Assembly: GCF_008153345.1 (NCBI RefSeq)
Contig: NZ_CP042818.1
Span: 868,001-932,000, forward strand
DNA length: 64,000 bases
Reading direction: 5' to 3'
DNA from: Treponema phagedenis
Lineage (GTDB): Bacteria > Spirochaetota > Spirochaetia > Treponematales > Treponemataceae
In this document: positions 1 to 64,000 of the stretch, piece after piece
Position numbering within the stretch: position 1 is the stretch's first letter
Layout: every line of letters starts with the position of its first letter
Translations under genes and position numbers: made by a program
Notes under the pieces: generated by a model
Database searches by the model: none
What the model saw: the letters and a program-made list of their open reading frames with translations, nothing else
What the model was told of the DNA's origin: nothing

Positions 1-550
1 GCGAGTGCAACCTGAAACACAAAACTTAATGAAGGCTTTAATGCAAAATGGAATTGAAGTATATATCTGCTCCGCATCACTTGAAGATGTGGTACGGGTT
101 TTTGCATCTAATCCAAAATACGGTTACAATGTAAAACCTGAAAACGTTATTGGAATGCGATTAGAAAAAGACGCTGCAGGGAAATATCTTCCGGTGTATA
201 AAAAAGATTATCCCCAAACACAAAGTGCGGGAAAAACAAAGGCAATTAAATCGGAGATTGCTCCAAAGCATAATAATCAAGGTCCCGTTTTTGTTGCGGG
301 AGACAGTAACGGTGATTATGATATGGCCGTCGACTTTCCCGAATCAACAGAGTTAGTTCTTGTTATGAATAGAGTTCGAAAATCTTCAGATCGTATTTCA
401 AAACTTTCTAAACTTGCGGTTGAAGAAACAGGTAAAGCTGACGCAAAAGTAATTTTGCAAGGACGAGATGAAAACAAAGGAGTTTTTATTCCTTATCAAG
501 GTTCTTATCCGTTCGGAAAAAAAACAATTGAGGTGTTGAGCTCGAAATAA
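1..550 (+). CDS. HAD-family phosphatase, C-terminal part (cut by window edge)
   Basis: Haloacid dehalogenase-superfamily hydrolase, probably a phosphomonoesterase of the phosphoserine/phosphorylcholine phosphatase type. The reading frame is open through the left edge, so the N-terminal nucleophile motif (DxDxT) lies outside. Visible are the motif II serine in ICSAS (about codon 25), a motif III lysine region (AGKTKAI), and motif IV GDSNGDYDM at about codons 100-108, which binds the catalytic magnesium. The GTG at base 5 is internal, not a start. A perfect hairpin follows the stop. Superfamily membership is clear; the substrate is inferred only. Confidence 0.8.
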   Translation, partial: RVQPETQNLMKALMQNGIEVYICSASLEDVVRVFASNPKYGYNVKPENVIGMRLEKDAAGKYLPVYKKDYPQTQSAGKTKAIKSEIAPKHNNQGPVFVAGDSNGDYDMAVDFPESTELVLVMNRVRKSSDRISKLSKLAVEETGKADAKVILQGRDENKGVFIPYQGSYPFGKKTIEVLSSK

Positions 551-566
551 GTTTAATTTAGAAAAA

Positions 567-603
567 CAATCTTTTATGCAAGAACCCCTTGCATAAAAGA
601 TTG
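567..603 (+). terminator. Perfect 15-bp hairpin after the HAD gene
   Basis: The arms at 567-581 and 589-603 pair perfectly over 15 bp around a 7-nt loop, 17 nt after the stop codon. No long T run follows (AAAAGC comes next), so it may be a 3' stabilising or weak termination hairpin. Confidence 0.55.
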
Positions 604-671
604 AAAAGCTGTTGTCGGTTTTAGAGTGTACATCTAAATAATTTCTACTATCATGTTATGAGGAATATGAA

Positions 672-2807
672 TTGAGTTTAAAAACAAAACTTATTTTGAT
701 AAGCGTTTGTACTAATTTATTTGTATTAGGTGTATTAAGTATTTTTTTGTATAATCGCATGTTTATAATGGTTGAAAGACAACTTGACTCGAATAGAGTC
801 GAGGATATGAATATACTGGATACTGTTGTATGTAAATACTTTCAAAACATCAGTGATACAACAAAATTATTATCGAGGCATCCTCTCTTTAAAAATATCG
901 GCAGCAATCTTTCAAGTTATGTAAATGCGAATGATCCGAGCGGGACCACACCGATGATCGCAAGGAATCCTTATGAAGAAGAAGTTCTTCAAGTTTGTAA
1001 AAATTTTATGGATTGCTTTGGAGATTCTTTTACCGTCTCGCTTGGTGCTGAAGAAAATGGCGGTTTCATTATGTATCCTACTGCGCCTCGCAGTAACGGT
1101 TATGATGTGCGCAAAAGAGGATGGTACAAGGCGGCGGTTGCCAAAAAACACCAAATAGTATTTTCGGAACCCTATCAGACAACTGCCGGGGAATTTGTTA
1201 TCACTTGCGGAAGAACCGTTACGGATGCAAATGACAAGTTACAGGGAGTCGCAACTATTGATGCAGGGCTTGAATACCTTTCGGACTTTATCAGAACAAG
1301 CGCGGATCAAAAAAATGAGATCACAATGATTTTCAATAAAAGCGGACTTATCCTTGCTCATTCAAAAGATACTTCCTTAATATTTAAAAATATTGATGAT
1401 CTTGGTATCGAGGGAATTAATTCTTTTAGAGAGAAGGAGCTTTTATTTTCTACACAGATAAATGGCACTGCATATAAAGTAATTACAAAAAAGTCTGCTT
1501 ACAAAGATATTTCTTTATACTATGCTCTGTTAATCCCTCATACAGAGTATAAAAGATATTCTGAACAAATTTTGCTAATAACTGCTGTAGGACTTATAAT
1601 TTCAAGTGCTTTAATTATTGTTTCCTCTTTTATTTTTGCGGGCACATTGATTAAGCCGATTAATAAGGTAACACTTGCATTGAAAAATATTTCAGAAGGA
1701 GCCGGAGATTTAACTGTTCGTCTTAAAAGTAAAAGAAGAGACGAGGTGGGAATGCTTTGTGAGTACTTTAATCAAACAATGCAGAAAATACAGGAATCTA
1801 TCATTTCAATCAGTAGACAAACAGCGGTTATGAATGAAACTTCCATTACGCTTTCAACTAACATGAATGAAAGTGCTTCATCCGTTCAACAAATAAATAC
1901 AAATATTTCCGGTATAAAAGAAAAGGTTCAAACAATTTTGCAGGACTCTGATAGGACAGGAGCTAATGTACAAGCAGTGGTTGCCGGTATGCAAAATTTA
2001 AATACTACTATGCATAGTCAGACAAAAGAAGTTGAAACTACATTGAATTCATTACAAGGTATTGTGAGTAATATTTCTTTTGTAACCGAGATTTTAGATA
2101 CCAATATTGATTCTGTTCAAAGTCTGCAAGAGGAAACCGAAGAAGGAAAACAAAGCGTTGAACGTTCGGCTGTTTTAACAAAACAAATCAATGAAGAGTC
2201 CGAAGGATTGTTGGAAGCTTCATCCGTTATCCAACATATTGCAAGTCAGACAAACTTGCTTGCAATGAATGCTGCAATAGAAGCCGCCCATGCCGGAGAT
2301 GCGGGAAAAGGCTTTGCTGTTGTTGCCGATGAAATTAGAAAACTTGCGGAAGAATCAAGTACACAAGGAAAATCAATTACCAGAGTATTGAAAGAATTAA
2401 AGACAACAATAGAGGAAGTCTCTAAGCAATCGCTGCTGGTGCAAAATAAATTTGATTCTATATTTAATCTTACCAAGGTAGTACGTTCACAAGAGGATCA
2501 AATAATGAAGGCAATGAACATGCAGGCAAAAAGTGGAGAAAATATTTCTCAAGCAATGGAATCGATAAATAGGTTATTGGCCGGTATTACAACGCAGTCT
2601 GCGGAAATGCATCAATACGGGGAATCCATTACAGAGGAATTAAAAATTTTGCAGCATGGAATTTATTTGATTAATGATAATATCACCGAAATTTCCGCAG
2701 GAACCGAACAAGTTTTCGCGGCAATTGTTGATGTAAATATTCAAGCAAAATTGAATGAAGAAAGTGTTCAAAATGTAACAAAAGCAATACATTCGTTTAA
2801 AGTTTAA
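672..2807 (+). CDS. Methyl-accepting chemotaxis protein (periplasmic Cache-type sensor)
   Basis: Transmembrane chemoreceptor of 711 residues that passes ligand signals to CheA/CheW. Residues about 8-28 form the first membrane helix, about 30-297 the periplasmic sensor (RKRGWYKAA and TIDAGLEYL fit a double-Cache fold), about 300-323 the second helix, then HAMP. The signalling domain carries the conserved hairpin region [20 protein letters not shown] at about residues 522-541. TTG at 672 is used as start because the nearby ATG at 667 runs into a stop after two codons and a TGAGGAA ribosome site lies just upstream. Monocistronic, closed by a strong terminator. Ligand unknown. Confidence 0.93.
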
Positions 2808-2812
2808 TGTGT

Positions 2813-2850
2813 AAAAACCGATCGATGTTAAATTCAGCGGTCGGTTTTTA
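2813..2850 (+). terminator. Rho-independent terminator after the chemoreceptor
   Basis: A 12-bp stem (AAAAACCGATCG at 2813-2824 with CGGTCGGTTTTT at 2838-2849, one G-T pair) ends in a T run. It can also serve the opposing PrsW-like gene. Confidence 0.8.
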
Positions 2851-2872
2851 TTATAAGAAGTGAAAATTATTT

Positions 2873-3541
2873 TTATACTTCCTGATATTCACTTAAGTAG
2901 TAAAAAACTTTTTGTAATAAGAAAATAATAATAAGAACGGAAAAAATAAAAAAGAAAGAGCCGATAATAATAAAAAAATTATATAGCCCGTGTAATAAAA
3001 AAGGAATAAGAAAAAATAAAACCTGTTTCATTTTATTTTTTACTATTGCGATACGCAAGTAAAAGACGCTTAAACCGCCGTGTAATAAAACAGCGGTTAA
3101 AGCGCGGACTAATACAAAGTTTGGAAATATAACGCCATAACCGATTGTTTCAAGCCCGCCAAAAGAAAATCCGAAAAAAACAGCCAGAATAAGAGTTTGA
3201 AAAATTGAAACACGTTGTTGGGCAGGTAAAGAATCTTCAAATTTTTCTCTTTTAGCAGAGCTAAGAAGTTTAAATAAAAAAAGGAAAAAAATAAGTTTAA
3301 CTCCTTCTTCTATTAAGGCGGCTTGTATGAAGGATACATATAAAAGGGACAAAGGCGCTTGGAATCCCTTACTATCAAAACCAAGTAGCCATTGAAGAAA
3401 TAACACTACGACAAGCGCGCAAAAAGCAAAGGTAAAACTCAAAAACAAAGGCAAAGGAGCAATATTTTTTTTGGCTCCCGTAAAAAACGCCCATAGAAGA
3501 GCGGGAAGAAATGAAAAAAGAATTACCGCTGCAATAATCAT
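2873..3541 (-). CDS. PrsW-like membrane metalloprotease
   Basis: Polytopic membrane protein of 222 residues with about six to seven hydrophobic segments. It shows the PrsW/CPBP-type pattern of a glutamate pair in EEGVK, the segment FGFSFGGLET, a membrane HGG, and HGLYNF near the C-terminus. In this superfamily such Glu and His residues hold the catalytic metal in the membrane, and PrsW itself cleaves an anti-sigma factor. It is the last gene of the purH-purD operon, 3 nt after purD. Its substrate is unknown and I see no anti-sigma gene nearby. Confidence 0.72.
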   Translation of the reverse strand: MIIAAVILFSFLPALLWAFFTGAKKNIAPLPLFLSFTFAFCALVVVLFLQWLLGFDSKGFQAPLSLLYVSFIQAALIEEGVKLIFFLFLFKLLSSAKREKFEDSLPAQQRVSIFQTLILAVFFGFSFGGLETIGYGVIFPNFVLVRALTAVLLHGGLSVFYLRIAIVKNKMKQVLFFLIPFLLHGLYNFFIIIGSFFFIFSVLIIIFLLQKVFYYLSEYQEV

Positions 3542-3544
3542 GGT

Positions 3545-4795
3545 TTATATAATTCCGATATCTTTTCTATACTTCATTCCGGTAAAATTAATTTTCTTAA
3601 TATTTTCTAAGAGCGTTTTTCTGCATAAGTTAAAATCAGAATCAATGCAGCTGATGCAAAGCACTCGTCCGCCTGAAGTAATAATTTTTTCTTGGATTTT
3701 TTTTGTGCCGCTGTGAAAAACTATGATAGAATCAGGTAAACTGTCTAAACCGGAAATCGGAAAACCTGTTTGATATTTTTCAGGATAGCCTTTCGAAGTA
3801 CAAACGATAGCCATAGCTTTTTTATTGCTCCACTCAAGATCGTTTTGTGTGAGATTACCGTCAATAGCTTTACGCAGTATTTGTCCTAAATCAGATTTGA
3901 GTCTGAGCATAAGCACTTGTGTTTCAGGATCGCCGAAGCGTACATTGAATTCAAGCACGCGAATATCTTTTTCTTGTATCATAAAACCGATGAATAAAAT
4001 TCCGGTATAATTCATTTTCTCGGCAGTTAGACCGGCAGATATTTTTTGCAGTATTTCCGAAATTTTCTTTTGCACTTCATTTGTTACCGCAGGGTTTGGA
4101 GAAATACAACCTACTCCGCCGGTATTTAGTCCGGTATCATTTTCACCGATTTTTTTATAGTCGCGCGCTGTTTCAAGTGGGAATATATTATTCTTACTTA
4201 CAACGCAAAGCTGTGAAGCTTCTATCCCTTGGAGAAATTCTTCCAGAATAACTTTCTTTCCTTCATCTCCGAAAATCTTTTTTATAAAAATAGAATCTAA
4301 GGTCCCTAACGCAGCTTCTTTTGACTCGCAAATAAAAACTCCCTTACCGGCACAAAGTCCGTCTGCTTTTATGACTACCGGAAAAGAATAATTTTCTACC
4401 AACGCTGCAGCTTGTTCAAAGGAGTACGCAGTATCCCAGTTTGCGGTAGGAATACAGTATTTTTTCATAAAAGCTTTTGCAAAATCCTTGCTTCCTTCAA
4501 GTTGTGCAGAGATTTTATCAGGTCCGAAAATGGTTAAGCCTCTTTTTTTAAAAACATCCGATATGCCCATACAGAGCGGTGCTTCCGGTCCTACAACGGT
4601 TATATCAATTTGATTGGATTCCGCAAAGTTTGCTAGACCTTCAAGATCAAGCGGTTGTAACGGTACCAGCTCTGCAATTTTTTCAATACCGGCATTGCCT
4701 TCAGTACAATACAATTTATTCACGCTTGCAGATTGTGCAAGTTTATAACAGAGGGCATGTTCTCTTCCCCCTGTTCCAATAACTAAAATATTCAT
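3545..4795 (-). CDS. purD: Phosphoribosylamine-glycine ligase
   Basis: Cytosolic ATP-grasp enzyme of purine synthesis that joins 5-phosphoribosylamine and glycine to give GAR. At 416 residues it has the usual length. The N-terminal domain has GTGGREHAL, the ATP-grasp region has VIKADGLCAGKGV, and the metal-binding region has RFGDPETQVLM. It follows purH by 33 nt and is followed by the PrsW-like gene after 3 nt, so the three are probably co-transcribed. The other de novo purine genes are not in the window. Confidence 0.96.
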   Translation of the reverse strand: MNILVIGTGGREHALCYKLAQSASVNKLYCTEGNAGIEKIAELVPLQPLDLEGLANFAESNQIDITVVGPEAPLCMGISDVFKKRGLTIFGPDKISAQLEGSKDFAKAFMKKYCIPTANWDTAYSFEQAAALVENYSFPVVIKADGLCAGKGVFICESKEAALGTLDSIFIKKIFGDEGKKVILEEFLQGIEASQLCVVSKNNIFPLETARDYKKIGENDTGLNTGGVGCISPNPAVTNEVQKKISEILQKISAGLTAEKMNYTGILFIGFMIQEKDIRVLEFNVRFGDPETQVLMLRLKSDLGQILRKAIDGNLTQNDLEWSNKKAMAIVCTSKGYPEKYQTGFPISGLDSLPDSIIVFHSGTKKIQEKIITSGGRVLCISCIDSDFNLCRKTLLENIKKINFTGMKYRKDIGII

Positions 4796-4828
4796 ATCGG
4801 TTCCTTCATCTTTATATCGATTAAAATA

Positions 4829-6358
4829 TTAATGTTTAAAATGGCGTATGTTTGTAATAACTAAAGCAATATTAAATTGGTCAGCAAGCTCAATAACTTT
4901 TGGATCTTTTACGGAACCTCCAGGTTGAATAACTGCGGTAACCCCATGTTCCGCTAAATGCTGAATAGTGTCTTCAAAAAAGAATCCGTCTGATGCAAGG
5001 ACTGCCCCTTTAGGAGAGTGTATTGAGCGGGCAATTGATTTCTCTACAGACCAAAATCGTTTTACCTCTCCTTGTCCTATTGCAAGTGTTTGTTTATTTT
5101 TTGCAAGTACTATAGCATTTGAGTTAATATTTTTTACCGCCTTCCAGGCAAATAATAAATCATCCATTTCTTCACTACTTGGTTTTCGTTTGCTTGCAAA
5201 GGTAAGATCATCCTTCAATACTATACTATCGGCCTCTTGTATAAGCACACCGTTTAATACTTGTCGGGAACTGTAAGGCTCAAATTTAAAACTGTTGATT
5301 TTAGGCATTTCCAATAATCGAATATTTTTCTTTTGTGTTAATAGCGTAATTGCATCTTCTGAAAATGAAGGAGCGATCACAATTTCAATAAAAATTTTTG
5401 AAATTGCATCTGCTGTTTTGCTGTCCATTTCTCTGTTTACACTGATAATTCCGCCGAAAATAGATTCCGGATCTGCCTCGTGAGTTTTTTCAAAAGCTTC
5501 TGAAAGTGTTGCGGCACTTGCAATTCCGCAAGGATTAGTATGCTTAATAGCTACAACAGTCGGCTCGTCAAATTCTTTTAATACTTTGACGGCCGCGTAT
5601 GTGTCAATTAAATTATTATATGAAAGTTCTTTTCCATGAAGCTGTTTAAATTCAGCCATGCACTCTTCAGATAAATCAGGTTTTTGGTAAAGAGCTGCCT
5701 GTTGATGAGGGTTTTCCCCGTAACGTAGAGCTTGAGTTTTTTTATACGTAAAAGAAATTCTTTCGGGAAAAGTTTCGCCTGCTAGCTCATTAAAATAGTT
5801 TGAGATTATTGAGTCATAATAAGCGGTATATGAAAAAGCTTTTGCTGCCAGTTTTTTCCGCATTGCCATCTGTGCCTGATCATCTTTTTGTAAAATTGCA
5901 AGTACGGCTGCATAATCCGAAGGATCGGTTACGGTATATACATCGGCATAATTTTTTGCTGCGGCTCTAATCATGGAAACTCCGCCTATATCAATATTTT
6001 CAATAATGGCAGCATGATCTTCTTTGTCTTTTTTTAAAGCCGCTTCAAAAGGATAGAGATTATTTACAATCATATCAATAGGATTAATATGCAGTTGTTC
6101 GCAATCTTCTTTATCGGTTTTTAAATTTCGTCGAAATAATATGCCTCCATATAAAATAGGATGTAAGGTTTTAACTCTTCCCCCCAATATTTCAGGAAAG
6201 CCGGTAATCTTACGTACATCTTGTACCGGAACTTTTGCTTTTCGAAGGAACTCTGCGGTTCCTCCGGTAGAAATAATTTGCCATCCCTGTTTTATAAGTC
6301 CGTTTGCAAAATCAGCAATATCCGTTTTGTCATATACGGAAATTAAGGCGGTTTTCAT
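4829..6358 (-). CDS. purH: Bifunctional AICAR formyltransferase / IMP cyclohydrolase
   Basis: Catalyses the last two steps to IMP. The N-terminal cyclohydrolase domain (about residues 1-190; ALISVYDKTDI, STGGTAEFLRK, GGRVKTLHP) is followed by the AICAR transformylase domain (LRYGENPHQQAALY, AIKHTNPCGIA, then the C-terminal SDGFFFEDTI and VIQPGGSVKDP). Length of 509 residues is typical. The ATG at 6358 has an AGGAG site 5 nt upstream. It is the first gene of the purH-purD-PrsW operon; its promoter must lie between 6359 and the hairpin at 6451-6481. Confidence 0.97.
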   Translation of the reverse strand: MKTALISVYDKTDIADFANGLIKQGWQIISTGGTAEFLRKAKVPVQDVRKITGFPEILGGRVKTLHPILYGGILFRRNLKTDKEDCEQLHINPIDMIVNNLYPFEAALKKDKEDHAAIIENIDIGGVSMIRAAAKNYADVYTVTDPSDYAAVLAILQKDDQAQMAMRKKLAAKAFSYTAYYDSIISNYFNELAGETFPERISFTYKKTQALRYGENPHQQAALYQKPDLSEECMAEFKQLHGKELSYNNLIDTYAAVKVLKEFDEPTVVAIKHTNPCGIASAATLSEAFEKTHEADPESIFGGIISVNREMDSKTADAISKIFIEIVIAPSFSEDAITLLTQKKNIRLLEMPKINSFKFEPYSSRQVLNGVLIQEADSIVLKDDLTFASKRKPSSEEMDDLLFAWKAVKNINSNAIVLAKNKQTLAIGQGEVKRFWSVEKSIARSIHSPKGAVLASDGFFFEDTIQHLAEHGVTAVIQPGGSVKDPKVIELADQFNIALVITNIRHFKH

Positions 6359-6450
6359 ATTTACTCCTAGAAATTATTTAAAAGAGAGTAGCGGTTATTC
6401 TCATACATACCGCAAGCTTTCAATGAACGGAAGTATACCACAGCAAAAAA

Positions 6451-6481
6451 AAATAAAAAAGCGGGATGAGCTTTTTTATTT
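6451..6481 (-). terminator. Terminator between dCMP deaminase gene and purH
   Basis: Arms AAATAAAAAAGC (6451-6462) and GCTTTTTTATTT (6470-6481) pair around a 7-nt loop. Read on the minus strand the hairpin is followed by a U run, so it ends the deaminase transcript and separates it from purH. Confidence 0.65.
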
Positions 6482-6546
6482 TTAACTCACAAAAGGTATA
6501 TGCAGAAAATACATCTGGCGATAATCTGAGATGAAAGTTTTAAGCT

Positions 6547-7044
6547 TTACTGCTGCGTGTATTGCTCTATTGTATCGCTTAAATGCTCAAGTTTTATTCC
6601 CGCCTGCTTGAACATAGCGATTGTATCATTTGCATCGTGATATCGTTTTTCTGCAACAACTCGTACAATACCGCAATTTATAATCAGCATTGCGCAAGTT
6701 CTGCATGGAGTCATTTTACAATAGAGTGTTGCCCCATTGATGGCGATGCCGCGCCGTGCTGCCTGACAAATTGCATTTTGTTCGGCATGAACGGTACGCA
6801 CACAGTGTTGGGTAATGCTTCCGTCTTCGTGTTGCATTTTTTTTAGCTGATGACCGACTTCATCGCAGTGCGGTAAACCTGTAGGCGATCCCACATAACC
6901 GGTTACCAATATTTGATTGTCCCGAGCAATAACACAACCTGAACGCCCCCGATCACAGGTAGCGCGCTTCGCAATTGCATGACAAACTTCCATAAAATAT
7001 TCATCCCAGGTAGGACGTTTATATTCTTCTGTTAATTTTTCCAT
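6547..7044 (-). CDS. Deoxycytidylate (dCMP) deaminase family protein
   Basis: Zinc-dependent cytosine-nucleotide deaminase of 165 residues, expected to convert dCMP to dUMP for thymidylate synthesis. The zinc site is complete: VHAEQNAICQAA (His ligand and catalytic Glu) and PCRTCAMLI (two Cys ligands). The N-terminal part (TWDEYFMEVCHAIAKRA, RDNQILVTGYVGSPTGLPHC) is typical of dCMP/ComEB deaminases. It is a single-gene unit with its own terminator. A separate cytidine deaminase lies at 31980. The exact substrate is not proven by sequence. Confidence 0.9.
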   Translation of the reverse strand: MEKLTEEYKRPTWDEYFMEVCHAIAKRATCDRGRSGCVIARDNQILVTGYVGSPTGLPHCDEVGHQLKKMQHEDGSITQHCVRTVHAEQNAICQAARRGIAINGATLYCKMTPCRTCAMLIINCGIVRVVAEKRYHDANDTIAMFKQAGIKLEHLSDTIEQYTQQ

Positions 7045-7207
7045 TCTATACCTTCCAAAAATTAAAATTTTGATTTTTATTTATAACGCATCGCAGCTTT
7101 TTATTAAAGCGATCGATATAAATTGTATATATTCACTACTTACATCCCTCAGATAGAATTAAGGTACGCAAAAAGCTGCGGTAAATAGGCAGCACTTGGA
7201 CTTTGCG

Positions 7208-7409
7208 TACTATTACAACGTTTTGTAATTAAGCTGCCGTTATACTAATCGGGGCATTAATAATAACGGCTTGCAGATTCAGCATTACTATGGTAAATTG
7301 CGCAAGGGCGAAGTTACAGTAAATTTCTAAAACTTCGCCCTTGTGCTGAGTTTTTTTTCATAAAATTTTTATAGTTCGTATAAAATATATTAAAAAACGC
7401 TACACTATG
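7208..7409 (-). repeat. Dispersed MITE-like repeat, copy 1
   Basis: A member of a structured intergenic repeat family, in reverse orientation. Ends resemble inverted repeats: ACAACGTTTTGTAATTAAG near 7214 and TATTAAAAAACGCTACAC near 7388. It holds the shared block AGCATTACTATGGTAAATTGC (about 7280). The centre is a hairpin with arms GCGCAAGGGCGAAGTT and AACTTCGCCCTTGTGC. It fills most of the 392-base gap between the dCMP deaminase gene and the 445-residue protein gene; no gene was seen there. Confidence 0.7.
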
Positions 7410-7436
7410 AATGCGTTAGGTGTTTTCAAGTAGTTT

Positions 7437-8774
7437 TTAAAAACCTAAAGCTAATCCCAGCTTTACTCCGGCTCCCGAAACTGAATAAAAATTTCGTGCA
7501 AAAGAATTTGAGGCAAGAGAAACCGCTAAAGAAAAAACAGCCCATCGTGAATCTAAGTAAAAGCAAATTTCATTTTGCCAGATTCTATCTAAATAACTGA
7601 GAGAAAGGTATGCTCCAAGCACTTTTGCAAATTTACTTTCCAACTTTAATTTAAAATCGGCATAGTATGGTTTTGCATTTACAATGGGGAGTCCGATACT
7701 TGTGCTTAAAATAAGGTAGTTGTTTTTTAATGGTCTGAAGTCGGCTCCTGCCCAAAGTTTGCAGGTTCTCATGACTCTTTTTTTTGGTAAAGAGTATACG
7801 GGATCGGCTTGTTCCGAATGATATTTTATATATTCCTTTGTCTCTTTTTCCAAATTATTGAGGAAATTATCTACTTCCGCATCAAAATGAAATTTAAAAT
7901 TCATTCCTTTATCTAAAAAAGTCGGCACAATCGGAAGATGCGTCACTGCAAAATTTACCGTTGCCCAATCAGTTGGGATGTATTCTCCTCCAACCGTTAC
8001 ATCGAATCCTCCGTTTTTAAGTATTTTTTTTGCAAGCTGCCGAGGGGTAATATTTTCTTCATTATTAAAAATTGGCAGAGGCGTATAGATTAAGGCATCA
8101 ACATCAGTACTGATAGTTATTTTTCCTGTTTCCTGATCGGTTTTCAATACGTAGTTTGCAATTGAACCGTTTTGGAAAAAGATCGGACAAAAATAGTTTC
8201 CTTTTATGTATATGCCATAATTCTGTTTTTTCATTTTATACAAGAGGCTCGCTTCCGCATATGCTTCGGCTCTTCCGTTTGTGTGTCCGCTTATTTCTGA
8301 GATACCTTTGTTGCCCTTTCCTAAAAAATCCAATACGTTTTTCGGAATGTTTTGCCATGCATACATGTTTGCGCTGATGCTGAATGTTACCGAATGCGCA
8401 TCAAAAAAGGTCATAGTGGTATAGTCCGTAACATCGGCAAAAGCGCCTACTTCAAAACCTCTATGAGTGCTTTGTTTTGCAATTTTTGTAAGATCAACTA
8501 CGAGTGTTTCCTTGAAAAAATCCGGAATATGTATTGCGGAGTTAGCGGCTGTTGCGGATACGGATAACCCCTTTCTTAGAGAGAACGCCCGCGGTCTCTT
8601 TTCTTTTGGTTGGGGAATCACTATTTCTTCCTCTTCATCTATACCGTCAATTATTATAGGCTCTACTGAAAACTCTCCTTCATCTGCCTGATATTTTGAT
8701 AACTCAATTTCTTCGGCAAAAATTGTAATAACAGAAATCGATAGAAATATTGAAAATAATAAAAGTTTTTTCAT
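7437..8774 (-). CDS. Secreted protein of unknown function, probable outer-membrane beta-barrel
   Basis: Protein of 445 residues with a cleavable-type signal peptide (MKKLLLFSIFLSISVITIFA), an acidic stretch (DGIDEEEEI, residues about 44-51), then alternating hydrophobic/polar segments and a C-terminus ending in KLGLALGF, as in outer-membrane barrels. I do not recognise the family with certainty; it recalls treponemal DUF5723-like proteins. It starts 4 nt after the large lipoprotein gene, so the two are almost certainly one operon and probably one envelope system. Confidence 0.7.
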   Translation of the reverse strand: MKKLLLFSIFLSISVITIFAEEIELSKYQADEGEFSVEPIIIDGIDEEEEIVIPQPKEKRPRAFSLRKGLSVSATAANSAIHIPDFFKETLVVDLTKIAKQSTHRGFEVGAFADVTDYTTMTFFDAHSVTFSISANMYAWQNIPKNVLDFLGKGNKGISEISGHTNGRAEAYAEASLLYKMKKQNYGIYIKGNYFCPIFFQNGSIANYVLKTDQETGKITISTDVDALIYTPLPIFNNEENITPRQLAKKILKNGGFDVTVGGEYIPTDWATVNFAVTHLPIVPTFLDKGMNFKFHFDAEVDNFLNNLEKETKEYIKYHSEQADPVYSLPKKRVMRTCKLWAGADFRPLKNNYLILSTSIGLPIVNAKPYYADFKLKLESKFAKVLGAYLSLSYLDRIWQNEICFYLDSRWAVFSLAVSLASNSFARNFYSVSGAGVKLGLALGF

Positions 8775-8778
8775 TTTA

Positions 8779-11427
8779 TTAATGCTCCTTAGAACCTGTC
8801 ATATCATAGGTATAATCGATATCGGTATTCGCAATAATGGAAAGATTTGCTTTTAGTTTCGCATCTCGTTCAATATAGTAATTTCCTTTAGGAATTTTCA
8901 TAACGATCTCGGGAATAAAGGGAATAGTGTCTTTAATTTTTTGTAGTTCTTGTCCGGTAAAAAGAATTTGCGCTTCATTGCTTGCCTGTCCAACCATAAG
9001 TTCTTTTGGGTCAAATATCGGTTTTTTATCCTTATCAAAGGCTTGCAAGGTAAACGCTGATGCTAAACCTGTTGTGTTTTCCACTTTTGCACATAGCAAA
9101 ACAGAGTGTAGATACTGGGAGATTGTATCGACAGTCGAGGATGTACTTCCCTGCTCTCTTCCAAAGATATCCGTTCGCTTTTCGTCCATAATGTCAGCAA
9201 AAGAGAGGGTGCTGTCTTCTGTAACTTCAAATCCCACAGGAACATCAATAAGTATATCTGCCTGAAGTTTGGTGTTTCTGTCTTTATCCAAAAGAAGTTT
9301 GATATCCTCTTTATTGAGTATGATTTCTCCAAGGTCAAATTCATAATATATTTTTAAGCTTTCAGGATATTCGTTAATAATATCCATAAATGTTGCCCAC
9401 GCATTATTATCTTTTTCTTTTTTTAATTTTACTGCATTTTCGGGGATTTCTCCTGTGTACGGAATTTTTTCATCAGCGAGCGGAATTGGTAAGCTTTTTT
9501 CTTTTACTTCTTTTTCTACATAGTCCGCCGTTGCGGGATCATTGTTGGAAGCCATAATTATTTTCTGCTTTTCTCCTGTGGAATTTGTCGTATTTGCCCA
9601 TATTTTTACCTTCGGTTTGACTTTTTTATCTTTAAGAGCCGGAGATCCTATGTAAAAGTATGCGGGAATTTCATGTATTTTTAAATGAGATTTTTTGAGG
9701 ATTGCGGAAACTTCCGACAAATCAATATATGTACTGTCTTCCGGATAACTGTCTTTTACTGTTTGACCGCTGTCAACCGTAAGCGTTTTCCAATCAAAAA
9801 TTATTTTTACCTTTCCTTTAAACGAAAGTTCTTGTCCGCTTGAAATATTGTATACGGTTATTGTTTTATTAACTTCGTCATACCCCGGAGGAAAAATTTT
9901 TACGGTAAAATCAATATCGGGGTTTCGCCCAAATTTTATTTTTAAATTTTTTCCTCCTTCAATTTTTTTCGTTGTTGTTTTATCGGCAGGGAATTCTTCC
10001 GTTGTTTCCGGTATGTTAAAAGCTTTTGATTTTGCTGTTGTTTTGATAGTATTTTCAGAACCGCTTCCTTGTGGAAGACCGTTTTGAATTTCAATTTCCG
10101 CTATTACCTTATTAAATTCTATTGCTGTAAGCCATTTTTGTACATCTTGAGAAAATTTTTGCTTGTATTTATATTCCAAATTATGTTCCGGCTTAAAAGA
10201 GACCGAGTCAAATTTTTCTATTTTTATTTCTGTTTGTAAGGGTATCGGTTCAGTTTCCGTAATTGTCGCATTGTTAAAAACTATTTGCATTGTTGCGGAC
10301 ACGTTTATCGGATTTTTGTTAACGGTTTGATTAGTCAGTGATAGTGCCGTATTAGAAGGAGTAAAACCGGGATCCCTAAAGTAAAGCCCGTCTGTTTGTT
10401 GAATAGAGCGCTTGATGTTCGGTATTATTCCTTTCCAAGCGGCAGGTAAAATCGCTTGCATTTTTGCCTCACCTACAGCTATTTTTGCCGATTGAAATTT
10501 TTTATCAATATCCAACGGAAAAGAAATTTCGGGAATACTAACTTCTATCGGATCAATAGTAATTCCTTCGGCTTTTTTTATTTTTCCTTCTAATTTATAA
10601 GCTACCTGTATAGGTATATTGCTTTCATCTTTATTTGATTTTACCATAAGATTTATGGTTGCCGAAGGAGAGAGTGATTTATTTGAAAGATTAAAACGGA
10701 TAGGATCGGTTGGGGCTGTTCCGTTCCATCTTGCCACGGTTTCTGAACCGTTCATAAGAGTAGCTTTTTCAACCGCATAAAAATCTTGGCTCGGAACTCC
10801 TCTGGTAACAGTGATGATTAAAGAAGAGTTTTCGCCGAATTCCAGTTTTTGAAAGCCTTTAAAACCGATAGCTAAAAGATTTGCCGGAACCTGTGTCAGA
10901 CTTGATTTTGAAACGCGTGGAATACTAAGGCTGTTTTTGCCTTTTCCGATTGCGTTTAATAATCCGGTATTTATATCGGAAAAAGGAATATGCACTGTTT
11001 GCGATGTTTCGATTTTTGGTGTAACAAAAGAAATTTGTTGTTCTTCCATTTCTGCGCTGAGTGTATCTCCTATAACATCCGCATAATTATCAAAATTAAG
11101 GTCAATATCCGTGATTGAGTAATGAATAAGGTATCTTAACTGCTTTTTTCTATTGGGATCCTGTTCGGATTTCGGAATATAATCATATACTGCAATTCTT
11201 TTTATCGTATTTGCTTTAGTTTTTTCATCTTTCGTCTTGTCGGTTAATATTTTTTGAATCTTTTCTTTAGAAAGATAGGAATTTGCGCTAAACTCTCTAA
11301 CTCCAAGGGGGGCTTCTAAAGTCGGCTGTACTTTTATTTGTATTTTATTAAAAGGCTTGAAACTGCAGGCAAAAAAGAGGGATACCAAAAACGTTAGCGG
11401 TATTGATAGTTTAATTATGTTTTTCAT
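8779..11427 (-). CDS. Large lipoprotein of unknown function
   Basis: Predicted lipoprotein of 882 residues. I place the start at 11427 (MKNIIKLS), not at an in-frame codon ten upstream, because GGGAGAAG sits 5-6 nt before it and it gives a clean signal peptide ending in the lipobox SLFFAC. The mature protein is long and rich in beta-type sequence (repeated stretches such as KIKFGRNPDIDFTVK and AKLKANLSIIANTDIDYTY), suggesting several immunoglobulin-like or lipid-transport-like domains; no catalytic motif is visible. It heads the operon with the 445-residue protein. Confidence 0.72.
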   Translation of the reverse strand: MKNIIKLSIPLTFLVSLFFACSFKPFNKIQIKVQPTLEAPLGVREFSANSYLSKEKIQKILTDKTKDEKTKANTIKRIAVYDYIPKSEQDPNRKKQLRYLIHYSITDIDLNFDNYADVIGDTLSAEMEEQQISFVTPKIETSQTVHIPFSDINTGLLNAIGKGKNSLSIPRVSKSSLTQVPANLLAIGFKGFQKLEFGENSSLIITVTRGVPSQDFYAVEKATLMNGSETVARWNGTAPTDPIRFNLSNKSLSPSATINLMVKSNKDESNIPIQVAYKLEGKIKKAEGITIDPIEVSIPEISFPLDIDKKFQSAKIAVGEAKMQAILPAAWKGIIPNIKRSIQQTDGLYFRDPGFTPSNTALSLTNQTVNKNPINVSATMQIVFNNATITETEPIPLQTEIKIEKFDSVSFKPEHNLEYKYKQKFSQDVQKWLTAIEFNKVIAEIEIQNGLPQGSGSENTIKTTAKSKAFNIPETTEEFPADKTTTKKIEGGKNLKIKFGRNPDIDFTVKIFPPGYDEVNKTITVYNISSGQELSFKGKVKIIFDWKTLTVDSGQTVKDSYPEDSTYIDLSEVSAILKKSHLKIHEIPAYFYIGSPALKDKKVKPKVKIWANTTNSTGEKQKIIMASNNDPATADYVEKEVKEKSLPIPLADEKIPYTGEIPENAVKLKKEKDNNAWATFMDIINEYPESLKIYYEFDLGEIILNKEDIKLLLDKDRNTKLQADILIDVPVGFEVTEDSTLSFADIMDEKRTDIFGREQGSTSSTVDTISQYLHSVLLCAKVENTTGLASAFTLQAFDKDKKPIFDPKELMVGQASNEAQILFTGQELQKIKDTIPFIPEIVMKIPKGNYYIERDAKLKANLSIIANTDIDYTYDMTGSKEH

Positions 11428-11771
11428 ACATACTTCTCCCATAAAAAGTTTTTCCAAGTGCTTTTGTGAGGCAGAGCCTGAAAAAGCATACTATTCGGGC
11501 GATATTTTGTCGAAGAGTTTCAAAAGATCAAATTCGCCGATAAAAATTGCACTATTTTAAATATTTTTCTATATATATCTCTATAAAGAATTATAAGGTC
11601 ATTTGTTAAAACAGTATAGCATTCTTTTTTCTATTATTCAATTAAAATGAAATAATTGAAATATATAATCGCTTATTTTTACTATTCGGTGTTTTTAAGG
11701 CCTATCTTTCCATAAATATACAGTATTTTTATTATTGGCTTTTTTCTTTTTTTTGTAGTATTTTATATGCT
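11428..11771 (+). other. AT-rich divergent promoter region
   Basis: This 344-base gap separates the large lipoprotein gene (minus) from the KamA-family gene (plus) and must hold both promoters. It is very AT-rich with short T and A runs. No repeat-family copy, RNA gene or convincing operator was seen. Confidence 0.4.
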
Positions 11772-12806
11772 ATGAGCATGAAAGATGGAGCAGTTGCGAA
11801 CACATGGAGAACGGAAAGCGCTGCAGAAAGCATAAAATTACGTTTACCCGAAGCGGTTTCCCCCGCTTTTATACGTTTGATCGAAGAAGCGGAAGAAGCT
11901 GATGCAAAAGCTCTGCGCCGGCAAGTTTTTGCCGCTGAAACGGAAAAAATTTCGCTTCCCTATGAATCCGCCGATCCGCTCGGAGAAAGTAGATATTGTG
12001 TTACTCCCTTCTTGGTTCATCAATATACAAATCGGGTTCTTATGCTTACATCGGGGCGCTGTCTTTCATATTGTAGATATTGTTTTCGACGCGGGTTTAC
12101 CGCTCGCCGGCAAGGTTGGATCCCTGATACCGAGATAGAAAAAATAACGGATTATCTTAAACAGAATCCCGATATCAAGGAAATACTGGTTTCAGGCGGG
12201 GATCCTATGAGCGGCACTCTTGGGCAACTTGAGGCTTTGTTAAAAAGATTACGGCAAACATCGCCCGAATTACTTATACGGCTTTGTACTCGGGCACCAA
12301 TCTTTGCTCCAGAGCTTTTTACGGAAGAACTCTTGCAATTACTAAAATCAATGAAACCTCTTTGGATTATCCCTCACATAAACCATCCGGCAGAGCTTGG
12401 TTTTGAGCAAAAAAAAGCGATTGACTCGTGTATAAATGCGGGGCTTCCTATGCAATCGCAGTCAGTGCTTTTGCGTGGCGTCAATAATTCTGTAGAAACT
12501 CTTTGTGCACTTTTTCATACACTTGTCTGTATGGGAGTAAAACCGGGCTATTTGTTCCAAATGGATCTTGCTCCCGGCACGGCGGAATTCCGCGTCCCAC
12601 TTTCACAAGCTCTGGGCCTCTGGAGAGAATTGAGAAAAAAGCTTTCAGGACTTTCATTACCGCAGTTTGCGGTTGATTTGCCCGGTGGCGGGGGAAAGTT
12701 TCCTCTTTCAATTCTTGCACTTTATGACACCATAGTAAAAAAAGACGATGCAGATTCCTTTTCTGCACTTGGACTTGACGGAAAAGTATACACATATCCT
12801 GTCTGA
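11772..12806 (+). CDS. KamA-family radical SAM protein (lysine 2,3-aminomutase-like)
   Basis: Radical SAM/PLP enzyme of 344 residues. Cysteines 97, 101 and 104 (CLSYCRYC) bind the 4Fe-4S cluster, SGGDPM at about 141-146 contacts SAM, and Lys309 in DLPGGGGKFP is the expected PLP lysine. Length is close to EpmB, which beta-lysylates the EF-P pathway substrate, and shorter than catabolic lysine 2,3-aminomutase (about 415 residues), so an EF-P modification role is favoured but unproven. No epmA or efp is present here. The ribosome site is weak; ATG at 11772 or 11778 could start translation. Confidence 0.88.
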   Translation: MSMKDGAVANTWRTESAAESIKLRLPEAVSPAFIRLIEEAEEADAKALRRQVFAAETEKISLPYESADPLGESRYCVTPFLVHQYTNRVLMLTSGRCLSYCRYCFRRGFTARRQGWIPDTEIEKITDYLKQNPDIKEILVSGGDPMSGTLGQLEALLKRLRQTSPELLIRLCTRAPIFAPELFTEELLQLLKSMKPLWIIPHINHPAELGFEQKKAIDSCINAGLPMQSQSVLLRGVNNSVETLCALFHTLVCMGVKPGYLFQMDLAPGTAEFRVPLSQALGLWRELRKKLSGLSLPQFAVDLPGGGGKFPLSILALYDTIVKKDDADSFSALGLDGKVYTYPV

Positions 12807-12864
12807 ATGTATAAAAAATCATACGGGAGGCTCTTGTATTTTTCTTAGGCTGAAATCTCTAATG

Positions 12865-12901
12865 CTATATATGCATATAGTGTTATTTATCTGAAAATAA
12901 C
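12865..12901 (+). promoter_or_regulatory. Two inverted repeats upstream of the sigma-54 promoter (candidate activator sites)
   Basis: TATATGCATATA (12868-12879) is a perfect 12-bp palindrome, and GTTATTT (12882-12888) pairs with AAATAAC (12895-12901). They lie about 55-90 bp before the GG of the sigma-54 element, a usual distance for an enhancer-binding activator. Activator identity is unknown. Confidence 0.4.
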
Positions 12902-12952
12902 AGAAAAAGGACACTAATCAACTTTTCTAAAGAAATATTTTTTCTCTTTTTT

Positions 12953-12968
12953 TGGCATGATCATTGCT
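12953..12968 (+). promoter_or_regulatory. Sigma-54 (RpoN) type promoter before the alternative sigma gene
   Basis: The string TGGCATGATCATTGCT has GG (12954-12955) and GC (12966-12967) separated by exactly 10 bp, and differs by one base from the fixed positions of the -24/-12 consensus TGGCACG-N4-TTGCW. Transcription would begin near 12979, at the GTGAGGAG ribosome site of the gene starting at 12992. Confidence 0.65.
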
Positions 12969-12991
12969 TAATAATAAGTGAGGAGTTTGCA

Positions 12992-13816
12992 ATGGGTGAA
13001 AATATATTCTCGCAGTATTTAAAAGATATTAAACGATATCCGCTTTTAACTGCTCAGGAAGAATTATGTCTTGCTGATAAGATTCAAAACGGAGATCGAG
13101 GCGCACTTCAACAACTTATCAATTCTAATCTGCGCTTAGTAGTAAAAATGGCAAAAGATCGGACACCCTCCGAAAATCTTTTAATGGATTTAATACAAGA
13201 AGGAAACATGGGGTTAATGATCGCCGCTGAAAAATTTTCTTCATCGTTTAATGCCCGTTTTTCTTCGTATGCGTGCTGGTGGATACGGCAATCATTAAAT
13301 CGATATCTTAACGGTAAACATGAAACAATTCGCTTACCGTTTCGAAAAGCCGATCTTCTGCGTAAAATAGAAAAGACAATAGATCTTTTTAAGGAAAAAT
13401 ATAGACGCACTCCCTCTTATGAAGAGATAGCTGAAATCATTCAGGTTCCTCTGAAGTCAGTGATACAGATGTGCGTGTTTACTGAAAAACCGATAAGTTT
13501 TGATAGCCCCTTGCAGATTCATTTTTCGGCAAATTTATATGATTTAACCGAAAATAATGACTATAATCCTGAAAAAGAATATTTTAGAAAAGTACAAATA
13601 GAAGCTTTCAGAAAATTCTTGCAAAATACATTAAAATCTCGCGAGAAAGACATTATTGAAGAAAGACTTCCTATTACAGATAAAAATCCTAAGTCCTTAC
13701 GCTCTTTAGGTATAAAATACGGTATTTCCGCAGAGTCGGTACGTCAAACCGAAATTCGAGCACTGAAAAAACTGCGCATGCATGAGAAATATCTAAAATC
13801 TGAATTTTTTTACTAA
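12992..13816 (+). CDS. Sigma-70 family alternative sigma factor (RpoS/RpoH-like)
   Basis: RNA polymerase sigma factor of 274 residues. Region 1.2 is QYLKDIKRYPLLTAQEE, region 2 holds LIQEGNMGLMIAAEKF and the promoter-melting segment SSYACWWIRQSLNRYL, region 3 is RTPSYEEIAEI, and region 4 ends in YGISAESVRQTEIRALKKLR. It is far shorter than housekeeping RpoD and lacks region 1.1, so it is an alternative factor. Strong ribosome site GTGAGGAG. A sigma-54 promoter precedes it, the arrangement known for rpoS in Borrelia burgdorferi. Its regulon cannot be seen. Confidence 0.9.
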   Translation: MGENIFSQYLKDIKRYPLLTAQEELCLADKIQNGDRGALQQLINSNLRLVVKMAKDRTPSENLLMDLIQEGNMGLMIAAEKFSSSFNARFSSYACWWIRQSLNRYLNGKHETIRLPFRKADLLRKIEKTIDLFKEKYRRTPSYEEIAEIIQVPLKSVIQMCVFTEKPISFDSPLQIHFSANLYDLTENNDYNPEKEYFRKVQIEAFRKFLQNTLKSREKDIIEERLPITDKNPKSLRSLGIKYGISAESVRQTEIRALKKLRMHEKYLKSEFFY

Positions 13817-13834
13817 TACTGTTTCTTGCTAAAC

Positions 13835-14875
13835 TCAATCTTTAAAGCGAATGTCTTGCCAATATTGGTTGTATATTTCAAGATATTCGCCGAGATCTTT
13901 TTTAAGCACACAGTGTTTGATATCTTCCTCGGTATAATGGGGCTTTTCTTTTTGGTATTTGCCGGCTTCGGTATGAATTGTAGGAGGAAAGCCGAAGCTG
14001 TCTAAAAACTCGGCATAATTTTCCGGCTCAAGGATAAAGTTGATAAACTGATGCGCAAGTTCTATGTTTTTAGCTCCTTTTGGAATACAGAGGCTATCCA
14101 TATAAAGGGGCGATCCCTTCTCTTGCGGGATAAAAAAATCAACCGAATCATACATTGAATCGGGGATTTCTTCAAAAATCGCTTCAGCATATCCGTGTAC
14201 TACAAGAAAATCCCCCGATGCAAAGGATTTTGCAAAACCGTCCGCGTCGAATTTAATAAGGTTTGGCTTCCAGTTCTTGTTAACAAGTTCTGCCGCCTTT
14301 GCGACTTCTTTTTCGTTTGAAGTGTTGACATCATAACCACGGTAGGCAAGGGCTGCCCCCAATACTTCCCGCATATCGTCCATCATGGTCATGCGATCAT
14401 GCAATTCTTTATGCTCAAAAATATTCCAGCTATGTTCATAGTTTTTTACTTCGTTTTTGTTTACCGCAATTCCTGCGGCGCCCATGTAATACGGCACCGA
14501 ATATTCCATATTTGGATCATAGACCATACGATTTTGAACCTCTTTTTTGATATATTTCACATTCGGTATTTTTGAAAGATCGATTTTTTCAAGCATATTT
14601 GTTTTTTTCATAATTGATACATAGTCTGCCGAAGGCACTACTATATCATAACCCACGCCTCCTGCCATGAGCTTTGCAAACATATCTTCATTTGAGGCAT
14701 AATCATCATAGACAACCGTTACGCCATACTTGTCTTCAAATTTTTTGATAACCGAATCCGGTGTGTAATAGGTCCAATTATATAGATAGAGTGTCGGTTG
14801 GTTTGTTTTATTACATGCTCCAAGGAGGAAGGTTATCCCCAGTACGGTAAACAACGTGTGTAATGTATGTTTCAT
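13835..14875 (-). CDS. potD: Spermidine/putrescine ABC transporter, substrate-binding lipoprotein
   Basis: Polyamine-binding lipoprotein of 346 residues, anchored in the cytoplasmic membrane facing the periplasm. The signal peptide ends in the lipobox LLGAC. The mature part begins TLYLYNWTYYTPDSVIKKFE, typical for PotD, and later has VVPSADYVSIM and the polyamine-pocket region DSLCIPKGAKNIELAHQFIN. It is the last gene of potABCD, 45 nt after potC, and converges on the sigma-factor gene 18 nt away. Putrescine versus spermidine preference cannot be read. Confidence 0.93.
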   Translation of the reverse strand: MKHTLHTLFTVLGITFLLGACNKTNQPTLYLYNWTYYTPDSVIKKFEDKYGVTVVYDDYASNEDMFAKLMAGGVGYDIVVPSADYVSIMKKTNMLEKIDLSKIPNVKYIKKEVQNRMVYDPNMEYSVPYYMGAAGIAVNKNEVKNYEHSWNIFEHKELHDRMTMMDDMREVLGAALAYRGYDVNTSNEKEVAKAAELVNKNWKPNLIKFDADGFAKSFASGDFLVVHGYAEAIFEEIPDSMYDSVDFFIPQEKGSPLYMDSLCIPKGAKNIELAHQFINFILEPENYAEFLDSFGFPPTIHTEAGKYQKEKPHYTEEDIKHCVLKKDLGEYLEIYNQYWQDIRFKD

Positions 14876-14920
14876 TTTTCTTCCTTAAAAATAAAATTTA
14901 ATTTTCAGATTTTTAAACTC

Positions 14921-15853
14921 TTAGTTTGAAGCCGCAATGGTTTTTAAGAAATTCCGCAGTAAGTACGCAATGGCGATTGTTCCTAAAACCATGATAAGCG
15001 AAAGCGCATTGATTACCGGCGAAATACCGTAGCGCACCATCGAAAACACATACAAGGGGAGGGTAGTGGAGCCCGGTCCCGATACAAAAAAGGTAATAAC
15101 AAAATCTTCCAAGGAGAGCGTTACCGACATCAAAAAACCAGAAAGAATACCGGGCATGATTGCCGGTATGATTACCTTGTATAGTGTTTGCCACTCATTT
15201 GCGCCAAGATCGCGGGCAGCCTCTACAATGGAAAAATCAAAATCATCAAGGCGGGCAAGTACCAGCAAAAAGATAAAAGGTAAACAGAATGTTATATGCG
15301 CGATAATAATACTTGCCAAGCCGAGCGGTATGTTTATTGCCGAGAAAAAAATCAGCATGGACATACCGATAATGACTTCCGGCAGCACCATCGGCAAAAA
15401 GCTTATGGTTTGTGCATAAAACCTTCCTTTAAAACGGTACCACTGCACGCCGATCGCCGCAAACGATCCGATAACGGTAGAAATAAAGGCGGAAACAAAG
15501 GCTATTATCAAACTGTTTTTAAATGATAACCAAAGCTTTGCAGAATCAAAGAAAAGCTCTTGATACCATCGCAATGAAAAGCCTGTCCATACGATTGCTT
15601 TACCGTCATTAAACGAAAAAATACCGATTACAATAAGCGGCAAAAAAAGAAACAAGAGCACCAATATAAGTACGACTGCGGAAAAAGAAAAGTGTGTATC
15701 CTGTGCGGCTTTTAAGGAATGCCGTGCAGGCTCTGATCCTTGCTTCTTTTTTCCAAACTTTGCAACAAATTTTCGATAAACTGTCTCCGGCGATTTTTGA
15801 TATTGATCGGGCAAAGCTTGCAGTTTTTGCTTGTCGGTTATTTTTTCACTCAT
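14921..15853 (-). CDS. potC: Spermidine/putrescine ABC transporter permease
   Basis: Inner-membrane permease of 310 residues with about six membrane segments after residue 55. The EAA loop is EAARDLGANEWQTLYKVIIP. It is longer than usual (about 260) because of a charged cytoplasmic N-terminal extension of roughly 55 residues (KQKLQALPDQYQKSPETVYR). Its start overlaps the potB stop by 4 nt (ATGA), so translation is coupled. Confidence 0.93.
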   Translation of the reverse strand: MSEKITDKQKLQALPDQYQKSPETVYRKFVAKFGKKKQGSEPARHSLKAAQDTHFSFSAVVLILVLLFLFLPLIVIGIFSFNDGKAIVWTGFSLRWYQELFFDSAKLWLSFKNSLIIAFVSAFISTVIGSFAAIGVQWYRFKGRFYAQTISFLPMVLPEVIIGMSMLIFFSAINIPLGLASIIIAHITFCLPFIFLLVLARLDDFDFSIVEAARDLGANEWQTLYKVIIPAIMPGILSGFLMSVTLSLEDFVITFFVSGPGSTTLPLYVFSMVRYGISPVINALSLIMVLGTIAIAYLLRNFLKTIAASN

Positions 15854-16725
15854 ACGGGACCCCCTTGTTTTTTATTTGCAAGAGCCTGTTTCACACTTAA
15901 CATCATCATCCAAATAACTCCGGCTGTGCTGACAAGGGCGATAAGTACCGAGAATGCGGAGGCAAGCGGCCAGTTTCGTATTTTGGTTACCTGATCCACA
16001 ATCACATTCCCAATCATATACGAGTTTTTTCCGCCGACCAAAAGCGGTACCGTATAGGCGCCAAATACCGGAATAAAGGTAAAGATCACGGAGGTAACGA
16101 TCCCCGCACGAACATTCGGCAACATAACCTTTCGGATCGCACCGAATTTGGTTGCGCCTAAATCCCTTGCCGCCTCTAAAAGAGAAAAATCAAATTTATC
16201 GATCGCCGAAAAAATCGGGAAAATACTGTAGGGTAAATACATATACACCAGCACCATTACCACCGATGCCTGATTATACATCAGCGGCAAACTCTTTTGG
16301 ATAAGTCCGAATTTTTTTAACGCTTCATTCAAAAAACCCTGATTTCCCAATATGGCGATCCACGCATTGATTCTGATAAGCGAGTTAGTCCAAAAAGGTA
16401 TGATAATTAAAAACAAAAAGATAATCTGATATTTACTGCGGGCAATAGCATAGCCGGCGGGCAGTGCAAGCAAAATACAAATAAGCGTTACCAAAAAGCT
16501 TACCCAAAGAGTGCGCATAAAAAGAATTCCATAACTTGCGGTAAACAATTTTACATACGCAATCGGAGAAAACTGCCACAATACCCCGCCGTATAAACCT
16601 TTTTTAAGAAAACTATATACGGCAATAATAACCAACGGCATAACAAAAAAAACAGTAAACCATGCGGACATCGGAAAAGTATACCAAAAACCGCGGTTTT
16701 TTAAGCTTGATTTGCTCTTGCTCAT
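15850..16725 (-). CDS. potB: Spermidine/putrescine ABC transporter permease
   Basis: Second permease of the polyamine transporter, 291 residues, about six membrane helices. The EAA loop reads EAARDLGATKFGAIRKVMLP, and the C-terminal half has GAYTVPLLVGGKNSYMIGN, typical of PotB. It overlaps potA and potC by 4 nt each, giving a tightly coupled potA-potB-potC unit. Confidence 0.94.
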   Translation of the reverse strand: MSKSKSSLKNRGFWYTFPMSAWFTVFFVMPLVIIAVYSFLKKGLYGGVLWQFSPIAYVKLFTASYGILFMRTLWVSFLVTLICILLALPAGYAIARSKYQIIFLFLIIIPFWTNSLIRINAWIAILGNQGFLNEALKKFGLIQKSLPLMYNQASVVMVLVYMYLPYSIFPIFSAIDKFDFSLLEAARDLGATKFGAIRKVMLPNVRAGIVTSVIFTFIPVFGAYTVPLLVGGKNSYMIGNVIVDQVTKIRNWPLASAFSVLIALVSTAGVIWMMMLSVKQALANKKQGGPV

Positions 16726-17849
16726 GCTTCTATATCCTCAACAATATAACCGTCGCCTGCCGACCAGGATACATAGACCGTATCTTTCCATTCAATTTCG
16801 GGGCCGTCATCAAGATAATTCTGATGTTGCTTAAACGTTTGTATGATCGTGCCGTTTTCAAGCTTTACAAAAAACTTGGACTGAAAACCTGAATAAATAG
16901 GCTCCTCAACAATACCCTTAAAAACATTCAACTCTTTTGTGTTTGATGCAGGCTTATCCAAGGATATACGTATTTTTTCAGGACGTATCGTAACGCAAAC
17001 TCGCTGACCCGGCTCCGTTCGGTCATAATCCGTTATCTTCACAATCTTGTCGAGTTCGGGAATATCCAAACTCACCATAAACTCGTCGTTTTCAATCGGT
17101 TGACATTCGGTTACCGTTGCTACAAAACTATTAGTTTCGCCGATAAATTTTGCAACAAAATCGGTTGCCGGCTGCTCATAAATTTCGTAAGGCGAGCCGA
17201 TTTGCAGCACCTTCCCGCGATTCATCACCGCAATTTGGTCGGAAACGGAAAGCGCCTCGCTTTGATCGTGAGTTACAAAAACAAAGGTAATACCGATTTT
17301 ATCATGCAAACGGTCAAGCTCGATCAGCAAATTGGAACGCAGTTTTGCATCGAGAGCGGAAAGCGGCTCGTCCAAAAGCAGTACGCTCGGCTCGTTAATA
17401 AGCGCTCGTGCAATGGCAACACGCTGTTTTTGTCCGCCGGAAAGCTGGTTCGGTTTTTTATTGCTATGCTCTTCCAGCTGCACCAAATGAAGGTATTCTT
17501 CCACCTTTGCATCAATTTCGGTTTTTGCATATTTACGCAGCCGCAGCGGAAAAGCAATATTTTCATATACGGAAAGATGGGGAAACAAGGCGTAGGTTTG
17601 AAAAACCGTATTGGACTGCCGTTTATTCGCGTCAATTCCTACCATATTAACGCCGTCAAAAGCAACAATTCCCTCATCGGGATGTTCAAAACCCGCGATA
17701 ATCCTCAGCAGTGTCGTTTTTCCGCACCCCGAGGGCCCCAATAATGAGAAAAACTCTCCCTTTTTAATGCTGATATTTGCATTTTGTAACGCATGAAAAT
17801 CTCCAAAAGACTTGGACACATTCTCAATAGAAATATCACACCCTTTCAC
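16722..17849 (-). CDS. potA: Spermidine/putrescine ABC transporter ATPase
   Basis: ATP-binding subunit of 375 residues that powers polyamine import. Walker A is [11 protein letters not shown], the signature is [15 protein letters not shown], Walker B is [12 protein letters not shown], and the C-terminal part is a TOBE domain. I choose GTG at 17849 ([17 protein letters not shown] follows) because GGGAGGTG lies 9 nt upstream and the length then matches PotA; a longer frame to 17921 adds 24 residues unlike the family. It is the first gene of potABCD. Confidence 0.94.
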
Positions 17850-18360
17850 TGTGCCGAGCACCTCCCTTGTATAAAATTCAAATGTAAAAGGTACAGTGTG
17901 GCATTTACAGGTTTGTGTCAATACTTTTAAAATAATTTCTCAAAAAACTTTTACCATAGAATGCCCGCAATATCAAAATAAATAAAACGAGCCCGACACG
18001 GCACAAGGGCGAAACCTTGGAATTTCCACCATTGTTTCGCCTACGAGTTTTGCCTGTTTACTTAGCCGCTCAGGCAAAACATCGTTTGGAATTTGGCAAC
18101 GGTGAGCGGTTTACCACAGGCTTGAAAGTTTTTTTCACTAAGATATTGCAAAAAAGACACGTTCAAAGTCTATTCTCAAGAAAAAACAGAGCTGACGAGC
18201 ATGCACTATTAATTTAGAGATATATGCAATTGCTGTATACACAATGGCAGGTTAGCACCGTACCATCCAAAACAGATTAACTAATTATAGAATAGTTACC
18301 GAGCAAACAACTTTAAAATCTCTCTATAAAAAACTATAGTTTTTTAAATAGTCATGGATT
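17850..18360 (-). other. Intergenic region with potA promoter and a repeat copy
   Basis: This 511-base gap lies upstream of potA and downstream of the metallo-hydrolase gene, both on the minus strand. The first 100 bases should hold the potA promoter; 17994-18115 is a repeat-family copy; 18116-18360 is AT-rich and holds nothing I can name. Confidence 0.4.
17994..18115 (+). repeat. Dispersed structured repeat, copy 2 (core only)
   Basis: Core of the repeat family in forward orientation. GGCGAAAC (18008-18015) pairs with GTTTCGCC (18034-18041), and GTTTTGCCTG (18047-18056) pairs with CAGGCAAAAC (18071-18080). These are followed by ATCGTTTGGAATT and GGCAACGGTGAG. The terminal inverted repeats seen in longer copies are missing. 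Confidence 0.7.
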
Positions 18361-18993
18361 TTAATGAAACCTGCGCTCATTTGCAATTGTGGTTGTCGGT
18401 CCGTGTCCGGGATATACTTTTACCTCGGGCGGAAGACGCATCAGTTTAATAAGAGAGTTATGCATGTCTTGAGGGTTTGAACCCCATAAATCGGTTCTTC
18501 CAATCGAGCAATAAAAAAGGGTATCGCCGGCAATAAGTGCTTTTTCTTTTTCATTATATAAACAAATGCTTCCTTCGCTGTGTCCCGGAGTATGGATGAC
18601 AAGCCAATCCCCGATAGTATCGCCGTCTTTTAACAAAGCGGTCGGCTCAGGCAGGCTCTTTTTATATGAGTCGATCAGAAAACCTGCACCCATATAAGAA
18701 AAAAGCCTTCGGTGATATTTCAGTGCATCCTTCCCGAGAAAATGCGCATCGTTTTTATGAATAAGCACTGGGCTTTGCGGAAAGGCTTCGTATAAATCGG
18801 GAACCGCAACAAGATGGTCAAAATGCCCGTGTGTTAAGATAATTTTTATTTTAGTTATTTCATTTTGCTGCAAAAATTTTATAATTTTCTCCGCAGAGTC
18901 TGCAGGGTCAATTACCAGCATCTCATGCTCCGCAAACGGCACCAACCAAGTATTTGTAGAAAAATCTCCCAAAACAAATTGCTTTATGATCAT
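18361..18993 (-). CDS. Metallo-beta-lactamase fold hydrolase (glyoxalase II-like)
   Basis: Cytosolic binuclear metal hydrolase of 210 residues. All metal motifs are present: THGHFDHL (HxHxDH), TPGHSEGS, AGDTLF and YPGHGPTTT near the end. Family members split thioesters such as S-lactoylglutathione or persulfides; the substrate here is unknown. The gene is read away from the membrane-protein gene at 19022; the two 5' ends are 28 nt apart. Confidence 0.88.
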   Translation of the reverse strand: MIIKQFVLGDFSTNTWLVPFAEHEMLVIDPADSAEKIIKFLQQNEITKIKIILTHGHFDHLVAVPDLYEAFPQSPVLIHKNDAHFLGKDALKYHRRLFSYMGAGFLIDSYKKSLPEPTALLKDGDTIGDWLVIHTPGHSEGSICLYNEKEKALIAGDTLFYCSIGRTDLWGSNPQDMHNSLIKLMRLPPEVKVYPGHGPTTTIANERRFH

Positions 18994-19021
18994 GCATAAA
19001 GTATACTATATTAGGAAGGAT

Positions 19022-19777
19022 ATGATAAGTAGTATTGGTATTATCGCAGGTATTGCCTTATTTTTTTATGTTTTACTTCCTCTTTGCCTTTGTTTTATTG
19101 AATACAAAAAAACAAGGAATTTTATTTCGATGCTTTCTAAGGCTGAAGAAAAAGAATTCATACAAGCGACATTTATCCGCATGAAAAAAAAGGAAGTTTT
19201 TTTTCATATTAGAGAGTTTGCTCGCGCAGACAAAGATATTCTGGCAGTTCCGTATCGTCTCTGCCGCTTTTTTGAGCAAGGAAAAGCAGGTTTTTCAACC
19301 TTATCCCGACATGCTCTTTTCGGTATTACGGAAAATGCAAATTGTATCCTTTTTAAGGGAAAAAACAGATTTTTTTTATTTTTATTACAAGAAACACGTC
19401 GAGAGCAAAATGATTTAAAAGCAGAAATCCTTAACGGTTTAGAAGCTCTGTTTTCGGTAAAGCGGTTATTGCGTTTTAAACCATTTTCCGTAATGACAGG
19501 AGTGTGTATTTTTTACCTCTATTTTGTATATTTTTTATTTTTAGGTGGAAAAGAAATTTTAGTTTTTTTAACACTCATCGGTATTTTTGCAAAGCTTATT
19601 GTATATATACCGCCGGTGTCTGTAGGCTCTTTCTTTTTAGAAAAGAAAATAGAAAAAAAAGCCTCCGTTTCTCATCCCGTAGCGTTTTATCTTATCCAAT
19701 CAGGACTTAAAATTTTCGCTTTTTTGATAAACGGAGGGCTTATTGCACTTATCGTGTATGTATTTTTTTTACCGTAA
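19022..19777 (+). CDS. Membrane protein of unknown function
   Basis: Protein of 251 residues that I do not recognise. The start at 19022 (MISSIGIIAGIALFFY) is preferred to an in-frame ATG 36 nt upstream because AGGAAGGA lies directly before it. One membrane helix is at the N-terminus, then a cytoplasmic domain of about 130 residues (HIREFARADKDILAVPYRLC, ENANCILFKGKNRFFLFLLQ), then three helices up to the C-terminus. It shares a short divergent promoter region with the metallo-hydrolase. Confidence 0.6.
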   Translation: MISSIGIIAGIALFFYVLLPLCLCFIEYKKTRNFISMLSKAEEKEFIQATFIRMKKKEVFFHIREFARADKDILAVPYRLCRFFEQGKAGFSTLSRHALFGITENANCILFKGKNRFFLFLLQETRREQNDLKAEILNGLEALFSVKRLLRFKPFSVMTGVCIFYLYFVYFLFLGGKEILVFLTLIGIFAKLIVYIPPVSVGSFFLEKKIEKKASVSHPVAFYLIQSGLKIFAFLINGGLIALIVYVFFLP

Positions 19778-19782
19778 GTGAA

Positions 19783-20340
19783 TTATCCTTGTGCTTCCGA
19801 TACTTCCGCCGGCTCTTCTTGTTTGCGTGAATAACTTACCGTAATATTTCTTCCCCGATACGAGCTGTTATGCAATTTATCGATAATGCCGTCGGCTTCT
19901 TCGGTTAACACTTGTACAAACGAATAATTTTCAAGGATGCGAATATCCCCGATATGTTCTCGCTGAACTCCTCCTTGCTGAATAAGAAGCGTAATAATAT
20001 CGCGCGGATACACCCGCCTGCTTTTCCCGATGCTGATAAAAATACTTGTGGAAACATCGGGTGATAATACGGGGCGCTCTGTTTGCGCCGGTTTTTCCTG
20101 TGAAAAAAATCTTCCCCGCTGCCCTTTGGATCCTTTATTTCTCCCAAAAGAAGGAGCTACATTTTCTTTAATAAGATAGCCTGCAACATACGAGCGCATA
20201 GTGAGCGGCACGGTTTTTCTAAATAATCTCCTATACTCATTTAAAACTTGAGGATCTGCTTCGGTTTTAACAATCTGTAATATATTTTCCAAAAACGAAA
20301 TTGTTTTTTCTTCATCTAAAATATTTTTTTCTGCTGTCAC
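19783..20340 (-). CDS. DbpA-type RNA-binding domain protein
   Basis: Protein of 185 residues without a helicase core. The C-terminal half (about residues 98-172) matches the DbpA RNA-binding domain, an RRM-like fold that in DEAD-box helicases binds 23S rRNA: IFISIGKSRRVYPRDIITLL, RILENYSFVQVLTEEADGII, NSSYRGRNITVSYSRK. The N-terminal half is helical, followed by a basic Gly/Arg linker (GRNKGSKGQRGRFF). A stand-alone RNA chaperone or ribosome-assembly factor is inferred. Confidence 0.75.
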   Translation of the reverse strand: MTAEKNILDEEKTISFLENILQIVKTEADPQVLNEYRRLFRKTVPLTMRSYVAGYLIKENVAPSFGRNKGSKGQRGRFFSQEKPAQTERPVLSPDVSTSIFISIGKSRRVYPRDIITLLIQQGGVQREHIGDIRILENYSFVQVLTEEADGIIDKLHNSSYRGRNITVSYSRKQEEPAEVSEAQG

Positions 20341-20583
20341 AATTAAAACTCCTTAGTGTATACTGCCATATAAAATCAAAAAACTCAAGGGCTTTTAAAT
20401 TGATTTTGTAAAGGAAGGTTACACATTTTCCCTGATAGAAGTTTTTATGAATTTTGTGTATCCGTGTCAGGCTTAATTTGGCAATTCAGGGGTACTATCT
20501 AAAAAGATTTAGAGGCGGTGTAAAGTTCTCTAATCAATCAGAATATCAACAGGCAGCTTGCGGTCCAGCATTTTGCTCGGCAC

Positions 20584-22023
20584 TTACATTCCCATCAAAG
20601 CTCTTGCTAAAGGATAGCCGATGAAGGTGCTTATAATAATAGAGACTGCTATCAACGCGCTTCCGTAAGCCGCAACTTGCGATGTTTTTGTCCAGCCGGA
20701 GCCGATGGCTAATGCAACGTTTGGGTGCGCCGGCGGAGTAGCAAAGGCATAACCGCCCAGCATCCCGACAATCATCGCGACAGCAGGCGTGCTGATGAGG
20801 CCGCCGGTCGCGCTGCAAATCGGAATAGCGACGGCGCAAACCACCGTAACCGTTACCATGTTGGAAGCTAAGTTAGTCATTATTGCAGCCCATGCGGCAA
20901 AGATTACCACAAGGACAAAAGGCGAAACAAGGGCAAACATAGGTTTAATTGCATCGGATATCCATGCGGTAAGTCCGATGTCGGCATTAGTCATTGCCAT
21001 ACCGATTGCAAGCGTGCTGCCTGCCATCATAATACTGCCCCACTCCACTCCCTTTTGCATCATCTCTTTAAAATTCATCAGGGGCTTGCCGTCAATTGTG
21101 AGCATGCAAAGCAGCACCGCACCGAGTAAAGGCGGAAAGGCGGTTCCCTGCTTTTTCATAAACCCTGCAAAAGTTGGAAGAAGGTTTTTTAAAAACTCAG
21201 GGATCACCCACAATGCGACAACCGAAAAGAAGATAACCAAAATTATTTTTTCTTTTTTATCCGCCTTTGCCACAGTTCTGCGCAAAGCATCCATGTTGAG
21301 GTTTCGCACCGAAGACATATCCGGGCGCAAAATAAATCGGAAGAACAATATCATCACAAGAAAAGTTAAAAGACCAACCGGAATTGCAAAGCCCATGTAC
21401 GAAGCATAACTAACCGCCTTGCCTGTCGCAGTATGATAAAAACCCATAGCCATAATTGAAAAAACATGCGCGATGGGAGTCATGCCGCAGGAAATTGCGC
21501 ATGAAAAAAGCTGCCCCATAATCAGCGCATTGGCAAGCTTATCTTCTTGCCGCAGTTTCAGCTCTTCGCAAATTGCATTCAGAATCGGAAGATAAATAAC
21601 GAATAAAACCGTCGGCGACATAAAAAGCCCGATAATCAAAACTGCGGCGCAATACGAGATAAGAAAATACCAAGCGCCCCTTCGCGCCAGCGGCCCCGTG
21701 ATAAACATAATCGCACAGCGTTTAATAAACGAGGTTGTGGAAATCGCATAGGTACACATAAAAGTAAAAAGCAAAAACGCCACCGTCGATTTTCCAAGCG
21801 AATGAGTTAAAACCATATTCATGGTAAGCTCCGGCACCAATGAAAGAGCCGCAAGACATAAAAGGCTCGGCCAATCAATTGAAATGGTAAGCCACAAAAT
21901 CAATGCACCGATAAAAATACCGAGCACCTGCATAGCCGATGCGCTCATGCCGGGTAATGCGGGCAAGAATCTAAAGCCAAACATGCAACACAGAGCCGCC
22001 ACAATAGAAATTATTCGTTTCAT
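20584..22023 (-). CDS. SLC13/DASS-type anion transporter
   Basis: Inner-membrane transporter of 479 residues with 11-13 hydrophobic segments. The start at 22023 (MKRIISIVAALC) is chosen because GGGAG precedes it; an in-frame codon 21 nt upstream lacks a ribosome site. The pattern LFSCAISCGMTPIAHVFSIM and the C-terminal mirror region SNMVTVTVVCAVAIPICSAT fit the divalent anion:sodium symporter/ion-transporter superfamily, which moves dicarboxylates, citrate or sulfate. Substrate not determined. No operon partner. Confidence 0.78.
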   Translation of the reverse strand: MKRIISIVAALCCMFGFRFLPALPGMSASAMQVLGIFIGALILWLTISIDWPSLLCLAALSLVPELTMNMVLTHSLGKSTVAFLLFTFMCTYAISTTSFIKRCAIMFITGPLARRGAWYFLISYCAAVLIIGLFMSPTVLFVIYLPILNAICEELKLRQEDKLANALIMGQLFSCAISCGMTPIAHVFSIMAMGFYHTATGKAVSYASYMGFAIPVGLLTFLVMILFFRFILRPDMSSVRNLNMDALRRTVAKADKKEKIILVIFFSVVALWVIPEFLKNLLPTFAGFMKKQGTAFPPLLGAVLLCMLTIDGKPLMNFKEMMQKGVEWGSIMMAGSTLAIGMAMTNADIGLTAWISDAIKPMFALVSPFVLVVIFAAWAAIMTNLASNMVTVTVVCAVAIPICSATGGLISTPAVAMIVGMLGGYAFATPPAHPNVALAIGSGWTKTSQVAAYGSALIAVSIIISTFIGYPLARALMGM

Positions 22024-22268
22024 ATCTACTCCCAAAGTTCGCAATTTTTTTAAATTACAAAATATTTTTTAAGCATTATTTTTTTTAAAGTTGAATATAG
22101 CATATTTTTGCGGTTTTGTACGAGTCATTGAAAAAATTATTCCACTGTAAAATAGGCAACGGTTCAGTACTTTCGCTCTTTAATAAAACGGATATCTTGC
22201 ACTTTTGTATAAATCTGATATGCTTATGGTAATGGTATTATATTTCTTTAAGAGAATAGGGGGCATGT

Positions 22269-23435
22269 ATGTTTAATTTTAATTTTCACATACCGACTAA
22301 GATTTTATTCGGGCAGGGGAAAATTGCGCACTTAGCTGATGAAATTTCCGCTTACGGATCACGAGTGCTGTTTTGTTATGGCGGCGGAAGTATTAAAAAA
22401 ATCGGATTATATGATGAGATTATTGAGCAGTTTTCCTCTAAAGGAATTTTTTATCAAGAACTTTCAGGTATATCTCCAAATCCGCGTATAGAAGAAGTGA
22501 GAGAAGGAATCAAGCTTATTAGAGAACACCAATTAAATTTTATTCTTCCGGTAGGCGGCGGCAGCACTATTGACTGTGCAAAGGCAATATCCGCCGGAGC
22601 TGCTTATCAAGGCGATGCTTGGGATCTGGTGATCGGCAAAGCAAAACCTCAGCAAACCATTCCAATCGGAACTGTTTTAACTCTTTCCGCAACAGGCTCC
22701 GAGATGAATGGAGGCGCGGTTATTTCCAATATGGAAACAAAACAAAAATTAAGTTTGGGTTCTCCTCTTTTGTTGCCAAAATTTTCTATCTTGGATCCGT
22801 CCTATACTTTTTCCGTATCAGCTGCGCAAACCGCTGCGGGAACTGCCGATATCATGAGCCATACATTTGAAAATTATTTTTCTCTAAATGACGATGCCTT
22901 TTTGCAAAACCGGCTTGCGGAGGCTATTCTTAGAACCTGCATATATTACGCACCGAAGGCTTTAGCAAATCCGCATAATTATGATGCTCGTGCAAATCTT
23001 ATGTGGGCGGGAACTTGGGCAATCAACGGTCTACTGAGTGCGGGAAAAAATACCGACTGGTCGGTGCATGCGATGGAACATGAACTCAGTGCTTTTTATG
23101 ATATTACGCACGGTGTAGGTTTGGCTATTTTAACGCCGCATTGGCTCAACTATGTTTTAAATGAGACAACCGTTCAACGAATTGCAACCTTTGGTACCGC
23201 TGTTTGGGGTATTTATACCGATGACATATACGAAACGGCAAAGCTTGCAATTCAAAAAACTTCCGAGTTTTTTGCTTCACTCGGAATACCGATGCGGTTG
23301 CGCGATGTAGGTATCGGAGAAGAACATTTGCAAGAGATGGCAGAAGCGGCGGTTCGTCATAAAGGCGGTAAAATTGACGGCTTTCAGGAATTGGGAGCCG
23401 AAGATGTTTTGGCAATTTACAAAGCCGCATTGTAA
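22269..23435 (+). CDS. Iron-containing alcohol dehydrogenase (butanol dehydrogenase-like)
   Basis: Group III NAD(P)-dependent alcohol dehydrogenase of 388 residues that reduces aldehydes or oxidises alcohols in fermentation. The nucleotide region has LPVGGGSTIDCAKAIS and the metal ligands lie in GTADIMSHTFENYF (Asp and His near residues 194-198) and in HAMEHELSAFYDITHG. The sequence is closest in style to YqdH/BdhA butanol dehydrogenases. It has a G-rich ribosome site and a bidirectional terminator after it. Confidence 0.92.
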   Translation: MFNFNFHIPTKILFGQGKIAHLADEISAYGSRVLFCYGGGSIKKIGLYDEIIEQFSSKGIFYQELSGISPNPRIEEVREGIKLIREHQLNFILPVGGGSTIDCAKAISAGAAYQGDAWDLVIGKAKPQQTIPIGTVLTLSATGSEMNGGAVISNMETKQKLSLGSPLLLPKFSILDPSYTFSVSAAQTAAGTADIMSHTFENYFSLNDDAFLQNRLAEAILRTCIYYAPKALANPHNYDARANLMWAGTWAINGLLSAGKNTDWSVHAMEHELSAFYDITHGVGLAILTPHWLNYVLNETTVQRIATFGTAVWGIYTDDIYETAKLAIQKTSEFFASLGIPMRLRDVGIGEEHLQEMAEAAVRHKGGKIDGFQELGAEDVLAIYKAAL

Positions 23436-23490
23436 TATTCCTTAAAAACTTTTACGCGTTGGGGCTCTTGTTTATACGAGCGTTATTACG

Positions 23491-23522
23491 ACAAAAGATG
23501 GGAATGCTCTCCCATCTTTTGT
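23491..23522 (+). terminator. Bidirectional terminator between converging genes
   Basis: Arms ACAAAAGATGGGA (23491-23503) and TCCCATCTTTTGT (23510-23522) pair over 13 bp. It serves the alcohol dehydrogenase gene, and it directly abuts the stop codon of the opposing gene at 23523. Confidence 0.8.
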
Positions 23523-24794
23523 TTATTGCTGCGGAGTCATTGTTTGAAGGATGTATTGTATCTGTTCAGTTGCTCGGACTATCCTACTGTCAGAATCTGA
23601 TAGCTGCGGAGGTACCTCTTGAGCAGCAGGCGCTTTGTCTTCGTCTGAAAAAAGCGAATTCGGTTTTTCCGTTGCTTTTTTAGCAGCGGATAAAAAAAGC
23701 TCATCCGGAGCAGGTACCGATACGGGTGCTTCACTTAAACTGATATCCGAGTCGGCTTCTATAACGGATTCTTGCTCTGGCGTTTCAGAAGGTTCCCGAT
23801 TTTCAGAAGGTTCCTGATATGGTTCGCTGTCCTCCTGAACAGGTTCAACAAAGTCCGATTCTTGTGTCGGTTCATTTTCTTCCGGTAACTCAGGTACCAC
23901 CAAAGGAGTTTCAACTTTTGTTTCCGGCACATGTTCTTCTATTATTTGCGGCTCGGGTGTTTTGATTTCCGGTTGAGCGGGAAAAGATTTATCGTCTCGT
24001 ATTATACGCTCGACACTTCTTGCTGCCCGTGTAAATTTTGAATCTAAGGCAGGCATTTCCGTTAAATCAAGCGCAGGCTTCTGCTTTGGCACAATCTCGG
24101 GTTCCGGTTCGGGAATAACTTCCGGTTCTTCTTTTACCGGCTCGGGAGGGAGCTCCGGCTCTTCTTTTACCGGCTCGGGAGAAAGCTTCGGCTCTTCTTT
24201 AATTTCAGGGACAATCGGTTCCACCGGTTTTTCAGGTAAAGGTACTTCAACTTTCGGCTGAACAGCAGGTTGCTTTTGAGCAGGCACATCCGTAATTCGC
24301 AATAAAAAAGGATTATCTTTATATCCGCCTGAATAATCCGCATAAGGTTTTGCAAATGTTCTGATATTGATAAAAGTACGGTCTTTCATTTGTATTGTGC
24401 CGTGCCGTGACCAGGGATAACCGAAAACAACGGTTTCAGGAATTAGAATATGAAAAGCGGAGCCAAATTCTTTATGATGCTCAGGAGTGGAGTCTATTAG
24501 GCTATAGAGATTTTCATAATTGGAAATAACTTTTCCGTTTAATATGCGTTTTTCATTTCCGTTTATTGCATTGAACTCGGTCGCTCGGTACGCATATGAA
24601 TCCTGTTGAAAATGAGGATCTTGCATACTTTCCGTTAAAAGCACCGACCCGATGCCAGGCGTTTTTTTAATAAACAAGTGAAAACTGTCAGACTCTTTTT
24701 TTATAATAATATGATCGGCGGGAATATGTAGGTCAAGCGCAAAAACAAAAGAATTAACGCATAGAGCAAGTAAAACGGAGATAAATTTGTTCAT
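23523..24794 (-). CDS. Secreted proline/glutamate-rich protein of unknown function
   Basis: Protein of 423 residues with a signal peptide (MNKFISVLLALCVNSFVFA). Residues about 20-165 form a folded domain (PADHIIIKKESDSFHLFIKK, ETVVFGYPWSRHGTIQM). The remainder is a low-complexity Pro/Glu region with near-repeats of EPVKEEPELPPEPVKEEPE. Such stretches often span the periplasm or bind cell wall, so an envelope-spacer role is possible but not shown. It is followed upstream by an NlpC/P60 gene on the same strand. Confidence 0.7.
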   Translation of the reverse strand: MNKFISVLLALCVNSFVFALDLHIPADHIIIKKESDSFHLFIKKTPGIGSVLLTESMQDPHFQQDSYAYRATEFNAINGNEKRILNGKVISNYENLYSLIDSTPEHHKEFGSAFHILIPETVVFGYPWSRHGTIQMKDRTFINIRTFAKPYADYSGGYKDNPFLLRITDVPAQKQPAVQPKVEVPLPEKPVEPIVPEIKEEPKLSPEPVKEEPELPPEPVKEEPEVIPEPEPEIVPKQKPALDLTEMPALDSKFTRAARSVERIIRDDKSFPAQPEIKTPEPQIIEEHVPETKVETPLVVPELPEENEPTQESDFVEPVQEDSEPYQEPSENREPSETPEQESVIEADSDISLSEAPVSVPAPDELFLSAAKKATEKPNSLFSDEDKAPAAQEVPPQLSDSDSRIVRATEQIQYILQTMTPQQ

Positions 24795-24922
24795 ACGATT
24801 CAGTATCCTTTATTATCAGTATTTTTTCAAGTAGAATATTTTATTTTCTTTCAATTTTTAACCCTTTAAAGATTCGGTTTTATACGGCTCGGTAATAATA
24901 CACGTATCTTCGATATAGAATT

Positions 24923-25441
24923 TTATCGAGCGGCAATCGGGTTTAAAAAAATATCTTCCGGCTCAAGTATTCTGCCTGCAAAACGATAGCATTTTTTCCA
25001 GTATACATTAGTCAAAGAGGTAATGACAACGCCGGTTACCGCATCGTCCGAAGAGGAGTGAACAAAGTTGCCCGAACCAAGATAAATCCCTACATGGGAG
25101 ATTCTCCCTGTTGTGTTAAAAAAAAGTAAATCGCCCGGCTGTACTTCTTCATCATCTATTTTTTCCACAAATTCGCCAAGTTCCCGTGCACTGCGCGGCA
25201 ATGCTAAATTCAATGTATCCAATGCGGTTTTATAAATAAGCCCCGAGCAATCCATACCTTCTTCCGAGCAGCCGGCGTATTTATATGGAGTACCTAAATA
25301 TTGCAAAGCTGCATTGATAAAGATAAGCCTTTGCGATAGGGATTTGTTATCTGCATTATTTTCATTTCCGCTGAATTGAAAAACAAGTATACATAACCAA
25401 ATACATACGCAAAAAGATTTTTTCAATTTTTTTTTATTCAT
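24923..25441 (-). CDS. NlpC/P60 family cell-wall peptidase
   Basis: Secreted cysteine peptidase of 172 residues that should cut peptidoglycan stem peptides. After an N-terminal hydrophobic signal segment, the catalytic Cys sits in GMDCSGLIYK, the His in RISHVGIYLGSGNFVHSSS, and the fold ends about residue 160 (KKCYRFAGRI). There is no cell-wall-binding domain, so it may depend on the neighbouring Pro/Glu-rich protein or act freely in the periplasm; that link is inference only. Confidence 0.9.
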   Translation of the reverse strand: MNKKKLKKSFCVCIWLCILVFQFSGNENNADNKSLSQRLIFINAALQYLGTPYKYAGCSEEGMDCSGLIYKTALDTLNLALPRSARELGEFVEKIDDEEVQPGDLLFFNTTGRISHVGIYLGSGNFVHSSSDDAVTGVVITSLTNVYWKKCYRFAGRILEPEDIFLNPIAAR

Positions 25442-25558
25442 TTTGCAACCTTTACCTTATTATCGGGTCAAAATTATCAAAGATTGATATATATTATGAC
25501 TTATATGCAATATATACATTTTTCTTGCCTTACGTATAATTTATCTTGAGGTACTTAA

Positions 25559-25586
25559 AATTACAAGATCAGTGGTCTTTGTAATT
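25559..25586 (+). promoter_or_regulatory. Inverted repeat in the leader of the acyl-CoA synthetase gene
   Basis: AATTACAAGA (25559-25568) is mirrored by TCTTTGTAATT (25576-25586) with one extra base, 22 nt before the start codon. A -10 box TATAAT is at 25535-25540, so the repeat spans the likely initial transcribed region and suits a repressor operator or a leader hairpin. Confidence 0.4.
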
Positions 25587-25608
25587 ACTCACCAGAAAGG
25601 AGTTCGAT

Positions 25609-27336
25609 ATGAATACAAAAACCCCTTGGGATTTCTTAGAAGATTTCCGAGGTAAAACGTTTCACGGTGAATGGCCAACATTGCCGGAAATGTTTGAAAT
25701 TACAACAGCTCGTTTTCCGAACAGAAATTGTTTAACCGTTTTTGAGCCTAATAGGATAACGCTGTCTTATGCGCAAGCTCTTGAAAAGATAAAAACGCTT
25801 GCGGCGTGGCTCAATGCACAAGGATTAAAAAAAGGAATGAAGATTGCCGTTAGCGGGAAGAATTCTCCCGAATGGGCGGTAGTGTATTTTGCAACGCTTT
25901 TTGCCGGCGGAATTATTGTCCCGATAGATTACGGGCTCCATGAAGAAGAAATACAAAATTTAATCCAAAAATCAGATCCGTTTTTATTCTTTGTTGATGA
26001 AGAGCGCTATCAGTTTTTTAAGAACAATGTGGTGCTCGGTAAAGATTTCAGCAGTAAAGTATATTCATTAAACAAGGCTCACGCTGATGAATACGTGTAT
26101 AATTTATATACTGATAAAACACCGTCAATTGAGCAAGCAGCAAGTGAAGATACGGCGGCAATTCTTTTTACTTCCGGCACTATGGGAAATCCAAAAGGGG
26201 TAATGCTTTCGCATAAAAATCTTGTTGCAGACTGTTATATTGCGCAAACACACCTCAATATTTTTGAAACGGATGTTTTTTACGCACTCTTGCCGCTTCA
26301 TCATTCTTACACCATGCTTGCCGTATTTATTGAAGCGCTTTCAGTAGGAGCGGAAATTGTTTTCGGTAAAACAATTGCAGTTTCAAAAATGCTTAAAGAA
26401 CTTGATGAAGGCAAAGTTACCATGTTGCTTGGCGTGCCGCTTTTGTTCAACAAACTTCTTGCAGGAATCCTGAAGGGAGTGCGAGCAAAGGGGCCACTTG
26501 TGTACGGACTCATCCGTACCATGATGGGGATTTCGTATCTTGTAAAAAAACTATTTAAGGTAAATATCGGTAAGAGTCTTTTTAAAAAAGTTTTAGCACA
26601 GGCAAAGTTATCAACTGTAAGAATTGCAATTTGCGGAGGAGGTCCTTTGTCTCCAAGTGTTTTCAGGGCGTATAATGAATTCGGAATAGATTTTATACAA
26701 GGGTACGGCTTAACCGAAACATCACCGATTATTGCGCTTAACCCAGTTGAGCATTTTAAAATTGAAAGTGTAGGAAAATATTTTCACCCGTATATGGAAA
26801 TGAAAATTCTTGATCCTGATGAAAAGGGGGTTGGAGAAATAGCGGTGCGCGGTCCGATGGTTATGCAAGGATATTATCAAATGCCCGAAGAAACCACCGA
26901 AGTACTTTCATCCGATGGCTGGTTTAAAACAGGAGATATCGGCCGTCTTGACGAAGAAGGATACCTTTATCTTTCAGGAAGAGCAAAAAATCTGATTGTA
27001 ACCGAAGGCGGAAAAAACGTATATCCGGAAGAGATTGAAAATATGTTCCAGCTTTATTATGATGATATTGAGCAAATTACCGCAATGGGATATTTGCTTG
27101 ACAAAGAAACAAAAAGCGAGGGCATAGAAGTAAAAGTATATCCAACCGATGCGCTTTATAAAAAACTCAACTTTGAACGAGACTCTGCCGAAGGCGATGC
27201 GGCTGTTTTAAAACATATACAGGAAATAGTTGATCTTGAAAATAAAAAATTACTTCCCTACCAAAAAATTTCACGGGTAACAATACTTGACAAACCCTTT
27301 GAAATGACTACTACAAAAAAAGTTATCAGACGCTAA
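25609..27336 (+). CDS. Long-chain acyl-CoA synthetase (AMP-forming ligase)
   Basis: ANL-family ligase of 575 residues that activates a fatty acid with ATP and CoA, probably for lipid synthesis from host fatty acids. The P-loop-like motif ILFTSGTMGNPKG is at about residues 184-196. GYGLTETSP, GDIGRLDEEGYL and the hinge region GRAKNLIVTEGGKNVYPEEI follow, and a catalytic lysine is expected in TTTKKVIRR at the C-terminus. Ribosome site AAAGGAG. It forms a single-gene unit between a leader inverted repeat and a terminator. Chain-length preference is not visible. Confidence 0.92.
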   Translation: MNTKTPWDFLEDFRGKTFHGEWPTLPEMFEITTARFPNRNCLTVFEPNRITLSYAQALEKIKTLAAWLNAQGLKKGMKIAVSGKNSPEWAVVYFATLFAGGIIVPIDYGLHEEEIQNLIQKSDPFLFFVDEERYQFFKNNVVLGKDFSSKVYSLNKAHADEYVYNLYTDKTPSIEQAASEDTAAILFTSGTMGNPKGVMLSHKNLVADCYIAQTHLNIFETDVFYALLPLHHSYTMLAVFIEALSVGAEIVFGKTIAVSKMLKELDEGKVTMLLGVPLLFNKLLAGILKGVRAKGPLVYGLIRTMMGISYLVKKLFKVNIGKSLFKKVLAQAKLSTVRIAICGGGPLSPSVFRAYNEFGIDFIQGYGLTETSPIIALNPVEHFKIESVGKYFHPYMEMKILDPDEKGVGEIAVRGPMVMQGYYQMPEETTEVLSSDGWFKTGDIGRLDEEGYLYLSGRAKNLIVTEGGKNVYPEEIENMFQLYYDDIEQITAMGYLLDKETKSEGIEVKVYPTDALYKKLNFERDSAEGDAAVLKHIQEIVDLENKKLLPYQKISRVTILDKPFEMTTTKKVIRR

Positions 27337-27342
27337 TCATTT

Positions 27343-27378
27343 AAAGGCTTTTTTCTTAAAAGTTAGAGAAAAGCCTTT
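27343..27378 (+). terminator. Bidirectional terminator after the acyl-CoA synthetase gene
   Basis: AAAGGCTTTTTTCT (27343-27356) pairs with AGAGAAAAGCCTTT (27365-27378) with a small bulge. It overlaps the stop end of the opposing DedA gene (27363). Confidence 0.7.
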
Positions 27379-28004
27379 GTGTTCTTTTGATCTTCTTTGT
27401 CAAGTTTTTTATCGGTAATTTGTATAATCTTACCGGACTTAACCAAATAAATACAAAATCCCGTAACACCGATCAGAACTATCACTCCAAGTATTTTAAT
27501 AAAGATGCTTCCCGATGAACCGAAAAAATAGGTGAGCCAGAATAAACTTGAGATGCTAAACAGAGCTGCAATAGAATCAAAAACCGCAAATTTATAAAAC
27601 GGAAACTGAACAAATCCGCTTGTCATTGAAAGAACATTTCGTATACCGAAGGGAATAAAGCGCCCGAATAAATAAGTAAGAAAACCATGATGTTCCAATG
27701 CCCGTGAAATTCTTTTTGTATTTTCTTCTGTAACAATTTTTTTGAATACGCCGAAATTAATAAGACCTTTCCCAAGCAGTTTTCCCCAAAAGTATACCAG
27801 ATAATCACTTAAAACCGCACCAAAATAAAGAGCACATAAAAACGTGGGGATCGAAGCTTTTTCCTGTTGACATAATAAGGCAGACATAATAATAAGCGCA
27901 TCCTCTGAAACAGGAATATTAAATCCGCCAAGCATTAAACCCAAAAAAATTACCATAGGAAAATATGTAACATATTCTCCTATCCACAAAAGAATGGAAT
28001 TCAT
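27363..28004 (-). CDS. DedA family membrane protein
   Basis: Membrane protein of 213 residues of the DedA/VTT (SNARE-associated) family, known to recycle polyprenyl-phosphate or phospholipid carriers. Visible family marks are the re-entrant region GGFNIPVSEDALIIMSALL, the cytoplasmic FGRFIPFGIRNVLSMTSGF (acidic/Arg motif of the VTT domain) and C-terminal helices. It lies 15 nt after nadE at the end of a four-gene operon that starts at 31956. Confidence 0.88.
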   Translation of the reverse strand: MNSILLWIGEYVTYFPMVIFLGLMLGGFNIPVSEDALIIMSALLCQQEKASIPTFLCALYFGAVLSDYLVYFWGKLLGKGLINFGVFKKIVTEENTKRISRALEHHGFLTYLFGRFIPFGIRNVLSMTSGFVQFPFYKFAVFDSIAALFSISSLFWLTYFFGSSGSIFIKILGVIVLIGVTGFCIYLVKSGKIIQITDKKLDKEDQKNTKAFL

Positions 28005-28019
28005 GATTTTAGAATACTG

Positions 28020-29960
28020 CTATTTTGATAAATTTTCAAGTTCTTCTTTCCAAAGATTCCATGATGAATCACTTGGCATATGTAAGCCTGCACGCGGCGA
28101 AAGGCTGATATCGCTTACCTGCGGGCCGTCCGGAATGCAGGAACGTTTATATTGCTGAGAAAAAAACCGCTTAAAAAATACAAAAAGCCAGGAAAGGATT
28201 TCTTCCCTTGTATACTCATTTTTTCCCTCTTTTATAAAACTTTGCTCCGCAAGAAATAAAAGTTTTTTAGGTCCGAAACCGTGCATTATTACATTATATA
28301 AGAAAAAATCATGTAATCGATACGGTCCGACAATGTGCTCGGTTTTTTGAGAAATTACGCCATTTTGGGGAGGAAGAAGCTCGGGACTTACCGGTGTGTT
28401 TAAAATATCGGTTAAAATATCGGTGAACCCTTGTTTATCTTTACCGGAGGTAAACTCTTGCGGATTATCTTTGCAGTTTTCAATAATACTCCGCAACAAT
28501 GTTTTAGGAATTGAACTGTTCACTCCGTACATTGACATATGATCTCCGTTATATGTTGTCCATCCCAAAGCAAGTTCGGATAAGTCGCCGGGGCCGATTA
28601 CTAAACCATTCACTTGGTTTGCCTTATCCATTAAAATTTGCGTGCGCTCCCGTGCTTGGGCATTTTCATATGTTATATCGTGCTTTTTTGGATCCTGCCC
28701 GATATCTTTAAAATGTTGTAAAACGGAATCCGCAATTGATATTTCTTCAACCGTGCATTGAAGAATTGCCGCAAGCTCAACTGCATTATTTTTAGTTCTT
28801 TCAGTTGTTCCGAACCCGGGCATCGTAATAGCAAAAATATCGGATCGGCTTGCTTTAATAAGATCGGCAGCCTTTGCCGCAATCAATAAAGCCAAAGAGG
28901 AATCCAATCCGCCTGAAATGCCTAAAAGCATTCTTGTACAACCGATATGCGTAAGACGTTTTGCCAACCCCTGCGCTGCAAGAATAAGCATTCGATTATA
29001 AAATAAATCCGCCTGCTTTCTTGATTCTTTTAGTTCAATCGGAATAAACGGCTCATCGTTCACCGGTCTGAACAAGTTCCTCATATCCGTCTTCGCCTGC
29101 ATTGGCGGAATAGGTACTACTGTACTAACAGCTTGCCGTTGTTCCGCAGCTTTTATTTTTTTATGTGCAAGAATTTGCATATCAATATCCGCCATCACAA
29201 AGCCGCCGGTTTCTCTCATAAGAAATTTTTCATTATTAAACCCTGAACCTGAGGCAAGACATTCTCCCGCTTCAAAAATACCGGCTTCACCGGCACACAC
29301 CATATCAGTGCTTGACTCTCCCCAGCCTGCATTTACATATAAAAATGCTTTACCGATATTTTGCGATATTGCCTTTACATTGCGGTATAAATCAATTTCC
29401 GTGCGCGGAAGGCTCGGAATAAAAAGCTGATTGATGATAAGATCTGCAGCGGTGTTTTTTTGAAAATCGCCAAAACAAAATGAGAATAAACCGTTTTCGA
29501 TTTCAAAAATGAGATCGGTATCAAAAAAGGTTAGTGTTTCGGCATTAAGCATAATTTGTCTTGTCTCATGCGGAGATGTATATACGGAAAATTGCTTGAG
29601 TGGAGTATTAAGCGGAACAATTCCTAACACTCTTCCTTGGCAAATGACCGCTGAACAATTATATAATTTTCCTTTAACAAAAAGAGGGAGTCCGACAACG
29701 GATACGATTGCCAGTGTTTCTGTTTCATTGATAATATATTCCAATGCGGATTTTGCCGCTGTAAGTAAGGTTTGTTGATAAAATAAATCACCGCAACTTG
29801 CAGAAGAAATTGAAAGCTGCGGAAACACAATCATATCCGCTTGCAAGTTTACCGCTTTTCTAATCTCTGCAATTATTTCACGTGCATTATGTTTGCAATC
29901 CGCAATCCTTACGATCGGAACCGCTGTTGCAATTCTAAAATATCCTAATTCCGCATTCAT
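28020..29960 (-). CDS. nadE: Glutamine-dependent NAD(+) synthetase
   Basis: Final enzyme of NAD synthesis: amidates deamido-NAD using ammonia from glutamine. The 646 residues hold an N-terminal nitrilase-type glutaminase domain (about 1-275; CFGDF carries the expected nucleophile Cys, with KGKLYNCSAV before it) and a C-terminal ATP-pyrophosphatase domain starting with the P-loop GISGGLDSSLALL; GPGDLSELALGWTTYNGDHM is also typical. It is 8 nt from the M23-like gene upstream. Confidence 0.95.
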   Translation of the reverse strand: MNAELGYFRIATAVPIVRIADCKHNAREIIAEIRKAVNLQADMIVFPQLSISSASCGDLFYQQTLLTAAKSALEYIINETETLAIVSVVGLPLFVKGKLYNCSAVICQGRVLGIVPLNTPLKQFSVYTSPHETRQIMLNAETLTFFDTDLIFEIENGLFSFCFGDFQKNTAADLIINQLFIPSLPRTEIDLYRNVKAISQNIGKAFLYVNAGWGESSTDMVCAGEAGIFEAGECLASGSGFNNEKFLMRETGGFVMADIDMQILAHKKIKAAEQRQAVSTVVPIPPMQAKTDMRNLFRPVNDEPFIPIELKESRKQADLFYNRMLILAAQGLAKRLTHIGCTRMLLGISGGLDSSLALLIAAKAADLIKASRSDIFAITMPGFGTTERTKNNAVELAAILQCTVEEISIADSVLQHFKDIGQDPKKHDITYENAQARERTQILMDKANQVNGLVIGPGDLSELALGWTTYNGDHMSMYGVNSSIPKTLLRSIIENCKDNPQEFTSGKDKQGFTDILTDILNTPVSPELLPPQNGVISQKTEHIVGPYRLHDFFLYNVIMHGFGPKKLLFLAEQSFIKEGKNEYTREEILSWLFVFFKRFFSQQYKRSCIPDGPQVSDISLSPRAGLHMPSDSSWNLWKEELENLSK

Positions 29961-29968
29961 TGGTATTC

Positions 29969-30823
29969 TTATTCCACCTGTAATAAAAAAGATTCTGTTC
30001 TTTCATTTCCGCTGATATCTCGCACGGTAATAGCAAGCTCCGTTTTTCCGCTCATAAAAGAAACTGTGCCTAAAAAGAGGCGATCCGGTTTATCATACAA
30101 TAATTTTCCTGTAAGTTTTGTGCCTGCAAGATATGCGTATCCCTTTTTTGCTGTGATAATTTCAAACGGAATAGTTCCAATGTCGGCTCCGTTAATTGAT
30201 ATACTGACTCTGAACGGCGCATATTGTTTTCCGGATACCTGCATCATATCGCTGATTGAAGCAAATAGTTTGTACTCGCCCTGCCTGATTATTTTGTTTT
30301 GTGCAAGCGCAATGGAAGTGTTTTGCCTTTCCAATAGTATATTTTGGATAGTCGGTTTGACAGTATCATTGAAAGAAGGTAAAAGCAGCAGCGGATTAAT
30401 ATATACTTTCTTTTTTGTATCCACTACTTGAAAAATCAGGGTACCGGGCTCTCCCCACGCACTTGAACCTGTTTGTCCGATAATTGCTCCTGCCTCGCTT
30501 ACAGTAATATTTTTAAACGCAGCGGAATCTTCCAAATTGCCGTACACTGTTTGCAAACCGTCTTCATGTAAAAATATCAGTGCATTGCCAAGGGTGCTTG
30601 GAAAATTTCGCAACCGATGTTTTTTCTCTATTGTAATAAGCCGCGTGCCGTGATCCGCCGCTCTGACAGTCTGTGCCGAATCAAAGATTATTCCCTGTTC
30701 AAGATTTTTTCCCGCCTGAGCTTGCCCGAATAAATATAAGAATGTAGGATTGTCGGTTGGCCATTCCAATGAAAAAACCGTAAATGCCGTAATCAAAAAA
30801 AAGAAACCGAAAGTTTTTCTCAT
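29969..30823 (-). CDS. Secreted M23/LytM-like protein with degenerate active site
   Basis: Protein of 284 residues with a signal peptide (cleavage expected after VFSLE or nearby). Residues about 30-150 follow the LytM fold: GNALIFLHEDGLQTVYGNLE corresponds to the family's central strand pair, and GAIIGQTGSSAWGEPGTLIF to the last one. The zinc motifs HxxxD and HxH are absent, so it is probably a non-catalytic LytM factor such as those that activate amidases. The C-terminal 130 residues look like a beta domain. It overlaps the propeller gene by 4 nt. Confidence 0.7.
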   Translation of the reverse strand: MRKTFGFFFLITAFTVFSLEWPTDNPTFLYLFGQAQAGKNLEQGIIFDSAQTVRAADHGTRLITIEKKHRLRNFPSTLGNALIFLHEDGLQTVYGNLEDSAAFKNITVSEAGAIIGQTGSSAWGEPGTLIFQVVDTKKKVYINPLLLLPSFNDTVKPTIQNILLERQNTSIALAQNKIIRQGEYKLFASISDMMQVSGKQYAPFRVSISINGADIGTIPFEIITAKKGYAYLAGTKLTGKLLYDKPDRLFLGTVSFMSGKTELAITVRDISGNERTESFLLQVE

Positions 30824-31956
30824 TTTAAACCTCTAATATCGATTTTTGCAATCTTTGAATCCACTCCTAAATAAATCTCTTTTCCGGATTGAGACAGATA
30901 CACATTATTTGCTTTAAACTGCACAGAGCCGATCTTTTGTATTGGCTGCTCAAAGGCTGAAAGACTGCAATCTTTTTCTTCCTGATTCAGCAGCAGCATG
31001 ATATTCCGATACGGAGTGATGCCTACGCTGACGATTTCTCCTTTTGCGGGAATTATTGCTGTTTTTAAATTTTTACAATCAATCATGCCTATTCCCTTAT
31101 CGGTTTCAAATACCGCAATTTTTCCTTCCTTGTCAAAATCAACAAAAACTTGTCTTCTTAGCGGTGCATCCAAATAGCTGTGATGAATAATTTTATATTG
31201 ATCTTCTTCCAGTCGTATAAGAATAACTCTTTGTGCATCAATTCCGCATACAGCCGCGGCAAGCTTTCCGTTTTCCGAAATTGCAGCACCGAGAATAAGT
31301 TGGTAGTTGCTTCCGCCCGGGTAAAATTCAAAAAACACATCTCCTGTACTTTTTATATATACAAGCCGTCCGTCGGAAAAGCCGATAATTGCTCCTGCCG
31401 GAGAGGATTGAAAGGCTGTGATCGGCGCCGTATGCAAATACTGCCAAAGTTTTTTCCCCGAATTATCATACTGACATACCACATTACCGCCGGGACCGAA
31501 TAAGAAGATGCGATCATCATCAATATGCACAAAACCCGGTTCGGTGATTTCGGTTAAAATCTCCCCCGACGGCTTGTACACCCGTGCTTTTTGAGCATTT
31601 TCAGGATACATAGTCCATGCATTTTCGGAAGCTGAAATTCTATGATAAATTTTAAAAGAGGATAAAACTTTTCCTGCCGAAGTAAAGTACCCGAAACGAT
31701 TGCCCAGAATAAATGGCTTCGCATCGGTACTTTCAAAAAGGTTTGACGGAACGGGAATGTCTTTACTATAATCAGGTTCTTCAGCCCGCTCAATCGATTC
31801 GGTAAAAAAGCCGCTTTCGGAAGGTTCCGTGTTTGCTATCCAAACGGGCATAAAATACATATCATCGCCCATCGGAATAGCCGCTGCAAAAATATAGAGT
31901 AACAAAAATATAAAGGCACATATCAAAAGGGGCTTTTTTTTCTCTTTCAGATTCAT
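30820..31956 (-). CDS. Membrane-anchored beta-propeller-like protein
   Basis: Protein of 378 residues with one N-terminal membrane helix (PLLICAFIFLLLYIFAAAIP) and an exported domain made of repeated beta units (DDDRIFLFGPGGNVVCQYDN, SPAGAIIGFSDGRLVYIKS, SENGKLAAAVCGIDAQRVIL), as in WD40/PQQ-type propellers. Function unknown; a scaffold for envelope assembly is plausible. It is first in the operon with the M23-like gene, nadE and DedA. Confidence 0.72.
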   Translation of the reverse strand: MNLKEKKKPLLICAFIFLLLYIFAAAIPMGDDMYFMPVWIANTEPSESGFFTESIERAEEPDYSKDIPVPSNLFESTDAKPFILGNRFGYFTSAGKVLSSFKIYHRISASENAWTMYPENAQKARVYKPSGEILTEITEPGFVHIDDDRIFLFGPGGNVVCQYDNSGKKLWQYLHTAPITAFQSSPAGAIIGFSDGRLVYIKSTGDVFFEFYPGGSNYQLILGAAISENGKLAAAVCGIDAQRVILIRLEEDQYKIIHHSYLDAPLRRQVFVDFDKEGKIAVFETDKGIGMIDCKNLKTAIIPAKGEIVSVGITPYRNIMLLLNQEEKDCSLSAFEQPIQKIGSVQFKANNVYLSQSGKEIYLGVDSKIAKIDIRGLK

Positions 31957-31979
31957 GTTTTTTATGTTATACTAGCTAC

Positions 31980-32396
31980 ATGGAAATTTCAAGAGAGTAT
32001 CTTAATTTATTTGAAGAAGCGGCAAAAGCGGCTCAAACAGCGTATTGTCCTTATTCGAATTTTCATGTGGGAGCAGCCCTGCTTTTAGACGACGGATCCG
32101 TTATTACCGGAATTAATATTGAAAATCGCTCATACGGATTGTCAAACTGCGCCGAACGAACTGCCTTATTTAAAGCGATTTCAATGGGCAAAAAAGATTT
32201 TAAAGCTATCGCTATCGCAACCCCCGACGCAAACTATCCGGTTGGACCGTGCGGCGCATGCAGGCAGGTTATATCCGAATTCATGGATAAAAAAGCCGTT
32301 GTATTATTCGGTTCCGAAAAACAAAACATCGTTTACACCACTGTAGAAGAAATCTATCCCTTTGATTCCCTGCACGAGCTTGGCAAAAATAATTAG
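31980..32396 (+). CDS. cdd: Cytidine deaminase
   Basis: Homotetrameric-type zinc cytidine/deoxycytidine deaminase of 138 residues for pyrimidine salvage. The zinc site is SNCAERTALFKAI (Cys ligand and catalytic Glu) and GPCGACRQVISEF (two Cys ligands). The substrate loop PYSNFHVGAALL is conserved. It is divergent from the propeller gene with only 23 nt between starts; a TATACT -10 box lies about 10 nt before the ATG, so the leader is very short. Confidence 0.95.
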   Translation: MEISREYLNLFEEAAKAAQTAYCPYSNFHVGAALLLDDGSVITGINIENRSYGLSNCAERTALFKAISMGKKDFKAIAIATPDANYPVGPCGACRQVISEFMDKKAVVLFGSEKQNIVYTTVEEIYPFDSLHELGKNN

Positions 32397-32399
32397 TAT

Positions 32400-32635
32400 G
32401 CGGTTTCTAAGTAAGTTGTTGTCTTAATCGGCGCATCAACAAATGGATTGAGGATACAGTATTACTATGGTAAATTGCCCACCCTTACTCAATTCCAAAC
32501 GATGTTTTAAAGCATCAACACAAAACTGTAAAATTGAAGCTTTAAAACTCGTAGGCGAACCAAAGGTAGCAATTCCAAGAGTTCGCCCTTGTGCCGTGTC
32601 GGACTCATTTTAATAAAAAATATATAGCTTGCTCA
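32400..32635 (-). repeat. Dispersed MITE-like repeat, copy 3
   Basis: Reverse-orientation copy filling most of the 323-base gap between cdd and trkA. It has CTTAATCGGCGCATCAACA, then GTATTACTATGGTAAATTGC, and the stem GTTTTAAAGC/GCTTTAAAAC in place of the GTTTTGCCTG/CAGGCAAAAC of other copies. The outer stem GGCGAAC/GTTCGCC and the end block GTGCCGTGTCGGACTC are shared. No gene is seen here. Confidence 0.68.
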
Positions 32636-32719
32636 ACTCCGGTTGAAGTGCCGCCAAACCCTTAGCAAAACTGGGGAAGCATAGGCAAGAAATCCTGTTT
32701 GTGGTATCCTGCGATTGCT

Positions 32720-34120
32720 ATGAGAATAATTATTGTCGGCTGCGGCATAACCGGCTCCGAGCTTGCACGCCGTTTAATTTCCAAAAAACATGATGTTACG
32801 ATTATTGAGCAGGATGAAGAAACCGCCCGCCATGCGGCAAACCGCTTGGACTGTATGGTTATCCACGACGCCGGTAACAGCAGTCAGGTGCTTATTGAAG
32901 CGGGAATTGCAAAGGCTGATGCGCTTGTTGCCGTAACGGACTCCGATGAGCTGAATATGATTATCTGCGGTGTTGCCGAAGGGATTGCCCCCGATGTTTT
33001 GAAAATTGCGCGGGTACGCAATGAAAATTATGTGCAATCTTTGCATAAAACAAAAGACAGAACGCTTGGGATTAATTTTCTTGTGCATCCGGACGAGGAA
33101 GCGGCTAATGCGATTATCAATACGGTAGAACGCGGAGCGGTGAGCGAGATTATTTCGTTTCATAATTCCCCTTATGAGTTAAGCAGATTTATAGTCGGAA
33201 AAGGCAGCGCACTTGACGGCATTGCGTTGTACGATATTCGCAAAATCATAGCGGTGCCTTTTGTGGTGGTCTCGCTTGAAATGCGCAATAAGCATGTTAT
33301 CCCTTCAGGAGAAACAATTTTGATGGCGGGAACACGAATCTCGATTTTAACTTTACCTGAACATATTTCCCGTTTTTATGAGCTTGCGGGCTTTAAGATG
33401 CAAAACATAAAAAAGGTTGCGCTTATCGGCTTCGGAAAGGTCGGCCGTCTTATTACCGAAGGTTTGGCGGACAAACCGAAATTCGGATTTTTCAGCAAAT
33501 TTTTAGGTCTGGGCTCAGGGATGCGCTGGGAATTTGTTATTATCGATAAGGATTCCGCCTCGGCAAAGCAGGCTGCCGCCGAGTTTTCCAACGCAACCGT
33601 ATATAACGGCGATGTAACCGATGAAGCTTTTGTGGAAGAGATATCCTTAGATTCTTTTGATTTGGTTATTGCCGCAACACAAAATTATGAGCTGAACATG
33701 ATAACCGGCGCTTACTTAAAAACGCTCGGCGTGCCTAAGATAATTACCTTAGTGCAAAGTGCATTAATGGAAAATATTGCGTATAAAATAGGGCTCGATG
33801 TTGCAATCTCTTTTAAGGATACCGTTGTTGATGCGATTATGAGTCATCTCGGAGGTGCGAATGTAACCGGAATCCATACGATGGGTAACCGGCAGTTTGA
33901 AATTATTGAGCTTGTAATTGCAAGTAATTCCGAAGTAATCGGAAAAACACTAAAAGAAATTTCAAAACACGGTATATTTCTTATTTTGCTAGTTACCAAT
34001 GAAAAGGGCTGTACCATCCCCGGCGGCGACACCGAGCTTGCAGCCGGTGATAAATTGGTGTTTATTGTGCAATCGCAGCAAAGCGATGAGATTATCGAAT
34101 TTCTTGGCGGAAAAAAATGA
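32720..34120 (+). CDS. trkA: Trk potassium uptake system regulatory protein
   Basis: Cytosolic NAD(H)/ATP-binding gate of the Trk potassium transporter, 466 residues. Two RCK units are visible: the first begins MRIIIVGCGITGSELARRL and the second KVALIGFGKVGRLITEGL near residue 230, each followed by a TrkA-C domain. I start at 32720 because the first beta strand begins there; an in-frame codon 21 nt earlier adds residues unlike the family and neither has a strong ribosome site. The stop overlaps trkH by 4 nt. Confidence 0.93.
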   Translation: MRIIIVGCGITGSELARRLISKKHDVTIIEQDEETARHAANRLDCMVIHDAGNSSQVLIEAGIAKADALVAVTDSDELNMIICGVAEGIAPDVLKIARVRNENYVQSLHKTKDRTLGINFLVHPDEEAANAIINTVERGAVSEIISFHNSPYELSRFIVGKGSALDGIALYDIRKIIAVPFVVVSLEMRNKHVIPSGETILMAGTRISILTLPEHISRFYELAGFKMQNIKKVALIGFGKVGRLITEGLADKPKFGFFSKFLGLGSGMRWEFVIIDKDSASAKQAAAEFSNATVYNGDVTDEAFVEEISLDSFDLVIAATQNYELNMITGAYLKTLGVPKIITLVQSALMENIAYKIGLDVAISFKDTVVDAIMSHLGGANVTGIHTMGNRQFEIIELVIASNSEVIGKTLKEISKHGIFLILLVTNEKGCTIPGGDTELAAGDKLVFIVQSQQSDEIIEFLGGKK

Positions 34121-35580
34121 AAGTCAGCCACTATATAAAAATACTTTTTATGATTTTAGCAATTGTCGCTTTAAGTTTTCTTATTCCTATTGCCGTAGCG
34201 CTGTATTTAAAAGAGTATCATTTAATTCCCTCTTTTTTAATTCCGATGTGTGTTGTCTGCGGTATTGCGGCGATTCTTTTTTTCAAAGATTTTTTTACCG
34301 ATCAAAGAAAGCAACTGCGGCTTTCAACGCAGGGCGGAATTGCCCTTGTGGCGCTTGCATGGATTGGCGCCTGCTTACTCGGTGCCGTGCCTTTTTTAAT
34401 TTCGGGCGTAATTCCGGAATTTGCCGATGCCTTATTTGAATCCGTTTCGGGTTTTACCACAACAGGCTCCACGATTTTACTTGATGTTGACAGCTGCCCG
34501 ATGACCATGCATATTTGGAGAACACAAATGCACTGGCTCGGCGGCATGGGAATTGTTGCCTTGACGGTTGCGCTTTTTCCGCTGCTCGGCGTCGGCGGGT
34601 TTCATTTAATCAAAAGCGAAACAACGGGGCCGGATAAGGGGAAGGTTACGTCAAAAATAACACAGACGGCAAAGGCACTGTGGTTTATTTACCTTGGCTT
34701 AACCCTGCTGCAAATAATTTTACTGATTATTGCCGGCATGTCTTTTTTAGATTCCGTATGCTATAGCTTTGCAACGCTCGGCACCGGAGGTTTTTCTACC
34801 AAAAATGCAAGCCTTGGCGCCTACAACTCGCCTGCGGCGGATATCATTATCACCGTTTTTATGTTTCTTGCGGGCGTCAATTTTAGTTTGTATTTTAGAT
34901 TATTCACCGGACATATCGGAGAAGTGGCAAAAAATTCCGAACTGCGCTCGTATGTTTGGATTGTGCTTATCTCCTCGCTTTTAATCGCTTTCAGCATTTA
35001 TCCGATATACGGCATGGGCAATTCGCTGCGCCATAGTTTTTTTCAAGTTGTTTCTATTATAACTACCACGGGATTTGCCACAGTAAACTTTGACCTTTGG
35101 CCTGAATTCGCAAAATCAATTCTTTTTTTATTAATGTTCATTGGCGGCTGCTCGGGCTCAACCGCGGGCGGCATAAAGGTTATTCGATGGGTTATCTTAA
35201 AAAAACAGGCTGCAAACGAAATAAAACGCCTATTATATCCGCACGGAGTTTTCAGCATTCAGCTGAACAAACGCCCCGGAAGAAAAGACGTGGTATACAG
35301 CGTAGCCGGATTTATCTTCCTGTATTTTATGCTCTTACTTGCAACATTTTTGGTAGCCTCCATGGACAAAGCCAATACATTTACCGCCCTCACTGCTGCC
35401 CTTGCGCTGGTAGGAAATATCGGCCCCGGCTTTGACTTAGTCGGCCCCGCGGGAAACTTTGCCTTTTTCTCCGCCCCCGCAAAAATCTTTTTTTCCTTTT
35501 CAATGCTCGCCGGCCGCCTTGAACTATACACTATGCTCCTGTTTTTCTATCCCCTTGTCGCCAAAATAAAAAGTCTATAA
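34117..35580 (+). CDS. trkH: Trk potassium uptake channel subunit
   Basis: Polytopic potassium channel/transporter of 487 residues. Four pore loops of the SKT family are visible, for example VSGFTTTGSTILLD, FATLGTGGFSTKNA, VSIITTTGFATVNF and LALVGNIGPGF. It overlaps trkA by ATGA, so the regulator and channel are made together. No second Trk system is in the window. Confidence 0.95.
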   Translation: MKVSHYIKILFMILAIVALSFLIPIAVALYLKEYHLIPSFLIPMCVVCGIAAILFFKDFFTDQRKQLRLSTQGGIALVALAWIGACLLGAVPFLISGVIPEFADALFESVSGFTTTGSTILLDVDSCPMTMHIWRTQMHWLGGMGIVALTVALFPLLGVGGFHLIKSETTGPDKGKVTSKITQTAKALWFIYLGLTLLQIILLIIAGMSFLDSVCYSFATLGTGGFSTKNASLGAYNSPAADIIITVFMFLAGVNFSLYFRLFTGHIGEVAKNSELRSYVWIVLISSLLIAFSIYPIYGMGNSLRHSFFQVVSIITTTGFATVNFDLWPEFAKSILFLLMFIGGCSGSTAGGIKVIRWVILKKQAANEIKRLLYPHGVFSIQLNKRPGRKDVVYSVAGFIFLYFMLLLATFLVASMDKANTFTALTAALALVGNIGPGFDLVGPAGNFAFFSAPAKIFFSFSMLAGRLELYTMLLFFYPLVAKIKSL

Positions 35581-35607
35581 AACACCGGCAATTAATGCGG
35601 AGCATCC

Positions 35608-35760
35608 CTAAAAGTACGGACTAAAAAGCCCCTCGATACAATACTCGGCAACGCCATATTCATACGGGCGAATTTTTTCATTTTTTACATCAAGCATTAA
35701 ATGAAAAAACCGGGCTGTCCATTCCAATTGTGCCGCCTCTTCTGCGAAAAACCAGCAACG
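35608..35760 (-). pseudogene. C-terminal remnant of an unidentified gene
   Basis: About 50 codons on the minus strand read as ordinary protein (AEEAAQLEWTARFFHLM, YEYGVAEYCIEGLFSPYF then TAG) with codon use like the neighbours. Upstream the frame stops at 35761-35763 and the sequence becomes repeat-like. I do not recognise the protein. It is read as the tail of a gene destroyed by repeat and IS insertion. Confidence 0.4.
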
Positions 35761-35863
35761 TTATTCCCTAACGTCCATAAGTTGCTTCTTATGCACCCCC
35801 AATCGGCGCCACAATTTCCATTACCATCCCTTTCGCACAAACCACTGCTGCGCAAGCACACCA

Positions 35864-35893
35864 AAGGCAGGTTAAGGGCTGCCCCAAGCCCTT
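35864..35893 (+). repeat. 30-bp hairpin repeat (AAGGGCT...AGCCCTT)
   Basis: A 29-30 base block beginning AAGGCAGGTTAAGGGCTG recurs identically at 41205-41233, and 18 bases of it recur inverted at 60153-60170. It contains a 7-bp stem AAGGGCT/AGCCCTT. It marks junk-like repeat-rich sequence just before the IS5 element. Confidence 0.65.
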
Positions 35894-35942
35894 AATGCGA
35901 AGCATAAAGCCGCCCCTTAATCACAAGCGAAAAAATCCTATT

Positions 35943-37154
35943 GGGCACCTCTAAAAACCCTGTTTTTAAGTGTGTAAAAGTTGTTAAGTGGGTATTTTCG
36001 TAGTATTTGCTTTTATAATGACGTAATTATTTGGTGGTTTTTTCAACGCAACTCATTCGTCGCATTCTCCCCCCCCCTAAAACCTCATTGTCCTTTTCTA
36101 AGATAACAATACCGGCAAAGGTTATAGGTTAAGTTCATCATGGTGATTGTAAATGTTGCCCGCGCTAGTCCTATCGTTCTGATGTAAATACCGTGCATTG
36201 AATTTGTCAGCGCATTACGTGTTCTATACGTGCTCTTGTTTTTGATTTTTTCCTATTGCTTATTTTCTGTTCTTGTGTGAGTTCTCTTCCACGCGCTCCG
36301 CGTTCGCAAATTTGATTTTCTATATTCTTCTGTTTTAAAACTTTCTCTATCTTTTCTCCGATGTAGGCACTGTCAGCATAAATAATGGTATCTTCTTTTG
36401 TGATCAGGTTTTTTAATTCTTGGCTATCATGAACATTGGCAGGGGGTACGGTTGCTTTTACAATGAGTTTACTTTTTGCATCTACTTTTGCATGGTTTTT
36501 ATATCCGAAAAAAGACTGCTTATTCTTCTGCGTCCACCGTGCATCGCAGTCTTTTTGCGCCAGTTTTGCCCCATTTTTCTTTGTTTTCCACTCTTGCGGT
36601 ATTTCCCGAGCCCTCTGTTCATTTTCCTCTCTCGTATTATGTTGTATTGGTACCTCAACGATCCTCGCATCAATGATTGTTCCTTCTTTGCCGATTAAGT
36701 TATTTCGTTGTAATTCCCTCGAGAACTTGTCAAATAATTTCCTTGATACTTTTGCTTCTATTAGTTTTTCTTTAAACAACCAAATTGTTTTTGCGTCAGG
36801 CACTTTGTCTTTTAACCCTATTCCCAAAAAACGCATAAAGGATAATCGATCATTTATCTGATATTCAGTTTGATCATCGCTTATGTTATACATGCGCTGT
36901 AGGATGACAATTTTGAACATCATCAAAAAATTAAATGGCGGTCGACCGCCCGGTCCTTTCGGGTATTTCTTAAGCGCTTTATTTAAGATGGGCAAAAATA
37001 GTTCCCAATTAATTTTTTCGTTTAACCGTTCTAAGCAATCGCCAAGATTACTCAATACTCGCAATCGATCTTCTTCGTCAAAAAGGCCTCTTTGGTTCAT
37101 ACCCTAATTATAATAAATTTTTACACATTCTTTCAAGAGTTTTTAGAGGTGCCC
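35943..37154 (-). mobile_element. IS5-family insertion sequence, 1212 bp
   Basis: Bounded by perfect 16-bp terminal inverted repeats GGGCACCTCTAAAAAC (35943-35958) and its complement (37139-37154). The flanks carry the same four bases TATT (35939-35942 and 37155-37158), a likely 4-bp target duplication as usual in IS5. The transposase gene is frameshifted near its end, and a C9 tract (36069-36077) lies between its original stop and the left end. Confidence 0.88.
36085..37100 (-). pseudogene. IS5-family transposase, frameshifted near the C-terminus
   Basis: DDE transposase that reads intact for 297 residues (GRPPFNFLMMFKIVILQRMY, GTIIDARIVE, FFGYKNHAKVDAKSKLIV, ADSAYIGEKIE, RARIEHV) and then meets TGA at 36207. 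The expected tail continues in another frame as TNSMHGIYIRTIGLARATFT up to TGA at 36085-36087. Between EHV and TNSM the family has about four residues; here only 8 nt remain, so a small deletion probably inactivated it. Confidence 0.85.
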
Positions 37155-37169
37155 TATTATACATTACTT

Positions 37170-38463
37170 CATTGCTGTCCAAAATAATTTCATACAAGCC
37201 CCAGTTCCAACTGAAATTCAAGGGAAGGAGGTTTTGGGATTGGAACTTCTCCATTTATAAAAGGCAAATGCGTTTAAATATAATTGTAGGGAATACCGAC
37301 ATAAATTCTGTAAAAGACCGGTCAACCTTCGTTTTAAATTTCAGGTACGCAAATAATAAATAGCAAATAAGTGCTATCCATATTTGTGTAAGAACAGCGC
37401 TCCGGCTTCTGCCATAAAACTTTTTTATCCTTAAGTTTTGCTTTATAGCTTTAAAAAACAACTCTATACTCCATCTGTTTTTATAGATTTTCGCTATCGT
37501 AGAAGCCGCTAAAGACAAGTTATTGGTCAGAATTATGATGGTTTTACATGTGTCCGGATCATAAGACTTTATTTTTCGAAATGGTATGTCCTGTATACCT
37601 TGTGCCGCGTTTCCGGTAAACAGAATAATTTCATCCGAAAGAATATTTTTATCGCTTGATTCTTTATGTGTGCTGATTACTTGGTGCTTTATATTTGATT
37701 TTAAGCGAGTAACGAAGTAAATATGAGAGTTGCATAACGATTTAAAGTAAGAAAAACTACAATACCCTCTGTCAAAAGCAACGATATCATTTTTTTTGAA
37801 TGGTATTTTATCTGTATCAACACTTTCATGATGCCGTGCGTTATTAATAACTGCATGACAGGGGATATTTCCTGCAGCATCTAATTTTATCGAGAGCTTA
37901 ATGCCTCCCTTTGTTTCTCTAAACTCAAGACCATGGGAACGTTTTACGGCATAAATCAATCGTTGTTGCATCAATACTATACAATGGATTTTTAAACTTG
38001 AACTGATGTTTTGGCTTTATCGATTGAAGCAGGTTAGAAAGATAATAAAACAGTTGTTCGTAAAGCTCACAGGGACGATTGTTATTCGCATATGATAGTG
38101 TTGAACGGTTTATTTTTCTGATAATATTCAGATGATAAAAACTACTGCGATTTACTTTCAGTGCTTGCTCGATACCCCGAAGACTTGTTTGACCGGTTGT
38201 TTGTGCAAACACTAAGCTGACAAATTGCTGCCAACAACTAAAACCTTTTGCGCCTTTTTCTGCATTCGTTTCAATGACCAACTTTTCAAATTGAGATCGC
38301 GAGAAGACGAACGAAATGGGTTCTAGCAATTGTCCTAATATTGTGTTATACTTATTCAAAGTTCGGTTCTTCTGTATTATAGAATAAAATTGTTTGTGTT
38401 TATTTTTTTCTAATTGTACCGGCTGAACCGAACTTTTTCAACTAGTTATTTTGGACAACTGTG
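37170..38463 (-). mobile_element. IS4-family insertion sequence, about 1294 bp
   Basis: The ends carry imperfect 18-bp inverted repeats whose inner 12 bp TGTCCAAAATAA (37176-37187) are perfectly mirrored at 38446-38457. A 9-bp direct repeat ACATTACTT flanks it (37161-37169 and 38464-38472), the usual target duplication size for IS4. Its left target copy lies only 6 bp from the IS5 right end. The transposase is split by a frameshift. Confidence 0.85.
37255..38359 (-). pseudogene. IS4-family transposase, split by a +1 frameshift
   Basis: The N-terminal part (144 codons from TTG at 38359: MNKYNTILGQLLEPISFVFS, first catalytic Asp in YSIDATTIDLC) ends at TGA 37925. The rest continues in a shifted frame (FRETKGGIKLSIKL, second Asp in AFDRGYCSF, Glu in YKNRWSIELFFKAIKQNLRI) to 37255. 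Seven instead of six bases separate the Trp codon of FPW from FRETKGG, which explains the shift. All DDE residues remain, so inactivation is recent, or the frameshift is programmed. Confidence 0.85.
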
Positions 38464-38472
38464 ACATTACTT

Positions 38473-38904
38473 GTACTAACCATAAACTCGAGGTATACTT
38501 ATCCGTATGAGGAAAAACTCGAAAAGAACACTAAACAAAACTTTCTCCAAAGAGCTTTACGTTTACGCGATGAATTGCGCAAATTTCTTCTATGGTATAC
38601 CTCCCACCCGACAAAACTGTACTGACAGCTTTAGATATAATTTTAAAAAACCGGATTACAGTATTCTATACAATATACTTTTTATTTTTAAATCCGGTAC
38701 CTTGCCTATGCACACGCTTTTTCGTTTTTCATTTGCAAGTTTTTTTTGTTTTACCACGGATACGCTATACCGGTCTGCTAAAACACTTCGGATATCTTTT
38801 TGTCGAATGGAATGATCATCGGCAAAGAGTTTTTACCATATAAAAAACAGCCGCTTTTTGTAAACACATTATTTGCAATATAAGGAAATTGCAAGAAGGA
38901 GAAC
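38473..38904 (+). other. Gene-poor stretch between IS4 and the LRR gene
   Basis: About 430 bases without a supported gene. One frame at about 38506-38630 reads YEEKLEKNTKQNFLQRALR and on to TSHPTKLY before a stop, and could be a degraded coding fragment. The ribosome site AAGAAGGAG of the LRR gene is at its right end. No repeat copy seen. Confidence 0.35.
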
Positions 38905-40971
38905 ATGATGAAAAACTCATCAATTGTTAAAAAAGGACCCATGGAGGTATACAAGTCCTTATTGGTTGCCGCACTAACAATTGCAGCATTGGGTATTTTC
39001 GGGGGGCTTACCGCTTGTAAGCAGTCGGCCACTTCGATGGGCACGCCAGAAAACGGCAACGTTACCGTCACAATAACAGGCGAAAACTTAAAAGACATTC
39101 CTACAGGCGGAAAAAACGTTGTGTTTAACGCCGGTACTACTTGGAAAACGGTACAAAAAGACCTCAAATCCAAAATAACTCCCCAAGATAACTACGAAAT
39201 TGAAACGTGGTCGCTTGAAGGTAAAGAAATAGCCGATTCCTATCAGTTTAAGGCAAATGCAACTATTGTTGTCAAAACAAGGCGAAAAGGAACAAGCCCT
39301 GTACCGGCGGGAATTACCGTAACGGTGCAAGGCGATGCGAATGTTACAGGCGTTCCGCTTACACTGCCGGCAACAGATAAAAAGTGGGCGGACATAAAAG
39401 CGGATGCCGAAACTAAAATAAGCTTTAACGAAGGCTATGAGTTTGCTTCTTACCGAGTGAACAAAAAAGACGGGGAGTACATAACCGATGGATATGTTTT
39501 TACAAAAGACACAACCGTTTTTGTCATATCAAAAGCAAAGGGAGCGCAGCCAAATCCTACAGTTACCATACACATAAAAGGAGACAGTAATCTTATCCTT
39601 ATTTCTGATGAAATGGCGGTGAATAAGGGTAAAAGCTGGGCGGACATAAAAGCGGATGCCGAAGCTAAAATAAACTTTAAAGAAGGCTATGAGCTTGCCG
39701 AATGGAAGCTGGGCGATGCAAACGGAAGTAAAATAGAAGACAGTCATGTATTCACCGAAGAGACGAGTGTTTTTGTTTTAGCAAAGAAAAAAGGAACAAC
39801 GCCTGCACCGACACCGTTCAAAAATTTTATAACGACTGAAACGAACGGAGTGCTTACCATTACCGGCTACAACGGAAATCCGCCCGCAATACTGGTAATA
39901 CCCGAAGTAATAAACGGAAAGCAGGTTGTAGGTATTAGCAAGGACGCATTTACGGAAAAAATAAGCATAACAAAGGTGGTATTCCCAAAAAGCCTTAAAA
40001 CAATTGAAGACGCCGAATGGGGATGGATCGGCCTTGTCTGCAAATACAAAGGAACCTTTTCAGGTTGTAAAAACTTAACTGTGCTTGACTTTTCCGCCTG
40101 TGAAAATTTTACCTCCATCGGAAACGGGGCTTTTAATGGCTGCAGCGGTATAACGGCACTTACGCTGCCTGCGTCTATTACCTCCATCGGGCATCAGGCT
40201 TTTTACGGCTGCAGCGGTATAACGGGCTCACTTACGCTGCCTGACTCCCTTACCGCCATCGGGGACTGGGCTTTTTCCGGCTGCAGCGGTATAACGGCAC
40301 TTACGCTGCCTGACTCCCTTACCGCCATCGGGGACTGGGCTTTTTCCAACTGCAGCGGTATAACGGGCTCACTTACGCTGCCTGACTCCCTTACCGCCAT
40401 CGGGAGCTCTGCTTTTTTCGGCTGCATCGGTATAACCTCACTTGCGCTACCTGCATCTCTTATCTCCATCGGAAGCTCTGCTTTTTTCAGCTGCATCGGT
40501 ATAACCTCACTTGCACTACCTGACTCCCTTACCGCCATCGGACACTCTGCTTTTTCTGGCTGCCGCGGTATAACGGGCTCACTTACGCTGCCTGACTCCC
40601 TTACCGCCATCGGGAGCTCTGCTTTTTTCGGCTGCATCGGTATAACCTCACTTGCGCTACCTGCATCTCTTATCTCCATCGGAAGCTCTGCTTTTTTCAG
40701 CTGCATCGGTATAACCTCACTTGCACTACCTGACTCCCTTACCGCCATCGGACACTCTGCTTTTTCCGGCTGCACGCAGGCGGTTATTACGCTGCCTCAA
40801 AGCATAACAACGATAGACGTGAAAGCTTTCGGAGATAGGGATAATACAACGTCACTTTGTAAAGCAGTGCGAGTGCCGAACAGCACCATCAAACAGATGG
40901 TAGAAGATTCACAGTATACGAAGAATACTGACAAGAATAACCCACCGTATATTGAGGTGTATACCCCTTAA
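38905..40971 (+). CDS. BspA-type leucine-rich-repeat surface lipoprotein
   Basis: Lipoprotein of 688 residues. The signal peptide ends in the lipobox GLTAC (Cys38). Residues about 51-300 are three related units of 75-80 residues (each with WKTVQKDLKSKI- or WADIKADAEAKI-like helices and a YELAEWKL strand). Residues about 300-640 are LRR_5 units of 23-24 residues with the pattern LTLPDSLTAIGSSAFFGC. Such treponemal and Bacteroidetes proteins bind fibronectin, fibrinogen or epithelial cells. A 210-bp tandem duplication lies inside the LRRs. Start at the first of two ATGs after AAGGAG. Confidence 0.9.
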   Translation: MMKNSSIVKKGPMEVYKSLLVAALTIAALGIFGGLTACKQSATSMGTPENGNVTVTITGENLKDIPTGGKNVVFNAGTTWKTVQKDLKSKITPQDNYEIETWSLEGKEIADSYQFKANATIVVKTRRKGTSPVPAGITVTVQGDANVTGVPLTLPATDKKWADIKADAETKISFNEGYEFASYRVNKKDGEYITDGYVFTKDTTVFVISKAKGAQPNPTVTIHIKGDSNLILISDEMAVNKGKSWADIKADAEAKINFKEGYELAEWKLGDANGSKIEDSHVFTEETSVFVLAKKKGTTPAPTPFKNFITTETNGVLTITGYNGNPPAILVIPEVINGKQVVGISKDAFTEKISITKVVFPKSLKTIEDAEWGWIGLVCKYKGTFSGCKNLTVLDFSACENFTSIGNGAFNGCSGITALTLPASITSIGHQAFYGCSGITGSLTLPDSLTAIGDWAFSGCSGITALTLPDSLTAIGDWAFSNCSGITGSLTLPDSLTAIGSSAFFGCIGITSLALPASLISIGSSAFFSCIGITSLALPDSLTAIGHSAFSGCRGITGSLTLPDSLTAIGSSAFFGCIGITSLALPASLISIGSSAFFSCIGITSLALPDSLTAIGHSAFSGCTQAVITLPQSITTIDVKAFGDRDNTTSLCKAVRVPNSTIKQMVEDSQYTKNTDKNNPPYIEVYTP
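40355..40774 (+). repeat. 210-bp in-frame tandem duplication in the LRR gene
   Basis: Copies 40355-40564 and 40565-40774 are in tandem. Over the 180 bases compared from 40381 and 40591 only one base differs (T versus C at 40557/40767). Each copy encodes 70 residues, three LRR units, so the frame is kept. Confidence 0.88.
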
Positions 40972-41204
40972 CTTCGGTACGGGAAAACTCAGGAAAAAAC
41001 TTGTCCCGCCTCTTTGAGGCGAGGAGGAATGACTGGAGTGAAGCCCCCGAAAAGAGGCTTTGTAAACAACAACTGCTCCGGCTTTGCCGGGGCAAACCCC
41101 GCTGCGGTTCTGATTGCTGATTTTGTCATACCTGCTTTACTTCGCTACGAGTTTAAAAGCTTCAATTCTACAAAATAGTGTTGATGCTTTTAAACATCGT
41201 GTGG

Positions 41205-41590
41205 AAGGCAGGTTAAGGGCTGCCCCAAGCCCTTTGTATAAGCATTCCTATGGTAAGTTACTCACCGTTGTCAAAATCAGAACTGCCACGGATGGCAGTG
41301 GTTCCACGCAGCAGCGAGTTTTAAAGCAAAATTATTTACAAAGCTTTAAAACTCGCAGGTTTGGTTTTGCCATGGACGGCAAAACTCAGAACCGCCACGG
41401 ACGGCGGTGGTTCCAAGCAGAAGCGAGTTTGAAAACTACCACAGCATATTCGGAGTTTTCAAACTCGTGGTTTAGTTTTTGCCATGGACGGCAAAAACTA
41501 AACCTGGGCTCTTTTTTATAAAATTTTTTGTGATTTGTATACGATGCATGAAAAACGTATCAAGTTATTAAAAAACGCTATATTAGTTTT
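41205..41590 (-). repeat. Dispersed repeat, copy 4, expanded with hairpins
   Basis: Largest copy, reverse orientation, in the 652-base gap between two converging genes. The end GTTATTAAAAAACGCTATAT is at about 41564-41583 and the conserved CCTATGGTAAGTTACTCACCGTTG at about 41248. Between them are stems GAGTTTTAAAGC/GCTTTAAAACTC and GAGTTTGAAAAC/GTTTTCAAACTC and four ANGGAN hairpins. It begins with the 30-bp hairpin repeat also found at 35864. Bases 40972-41204 hold no gene that I can support. Confidence 0.65.
41280..41504 (+). ncRNA. Candidate RNA with four ANGGAN hexaloop hairpins (CsrA-site-like)
   Basis: Four hairpins present a hexaloop with central GGA closed by C-G: CACGGATG (41287-41294), CATGGACG (41371-41378), CACGGACG (41396-41403) and CATGGACG (41484-41491). 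Stems differ completely (6 to 14 bp, the last a perfect 14 bp GTTTAGTTTTTGCC/GGCAAAAACTAAAC), and a T-rich run follows. CsrA/RsmA proteins bind CANGGANG in exactly such loops. Transcription from the plus strand is assumed, either as an sRNA or as the 3' end of the LRR mRNA. Not proven. Confidence 0.4.
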
Positions 41591-41623
41591 TGTTGTGGAT
41601 AAGAATACGTGTGTATCCTAAAT

Positions 41624-42778
41624 TTATTGATTAGCAGCTGCTTGTTTTAATTTTGCTTTAGATTGAATAGTTAAAAAATCATATTCATGTGCAGAAAATA
41701 ATTCAGGACTGCACTGTGATAATTTTTGTTTTGTGATTTTAATTGCCTCTTCAGATTTATCAATTCCAATCCATTTTCGTCCAAGCTCTTGCGCTGCTAC
41801 CAATGTTGTGCCTGAACCGCAGAAAAAATCAAAGATAATACTGTCTTCATTAGATGAGCTTTCGATTAAGTGTTTGAGTAATGATAGATTTTTCTCGGTT
41901 GGATATGCAGGATATTGGTAATCTTTAAAATCCCAGATATCTTGCATCTTTTTACCCTTTTGCTCATCAGCATAAATAATTTTTCGGGGGACTTCGTTTG
42001 AAGACCATTCTATCAATCCTCGCCTATCCAGTTCTTCAAGTTCTTTCGGATCGGAGCGCCAGTGCCTTCCGGGCGGTGGCTTTAGTCCTTTAAATTCCCC
42101 TCCGGTAACGCCGGTTTTTGTTTCACCGGGTGCGTGCAGAGGGATTGTCGTATATAAACGGCCGTTTTTATCTATCTTTTTATAAAGGCGTTTTATATCG
42201 TCATCTGAAAAAGGCTCACAGGGGTTATGCCAAATATTATTTTTTGTTTTTGAATAAAACAGTATCAGGTCTTTTATGTTCCCATAGGCGCGCCGTGAAA
42301 AATTTTTGGGGTTGCATTTTATTCGCGTAATATCATTTTTAAAATTTTCTATACCGAAAATTTCATCCATGATAATTTTTACATAATGTCCTATTTTATA
42401 ATCAATGTGTAAATAAATTGAGCCGTTTTTTGAAAGCATTTTATGAGCCGGAATCAAACGTTCGCGTAGAAACTCTAAGAAATCTGCACCAACAAGTTTA
42501 TCGCTATAAGCAATTTTATCATTACCGCCCGGGCTAACAGTACTTGTTCTATCATCTCCAATAGCAAAAACACTGTTTGTTGCAAAAGGCGGATCTATAT
42601 AGATAAAATCAACCCTTCCTTCAAGATTATACTCCTGTAACAATATTTGCATAGACGAAAAATTATCGCCCTGAATAAGAAGATTATTCTTTTTATTCCA
42701 TGGTGCGGAAAATGAATAGTTATTTTGCATACCCAAAATCGCTTCTTTCGTTTTTTTTCCGTTATATATCAGCTCCAT
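41624..42778 (-). CDS. Adenine-specific DNA methyltransferase (beta class)
   Basis: N6-adenine DNA methyltransferase of 384 residues. The catalytic motif IV is IDPPF (residues 61-65) and the SAM motif I FDFFCGSGTTLVAAQELG lies near residue 318, giving the order of beta-class enzymes; GIDKSEEAIKITKQKL is motif II. No restriction endonuclease is adjacent, only a 39-codon frame 12 nt upstream, so it is an orphan or the survivor of a broken type II system. Target sequence unknown. Codon and base composition look like its neighbours. Confidence 0.9.
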   Translation of the reverse strand: MELIYNGKKTKEAILGMQNNYSFSAPWNKKNNLLIQGDNFSSMQILLQEYNLEGRVDFIYIDPPFATNSVFAIGDDRTSTVSPGGNDKIAYSDKLVGADFLEFLRERLIPAHKMLSKNGSIYLHIDYKIGHYVKIIMDEIFGIENFKNDITRIKCNPKNFSRRAYGNIKDLILFYSKTKNNIWHNPCEPFSDDDIKRLYKKIDKNGRLYTTIPLHAPGETKTGVTGGEFKGLKPPPGRHWRSDPKELEELDRRGLIEWSSNEVPRKIIYADEQKGKKMQDIWDFKDYQYPAYPTEKNLSLLKHLIESSSNEDSIIFDFFCGSGTTLVAAQELGRKWIGIDKSEEAIKITKQKLSQCSPELFSAHEYDFLTIQSKAKLKQAAANQ

Positions 42779-42790
42779 ATTTCAAAAATT

Positions 42791-42910
42791 TCATCGCTGC
42801 CCATCAATATCCCGAATCCCTTCCGGAATTGTCGGATAAACACGGAACAGGTGATCAAGATAATTTCTTTGGTTTGCATACTCTATACTTAATTCTGTCC
42901 AGCGATTCAT
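42791..42910 (-). CDS. Short frame upstream of the methyltransferase, possible restriction-gene remnant
   Basis: A 39-codon frame with a good ribosome site (GGAGGGA, 4 nt before ATG at 42910) reads MNRWTELSIEYANQRNYLDH and on through VYPTIPEGIRDIDGQR before TGA. It is co-directional with, and 12 nt from, the methyltransferase gene. Around the stop a second frame stays open (GSDEIFEIW) into the methyltransferase start. It may be the N-terminus of a lost restriction gene or a small partner. I do not recognise a family. Confidence 0.5.
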   Translation of the reverse strand: MNRWTELSIEYANQRNYLDHLFRVYPTIPEGIRDIDGQR

Positions 42911-43086
42911 TTTCCCTCCGTACAAGCACTATTATTTTATTCTATGCTAAAGCATAAAAAAATGCTATCCTCCGGCGGAAACTCTCTTGTTCATGTCTAC
43001 GCTTTGTAAAAAGAATACGGCATCTTTTGCAACTTTTCGATTTTTATACGGTCAAAAGGAAAGGCAGAACTATAGAAGGAATAATT

Positions 43087-43737
43087 ATGACAAATAAAAT
43101 CAAAAGACGCTATACAGTCGGGGAAGAAATTGCAAATGCTATTACACACGGAGTTGGAGTGGGGCTTTCCATTGCCGCCCTCGTTTTACTCATTGTGCGG
43201 GCAAATCGCTATGCGCCGCCGGAGCTTAAAGCGGGGTACATTGTCGGCTTCAGTATTTTCGGCGCATCTTTAATTATTTTGTATCTGTTTTCTACACTGT
43301 ATCACGCTTTGCCGCTCGGTGCAAAAAAAGTATTTCAAATTTTTGACCATTGCTCCATTTATATTTTAATTGCGGGAACGTATACGGCATTTTGCTTAAC
43401 CGCTCTGCACGGAGCAATCGGCTGGACAATCTTCGGGATTATTTGGGGCTTTGCAATTGCGGGCATTGTACTGTATGCAATCTTCCAAAACAAATTCCCT
43501 ATATTTTCTCTTATTACCTATATTGTAATGGGCTGGATTATCATCTTTGCGGCACGTCCACTCAAATCGCAGCTCCCTTCAATCAGTTTTTTATTTTTAA
43601 TCTTAGGTGGTATTGTATATACCGCGGGCTGTATTTTTTTTGCATTAAAAAAAATTAGGTGGATGCATACCATCTGGCATTTCTTTGTGCTCGGCGGAAG
43701 CATTCTTCACTTTTTTTCTATGTATTATAGCTTGTAA
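43087..43737 (+). CDS. Hemolysin III / PAQR family membrane protein
   Basis: Seven-helix membrane protein of 216 residues of the hemolysin-III (YqfA/adiponectin-receptor-like) family. The N-terminal [17 protein letters not shown], the middle [33 protein letters not shown] (split here as [14 protein letters not shown]) and the C-terminal [18 protein letters not shown] hold the conserved His/Asp metal-site residues. I start at 43087 ([10 protein letters not shown]) because AGAAGGA lies 7 nt upstream; a longer frame to 43027 lacks a ribosome site. Biological role is not settled in bacteria. Confidence 0.88.
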
Positions 43738-43805
43738 TTATAAAGACTTTTGGCGTGCCGCTTCACATCGGTCGACGTACTGCAGGCTCAGGCCATCGCC
43801 TTCGG

Positions 43806-44021
43806 CTATTTTGCGGCAGAAATTGCTGCCTCAAAATGATCCGGCGAACGGCTTAAAAAAACGTTTGCCTCACGCAGATGCGTTGCATTAAGAGCTTGAG
43901 CTGCCCTGTAACCTGCTTTATTATCCAGTAATGCGTAGAACTTTATACAATCGCTTTGCAATGATTCCTTGGCTCTCTTTGCCATTTTTCGGAGAAGCGG
44001 CGTATTATAAAAACTATACAT
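43806..44021 (-). CDS. Small protein of unknown function (71 residues)
   Basis: A frame with a weak GGGAA ribosome site encodes a mostly helical, charged protein (RKMAKRAKESLQSDCIKFYA, LDNKAGYRAAQALNATHLRE). It is the only candidate gene in the 421-base gap between the hemolysin-III gene and the DUF2804-like gene. It may be a real small gene or the end of a degraded one; no family recognised. Confidence 0.4.
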   Translation of the reverse strand: MYSFYNTPLLRKMAKRAKESLQSDCIKFYALLDNKAGYRAAQALNATHLREANVFLSRSPDHFEAAISAAK

Positions 44022-44158
44022 AATTCCCGCTTTGTATCGACACTCAAACTATTTATTAAAAAAAGCTTGTTACGCCTTTTGTGAAATGTTTTTAAATTTC
44101 CGGATTATCTTCCGCTCTTGTTCTTTTGGGCTAAACGGCTTATACTTGGCGCACGATT

Positions 44159-45235
44159 ATGGCGGAGCAGCAGCAACATCTATATACAAGAAAAATATCA
44201 CCGGCGCCGGATCTTCCGGTAAAAAACGGAGTGCCGCTTTTTGGCTCATACTCCGGCTGGTTTAAAAAATTTGATATTCGCGGCTTAAAGCGCCCTTTCG
44301 GGAATCTTCCGATACCGGTGTTTTTAACCAATAGACGTATAATAAGTTCTATGCGTTTTATGTTTTGTAACGCCGATATTATCGGTGAAATGGAATTTTT
44401 CTCGGCCGGGTATTTTTCCTTTATGGAAACAAACCTTTGGCAAAGAAAAACAAACAAACGGTTTTCTTATCGTAAACTCCTTCCCGGCGGATTTATGCAT
44501 TTACCGAAAAGTATCGCATACAGTGTTACCGCATGCCGCACAAAAAAACGATACGCCCGCATTTTTTCTCGGCTTTTACAGGGTATGATGCACATTGATT
44601 TTGATTTTTCCAAATCTCGGGATAGACCTGCGTGCGAAGGGCGGCTTGATTTTTACACCGGAATTAAGGGGGCGGTAAATCTTTCTTCGGTAATTCCGTA
44701 TCAGGTTCGAAGACGCTGCCAGACAACCTATTTGCATTGCGGGACGGTAAACGGCTGGGTGAGCTTCGGCTTTAATGAAGACATCCACTTAGATAAAAAC
44801 CTCGCGCCCGGTTTTTTTGAATTTCGAAACACCTATATGCCCGCGCGAATGAAGCGAACTATTCTTATAGGACTCGGTTATATTGATCGTAAGCTTATCA
44901 GTTTTCAACTTGCAAATTCGGTTGCACCGGACAGTTATTCATACAATGATAATATTTTATTTTATGATGGTAAACGCGTGCCGCTGCCTCCGGTGCGAAT
45001 AACAAGACCGTACGGAACAACAGGAGTTTGGATTATCCAAGACACTGAAAGAATGGTTGATCTTACCTTTACGCCGATCTCTCAAAGTAAAAGAACAATC
45101 AGCGCGCTAATTCTCCATGCGGATTATAACACCATTTACGGAACATTTGACGGAACACTGCTTACATCGACAGGGGAAGCGGTTAAACTAAAAAACTTTG
45201 CGGGAATCGGAAAACGCATTCGTATGAGAATTTAA
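44159..45235 (+). CDS. DUF2804-like protein
   Basis: Cytosolic-looking protein of 358 residues with features of the DUF2804 family: the opening PLFGSYSGWFKKFDIRGLKR, the central HCGTVNGWVSFGF and a beta-rich remainder (GTTGVWIIQDTERMVDLTFT). Its function is unknown in all organisms; the fold is thought to resemble carotenoid 1,2-hydratase/lipocalin-like proteins, which is inference. It has no strong ribosome site and no evident operon partner. A repeat copy begins 17 nt after its stop. Confidence 0.7.
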   Translation: MAEQQQHLYTRKISPAPDLPVKNGVPLFGSYSGWFKKFDIRGLKRPFGNLPIPVFLTNRRIISSMRFMFCNADIIGEMEFFSAGYFSFMETNLWQRKTNKRFSYRKLLPGGFMHLPKSIAYSVTACRTKKRYARIFSRLLQGMMHIDFDFSKSRDRPACEGRLDFYTGIKGAVNLSSVIPYQVRRRCQTTYLHCGTVNGWVSFGFNEDIHLDKNLAPGFFEFRNTYMPARMKRTILIGLGYIDRKLISFQLANSVAPDSYSYNDNILFYDGKRVPLPPVRITRPYGTTGVWIIQDTERMVDLTFTPISQSKRTISALILHADYNTIYGTFDGTLLTSTGEAVKLKNFAGIGKRIRMRI

Positions 45236-45251
45236 TTTTTCCAACATTACT

Positions 45252-45535
45252 ACTATAGAGTTTTTTTGATAACTCGTTCTCTTTTTAATACATTTATACG
45301 AATTGTAAAAAGTTTTATAAAAAAGAGTCCGACACAGCGCAAGGGCGAACCCTTGGAATTTCTACCTTTGGTTCGCCTACGAGTTTTGCCTGCTTACGCA
45401 GGAGTATCAGGCAAAACATCGTTTGGAATTGAGCAACGGTGAGTAATTTACCATAGTAATGCTGAATCTGCAAACCGTTATGGTTAATGCTCCAAATAGT
45501 ATAACAGCAACTTAATTACAAAACGTTATACTACT
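45252..45535 (+). repeat. Dispersed MITE-like repeat, copy 5 (most complete)
   Basis: Reference copy of 284 bp, forward orientation, in the 396-base gap before the cupin gene. The ends ACTATAGAGTTTTTTTGATA and TTAATTACAAAACGTTATAC form imperfect inverted repeats. Core stems are GGCGAACC (45344-45351) with GGTTCGCC (45370-45377), and GTTTTGCCTG with CAGGCAAAAC. The conserved CAACGGTGAGTAATTTACC and ATAGTAATGCTGAATC follow. The cupin promoter must lie in its last part or in 45536-45631. Confidence 0.75.
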
Positions 45536-45631
45536 GACACTGACTCGGTTTATGGTTATAATCAGCGTGACTTTTAGAATTATAAACCGTTTCCCTACAA
45601 TTACACATAAGAAACGGCTGAAGGAGCTTTT

Positions 45632-45925
45632 ATGAATTCACAGGCAAAAATCGGCAATACGGACGGACTTGTATTTGAAGAAAAAAAATTCCTCGTTGCG
45701 CGTAAAACATGGAAAAAGGGCGATACAATTCCCAAGCATAATCATGAAGGAATGGATGTTATTTTCTCCGTAATTAAAGGGAAAGTATCCGCACATATAA
45801 ACGAAGCCGAAACACACGAACTTACCTCCGGCATGCTCATGTATTTTGACGGGAAAAATTATATTTCAGGCGAGATTCTTGAAGATACAATGGTGCATAT
45901 TGTTCAAATTAAGCAGGCGCAATAG
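45632..45925 (+). CDS. Cupin-domain protein
   Basis: Small single-domain cupin of 97 residues. PKHNHEGMDVIFSVIKGKVSA supplies metal-binding His residues of cupin motif 1, and LTSGMLMYFDGKNYISGEI forms motif 2, though the motif 2 His is replaced. Ribosome site GAAGGAG, 6 nt before ATG. It could bind a metal or small ligand as an enzyme or sensor; sequence alone does not tell which. Confidence 0.8.
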   Translation: MNSQAKIGNTDGLVFEEKKFLVARKTWKKGDTIPKHNHEGMDVIFSVIKGKVSAHINEAETHELTSGMLMYFDGKNYISGEILEDTMVHIVQIKQAQ

Positions 45926-46004
45926 ATTTACAGTTTAAGGCAAAGACAATTATCTAAAAATGTTTTTGCCGCTTTATACACTCATCGGTGTAACGTTCTA
46001 AGAA

Positions 46005-46125
46005 AAAACGCCCGACACGGCACAAGGGCGGAACCTTGAATTTTTTACCTTTGGTTCGCCCACGAGTTTTGCCTGTTTTCGCTGGAGTATCAGGCAAAAC
46101 ATCGTTTGGAATTGAGCAGCCTCGG
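46005..46125 (+). repeat. Dispersed structured repeat, copy 6 (core only)
   Basis: Forward core copy without terminal repeats, between the cupin gene and the chemoreceptor stop. It has CCCGACACGGCACAAGGGCGG, the stem GTTTTGCCTG/CAGGCAAAAC with loop TTTTCGCTGGAGTAT, and ATCGTTTGGAATTGAGCA. Confidence 0.68.
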
Positions 46126-46155
46126 TGCCGGCACAGGCAGGCTGCCGTATCATCA

Positions 46156-48297
46156 TTATATTTTAAACTTTTTCACCTCGTTGGCTAATTTTTCAATGCT
46201 TTCCTTATTCTTTTGTGTAATTTCGTTTACTTCCTGTACCGCATTGCTGATTTGCACTGCTCCCGAAGCCATTTCGTTCATGCTGTCCGTGATAATCCGT
46301 GTCAGGCTATCCAGTTTTTGCATTTCCTTTGCAACGCCTTCTCCGCCTCTGCGCATTTCTGTCGAACCATTATTAACTTCGGCAGTTATATTATTGATGT
46401 CTTTAATGGCAGTGAGTACTTCTCGGCTTCCGTTTTCTTGTTCTTTCATTGCTTCCATTAAACGGTTACTCATATTTTTTACTTCCCCGGATAATTCAAA
46501 AATTTCATTGAACTTTTCTCCTACCGCTTGCGCTGACGAGGAAAGATCATTAATTTCTCCTGAAAGTGTTTTTAATGTTGTTGTTATAGCTCTTCCTTGT
46601 GTGCTTGAATCTTCTGCAAGCTTTCGGATTTCGTCTGCAACAACTGCAAAGCCTTTTCCCGCTTCGCCGGCGTGAGCAGCTTCGATGGCCGCATTCATTG
46701 CTAAAAGGTTTGTTTGACTTGCAATGTGCTGAATAACAGCACTTGCTTCCATAAGTCCGCCCGACTCTTCCGATATTTTTTGCATAATGTTAATCGCAAC
46801 GGCAACTATATCTTTTCCGCCTGCTGTCGAAGAGGCTAAGTTTTGGATTGTATCATCCGTTTTTCCAAGAGTTTGCGTAATAGAACCGATGTTTGCAACC
46901 ATTTGTTCTATTGCCGAGGAAGATTCTGCAACATTTGTTGCTTGAGTTTCAATATTTGTATCAAGTTGCTTTATTGTGCGGATAATTTCTTCCATAGCTG
47001 CGGCTGTTTCCGTAACACTTGCAGCCTGCGTGAGGGCTTGCTGTTTTACGCCATCGATGTTAGCACTGATTTGATGTACTGCACTTGCTGTTTCGGTCAT
47101 ATTGCTGGAAAGTTCAGTACCGATATCTTGCATGACACTTGTGTTTTCCGCTACCTGTCTAACTGAGTTGGCAATTTTTGAGATAGTTTGATTAAAATAT
47201 TCGGAAAGGCGGGTTATTTCATCATTACCTGTAACGGGAAGCTTGATTATTAAATCTCCATCTCCTTCTGAAATATTTTGTAATGCATTAACAGTAACCG
47301 TTAGTGGTTTTACTATTCTGTGTGCTATAAAAAAGATAATTACCAGAGATACCGTTAAGATAGCAATGCCTATAATTATCATAGAGATTCTAAGAGTACG
47401 TACAGTACCCATAAATTCATGTACGGGTGCTGTTATAAAAATAGTCCAGTTTGCATTTCTCATTTTTGAAAATGATGCAATATATGACTGACCGTTATAG
47501 TCGTAATAGCCGACTGAACTTTTAGTACTGTTTATGGCCTGATTAAAAAAATTGGCAAGAGAGGCGAGAGAAGAATTTTGTTTACCTTCTTCAATCATGT
47601 TGAGTTGTTGTCGTACAATTTCAAAATCTTTGTATGCTATTGTTGTGCCGGTTGTGCCAAGGATAAAGCTGTATCCTGTTTCGCCTACGACAATATCCTT
47701 TATTAAATTTGTGAGTAGTAGTGCATCGCCGCCTGCACCCAACACACTAATTACTTTTTGATTAGCGTCGTAGATAGGAACTGCTATAGCAACTTGTAAT
47801 TTTTTATTTGCTCGAGATTCACGAGGCTCCGAGATAAAGTTTTTACCGGATGCGGCTGCAATAAACCAATCTCTGTCGCTGATATCAATTTTGCTTCCGG
47901 TTGGTGTGTAAAGAAATCCGTCTAAACTGCATATCACAAACTGCTCTAATTTTTTATTAGTTGCAACGTCCTTTTGGATGCGTTGCGCTTTTTCCGTGTA
48001 TGACAGCTCAGGGTTTTGCAAAACCGGTAATCGTGCGATGTCCTCAAGAAATTGAAAAAGTATGGTAGCTCTTCCGTCTATAATTTCCGCAGTGTTTTTT
48101 GCTTTATCGATAAGATGGTTTTCAACTTTTTCGATTACTGCTTTTTCAGCAAAATGCCTAACTAAAAGTCCAAGCAGCACATTTGAAGAAATAATCAGCA
48201 GACCGAAGACAATGAGTAACTTCTTTCGGATAGAAAAAAGCTTTTTACTCCCAATTTTTCGGGGGGGGGGGGTAATATATCCTATTTTGTCATTCAT
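46156..48297 (-). CDS. Methyl-accepting chemotaxis protein with a C12 tract at its start
   Basis: Transmembrane chemoreceptor of 713 residues: first helix about 27-49, periplasmic Cache-type sensor ([40 protein letters not shown]), second helix about 302-325, HAMP, and a signalling domain with [20 protein letters not shown] near residue 526. Start 48297 is fixed by TAGGAGGT 7 nt upstream. Codons 9-13 contain twelve consecutive C (48261-48272), in frame here. Gain or loss of one base would stop translation early, so the receptor is probably phase-variable. Ligand unknown. Confidence 0.94.
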
Positions 48298-48394
48298 GTA
48301 AAGCACCTCCTACGTACTTTTCACAATTTTTATATCATTTCTTTTGTAGATTGTAAAGAGGTGCCATTAAGTAAAATATTCCTATTGCATATAT

Positions 48395-48590
48395 TTTATC
48401 CTAATCGGAACATCAACAGGAGGCGTATAGCTTCAGCATCACTATGGTAAACTTACCCACCGTTGCCAAATTCCAAACGATGTTTTGCCTGAGCGTTTAA
48501 GTAAACAGGCAAAACTCGTAGGCGAAACAATGGTGGAAATTCCAAGGTTTCACCGTTGCGCCGTGTCGGACTCTTTTTATAAATAGAAGC
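48395..48590 (-). repeat. Dispersed repeat, copy 7
   Basis: Reverse-orientation copy in the 442-base gap between the divergent chemoreceptor and mfd genes. It has CCTAATCGGAACATCAACAGG, CATCACTATGGTAAACTTACC, GTTTTGCCTG/CAGGCAAAAC around the loop AGCGTTTAAGTAAA, and GCGCCGTGTCGGACTCTTTTT. The ANGGAN hairpin module follows directly. Confidence 0.68.
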
Positions 48591-48690
48591 TTTAAAACTC
48601 GCAGGTTTGGTTTTACCATGGACGTCAAAATCAGAACGGGCTTAGATGCCCATGGTTTCATTTTGACAAGGACGTCAAAATGAAACCTTT
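48590..48690 (+). promoter_or_regulatory. ANGGAN hairpins in the mfd leader
   Basis: CAAGGACG (48667-48674) is the loop of a perfect 14-bp stem GGTTTCATTTTGAC/GTCAAAATGAAACC (48654-48667, 48674-48687). A second CATGGACG (48617-48624) sits in a partly decayed stem. Bases 48592-48628 nearly repeat 41341-41380. If present in the mfd mRNA leader they could be CsrA-type sites. Confidence 0.4.
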
Positions 48691-48739
48691 GCACAAATTT
48701 TCTTTTTTCGGTATACTCATGTAAAACCGGACGCTGTCC

Positions 48740-51700
48740 GTGAGTGAACAGGGGAACCGACTAATCCGTATGCAAGCGCTTACCAATTTACAAACTAAGA
48801 TTCATAGCTGGAAGGCTATGCAGACTGCTCGTGCGCAATTTGAGGCACAGACTTTTCCGTATACTGTGCGGGGCTCATCGGGCGGGCTTGATGCTTTTGT
48901 GCTTTTTGAATATGTAAAAACATTTCGGGACAGTATTATCCTTGTGGTGCCCACCGAAAAGGAGATAGAAACTGTCCGCGCTGATTTGGATGTTTCGGGT
49001 TTGACGGCGGAGGTTTTGCCCTGGTGGGGCAGCATTGCTTACCGCCCTATTCCGAACGCTGCTCCGGTATTTGCGGAGCGGGCGCAGGTGCTTTCGGAGC
49101 TTGCCTCCCTTTCTAAGGAATCAAAAAAGATTTTTATTATACCGCAGCGCTCGTTTTTAACGCCGGTGCCGCCGAAGGAGTATATCAAAACTTTGTGCAA
49201 GCATGTTTCGGTCGGGATGGCGATTGACACGGTCAGTATTTCCGAGCAGCTGATACGCTGGGGCTATACCCGCGTGCCTCGGGTTAGTTTGCGCGGCGAG
49301 TTTGCTCTGCGCGGCGAGGTGCTTGATGTTTGTACCGGCGCAAATACCGGCTCGGCGCAAATTGCCTACCGTATTGTGTTTGATTTTGACACAATCGAAA
49401 AAATAAAATCCTTTGATCTGAGTTCTCAGGCAACCCTTGATGATTTTTCTTCACTTATGCTGTATCCGATGAAAGAGGTGCTTTGGGACGATGAGCGCAT
49501 TGACTGTTTGGAAGAAAATTTGGCAGCGCTTCCCGAATTCTCCGAAGATGCGCTGAAAATAATCGAGGAGCTGCGGATAAAAAGAGGATTTGAAGGAGAG
49601 GAAATCTTTTATCCGCTTTGCTTTCAAAAACCCGCCTCGGTATTGGATTATATTGATTCAGATTCTGTTTCGGTTTTTTATCTTGACTTTGACCGGCAAA
49701 AAAACGCCGCCGAAGTGCTGGAGCGGGAATACATCGGGTTGTACAAAAAGGCGCGCCAAGCTCTCGACGAAAGCCAGCGGCGGAAAACCTTATTGACCGA
49801 ATATCCCGAGCCGCATCGAATTTTGCTTAATTTTACGGCGGTGCACAGTGCGTACCGCCGCTCTTTGTATTTCAGAACAATTGCGCAAGCGGAGCCTGAA
49901 GAAACAACTGTCAGTTTTAACTCGGAGCCGCCGCGCAGTTTTTTCGGAAACATTGTGTATTTAAAAGAAGAGCTTGAGCATTTGCTGAAAGACGGTTGGA
50001 AAATCTGGGTTTTTGCGGAAAGCGAAAATCAGGCACTCAGGCTTTCCGAAATTTTAAAAGATTTTGCCGTTGACATTCTTCCCTTTAATCTCTCCGCCGG
50101 ATTCGGGATTAGCGAATTAAAGCTGCTGGTGATTCAGGAAAATGAAATCTTCGGTAGGCGCAGAAGGATTCCTAAATCCGTGAAGCAGGTAAAAAGCTCG
50201 GTGATTGATACCTTTATCGAGCTGAACCCGGGCGATTATGTGGTACATGTGAATTACGGCATCGGGCTGTTTAAGGGCATTGAGCGGGTAAGAAGCGGCG
50301 GCACCGAGCGGGATTATATCAATCTCTTATATGCAAATGAAGAGACGGTGTTTATTCCGATTGAGCAGGCGAATTTGGTGCAGCGTTACATCGGCAATGA
50401 GGGCGAAGCGCCGCGTTTGGACATTCTCGGATCAAAGTCTTGGGAAAACCGAAAGAACAAGGTAAAAAAATCGGTAGAGGACATTGCAAACAAACTGATA
50501 GATTTATATTCGCGCAGAAAGGCGGCGCGCGGACATGCCTTTCAGCCCGATGATGAATGGCAGCTTGCCTTTGAAGCAGCCTTCCCTTACGAAGAAACGG
50601 ATGACCAGCTTACCTGCGTGGCGGAAGTAAAGGCGGATATGGAAAAGCCTGTGCCGATGGACAGGCTTGTTTGCGGCGATGTCGGCTACGGCAAAACCGA
50701 AGTTGCCATGCGCGCCGCATTCAAAGCGATAATGGGCGGTAAACAGGTTGCCTTTTTATCGCCTACCACGATTTTAGCGGAGCAGCATTTTGAAACGCTT
50801 GATGAACGGTTTAAAAATTTTCCGGTAACCGTTGCCCGCATGTCCCGTTTTATTACCCGCTCCGAACAAAAAAAGATTCTGGAGCAGCTGAAAAACGGCG
50901 ATATTGATATTTTAGTAGGCACGCACCGAATTATCCAAAAAGATGTGGTGTTCAAAGACCTCGGTTTAATGATTATCGATGAGGAGCAGCGCTTCGGCGT
51001 AAAAGATAAGGAGCGGCTGAAGCAAATGAAAACCAATGTTGACTGCCTTGCCCTCAGTGCAACGCCCATTCCGCGCACCCTCCACATGAGTTTGCTTAAA
51101 ATACGCGATATGAGTTTGCTGACCACGCCGCCGCAAAACAGGCGCCCGATCGAAACGGTTATTCAGGAATTTGACCCCGAAAAGGTTGCCGCCGCCATAC
51201 GCCAAGAAGTTGAGCGCGGCGGACAGGTGTTTTATTTGCATAACAGAGTAGAAACTTTGGACGAAACGGCGCGTATGCTGCAAAACCTTGTGCCTGAAGT
51301 GCTTATCGACAGCGCACACGGGCAAATGAATTCCGATGAGCTTGAAGATATTTTTAAACGGTTTAACATGGGCGGCTTTCATGTATTGATTGCGACCACC
51401 ATTATCGAAAACGGTATTGATATTCCGAATGCAAACACCATCATTATTGATCGCGCGGATATGTACGGCGTTTCGCAGTTGTACCAGCTGCGCGGCAGGG
51501 TAGGACGCTCCGATAAAAAGGCGTATGCCTATCTTTTATACCCCAAAGACCGGGCGCTTTCTGAAATTGCCATGAAGCGGCTGCAAGTTATCTCGGACTT
51601 TACCGAACTCGGCTCAGGCTTTAAAATTGCGATGAAAGATATGGAAATCCGCGGCGCCGGCAACCTGCTCGGCAGGGAGCAATCCGGCGACATTTACTCG

Positions 51701-52216
51701 GTAGGGTTTGACCTCTATCTGCGCCTGTTGGAAGAAGCGATTGAGCGGCTGCAAAATGCCGACTATGAGCCGCCGCAGGAAGTTCTTGTTGAACTTGATT
51801 ACACGGGCTTTATTCCCGACAGTTATATTTCCGTGCCGGAAACAAAAATGGAAATCTATAAAAAAATTGCGGCGGTGCATACCTCAGAAGGACTTGACCG
51901 CATGTACGCTGAAATTATCGATCGCTTCGGACAGCCGCCCGAAGAAGTGGAAAGCCTGCTCGCCCTCGCCGAAATTAAAATAACCTGCAACAAGCTGGCA
52001 ATCTCCTCGCTGAAAGAGCGCGGCGGCAGGGTCAACATTGAATTTATGCGCGTTTCTCGCATCTCCATTGACAAACTCTTGCGCATGATAAAACAATCCG
52101 CTGGAAGAGTCCGCCTTGACAGCGCAAAACCGAATGTCCTCATCCTCGAAACCGGCACCATCGGCTTAAAAGAAAAAAGCGAATTCATCAGCGAAAAACT
52201 GGGGCAACTGGTGTAA
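48740..52216 (+). CDS. mfd: Transcription-repair coupling factor
   Basis: DNA translocase of 1158 residues that removes stalled RNA polymerase and recruits UvrA. Domains in order: UvrB-like N-terminus, RNA-polymerase-interacting CarD-like domain (LNPGDYVVHVNYGIGLFKG), translocase with Walker A GDVGYGKTEVAMRAAFKA near residue 645, DEEQ box IDEEQRFGV, motif VI QLRGRVGRSDKKAYAY, and the C-terminal TRCF domain. The GTG at 48740 has no ribosome site; ATG at 48770 (MQALTNLQTK), with GGGGA upstream, may be the real start. Confidence 0.95.
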   Translation: MSEQGNRLIRMQALTNLQTKIHSWKAMQTARAQFEAQTFPYTVRGSSGGLDAFVLFEYVKTFRDSIILVVPTEKEIETVRADLDVSGLTAEVLPWWGSIAYRPIPNAAPVFAERAQVLSELASLSKESKKIFIIPQRSFLTPVPPKEYIKTLCKHVSVGMAIDTVSISEQLIRWGYTRVPRVSLRGEFALRGEVLDVCTGANTGSAQIAYRIVFDFDTIEKIKSFDLSSQATLDDFSSLMLYPMKEVLWDDERIDCLEENLAALPEFSEDALKIIEELRIKRGFEGEEIFYPLCFQKPASVLDYIDSDSVSVFYLDFDRQKNAAEVLEREYIGLYKKARQALDESQRRKTLLTEYPEPHRILLNFTAVHSAYRRSLYFRTIAQAEPEETTVSFNSEPPRSFFGNIVYLKEELEHLLKDGWKIWVFAESENQALRLSEILKDFAVDILPFNLSAGFGISELKLLVIQENEIFGRRRRIPKSVKQVKSSVIDTFIELNPGDYVVHVNYGIGLFKGIERVRSGGTERDYINLLYANEETVFIPIEQANLVQRYIGNEGEAPRLDILGSKSWENRKNKVKKSVEDIANKLIDLYSRRKAARGHAFQPDDEWQLAFEAAFPYEETDDQLTCVAEVKADMEKPVPMDRLVCGDVGYGKTEVAMRAAFKAIMGGKQVAFLSPTTILAEQHFETLDERFKNFPVTVARMSRFITRSEQKKILEQLKNGDIDILVGTHRIIQKDVVFKDLGLMIIDEEQRFGVKDKERLKQMKTNVDCLALSATPIPRTLHMSLLKIRDMSLLTTPPQNRRPIETVIQEFDPEKVAAAIRQEVERGGQVFYLHNRVETLDETARMLQNLVPEVLIDSAHGQMNSDELEDIFKRFNMGGFHVLIATTIIENGIDIPNANTIIIDRADMYGVSQLYQLRGRVGRSDKKAYAYLLYPKDRALSEIAMKRLQVISDFTELGSGFKIAMKDMEIRGAGNLLGREQSGDIYSVGFDLYLRLLEEAIERLQNADYEPPQEVLVELDYTGFIPDSYISVPETKMEIYKKIAAVHTSEGLDRMYAEIIDRFGQPPEEVESLLALAEIKITCNKLAISSLKERGGRVNIEFMRVSRISIDKLLRMIKQSAGRVRLDSAKPNVLILETGTIGLKEKSEFISEKLGQLV

Positions 52217-52219
52217 CCA

Positions 52220-52303
52220 CCTGACATAATTTGATTTTCGCCTGACATAATTTGATTTTCGCCTGACATAATTTGATTTTCGCCTGACATAATTTGATTT
52301 TCG
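52220..52303. repeat. Four perfect 21-bp tandem repeats
   Basis: Unit CCTGACATAATTTGATTTTCG occurs four times without mismatch, beginning 4 nt after the mfd stop and ending 58 nt before the stop of the converging kinase-like gene. It is a variable-number tandem-repeat candidate outside coding sequence. Confidence 0.9.
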
Positions 52304-52361
52304 CCTTTTATTTCGACGGAGCTAATGATAAAATTTCCGAAGTTTGTGATGCGGTATGTTT

Positions 52362-52988
52362 TTATGCTCCAATCAGCATGCACAGTGCGCCGATGCAGAT
52401 TGGGATAAGAAGGTTGTCAAAGTCTTTGAGCGGAAGCATTTCTATCAAAACAGCGGCGGCGGCGAGGACAAGGCTTTGCCAAAAAGAGAAGGTTGCAAAA
52501 AAAGAGCTTACCAATACTGCGATAAAACAGGCGAAGCTGCCTTCAACGGTTTTATCTTTTGCGATGGACAAATGTTTTTGTCCGAAAATTTTGCCTACAA
52601 GACTTGCGGAGCCGTCTCCGAAGGCAAGGGCAAAGATAGCGATGCGTGCAACATGAATAGGAAAACAAAGAAGTGCGGCGAGTACTCCTAATGCAAGTGT
52701 CAGCGGGCCAAGTACAAAGTGCCCCCTGTCACGTTTCCGTGCCGCCGCCTGAGTTATTTTTGTGATAAGGGGCAGGGAATGACCTTTAAACCTTAATAAT
52801 TCCGAAATGCAGTATAAAACCGTTATACCGATTATTCCTATCACTGTCGGTACAAAAAAATACGAGGCAAATACAGTAACGATTGCCGATGAAATATGCA
52901 GTGTTTTTCTGAAAAACTCGGTAACCAGATCGTCTACCGTTGCGGATTGAGAAATCTTACGATATCTAAACTCGGATAATACTCCCAT
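52362..52988 (-). CDS. Dolichol kinase / CdsA-like CTP-dependent lipid kinase or cytidylyltransferase
   Basis: Membrane protein of 208 residues with about six helices. The motifs FGDGSASLVGKIFG and DKTVEGSFACF are the CTP-binding signature of the SEC59/DGK1/CdsA group, which phosphorylate polyprenols or diacylglycerol or make CDP-lipids. Start 52988 (MGVLSEFRYRKIS) is chosen for its GGAG site; an in-frame start to 53081 would add 31 unlike residues. The precise reaction is not decided by sequence. It lies downstream of mgtE on the same strand. Confidence 0.78.
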   Translation of the reverse strand: MGVLSEFRYRKISQSATVDDLVTEFFRKTLHISSAIVTVFASYFFVPTVIGIIGITVLYCISELLRFKGHSLPLITKITQAAARKRDRGHFVLGPLTLALGVLAALLCFPIHVARIAIFALAFGDGSASLVGKIFGQKHLSIAKDKTVEGSFACFIAVLVSSFFATFSFWQSLVLAAAAVLIEMLPLKDFDNLLIPICIGALCMLIGA

Positions 52989-53107
52989 TATACTCCATAT
53001 CTTTCCTCTGTTGTATACGACACATAAAAACACATCGTATAAAACAATTACGCGGGCGGTGTTTTGCAAAGTAACATACAAGGCAAAAACCTAACTTGGC
53101 TCATTTT

Positions 53108-54451
53108 TTAAAAAAGCATCCATTGCGAGATATTAAAGAAAACCACCAAACTAAGCGCATCTACAATTGTAGTAATAAGCGGTCCTGCCATTATTGCGGG
53201 ATCCATTTTTAAGCGTTTTGCAATAATCGGTAAGATTCCGCCGGTAAGTTTTGAAATTGTAACAGTAATTATTAAGGTTAAACCGACACTTGCGGAAACT
53301 GCAAGCGGTTTTCGACTGATATAATAGGATTTTGCAAAAATAATCGCTCCGAGTATAATTCCCACCATCATTGCAATACGCAATTCTTTCCAAAGGATTT
53401 TAAGCCAGTCTTTTTGCTGTATTTCTCCGGTGGCAAGCCCGCGAATAATCAGGGTGGAAGACTGACTGCCTGAGTTTCCTCCCGTATCCATAAGCATCGG
53501 AATAAAGGTTGTCAATACCGTCATTGTTGCGAGTAAATCCGTATATCGGTCAATGATATTGCCGGTAAAGGTTTCCGAGACCATCAGCAGTAAAAGCCAG
53601 CCGATTCTATGCTTTGCAAGTGCAAATACGCCGGTATCTAAATATGCTTCTTCGGAAGGCTGCATAGCCGCCATTATCTGGAAGTCTTCAGTTGCCTCTT
53701 GCTGCATAACGTCCATGATATCATCAACGGTAATAATACCGATTAAACGAGTCTCCGTATCGACAACCGGCAAAGCCAAAAAACCGTACTTTTTGAACAC
53801 CGATGCAACCGTTTCCTGGTCATCATTGGTATGTACGTAAATACAATCCTCTTCGTAAATATCCTGAATAAGCGTATCACTTTCATTTAGCACCAGTGAG
53901 CGCAAAGAAACAATCCCTTGCAAAAAACGATTTTCATCGATTACATAACAGGTATAAATAGTCTCTTTTTTTAAGCCTGTTGCTTTTATTTGTTGCAAAG
54001 CTTGCGCAACTGTCATTGTCTTTTTTAAATTGACGTACTCAATGGTCATTAAGCTTCCCGCAGAATCCTGCGGATACCGTAAAAACTGATTAATGATTGT
54101 CCGATCGGTTTCACTCGCGTGCGCTAAAATTCTTTTTACCGCATTTGCCGGCATCTCTTCAACCAAATCGACAATATCATCAATGGCTAAATCATCAAGA
54201 ATCGGCACGAGCTCTTTATCGGTTATGAGATTTAAAAAAGCGGACTGCTGTTCGCTTGAAAGTTGTGCGAACACATCGGCTGCAAGATCTTTCGGCAGCA
54301 TTCTAAACAATAATAATGCATTTGCCGGCGTCTCTTCATCTAAAATTTCGGCAATGTCAACCTCATTTGATTGAGAAAGCAAGGACATTAGCGCAACATA
54401 ATGTTTGTTTTCAATAAATTCTTGTATTTTTTCCAGTTTTTCAGTATTCAA
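53108..54451 (-). CDS. mgtE: Magnesium transporter
   Basis: Homodimeric magnesium channel of 447 residues. It has the N-terminal superhelical domain (about 1-125; LIPILDD-type repeats such as LVPILDDLAIDDIVDLVEEM), two CBS domains (about 130-255; VVDTETRLIGIITVDDIMDV), then a plug helix and five membrane helices with MDTGGNSGSQSSTLIIRGLA and the pore motif MAGPLITTIVDALSLVVFF. The cytosolic parts close the channel when magnesium is high. Transcribed toward the kinase-like gene, 119 nt away. Confidence 0.95.
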   Translation of the reverse strand: MNTEKLEKIQEFIENKHYVALMSLLSQSNEVDIAEILDEETPANALLLFRMLPKDLAADVFAQLSSEQQSAFLNLITDKELVPILDDLAIDDIVDLVEEMPANAVKRILAHASETDRTIINQFLRYPQDSAGSLMTIEYVNLKKTMTVAQALQQIKATGLKKETIYTCYVIDENRFLQGIVSLRSLVLNESDTLIQDIYEEDCIYVHTNDDQETVASVFKKYGFLALPVVDTETRLIGIITVDDIMDVMQQEATEDFQIMAAMQPSEEAYLDTGVFALAKHRIGWLLLLMVSETFTGNIIDRYTDLLATMTVLTTFIPMLMDTGGNSGSQSSTLIIRGLATGEIQQKDWLKILWKELRIAMMVGIILGAIIFAKSYYISRKPLAVSASVGLTLIITVTISKLTGGILPIIAKRLKMDPAIMAGPLITTIVDALSLVVFFNISQWMLF

Positions 54452-54666
54452 GATAAGCCCTCTAACATGTGTACATAAGAGTATAACCTATTTTTCTTTT
54501 TTTTTCTATAGAGTTCTTAGTTTTTTCTTTAAGGGGATAAACTCATTTATAATCGGCTAAAATTAAGCGTGCAGGCAAAGTCTGATCAGAAATATCGAGA
54601 TTCCAAACCGCTGCGGAAGGGGTTGGTTCTGGTAAAACCGCTGCACAAAGAGCCGGACTAAAAAAT

Positions 54667-55614
54667 TTACCGCGTTTTCAGATTTAACAAATCTTTCAGA
54701 ACGGAAAAAGCGGTCGGTCTGCCTCCGGCGCCGAGTCCTTTGAAGGTGAGGGTGCCCGCATTGCTGCAATGGATGATAACCGCATTTTCTCCGTTTACCA
54801 GACTTCCGAGCACGGTGCCGGCGGGAACGGGCACCGGTTTTACCGATGCCCGAATGTCTTCCGGCGTTTTATGCGCTTCGGCGATAAGTTTGAGTTTAAG
54901 CCCTTCCGCTTTACGCGTGAGGACTTCTTCGCTGCCGACAGCTCGGATGCCCTCTACCGCAATATCTTGTTCGCGCACCGGAATACCGAAAGCAAGGCTT
55001 GCAAGGATTCGCAGTTTTCGCATAGTATCGAGTCCGTCAATGTCGGCTGAAGGGTCGGCTTCGGCAAAGCCTTGCGCCTGCGCTTTTTCTAAAGCCTCGG
55101 CAAAGCTTAACTTGTTTTCCATTGCGGTGAGAATATAGTTGCAGGTTCCGTTCAGCACTGCTTGAATGCCGGTGATTTCGTTTAAGCATTTGATGTCGGC
55201 TATTTTCTCGATAACGGGAATTGCCCCGCCGACGCTTGCCTCGTATTTGAGCTCTACGCGGTGTTCGTCTGCAAGCCGATGCAGCTCTTCCATATGCGCG
55301 GAAACAAGCGCCTTGTTTGCGGTGATAATGTCTTTTCCGTTTATCATTGCTTGCTTAATTGCGGGGAAAATTGCACCGCCGGTAACTTCGATAACCGTGT
55401 TAATTTCAGGGTCTTCGATAACTTCGTTTATATCCTGTGTAAAAAGATTGAGCTGCGAATTTTCCCTTCGGTGTTTTTCGATATCGCGTACCAGTATTTT
55501 TTTTACTGCCGCCGGAGAGCCGAGTGCTTTTTCAACACTTGTTTTTTGCTCATTAAAAATATCATACACGCTTTTCCCAACGGTTCCAAATCCAAGTATG
55601 CCGATTGTTCTCAT
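54667..55614 (-). CDS. hom: Homoserine dehydrogenase
   Basis: NAD(P)-dependent reduction of aspartate semialdehyde to homoserine. The 315 residues hold the Rossmann motif GFGTVGKSVYDIF, the catalytic domain with NGTCNYILTAM and EADPSADIDGLDT, and a C-terminal strand KGLGAGGRPTAFSV. There is no C-terminal ACT domain, so allosteric threonine control is not expected. Its start overlaps asd by 4 nt (55611-55614), giving an asd-hom pair. Confidence 0.94.
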   Translation of the reverse strand: MRTIGILGFGTVGKSVYDIFNEQKTSVEKALGSPAAVKKILVRDIEKHRRENSQLNLFTQDINEVIEDPEINTVIEVTGGAIFPAIKQAMINGKDIITANKALVSAHMEELHRLADEHRVELKYEASVGGAIPVIEKIADIKCLNEITGIQAVLNGTCNYILTAMENKLSFAEALEKAQAQGFAEADPSADIDGLDTMRKLRILASLAFGIPVREQDIAVEGIRAVGSEEVLTRKAEGLKLKLIAEAHKTPEDIRASVKPVPVPAGTVLGSLVNGENAVIIHCSNAGTLTFKGLGAGGRPTAFSVLKDLLNLKTR

Positions 55615-56585
55615 AGCCCTGCCTTATTCAGATACTCGCCGATTTGTACAGCGTTTAAGGCGGCTCCCTTTCGGATATTATCCGCGACTGTCCAAAGGTT
55701 TAAGCCGAACTCAAGACTTTCGTCCCGCCTGATTCTGCCGACATATATGGCATCGTTTCCTTCTGCCATGGAAGAAACCGGATACCTGTTTTGCATCGGG
55801 TTATCAACCAAAATCATACCGAGTTTATTATCCATCAAAGATTTTACTTCCGCAATATCAAAGTCCTTGGTTGTTTCGACGTTGACGGACACACTGTGAG
55901 AAAACCGAATCGGCACGCGCACGGTTGTTGCCGTTATTTTCAACGAATCTTGATGAAGTATTTTTTTTGTTTCCATAATCATTTTGATTTCTTCTTTGGT
56001 GTAGCCGTTTTCCAAAAATGAGTCTATGTGCGGAATGATGTTTTTTGTAATAGGGTAGGGGTAGAACTCTTGAATATTTTCATCAAGGTCACGCAGTCCC
56101 TTCATGCCCGAGCCGGAAACGGATTGATAGGTTGAGTATACAATTCGTTTTAATCCGTAGTGCTGTTGAATTTGAAAAAGCGGCGCCATACATTGTATGG
56201 TTGAGCAATTAGGATTGGCAATAATGTAATTGTCTTTGGTAATTGCTTGCGGATTAACTTCGGGGACAACCAGCGGCACGTTCTTATCCATTCTGAAACA
56301 GCTGCTATTATCAATAACGCGTAAGCCCTTGTTTGCGGCAATCGGCACAAACCGGCGGCTTAAATCGGATGAGACGGCAAAGAACGCAATATCAAATCCG
56401 TCAAAAGCGTTTTCGTCCAAAACTTCGATGCGGTGTTTTTTACCTCGAAAGGTAATTTCTTTGCCGGCTGATTTTTCCGACGCTAAGAAACGTATGTCCG
56501 CAATCGGGAAGTTCCGCTCTTCCAAAATGCTACAAATGGTTGAGCCAACCAATCCGGTGGCTCCCGCAATAATTATTTTTTTCAT
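55611..56585 (-). CDS. asd: Aspartate-semialdehyde dehydrogenase
   Basis: NADPH-dependent reduction of aspartyl phosphate. The 324 residues show GATGLVGSTICSILEER at the N-terminus, the active-site Cys in NPNCSTIQCMAPLF, and the substrate/catalytic region RVPIRFSHSVSVNVET (the usual His is in this segment). It serves both homoserine and, in principle, lysine/diaminopimelate routes. It is read just after the metA-kinase fusion gene with a repeat copy between them, and overlaps hom. Confidence 0.95.
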   Translation of the reverse strand: MKKIIIAGATGLVGSTICSILEERNFPIADIRFLASEKSAGKEITFRGKKHRIEVLDENAFDGFDIAFFAVSSDLSRRFVPIAANKGLRVIDNSSCFRMDKNVPLVVPEVNPQAITKDNYIIANPNCSTIQCMAPLFQIQQHYGLKRIVYSTYQSVSGSGMKGLRDLDENIQEFYPYPITKNIIPHIDSFLENGYTKEEIKMIMETKKILHQDSLKITATTVRVPIRFSHSVSVNVETTKDFDIAEVKSLMDNKLGMILVDNPMQNRYPVSSMAEGNDAIYVGRIRRDESLEFGLNLWTVADNIRKGAALNAVQIGEYLNKAGL

Positions 56586-56621
56586 TTTTCCTTCCTTTCC
56601 TGTGTATCACAAGTATTACTT

Positions 56622-56813
56622 GTATAGTGTTTTTTTTAATAACTCGAACCGTTTTTTTAATACATCTTACAAAAACCATAAAAAGTTTTATAAAAAGATT
56701 TCGACACGGCGCAACGGTGAGCAATTTACCATAGTAATGCGTAAATCCGCAGTCCCTTATTGTTGATACCCCGATTTGTATAACAGGAAGTTAATTACAA
56801 AACGCTCCACTAG
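56622..56813 (+). repeat. Dispersed MITE-like repeat, copy 8, overlapping the stop of the metA-kinase fusion
   Basis: Short complete copy: ends TGTATAGTGTTTTTTTTAATA and TTAATTACAAAACGCTCCACTA, core reduced to CGACACGGCGCAACGGTGAG plus CAATTTACCATAGTAATGCG (the two inner stems are missing). The fusion gene's TAG (56810-56812) lies inside the terminal repeat. It occupies the space between the fusion gene and asd. Confidence 0.72.
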
Positions 56814-58609
56814 TTATCCCGAATTTCCGTACCTTCGGAATCGGGTGCATTTGTGTTAAGTATTTTCAGCGTAATGTTTTTTTCTTTTACCGGCTCAATT
56901 GCTTCCCGTTGGTAAATCTGTGCACCGCCTTCAATAATCTGCGTGAGCTCGGTGTAGTTAAGGTGCGGTATTTTTTCCACATTGGGATTTTTCATCGGGT
57001 CGCCGGTCATCACACCGTCTACATCGGTCCAGTTTTCATATACGGCGGAGTTTAATGCGCGCGCTAAAATTGAGCCGGTATAATCGGAGCCGCCCCGTTC
57101 AAAAATTCTGATAGCCCCCGATTCATCGCTGCCGTAAAAACCGGGTATAACAACTTTTTGCCCCTTCTCGATTTTTTGCCGTATGTTACGATAACTTTTT
57201 TCAAGGTCTACCGTTCCCTTTCGGTCAAAGCTGATAAGGTCTTTTGCATCAATAAATTGATAATCCAAATAAGCTGCCATTATTTTTGCATTTAAGTATT
57301 CACCGCGGCTTAACACAAAGTCTTTTGATGTTGATTTTTCAATTTCAGAGAATACGGAATCTATTTCCTGCTCAAAATGAGAATCCAAATCTAAATCGTT
57401 GACAATTTCCAAAAAGCGATTTTTGCTCATGGTGAGTTTAATTTGCAACTCATCTTTTTTTGTGCTTAAATCCTCTTGCAGCCTTTGTATAACATCGGCA
57501 AGCGTGCGTACTTCTTCTTTTAACCGATGTATTTCTATTAAACGATCGGTTATCTTTGTGTCGGAGGGATGCCGTTTCCCCGGAGCTGAAACCACCACAA
57601 TATCGCGGTCTTCTTTTGCAAGGATAATTTCTTTTACCTTGGCAAACTGTTTTGCATCACTAAGCGATGAGCCGCCGAATTTTGACACACTCTTTTTTTG
57701 AATTTCGTTTAAGTCGTAGGGCGTTTCCTGATACACGCAGTAGTTAAGCCAGTTTGAAAAAAAGAGATTACCTGCGGTGCGCCAACGGACTCTGATTGAA
57801 TTGCCGGGATCGTCTTTATGATAATAGTTTTTCGGAATATCAATCGGGGCTTTTTTATACAGGTCACGAAGATATTCTTTGTGCAAGGTTTCCGCATCAT
57901 ATTCCCAGTGCCCGAATGAGAAGATAAACCGCTGGTCGGTGGTAGCCGCCAAACTGACACCGGTATCCGTTCTATGTGCTAAAACCTGCACATCGGGATG
58001 GGCGGCAAAACTTTCCGGATTGACATAACTGTATCGAGACTGCGGCATAAAAAATTCATCGTCAAAGCCTCGTAATAAATTATGCTCTTGCAGTTTTTCG
58101 TACCTGAATACTCCGAATATTTTTTTTTCGATGACGGTGCTCGGTATATTGTAGTAATAGTACAAAGCGGCTTGCGCAGACCAACAAATAAACATGGTGG
58201 AAAATACATTTGCTTTTGCAAAATCAAAAATCCGCTTTAACTCCTCCCAGTATTTAATGCTATCGTATTCCAATCGTTCAACCGGCGCACCGGTAATAAT
58301 CATCGCATCGTATTTGTTGTTTTTTATCTCATCATATGTTTTATAAAATTTTTGCAAATGCTCCGCGTCCGCATTTTTTGAGCGGTAACTGTCCATCCGT
58401 ACTAAATCAATTTTAATCTGTAAGGCGGAGTTGGATAACATTCTCAAAAGTTGAATTTCGGTTTCTTCCTTTTTGGGCATGAGGTTTACAATCGCAATTT
58501 GAATTGGACGAATATCCTGCCGCTCAGCCTCTTTTTCACTTTTAAGAAATATTTTTTCTCTTTCTAAAACACTCTTTTCAATGAGATTTTTTGGAATAAT
58601 TAGCGGCAT
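56810..58609 (-). CDS. Homoserine O-acetyltransferase fused to an ACT-less aspartokinase
   Basis: 599-residue fusion. Residues 1-297 are a MetA-type homoserine O-acyltransferase with Lys47 (MPKKEETE), Cys142 (ICWSAQAALY), His234 and Glu236 (FGHWEYD); Glu111 in GAPVE predicts acetyl-CoA rather than succinyl-CoA. Residues about 307-599 are the aspartokinase catalytic domain (VSKFGGSSLSDA, SRGEYLNAKIMAAYL, ERGGSDYTGSILARAL, KILNTNAPDSEGTEI). It ends where ACT domains normally begin. So one protein does the first step of the aspartate pathway and the branch step to methionine. It follows metY by 3 nt. Confidence 0.92.
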   Translation of the reverse strand: MPLIIPKNLIEKSVLEREKIFLKSEKEAERQDIRPIQIAIVNLMPKKEETEIQLLRMLSNSALQIKIDLVRMDSYRSKNADAEHLQKFYKTYDEIKNNKYDAMIITGAPVERLEYDSIKYWEELKRIFDFAKANVFSTMFICWSAQAALYYYYNIPSTVIEKKIFGVFRYEKLQEHNLLRGFDDEFFMPQSRYSYVNPESFAAHPDVQVLAHRTDTGVSLAATTDQRFIFSFGHWEYDAETLHKEYLRDLYKKAPIDIPKNYYHKDDPGNSIRVRWRTAGNLFFSNWLNYCVYQETPYDLNEIQKKSVSKFGGSSLSDAKQFAKVKEIILAKEDRDIVVVSAPGKRHPSDTKITDRLIEIHRLKEEVRTLADVIQRLQEDLSTKKDELQIKLTMSKNRFLEIVNDLDLDSHFEQEIDSVFSEIEKSTSKDFVLSRGEYLNAKIMAAYLDYQFIDAKDLISFDRKGTVDLEKSYRNIRQKIEKGQKVVIPGFYGSDESGAIRIFERGGSDYTGSILARALNSAVYENWTDVDGVMTGDPMKNPNVEKIPHLNYTELTQIIEGGAQIYQREAIEPVKEKNITLKILNTNAPDSEGTEIRDN

Positions 58610-58612
58610 GTA

Positions 58613-59902
58613 TCAGCTCCTACCCACTACGGAAAAAGCTTGGTCTAAGTCTTTGATAATATCGTCTGCGGATTCAATGCCGACTGAAAGTCTGACCATG
58701 TTCGGCAAAATGCCCGCTGCTTTTTGTGCTTCATCGCTTAATTGACGATGCGTCATGCTTGCCGGATGCAAAACATGCGTGCGAAGGTCGCCGACGTGGA
58801 CAACAAGGGATGCAAGCTCCAACCGGTTAATCCATTTTTTTGTTTCTTCAAGCCCGCCTCGAACGCCGAAAGAAATAACACCGCTTGCGCCATTCGGAAG
58901 ATATTTTTGCGCAAGCTGATACTCAGGATTGCTTTTTAACAGCGGATAATGCACCCATTCTACCTTCGGATGCGCTTCTAAAAACTCTGCAATTTTTAAT
59001 GCGTTAGATGAATGCTTTTCCATTCGTAATGCCAATGTTTCCGTCCCGAGATTGGTTAAAAATGCGTTAAACGGGCTCATCGTTGCGCCGAGATCGCGCA
59101 AAAACACCACGCGTGCTTTTACAATAAAAGCGGAATTGCCGAACTGCTCCGTATAGCTTAGCCCGTGGTAATTCGGATCGGGATCGGTTAAGCATGAAAA
59201 TTTCCCATTATTCCACGGGAACTTTCCGCTGTCTACTATTATACCGCCAACGCTTGTCGCGTGTCCGTCCAAATACTTTGTTGACGAATGAGTAATAATG
59301 TCCGCACCGAATTCTATCGGCTTGCATAAACAAGGCGTTGCAAAAGTATTGTCTATAAATAAAGGAATATCATGCTCGTGTGCGATTTTTGCAAGCTTTT
59401 CAATATCGGCAACTTCCACGCCGGGGTTCCCGATTGTTTCGGCAAACACCAGTTTTGTATTCGGTTTGATAGCCTTTTTTACGGCGTCAAAATCATTTAA
59501 AGGAACAAAACTTGCTTCAATACCGAATTTTTTTATCGTAGAGCTGAGGAGCGTATATGTACCGCCGTATAAATTATTCATTGCCACCACGTGCTCCCCG
59601 CAGTTACATATGGTTAAAATAGACAAAAGCGTAGCAGCCTGTCCAGAGGAAGTTGTCAAAGCTGCAACGCCGCCTTCAAGCAGCGCAATTTTTTCCTCCA
59701 AAGCAGTAAGTGTTGGATTTGATATTCGCGAATACATGTGCCCGTCTTTGGACAAATCAAAAAGAGCCGCCACCTCATCAGCGGTATCATACTTGAACGT
59801 TGTGGATTGAAAAATCGGCACAATTCTCGGTTCCCCGTTTTTCGGCGCATAACCGCCCTGCACGCACAAAGTCTCGGTTTTTAATTTTTGTGTTATTGAC
59901 AT
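58613..59902 (-). CDS. metY: O-acetylhomoserine sulfhydrylase
   Basis: PLP enzyme of 429 residues that makes homocysteine from O-acetylhomoserine and sulfide. The Schiff-base lysine is Lys209 in ITHSSTKYLDGHATSVGG, PLP contacts are in SSGQAATLLSI and LFIDNTFATP, and YSRISNPTLTALEEKIALLE is the usual N-terminal stretch. Length of about 430 and the local insertion WNNGKFSCLTDPDPNYHGLS favour MetY over cystathionine gamma-synthase. It has a strong ribosome site (GGGAGG) and is first in the operon with the metA-kinase fusion. I saw no SAM riboswitch upstream. Confidence 0.93.
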   Translation of the reverse strand: MSITQKLKTETLCVQGGYAPKNGEPRIVPIFQSTTFKYDTADEVAALFDLSKDGHMYSRISNPTLTALEEKIALLEGGVAALTTSSGQAATLLSILTICNCGEHVVAMNNLYGGTYTLLSSTIKKFGIEASFVPLNDFDAVKKAIKPNTKLVFAETIGNPGVEVADIEKLAKIAHEHDIPLFIDNTFATPCLCKPIEFGADIITHSSTKYLDGHATSVGGIIVDSGKFPWNNGKFSCLTDPDPNYHGLSYTEQFGNSAFIVKARVVFLRDLGATMSPFNAFLTNLGTETLALRMEKHSSNALKIAEFLEAHPKVEWVHYPLLKSNPEYQLAQKYLPNGASGVISFGVRGGLEETKKWINRLELASLVVHVGDLRTHVLHPASMTHRQLSDEAQKAAGILPNMVRLSVGIESADDIIKDLDQAFSVVGRS

Positions 59903-60084
59903 ATTTCCTCCCGCTTTTACAAAAATAAAATCTTAGAGTATTCATGCCTTGACCATATAGATGCTCGTACTATTTTGCAAATACTTTTGAAATTATTTTT
60001 ATAAATTATACTATAAGCTCGCATTATACGCTATGAAATTTTAAAATACAAGTAAGCCTGAGGCGCTTTCCGGGAAAACATTCT

Positions 60085-60170
60085 TTTGATAACTCAATGA
60101 GTGCGACACAACGCAACGGTGAGCAATTTACCATACTAATGTGTATTGTACAGGCTTGGGGCAGCCCTTA
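60085..60170 (+). repeat. Dispersed repeat, copy 9, joined to the AAGGGCT hairpin block
   Basis: Fragmentary forward copy: TTTTGATAACTCAATGAGTG, then GCGACACAACGCAACGGTGAG and CAATTTACCATACTAATG. It is followed by an inverted 18-base match (60153-60170) to the hairpin repeat of 35864 and 41205, and lies just after the stop of the methyltransferase-like gene. Confidence 0.6.
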
Positions 60171-60181
60171 GACCTGGCGGT

Positions 60182-61189
60182 TTATGCTTCGCCGAGATTC
60201 AGATGACCGGGTGGGTAGTTTGTTTTTTCTATTTTCCATAAAGAATGAATTCTTTTGTTGCGAAAATCTTCAGGGATTGAGGCGGCGCTTTTGTCGGTGA
60301 TTTTTAAGGGGTACGGGCTTGCGTTGCTTAGGCTTTGTGCGGAAAATGCAAGTCTGCGTGAATTTGAGGAAAAATAAAGGACGCCATTTTTGTGCAGCAC
60401 TTGCAAACAGCTCAAACAAAGATTTAGCCAATCTCTATTTATATCAAAAAAATCGCTGCTCCGTTTTGAATTTGAAAAGGTTGGCGGATCGCAAATGATA
60501 ATATCCCATTTTTTTCTGTCTTCCGCCGCTTTTTGTAAAAACTGTATCACATCCGCATGAATAAAAGAATATCGTTTTGTATCGGTAAATCCGTTTAGCT
60601 GCATGTTTTTTTGCGCACGGCTTAAATATGTTTTTGATAAATCTACCGAATCAATTGCGGCAGCTCCACCCGAGGCTGCATGTACGGTAAAAGCACCGGT
60701 ATAACAGAATAAATTTAATATTTTTTTGTTGGCGGCAATTTGTGAAAGATGCAAGCGCAAGGGGCGATGATCTAAAAAAAGTCCGGTATCAAGATAGTCA
60801 GAAAGATTAATAATAAATTTGCAGGCGCCCTCAGGAACAATGATCTCTGTATGTAATTCTTTTATCTTTTCGTATTGAGCGAGTCCGGATTGTCGTTTTC
60901 GCAGTTTTATAAAAATATTATGCACAGGAGTTTCAAGAATATCGGCAGCTGTTTTTGCCATTATATCAAGCCAACGTTCTTCTTCTTTTGGGTTCTTTAC
61001 ATAAGGGCGTTCATACAAAGCCAACACTGCAAAACGCGCTTCCGGCTCTTGCTGTATATATACATCAACGGCAAGAGGGATTTCGGGGATATCTTTATCA
61101 TATAAACGATAGGCAAATATCTTATTTTTCTCTGCCCATTTTCGCAGTATTTTATACCGCTTAATGAGGCGGTTTGAAAAAAATATTAT
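60182..61189 (-). CDS. Class I SAM-dependent rRNA methyltransferase (RlmI/RlmK-like), start unclear
   Basis: The conserved sequence SNRLIKRYKILRKWA, IFAYRLYDKDIPEIPLAVDV resembles the N-terminus of the RlmK domain that makes m7G2069 in 23S rRNA. SAM motif ILNLFCYTGAFTVHAA and catalytic IICDPPTFSNSKR follow. The first standard start in frame is GTG at 61027, which would cut about 55 conserved residues; the frame is open well beyond 61189 but holds no ATG, GTG or TTG there. A non-standard start or a frameshift at a T7 run (from an ATG in the rex 3' end) may apply. Confidence 0.75.
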   Translation of the reverse strand: MIFFSNRLIKRYKILRKWAEKNKIFAYRLYDKDIPEIPLAVDVYIQQEPEARFAVLALYERPYVKNPKEEERWLDIMAKTAADILETPVHNIFIKLRKRQSGLAQYEKIKELHTEIIVPEGACKFIINLSDYLDTGLFLDHRPLRLHLSQIAANKKILNLFCYTGAFTVHAASGGAAAIDSVDLSKTYLSRAQKNMQLNGFTDTKRYSFIHADVIQFLQKAAEDRKKWDIIICDPPTFSNSKRSSDFFDINRDWLNLCLSCLQVLHKNGVLYFSSNSRRLAFSAQSLSNASPYPLKITDKSAASIPEDFRNKRIHSLWKIEKTNYPPGHLNLGEA

Positions 61190-61227
61190 TTGTTGTTGCT
61201 CTTTTTCCGTACCATGCTCCGAAACGT

Positions 61228-61866
61228 TTATTGTGCATCGCGCGTGTTCATCATTACACCGAGCATTGCATATCCTGAAGTTAGATCTTCTTTTTCGACG
61301 AGGACATGCGGCGGTACTTTAATTTTTACGTTGGTAAAATTCCAAAAGACATCGATACCGGCTTTGACAATATTGTCGGCAACCGCTTGAGCTTCGGAGG
61401 AGGGAAGGGTTAATAGTGCAATAACTGGGTTAAGTTCTTTTATTTTTTCGGCAATGAAGTCTATTGAAAAAACCGGCACATCGTGAATGGTTTTGCCTAT
61501 TTTTCCGGGATCGGAATCAAAGGCGGCAACAATTGAAAGTCCGTGGCTTTTAAATTCCTGATATCCTGCAAGAGCTGTTCCCAAACTGCCTGCACCGACT
61601 ATAATTGCTTTTCTGACGGTATTCCAGCCGAGGAAATTTTCTATGGCATCAATAAGAGCCTTAATGGGATAACCTTTTTTCGGTTTACCGATAATGCCGG
61701 TAATAGCTAAATCTTTTCGTACTTGAATTGCTTCAAGATGAAGCTCTTCGGCAATAACGGTTCCGGAGATAAATTCCTGGCCTTCGGCTTCCGCCTGACG
61801 AATAATATACATGTATGACGGTAACCGTCGAATAGACGGAACCGCAGGGATTTTCAGCTTATTCAT
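61228..61866 (-). CDS. rex: Redox-sensing transcriptional repressor Rex
   Basis: NADH/NAD-ratio sensor and DNA-binding repressor of fermentation and respiration genes, 212 residues. The winged-helix N-terminus (SIRRLPSYMYIIRQAEAEG, AIQVRKDLAITGIIGKPKKG) is followed by a Rossmann domain (AIIVGAGSLGTALAGYQEF) and a C-terminal swapped helix. Start 61866 (MNKLKIPAVPS) is chosen for AGAGGT 6 nt upstream. Targets here could include the alcohol dehydrogenase at 22269, but no Rex operator was identified. Its 3' end overlaps the presumed 5' part of the methyltransferase gene. Confidence 0.95.
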   Translation of the reverse strand: MNKLKIPAVPSIRRLPSYMYIIRQAEAEGQEFISGTVIAEELHLEAIQVRKDLAITGIIGKPKKGYPIKALIDAIENFLGWNTVRKAIIVGAGSLGTALAGYQEFKSHGLSIVAAFDSDPGKIGKTIHDVPVFSIDFIAEKIKELNPVIALLTLPSSEAQAVADNIVKAGIDVFWNFTNVKIKVPPHVLVEKEDLTSGYAMLGVMMNTRDAQ

Positions 61867-62074
61867 TGTTTTACCTCTATATTTAGGAAACATCGAATGT
61901 AAGCGTACCATAAAAAGCCCTCATGGTCAAGGAGAGTCAGTATATAAAAAAAGGGCGAAATAATAAAAAAAAGCACACGTAGTTTAAAAATAGCGATAAA
62001 AGAGCGCTTACGGTATATTTTATGTACATAAACTAACGTAATAATAGCAAACATAAAAAAAACATAAAAAACAC

Positions 62075-62102
62075 TTGACATTTTAATTCCACGATGTATA
62101 CT
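62075..62102 (+). promoter_or_regulatory. Sigma-70 type promoter of the small lipoprotein gene
   Basis: TTGACA at 62075-62080 and TATACT at 62097-62102 are 16 bp apart and lie about 50 bp before the start codon at 62155. Both boxes are close to consensus, so strong expression is expected. Confidence 0.75.
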
Positions 62103-62154
62103 GATGCTATCTTAACTATAACAAAGCATACGAATGCTTAGAAGGAGTGTGTCT

Positions 62155-62580
62155 ATGAAGAAGACAAATTTTTTGGTATCGGCAGCATTGCTGATGGTAA
62201 TTGGTTTAACCTTTGTTGGTTGCGGAAGCAACATTGACGCAGGCTTAAGAAAGCATGAAATGTGGCAGGCGCAGCATAATCATAATTTAGAAGCTGAGCA
62301 AACGCTGAACGGCATCATTGATGGGATCTTAGCTAAGTTAGAGGCTGGTGAGAATGTAGTTTCCAAAGCGGCTATTGATGCAAAAGTTCAAAAGGCGAAT
62401 GAGGCGCTTAAACGTAAGGAAGGTGGCTTCTATACTAAAGTTAAAGCAGCTGTAATTAGCTATAAAGGCGACGAGATTAAAAAAAGTGATTATTGGCATG
62501 CTGTAAAGGGTGAAGTAATAATGGATGAAGATGCGCATGCAAGAATTGCGAAATTATTCAGCTTGAAAATAGGCAAATAA
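62155..62580 (+). CDS. Small lipoprotein of unknown function
   Basis: Lipoprotein of 141 residues. Start 62155 (MKKTNFLVSAALLM) follows AGAAGGAG by 7 nt; an in-frame codon 21 nt upstream lies before the ribosome site. Signal peptide ends in the lipobox FVGC. The mature part is short, helical and His/Lys rich (RKHEMWQAQHNHNLEAEQT, YKGDEIKKSDYWHAVKGE). It has a near-consensus promoter and its own terminator, so it is likely abundant. I do not recognise the family. Confidence 0.78.
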   Translation: MKKTNFLVSAALLMVIGLTFVGCGSNIDAGLRKHEMWQAQHNHNLEAEQTLNGIIDGILAKLEAGENVVSKAAIDAKVQKANEALKRKEGGFYTKVKAAVISYKGDEIKKSDYWHAVKGEVIMDEDAHARIAKLFSLKIGK

Positions 62581-62620
62581 GCTGCTGGTTGCAGTCTAAA
62601 AATCAAATAAATTTATTTGG

Positions 62621-62657
62621 AAAAACACAGCGGGTTTGTAAAAACCGCTGTGTTTTT
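62621..62657 (+). terminator. Terminator of the small lipoprotein gene
   Basis: AAAAACACAGCGG (62621-62633) pairs with CCGCTGTGTTTTT (62645-62657) and a T run follows. Confidence 0.85.
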
Positions 62658-62660
62658 TTA

Positions 62661-62859
62661 TATCCGTGGCAAAATTGTTTTTTACGTTGGAAGGTTTACC
62701 TTCTTTGTTTTGCCCGCAAGTTAAAAAACACCGCGTAAGGTGCGGCAGTTTTAAAATCGTTTAAAATCAGTACGGGCGAAGTTTTCCTTCGCCTAAAAGC
62801 GGGGTTCAAGGGGTAGCTACCCCTTGTTCATGCGTGCCCTGACAAACGCAACCGCTTAC
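62661..62859. other. Intergenic stretch with palindromes before the rpsD promoter
   Basis: No gene is seen. It holds GGCGAAG/CTTCGCC (62775-62793) and a perfect 20-bp palindrome CAAGGGGTAGCTACCCCTTG (62807-62826) located 34 bp before the -35 box of rpsD, which could be an operator. Confidence 0.45.
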
Positions 62860-62888
62860 TTGACAAAAGAGTCGATTTGCCGCATAAT
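62860..62888 (+). promoter_or_regulatory. Sigma-70 type promoter of rpsD
   Basis: TTGACA (62860-62865), 17-bp spacer, CATAAT (62883-62888). Transcription should start near 62895, giving a leader of about 155 nt before the rpsD start. Confidence 0.75.
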
Positions 62889-62954
62889 TACCACATTCTT
62901 TATCCTGTGAAGCTTTTTGGAAAGCGCGGCTTGTTTTTTAAAAGGCTTTTAACA

Positions 62955-62994
62955 GTTTTTGCATAAGCGTTCCCGTAAATTGTGCAAAAACGGG
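62955..62994 (+). promoter_or_regulatory. Possible pseudoknot in the rpsD leader
   Basis: GTTTTTGCA (62955-62963) pairs with TGCAAAAAC (62983-62991). The loop CCC (62972-62974) can pair with GGG directly after the stem (62992-62994), forming an H-type pseudoknot. In several bacteria S4 represses its own mRNA through such structures. Confidence 0.4.
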
Positions 62995-63050
62995 GTAGGG
63001 GTATCAAGCTTATTTTAAGCAAATAAAACTACATGTATATGAGGTATACG

Positions 63051-63665
63051 ATGGCAGTAAAACAGCCTAAGGGTAAAATTGTACGAAGACTTGGCGTGAA
63101 TATTTTCGGGAATCCGAAATACAGTAAGCTTTTAGACAAGAAGCCGAACGGTCCCGGAAAGGTGCGCGGGGCAAAATCACGCGGTAAGATGTCCGTTTAC
63201 GGGGAACAGTTAAAAGAAAAGCAGAAATTCCGCTTTGCCTATGGAATGTCGGAGCGGCAATTCAGAAATTTGTTTGCCAAGGCGCAGCAAATGAAGGGCG
63301 TAACCGGCGACAACATGCTTTCTCTTATGGAGCAGCGGCTTGATAATACTATCTACAGAATGGGTTTTGCAATAAGCCGTGCACAAGCTCGCCAGATGGT
63401 TTCTCATGCGTATTTCTTAATTAACGGAAAACCTGCAAATATTCCTTCAATGCGAATAAAAGCAAATGATGTAATAACATCAAAGGACAAAAAGGGAATC
63501 CAAAATCTTATTCGCCATAACTTAAGTCTTTCTCACGGATCACGGGGAAGCTGGCTTGCGGTTGACGAAGAAAATCTTTCGGCTACCGTTTCAATTCTTC
63601 CCTCGGCAACGGATATTCAGCCGGTAGGCAATATCCAGTACGTTGTTGAATACTATTCGCGATAA
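63051..63665 (+). CDS. rpsD: 30S ribosomal protein S4
   Basis: Primary 16S rRNA-binding protein of 204 residues that starts 30S assembly. The N-terminal YGEQLKEKQKFRFAYGMSER and the S4 RNA-binding domain RLDNTIYRMGFAISRAQARQ, VSHAYFLINGKPANIPSMRI are intact. The N-terminal zinc Cys residues of some S4 proteins are absent. Start 63051 (MAVKQPKGKIVRRLGV) is preceded by TGAGG; a longer frame to 63033 is not expected. It is alone, outside the alpha operon, with a long structured leader and its own terminator. Confidence 0.97.
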   Translation: MAVKQPKGKIVRRLGVNIFGNPKYSKLLDKKPNGPGKVRGAKSRGKMSVYGEQLKEKQKFRFAYGMSERQFRNLFAKAQQMKGVTGDNMLSLMEQRLDNTIYRMGFAISRAQARQMVSHAYFLINGKPANIPSMRIKANDVITSKDKKGIQNLIRHNLSLSHGSRGSWLAVDEENLSATVSILPSATDIQPVGNIQYVVEYYSR

Positions 63666-63677
63666 TTCGTACTGTAT

Positions 63678-63712
63678 AAAAAAAGACCGATGCAACGCAT
63701 CGGTCTTTTTTT
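63678..63712 (+). terminator. Bidirectional terminator after rpsD
   Basis: AAAAAAAGACCGATGC (63678-63693) and GCATCGGTCTTTTTTT (63697-63712) pair over 16 bp around a 3-nt loop; it also serves the opposing ABC transporter gene. Confidence 0.9.
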
Positions 63713-63732
63713 ATCTCTCCGTAAAAAATAAT

Positions 63733-64000
63733 TTAACTTTGTAATTCCTTTGCACGAATGCAGGCGTGATAATGCCCGTTGCCTATGTCGACAAATTCCG
63801 GTTCGGGACCCGCCTTACACGCATCAATTGCATAGGGGCAGCGGGTGTGAAAGCGGCAGCCGGGCGGGATATCCGCTGGCGAAGGAATTTCTCCGGAAAT
63901 AGGGAGCGTCTTAATCTGACTTAACCGATCGGGGTCAGGTTCGGGAACCGCCGCAATTAAGGCCTTTGTGTACGGGTGCTGCGGATTTTCAATAACATCG
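63733..64000 (-). CDS. Oligopeptide/dipeptide ABC transporter ATPase, C-terminal part (cut by window edge)
   Basis: The last 88 codons of an OppF/DppF-type ATPase run from the right edge to TAA at 63733-63735. The C-terminal peptide-transporter domain is clear: NPQHPYTKALIAAVPEPDPD, SGEIPSPADIPPGCRFHTRC, GHYHACIRAKELQS. In this family the Cys residues around PPGCRFHTRCPYA can bind an iron-sulfur cluster. The nucleotide-binding motifs lie outside the window. Whether it is OppD or OppF, and the transported peptide class, cannot be told. Confidence 0.9.
   Translation of the reverse strand, partial: DVIENPQHPYTKALIAAVPEPDPDRLSQIKTLPISGEIPSPADIPPGCRFHTRCPYAIDACKAGPEPEFVDIGNGHYHACIRAKELQS

Follow-up and report, generated by a model that had tools for sequence, protein, structure and literature searches.

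A sigma-54 promoter motif precedes the gene for an alternative sigma factor in Treponema phagedenis, and we consider it very likely (a probability of roughly 0.87) that the gene is transcribed from this RpoN promoter, as one branch of a fork in which Rrp2 and RpoN serve two sigma factors. The window, i.e. the whole stretch of 64,000 nt that was analysed, corresponds to G000:C1:868001-932000 in a genome of 3,372,116 bases. A cascade from RpoN to a sigma factor, as in Borrelia, had been proposed in the first-pass annotation of this DNA, and that proposal is supported by the conservation of the site in 77 of 82 orthologous genes, by the position of the sigma factor in the clade of Borrelia RpoS, and by the presence in the same genome of RpoN and of an activator of the Rrp2 clade.

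The candidate promoter, the sigma gene and their conservation

The candidate promoter TGGCATGATCATTGCT (Table 1) is characterized by T12953, G12954 and G12955, followed by ten bases and by G12966 and C12967, an exact GG-N10-GC arrangement that also meets the TGGCAY...TTGCW form of the -24/-12 element (matrix score 18.6), and 25 nt separate its C from the sigma gene ATG at 12992. Both the bases and this gap agree with the initial description of an RpoN promoter with exact spacing at the right distance from a sigma gene. The pattern TGGCAYNNNNNTTGCW occurs exactly only once in the window, at this site, whereas one-mismatch matches (5 vs 5.15 expected) are at the level of chance, and a looser motif would therefore carry no meaning. 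Judged on the window alone, the motif is suggestive, i.e. an indication only. Of the window's 53 open reading frames with a length of 150 aa or more, only the sigma gene has a strong upstream site, the runner-up scoring 11.9.

Table 1. Features at and around the sigma gene, in window coordinates
Feature	Position	Strand	Basis
KamA-family radical SAM protein (lysine 2,3-aminomutase-like)	11772-12806	+	upstream syntenic neighbour of clade A sigma in other Treponemataceae
Two AT-rich inverted repeats	12865-12902 (12865-12880, 6-bp arms; 12881-12902, 8-bp arms)	.	sequence
Candidate sigma-54 (-24/-12) promoter TGGCATGATCATTGCT	12953-12968	+	sequence; upstream conservation in clade A
Predicted transcription start, ±2 nt	12979	+	sigma-54 promoter geometry (-12 spacing)
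Shine-Dalgarno-like AGGAG	12981-12985	+	sequence
Alternative sigma-70-family factor, clade A, 274 aa	12992-13816	+	Pfam, NCBIfam, tree

The encoded protein matches the Pfam models of sigma-70 regions 1.2, 2, 3 and 4, all four above cut-off, lacks the extended N-terminus of RpoD and stands apart from RpoD in the tree; it is a non-primary, group-2-type factor of the sigma-70 family. The best NCBIfam model is proteobacterial RpoS (TIGR02394), at 194.7 bits about half the curated cut-off of 378.7, and the RpoH model (TIGR02392) gives 140.3 bits against a cut-off of 323.1, so that the curated models, with scores far under both cut-offs, do not class the protein as either RpoS or RpoH. The earlier wording 'RpoS/RpoH-like' is therefore loose, although the sigma factor assignment and its 274 residues hold and the protein does fall in the Borrelia RpoS clade.

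For comparison across the Spirochaetota, sigma genes were gathered solely on the basis of protein similarity, the promoter playing no part in the choice, and the 350 nt upstream of each were scored with a fixed -24/-12 matrix taken from the well-known consensus, a score of at least 14 being counted as strong; genome-wide scans for sites were made by pattern and not by weight matrix. The sigma tree contains three groups, namely RpoD, a clade A with the window gene, Borrelia RpoS and others (bootstrap 100, SH-aLRT 98 in a mixture-model tree of 60 rows), and a clade B with the second sigma factor of T. phagedenis, the TDE0937 type and the sigma factor of a T. pallidum-like genome (G004) from the same genus as T. 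phagedenis. As the window gene and Borrelia rpoS share one clade, the resemblance is one of homology and not merely analogy, and, with RpoN and an Rrp2-clade activator also encoded in the genome, the Borrelia parallel is deeper than was first proposed.

Strong sites were found upstream of 77/82 clade A genes and 46/80 clade B genes, whereas the reverse strand of these stretches gave 1/82 and 0/80, respectively; shuffled upstream stretches yield a strong site in 0.2-0.3% of cases. The clade A sites are present both within the class Spirochaetia (59/63) and outside it (18/19), whereas those of clade B are concentrated in the class (39/40 vs 7/40 outside), with none in three Brachyspira-like genomes. 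Nearly all clade A genes thus have the predicted RpoN promoter, which in clade B is a trait of the class. Five clade A genes are without a strong site, one of them (L209) without any site. Borrelia-like rpoS genes (L216-L220), which served as a positive control, score 16.9-18.9 with sites at 59-64 nt. Conservation of the GG and GC among relatives had been put forward as a check on the motif, and such clade-wide retention turns what would be a lone motif into strong evidence. Gene order points the same way as far as orthology within the family is concerned, since at least 12 treponeme loci, that of T. denticola among them, have a KamA-family gene ahead of the sigma gene.

Transcript supply, RpoN and the probable activator

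The KamA-family gene and the sigma gene lie on the same strand, separated by 185 nt. The inverted repeats in this interval had been described as placed like activator sites; arms of equal length appear in 34 of 500 dinucleotide shuffles, and the repeats are thus not clearly above chance, so that a role as activator sites is not supported. No conserved activator site was found. In Borrelia, the upstream activator site of rpoS is reported to be dispensable in culture, and longer rpoS transcripts are also known. A dual supply, in which a conditional RpoN transcript is joined by a basal one from a housekeeping promoter or from upstream read-through, would have room in the intergenic stretch and a possible source in the KamA-family gene, but is in our estimation doubtful, as no sigma-70-type hexamer pair is present on the + strand between 12700 and 13100.

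The T. phagedenis genome encodes RpoN with its DNA-binding region and an RpoN box of the sequence ARRTVNKYR. RpoN was found in 146 of the 149 spirochaete genomes sampled, and the three negative genomes are too few to act as controls. In one Borrelia-like genome (G110:C1:472200-474100, L337) the rpoN reading contains several stops, by decay or sequencing error, and rpoS there keeps a perfect -24/-12 site despite the broken reading, an observation that weighs neither way.

Three true sigma-54 activators are encoded in T. phagedenis. L125 (G000:C1:2255850) is a REC-AAA-HTH8 protein with an intact GAFTGA motif, L126 is a GAF-AAA-HTH8 protein in which GAFTGA is replaced by GAFTDA, and L127 (G000:C1:149377) is a protein of 375 aa without a DNA-binding HTH; short activators of the latter kind (about 380-410 aa) are also present in several other treponemes. 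Borrelia Rrp2 and L125 fall into one clade (SH-aLRT 98), to which REC-type activators from treponemes, the T. pallidum-like genomes included, also belong; in one genome (G061) a gene of this clade lies directly upstream of a sigma gene. On account of this clade membership and adjacency, the Rrp2 orthologue L125 is most likely the activator of the window promoter; its T. denticola counterpart is TDE1969. The earlier remark on treponeme rpoN and NtrC-type activators named AtcR of T. denticola as its example, but this regulator has a LytTR domain and is not of the NtrC type (PMC12070737). No LytTR protein was found in the T. phagedenis genome, and AtcR was accordingly rejected as the activator of this promoter.

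That the RpoN-dependent promoter is opened by L126 or by the HTH-less L127 instead of the Rrp2 orthologue appears unlikely. Both proteins are intact in T. phagedenis and both kinds occur in several treponemes, but Borrelia-like genomes carry only the Rrp2-type activator and Borrelia uses Rrp2 for rpoS; the gene adjacency in G061 and the GAFTDA of L126 also argue against it. The least credible alternative is a chance motif upstream of a gene transcribed by the housekeeping sigma factor from an ordinary promoter, which would fit the AT-rich leader around the site and the chance frequency of one-mismatch matches, but which we regard as highly improbable in view of the recurrence of the site at a similar distance in the clade A orthologues and its near absence from the reverse strand, the lack of a + strand hexamer pair at 12700-13100, and the focus of clade A upstream conservation on TGGCA and TTGC (columns partly selected by the scan) and not on a -10 element.

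Under the favoured reading, transcription from the RpoN promoter, sigma-54 holoenzyme would sit closed at the site until an ATP-using activator, most likely L125, opened the complex; the sigma gene would then be transcribed by sigma-54 polymerase, and its product would in turn direct polymerase to second-tier genes. The same RpoN step would feed the second sigma gene next to groES as well as hsp20, so that the circuit would fork to two sigma factors and a chaperone.

Other candidate targets and the altered sites of the T. denticola genus

Exact -24/-12 matches number 13 in the T. phagedenis genome, compared with 3 for the reversed pattern, and TTGGCAYRNNNNTTGCW gives 10 vs 0 in this genome and 81 vs 9 over 13 treponemes. 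The second sigma gene (clade B), divergent from groES, has an exact site 74 nt before it, and the hsp20 gene has one at 88 nt. Relatives show the pattern ahead of sigma genes and of hsp20, as well as ahead of dps, glnA and nifH, these three genes being identified from their sequences by eye. Three of the exact T. phagedenis matches were rejected as promoters because they are part of a repeated palindromic element, and further exact matches inside genes were not counted as promoters. The element, TTGGCACGAAAGTTGCA...GCAACTTTCGTG, mimics a -24/-12 site at L116, L117 and L118 (G000:C1:697114, 699085 and 703348); similar elements occur in G001, G002, G021, G190 and G152, and it is probably a mobile or structural repeat. 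At L112 (G000:C1:231501), a consensus-like site runs straight into a (CT)n tract, which could vary in length.

Two WYL-domain HTH regulators of T. phagedenis (L121, L123) have exact sites upstream, at less certain distances, and a related WYL-type HTH regulator in G084 (L389) has a sigma-54-like site, so that such genes are seen in two treponeme genera. A conserved, poorly annotated protein (L285:1692-2603 and L314, a 325-aa ORF) also stands behind sigma-54-like sites in treponemes. It resembles the sigma-70/ECF superfamily only weakly (E 1e-5, under the cut-off) and carries a C-terminal HTH, two of its members are 22% identical, and it is possibly a third, divergent sigma factor or a regulator under RpoN.

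The T. denticola genus was represented by G021, G084, G190, G152 and G194 (RpoN, L324-L328; sites in L307-L321 and L382-L392). The second sigma gene of G190 contains, exactly, both RT-PCR primers published for TDE0937 (PMC2965109), and a LytTR protein lies at 40 kb in this genome, the position expected for AtcR. The second sigma factor of T. phagedenis has TDE0937 as its orthologue, and the window gene very probably has TDE0070, given the same order with a KamA-family gene and a matching chromosomal position. Array data show induction of TDE0937 by heat (2.8-fold), oxygen (21.8-fold) and osmotic downshift (14.0-fold), and of the Hsp20 gene TDE1029, counterpart of the T. phagedenis hsp20 gene, by 9.5-, 8.5- and 6.7-fold, respectively, whereas TDE0070 is induced by neither heat nor oxygen and is down 1.8-fold in osmotic downshift (PMC2965109). 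It follows that the two RpoN-type sigma factors probably answer different signals or activators. RpoN would be a concrete controller for TDE0937, a strongly stress-induced sigma factor that has been proposed as a stress regulator of T. denticola.

The RpoN box, through which RpoN contacts the -24 element (PMC2680985), reads AVRTVNKYR in this genus, with Val for Arg, whereas the other genomes examined have ARRTV or SRRTV. The clade A sites of the genus have the form TAGCAY-N5-TTGCT in the cases read, as do 4/5 of those of clade B, and the dps and peroxiredoxin sites also take the TAG form in some of its genomes. In agreement with this trend, TTAGCAYRNNNNTTGCW (TTAGCAY type) occurs 15 times in the five genomes (control 1) and 0 times in three other treponemes. 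The loss of the Arg together with the TAG sites is the pattern expected if RpoN binds these sites; as the covariation represents a single evolutionary event, it is to be read as correlation only. A strict switch of RpoN specificity is weakened by the TGG that is kept at hsp20 in 5/5 genomes, at the second sigma gene of G152 and at the peroxiredoxin gene of G190, and such mixing of TAG and TGG among orthologous promoters makes relaxation at the first G of the -24 element a better description than a clean switch. The TAG form explains how such sites could escape consensus searches in T. denticola, and the genus provides a natural test of the contact between the RpoN box and -24.

Relation to known RpoN systems

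In Lyme Borrelia the RpoN-to-RpoS relay holds a central place, and it is usually treated as a Borrelia matter. Its occurrence at orthologous genes across the class implies that it predates Borrelia, and the two-step RpoN-sigma switch appears to be an old control circuit common to spirochaetes; RpoN control of the clade B sigma factor in the T. pallidum-like genome is predicted. The mechanism itself is already known from Borrelia, whereas the depth and breadth of the relay, the fork to two sigma factors and Hsp20, and the covariation of RpoN box and -24 seem to be new; no earlier statement of relay, fork or covariation for treponemes was found in the open-access papers that were searched. A wider reading, which we hold to be evenly balanced, is that RpoN in the Spirochaetia serves specifically as a switch for second-tier regulators, in which an ancestral step would lead to two parallel sigma factors and, in treponemes, also to Hsp20, Dps, peroxiredoxin, WYL regulators and the third, divergent sigma-like protein; Borrelia would keep a reduced remnant, and loss of the RpoN-box Arg in the T. 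denticola genus would have relaxed the -24 contact, with TAG for TGG as a natural change of specificity that would keep the regulon out of sight of consensus searches.

B. burgdorferi RpoN binds the -24/-12 element of rpoS, and a G-24T change sharply reduces both binding and expression (PMC3037356). The Rrp2-RpoN-RpoS system of Borrelia and that of T. phagedenis are alike in the clade of the sigma factor, in the -24/-12 site before its gene, in RpoN and in the Rrp2-clade activator. They differ in the distance from promoter to start codon, 25 nt in T. phagedenis vs about 60 nt in Borrelia, and in treponemes the same type of promoter also stands before a second, paralogous sigma gene and before hsp20. 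TDE0937 and TDE0070 of T. denticola, although orthologous to the T. phagedenis genes as set out above, differ from them in their TAG sites and in the Val of the RpoN box. In E. coli, rpoH and ibpB are under sigma-54 control, so that, as in treponemes, an RpoN promoter stands before a sigma gene and an Hsp20 gene, but in an unrelated lineage and as a minor promoter among several. Leptospira, with EbpA and EbpB acting with RpoN, is alike in being a spirochaete in which RpoN works with GAF-type and REC-type activators; L. interrogans is without RpoS and RpoH, and RpoN there serves amtB and lipoproteins (PMC12655853).

What the first reader, a model, noticed from the sequence alone, without database searches (positions are those of the whole stretch)
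56810..58609. Fusion of homoserine O-acetyltransferase with aspartokinase
One 599-residue frame joins a complete MetA-type acyltransferase (Lys47, Cys142, His234, Glu236 present) to a complete aspartokinase catalytic domain (KFGGSS, GGSDYTGS). The well-known kinase fusion is aspartokinase-homoserine dehydrogenase (ThrA/MetL); a MetA-aspartokinase fusion is not one I know. It couples the first step of the aspartate pathway to the methionine-specific step, suggesting the pathway serves methionine only.
Basis: partly seen in the sequence, partly recalled or inferred. Interest (0 to 1): 0.78.

Follow-up and report, generated by a model that had tools for sequence, protein, structure and literature searches.

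The report
Fused first and fourth methionine-pathway enzymes
A spirochaete, apparently by gene transfer from Peptoniphilus-like bacteria, carries one protein that combines the first enzyme of the aspartate pathway with the enzyme that commits its product to methionine; the kinase half lacks the usual brake domains, and the fusion is a real, conserved enzyme family for which I found no published description.

Summary
One minus-strand gene (58609-56810, 599 aa) joins a complete MetA (PF04204, residues 2-298) to an aspartokinase catalytic domain (PF00696, 306-585). All catalytic-motif residues checked are present. The fusion is not unique: I recovered 33 other distinct full-length ACT-less copies, in Peptoniphilus-type and other Bacillota, typically behind an O-acetylhomoserine sulfhydrylase gene and sometimes followed by asd or hom. 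Four of those operons have a T-box leader with a methionine (AUG) specifier and one has a SAM riboswitch. None of the other 393 spirochaete genomes sampled in its order has it, and the tree nests the window copy inside the Bacillota fusions: horizontal transfer.

In the window's genome it is the only aspartokinase. DapA is absent and no ThrB or ThrC passes its cut-off, so "pathway serves methionine only" is supported there. In the Bacillota it is more often one isoenzyme among several. Unexpectedly, the genome has no recognisable methionine synthase (MetH, MetE and PF02574 searches all empty). O-acetylhomoserine may therefore go straight to methionine with methanethiol. That is inference.

I found no description in the open-access library. 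Verdict: new variant of a known kind (bifunctional aspartokinase fusions).

The parts
56810..58609 (-). MetA-aspartokinase fusion gene, 599 aa
   Evidence: conserved in 33 other distinct proteins
57716..58609 (-). homoserine O-acetyltransferase (MetA/HTS) domain, residues 1-298; K47, E111, C142, H234, E236, R248 invariant in the family
   Evidence: nearest solved structures 2ghr, 2vdj, 2h2w
57695..57715 (-). junction, residues 299-305; almost no linker (...TPYDLNEIQKKSVSKFGGSS...)
   Evidence: model confidence dips to 62 at residues 301-310
56813..57694 (-). aspartokinase catalytic domain, residues 306-599, without ACT domains
   Evidence: nearest solved structure 3tvi (C. acetobutylicum aspartokinase)
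57395..57553 (-). long helix, residues 353-405; about 18 residues longer than in unfused aspartokinases, possible oligomerisation element
   Evidence: segment median 82 in fused against 64 in unfused kinases; function inferred
58613..59902 (-). O-acetylhomoserine sulfhydrylase (MetY), 429 aa, stop 3 bp upstream of the fusion's start codon
   Evidence: TIGR01326 607 bits, cut-off 495; gene order conserved in many relatives
55611..56585 (-). aspartate-semialdehyde dehydrogenase (Asd), 324 aa
   Evidence: TIGR01296 387 bits, cut-off 324; asd follows the fusion also in L040, L041, L043, L165
54667..55614 (-). homoserine dehydrogenase (Hom), 315 aa, catalytic domains only, no ACT domain matched
   Evidence: fusion-asd-hom order also in L165, fusion-hom in L164

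Best explanation
The gene encodes a bifunctional, methionine-dedicated enzyme. The C-terminal half phosphorylates aspartate (step 1). The N-terminal half acetylates homoserine with acetyl-CoA (step 4, the methionine-committing step). Asd and Hom next door carry out steps 2 and 3, and MetY, just upstream, converts O-acetylhomoserine with a reduced sulphur compound. Steps 1 and 4 are not consecutive, so the fusion does not channel an intermediate directly; it ties entry flux to commitment flux in one polypeptide. The kinase has lost the ACT domains by which lysine, threonine or SAM normally inhibit it; in the Bacillota relatives control is instead at the leader RNA (methionine T-box or SAM riboswitch). 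The spirochaete got the gene, at least together with metY, by horizontal transfer from a Peptoniphilus/Tissierellia-like donor, and no Rfam leader was found in its copy. Shown by sequence: domain content, intact catalytic residues, operon, T-box specifier, distribution, tree. Inferred: both activities, absence of allosteric control, dedication to methionine.
For: Domains and missing ACT; catalytic residues invariant across 34 diverged fusions (49-66% identity to the window), so both halves are under constraint; neighbouring genes metY, asd, hom and the same order in relatives; T-box leaders directly upstream of metY-fusion in L035, L037, L042, L043 and a SAM riboswitch in L044, with AUG in the specifier position in all four T-boxes; sole aspartokinase of its genome; no DapA, no ThrB over cut-off; found in only 1 of 394 genomes of its own order but in 30 of 249 of the Peptoniphilus order, plus one broken copy; HTS tree nests the window among the Bacillota fusions, AU test rejects grouping with spirochaete MetA (p 1e-8); fused kinases form one clade 100/99; both domains fold confidently, mean pLDDT 87.8.
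Against: No biochemistry exists for any member that I could find. The genome has no recognisable methionine synthase, so the end product is not certain to be methionine. Two ThrC-like proteins below the curated cut-off exist, and only the GHMP-type ThrB was searched, so a threonine branch is not fully excluded. In many Bacillota the fusion coexists with other aspartokinases. A 224-bp gap holding a dispersed repeat separates the fusion from asd, so the four window genes may not be one transcript. No leader RNA is recognisable upstream of the window's metY.
Confidence: 0.8

Rival explanations
1. Same bifunctional enzyme, but MetY uses methanethiol and makes methionine directly from O-acetylhomoserine, so no methionine synthase is needed. 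The pathway depends on methanethiol made by neighbouring bacteria.
For: No MetH, no MetE/core-MetE and no PF02574 homocysteine methyltransferase in a 99.95% complete one-contig genome; 5 of the 10 ACT-less-fusion Bacillota genomes checked with both families also have neither. MetY is reported to use methanethiol in C. glutamicum (PMC4609165) and in the R. rubrum methionine salvage route (PMC4958253).
Against: Substrate choice of this MetY is unknown; several relatives do have MetH, MetE or short MetE-like proteins; an unknown methionine synthase is possible.
Confidence: 0.35
2. The pathway supplies homocysteine or another sulphur metabolite rather than methionine; methionine is imported.
For: No recognisable methionine synthase; T. 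phagedenis, a candidate species for the window, lowers methionine in its medium by 11.9% (PMC11435060).
Against: Methionine T-box and SAM riboswitch control in the relatives points to methionine or SAM as the regulated product, though the window copy has lost the leader.
Confidence: 0.15
3. The kinase half is a relic or a structural or regulatory domain, and only the acetyltransferase works.
For: ACT domains lost; relatives often carry other aspartokinases.
Against: All kinase motifs are invariant in 34 fusions and it is the only aspartokinase of the window's genome, which keeps asd and hom.
Confidence: 0.04
4. Assembly or sequencing artefact joining two adjacent genes.
For: None found.
Against: The same gap-free junction occurs in 33 other distinct proteins from independent assemblies.
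Confidence: 0.01

Closest known systems
Bifunctional aspartokinase-homoserine dehydrogenase (ThrA/MetL)
   Same: One polypeptide carrying aspartokinase and a later enzyme of the same pathway; MetL is the methionine-linked isoenzyme of E. coli.
   Different: Partner is MetA (step 4) at the N-terminus instead of homoserine dehydrogenase at the C-terminus; ACT domains absent.
Bifunctional aspartokinase-diaminopimelate decarboxylase (for example Xylella; PMC555942)
   Same: Fuses the first pathway step to a late, branch-specific enzyme, here the lysine branch.
   Different: Methionine branch, different partner and domain order, ACT domains absent.
MetA homoserine O-acetyltransferase (PF04204; B. 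cereus 2ghr/2vdj, T. maritima 2h2w)
   Same: Complete domain, all catalytic residues, Glu111 of the acetyl-CoA type; structural match TMt 0.91-0.96.
   Different: Carries a C-terminal kinase; below the NCBIfam cut-offs for both MetA_acetyl and MetA_succinyl.
Clostridial aspartokinase (PRK09034 type; C. acetobutylicum 3tvi)
   Same: Closest kinase relative by sequence and fold.
   Different: 3tvi has the ACT part; the fused kinases end before it and have a helix about 18 residues longer.
Eubacterium minutum 824-aa MetA-aspartokinase-ACT fusion (L045)
   Same: Same domain order.
   Different: Keeps the ACT region; its MetA half does not group with the ACT-less fusions (AU p 0.0018), pointing to a separate fusion event; the kinase tree cannot decide (p 0.56).

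Membership tests
MetA / homoserine O-acyltransferase (PF04204) | full-length HTS domain over the gathering score | tested here: met
   404.8 bits, cut-off 27, profile 1-298/298
MetA / homoserine O-acyltransferase (PF04204) | catalytic Cys142, His, Glu, Lys47 | tested here: met
   C142, H234, E236, K47 invariant in 34 fusions
MetA, acetyl-CoA type | Glu111 (acetyl) rather than Gly (from memory of B. cereus MetA work) | tested here: met
   E111 invariant in 34 fusions; activity itself not tested; no paper on the residue was found in the library
NCBIfam MetA_acetyl (NF047918) | score over curated cut-off 460.5 | tested here: not met
   416.7 bits; the E. minutum fusion passes with 482.8
Aspartokinase catalytic domain (PF00696, asp_kinases) | complete AA_kinase fold with KFGGS, RGGSD and WTDV motifs | tested here: met
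   134.9 bits, cut-off 24.9, profile 2-234/234; motifs conserved, core residues invariant
Regulated aspartokinase (ACT-bearing) | C-terminal ACT domain pair | tested here: not met
   protein ends at residue 599, matching only 2-288 of the 454-position PRK09034 profile; no ACT family matched
ThrA/MetL bifunctional enzymes | homoserine dehydrogenase domain in the same chain | tested here: not met
   no Homoserine_dh match in the fusion; hom is a separate gene
Both families | measured aspartokinase and homoserine acetyltransferase activity | not testable with these tools
   needs purified protein

The most novel reading that the evidence does not exclude
A minimal, horizontally transferred methionine module: an ACT-less MetA-aspartokinase fusion with MetY, Asd and Hom that turns aspartate and environmental methanethiol straight into methionine without any methionine synthase, with the MetA dimer and the lengthened kinase helix replacing the ACT domains as the oligomerisation scaffold.
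Probability: 0.25. Interest if true: 0.7.

Novelty: new variant of a known kind. Interest (0 to 1): 0.52.

Why it matters
Aspartokinase is a textbook example of allosteric control by ACT domains. Here is a family in which the domains are gone, the kinase is locked to the methionine-committing enzyme, and control in the relatives appears to have moved to a methionine-sensing leader RNA. It gives a natural, compact, probably feedback-insensitive entry enzyme for methionine and O-acetylhomoserine production, and a directly testable case of how fusion can replace allostery. The transfer into a spirochaete whose sampled genus-mates lack MetA, and the absence of any known methionine synthase, raise the question of where the organism gets the methyl-sulphur of methionine.

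Tried and rejected
Assembly artefact: rejected (conserved junction). Unique to this genome: rejected. Vertical inheritance in spirochaetes: rejected. A second aspartokinase in the genome: none; the other three AA_kinase hits are ProB beside ProA, carbamate kinase beside an ornithine carbamoyltransferase, and a UMP-kinase-sized 228-aa protein, identified by eye from sequence and neighbours rather than by profile. Leader RNA in front of the window's metY: none, even at a permissive threshold. Threonine branch: ThrB hits are IspE and a weaker one not followed up, ThrC-like hits fall below the cut-off; non-GHMP homoserine kinases were not searched. Literature on a MetA-aspartokinase fusion: no description found. 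Relative placement of the two domains in the model is not reliable (pTM 0.54), so no claim is made about an interface.

Full report
CHECK. The frame exists, on the minus strand: 58609..56810, 599 aa, ATG start, no internal stop. Pfam gives HTS 2-298 (404.8 bits, whole profile) and AA_kinase 306-585 (134.9 bits, whole profile). In an alignment of 34 distinct fusion proteins K47, E111, C142, H234, E236, R248 of the acyltransferase and K310, S434-R-G-E437, R505-G-G-S-D509, T511-G-S, W527-T-D-V, D537-P of the kinase are invariant. The junction is almost linker-free, TPYDLNEIQKKSVSKFGGSS, and aligns without gaps in the ACT-less relatives. AlphaFold with 25 aligned sequences gives two well-defined domains (mean pLDDT 87.8) but no reliable relative placement (pTM 0.54); Foldseek matches the halves to MetA (2h2w, 2vdj, 2ghr) and to aspartokinases (3tvi first).

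The kinase is only the catalytic domain. Ordinary aspartokinases of the nearest type (PRK09034, 454 positions; 3tvi, 446 aa) continue with the ACT part; this one stops at profile position 288. The fused kinases also have a segment before the SRGE motif that is about 18 residues longer (median 82 against 64), predicted as one long helix 353-405. Whether it substitutes for the ACT dimer interface is a guess.

SURROUNDINGS. On the same strand, in order: MetY-type O-acetylhomoserine sulfhydrylase 59902-58613 (TIGR01326, 607 bits against cut-off 495), the fusion, Asd 56585-55611 (TIGR01296, 387 against 324), Hom 55614-54667 (Homoserine_dh, 315 aa, no ACT domain matched). That is the complete route aspartate to homocysteine (or methionine). 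metY and the fusion are 3 bp apart; fusion and asd are separated by 224 bp that include a copy of a dispersed repeat.

DISTRIBUTION. The fusion is a family. A scan of one genome per species found it in Tissierellia, Peptoniphilus asaccharolyticus, P. catoniae, P. obesi, Anaerosphaera, Kallipyga, a Natronincola MAG and others at 52-66% identity. Of 249 genomes in the order of P. asaccharolyticus, 30 have a full-length copy and one a broken copy. Gene order metY-fusion is widespread; L040, L041 and L043 add asd; L165 has fusion-asd-hom and L164 fusion-hom. Some relatives have an unfused metY-metA pair with MetA 58-60% identical (L166-L168), a plausible pre-fusion state. Eubacterium minutum has an 824-aa MetA-kinase-ACT protein. 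Its MetA half does not group with the others (AU p 0.0018), suggesting a separate fusion, but the kinase half cannot decide (p 0.56).

REGULATION IN RELATIVES. T-box leaders lie immediately upstream of metY-fusion in L035, L037, L042 and L043 and a SAM riboswitch in L044. In all four T-boxes the specifier position reads AUG (GAAC-AUG-G three times, GAAG-AUG-G once). The operon is therefore a methionine operon in the Bacillota. The window's copy has no recognisable leader.

TRANSFER. Among 394 genomes of the window's order only the window's own has the fusion; its five sampled genus-mates have no MetA at all. In the MetA tree the window copy sits inside the Bacillota fusions (99% SH-aLRT for the 32-row clade; nearest L136, 70% identity); grouping it with spirochaete MetA is rejected (p 1e-8). 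The kinase tree puts the fused kinases in one clade (100/99) with the window inside. The genome is a 3.37-Mb single contig; the window has 40.2% G+C. Its genus includes a 1.1-Mb member, which points to Treponema; T. phagedenis has 39.9-40.2% G+C and 2.9-3.1 Mb in PMC8049484, so a T. phagedenis-like species is possible but unproven.

PATHWAY CONTEXT. The fusion is the only aspartokinase; the other AA_kinase genes look like proB, carbamate kinase and pyrH. DapA gives no match. ThrB gives only IspE and a weaker hit. Two ThrC-like proteins score below the cut-off, and one of them (437 aa) has Arg where the catalytic lysine is expected (SHRDF in place of FKDF; read by eye). But MetH (TIGR02082), MetE (PF01717) and homocysteine methyltransferases (PF02574) all give no match. 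Of 10 Bacillota genomes with the ACT-less fusion tested for both families, five also have neither (G294, G295, G296, G299, G300), two have only a short MetE-like protein, and three have PF02574. MetY is reported to accept methanethiol to make methionine directly (PMC4609165; PMC4958253). Direct methylthiolation is therefore a reasonable but unproven ending of the pathway here.

MECHANISM. Shown: domains, residues, operon, leader RNAs, distribution, tree. Inferred: both activities; no feedback by Lys/Thr because ACT is absent; equimolar supply of entry and commitment enzymes. Steps 1 and 4 do not share an intermediate, so direct substrate channelling between the two halves is not expected.

NOVELTY. 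Fusions of aspartokinase with homoserine dehydrogenase and with diaminopimelate decarboxylase are known (PMC555942). I found no paper in the open-access library that describes a MetA-aspartokinase fusion; subscription papers and domain databases outside the tools could not be checked, and the architecture may well be listed there without comment. New variant of a known kind.

Noticed in passing
window 7209-7304, 17973-18119, 32442-32618, 41214-41270, 45309-45533, 45992-46118, 48450-48580, 56694-56814, 60096-60170: A family of dispersed intergenic repeats (core CATTACTATGGTAAATTGCTCACCGTTGCG) with at least nine places in 64 kb on both strands; two copies flank the metY-fusion pair, and one abuts the fusion's stop codon.
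   Followed up: partly
window 40109-40784: Direct repeat array with about 69-72 nt spacing, probably inside a coding region.
   Followed up: no
window 52199-52303: Tandem 21-nt repeat CCTGACATAATTTGATTTTCG, at least four units.
   Followed up: no
L178:223-1704 and L179:350-1663 (own genome C1 about 3.21 Mb and 1.72 Mb): Two threonine-synthase-like proteins below the TIGR00260 cut-off in a genome with no ThrB over cut-off; the second has Arg in place of the expected catalytic lysine, so they may have other roles.
   Followed up: partly
own genome (whole): No recognisable methionine synthase of any tested family in a 99.95% complete genome that keeps a full route to O-acetylhomoserine.
   Followed up: partly
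L171 (G366:C2 about 534-536 kb): The fusion gene is broken into two frames within the kinase part in one Bacillota genome, which carries a full-length MetE.
   Followed up: no
L166, L167, L168: Unfused metY-metA pairs whose MetA is 58-60% identical to the window's: likely the pre-fusion arrangement.
   Followed up: partly
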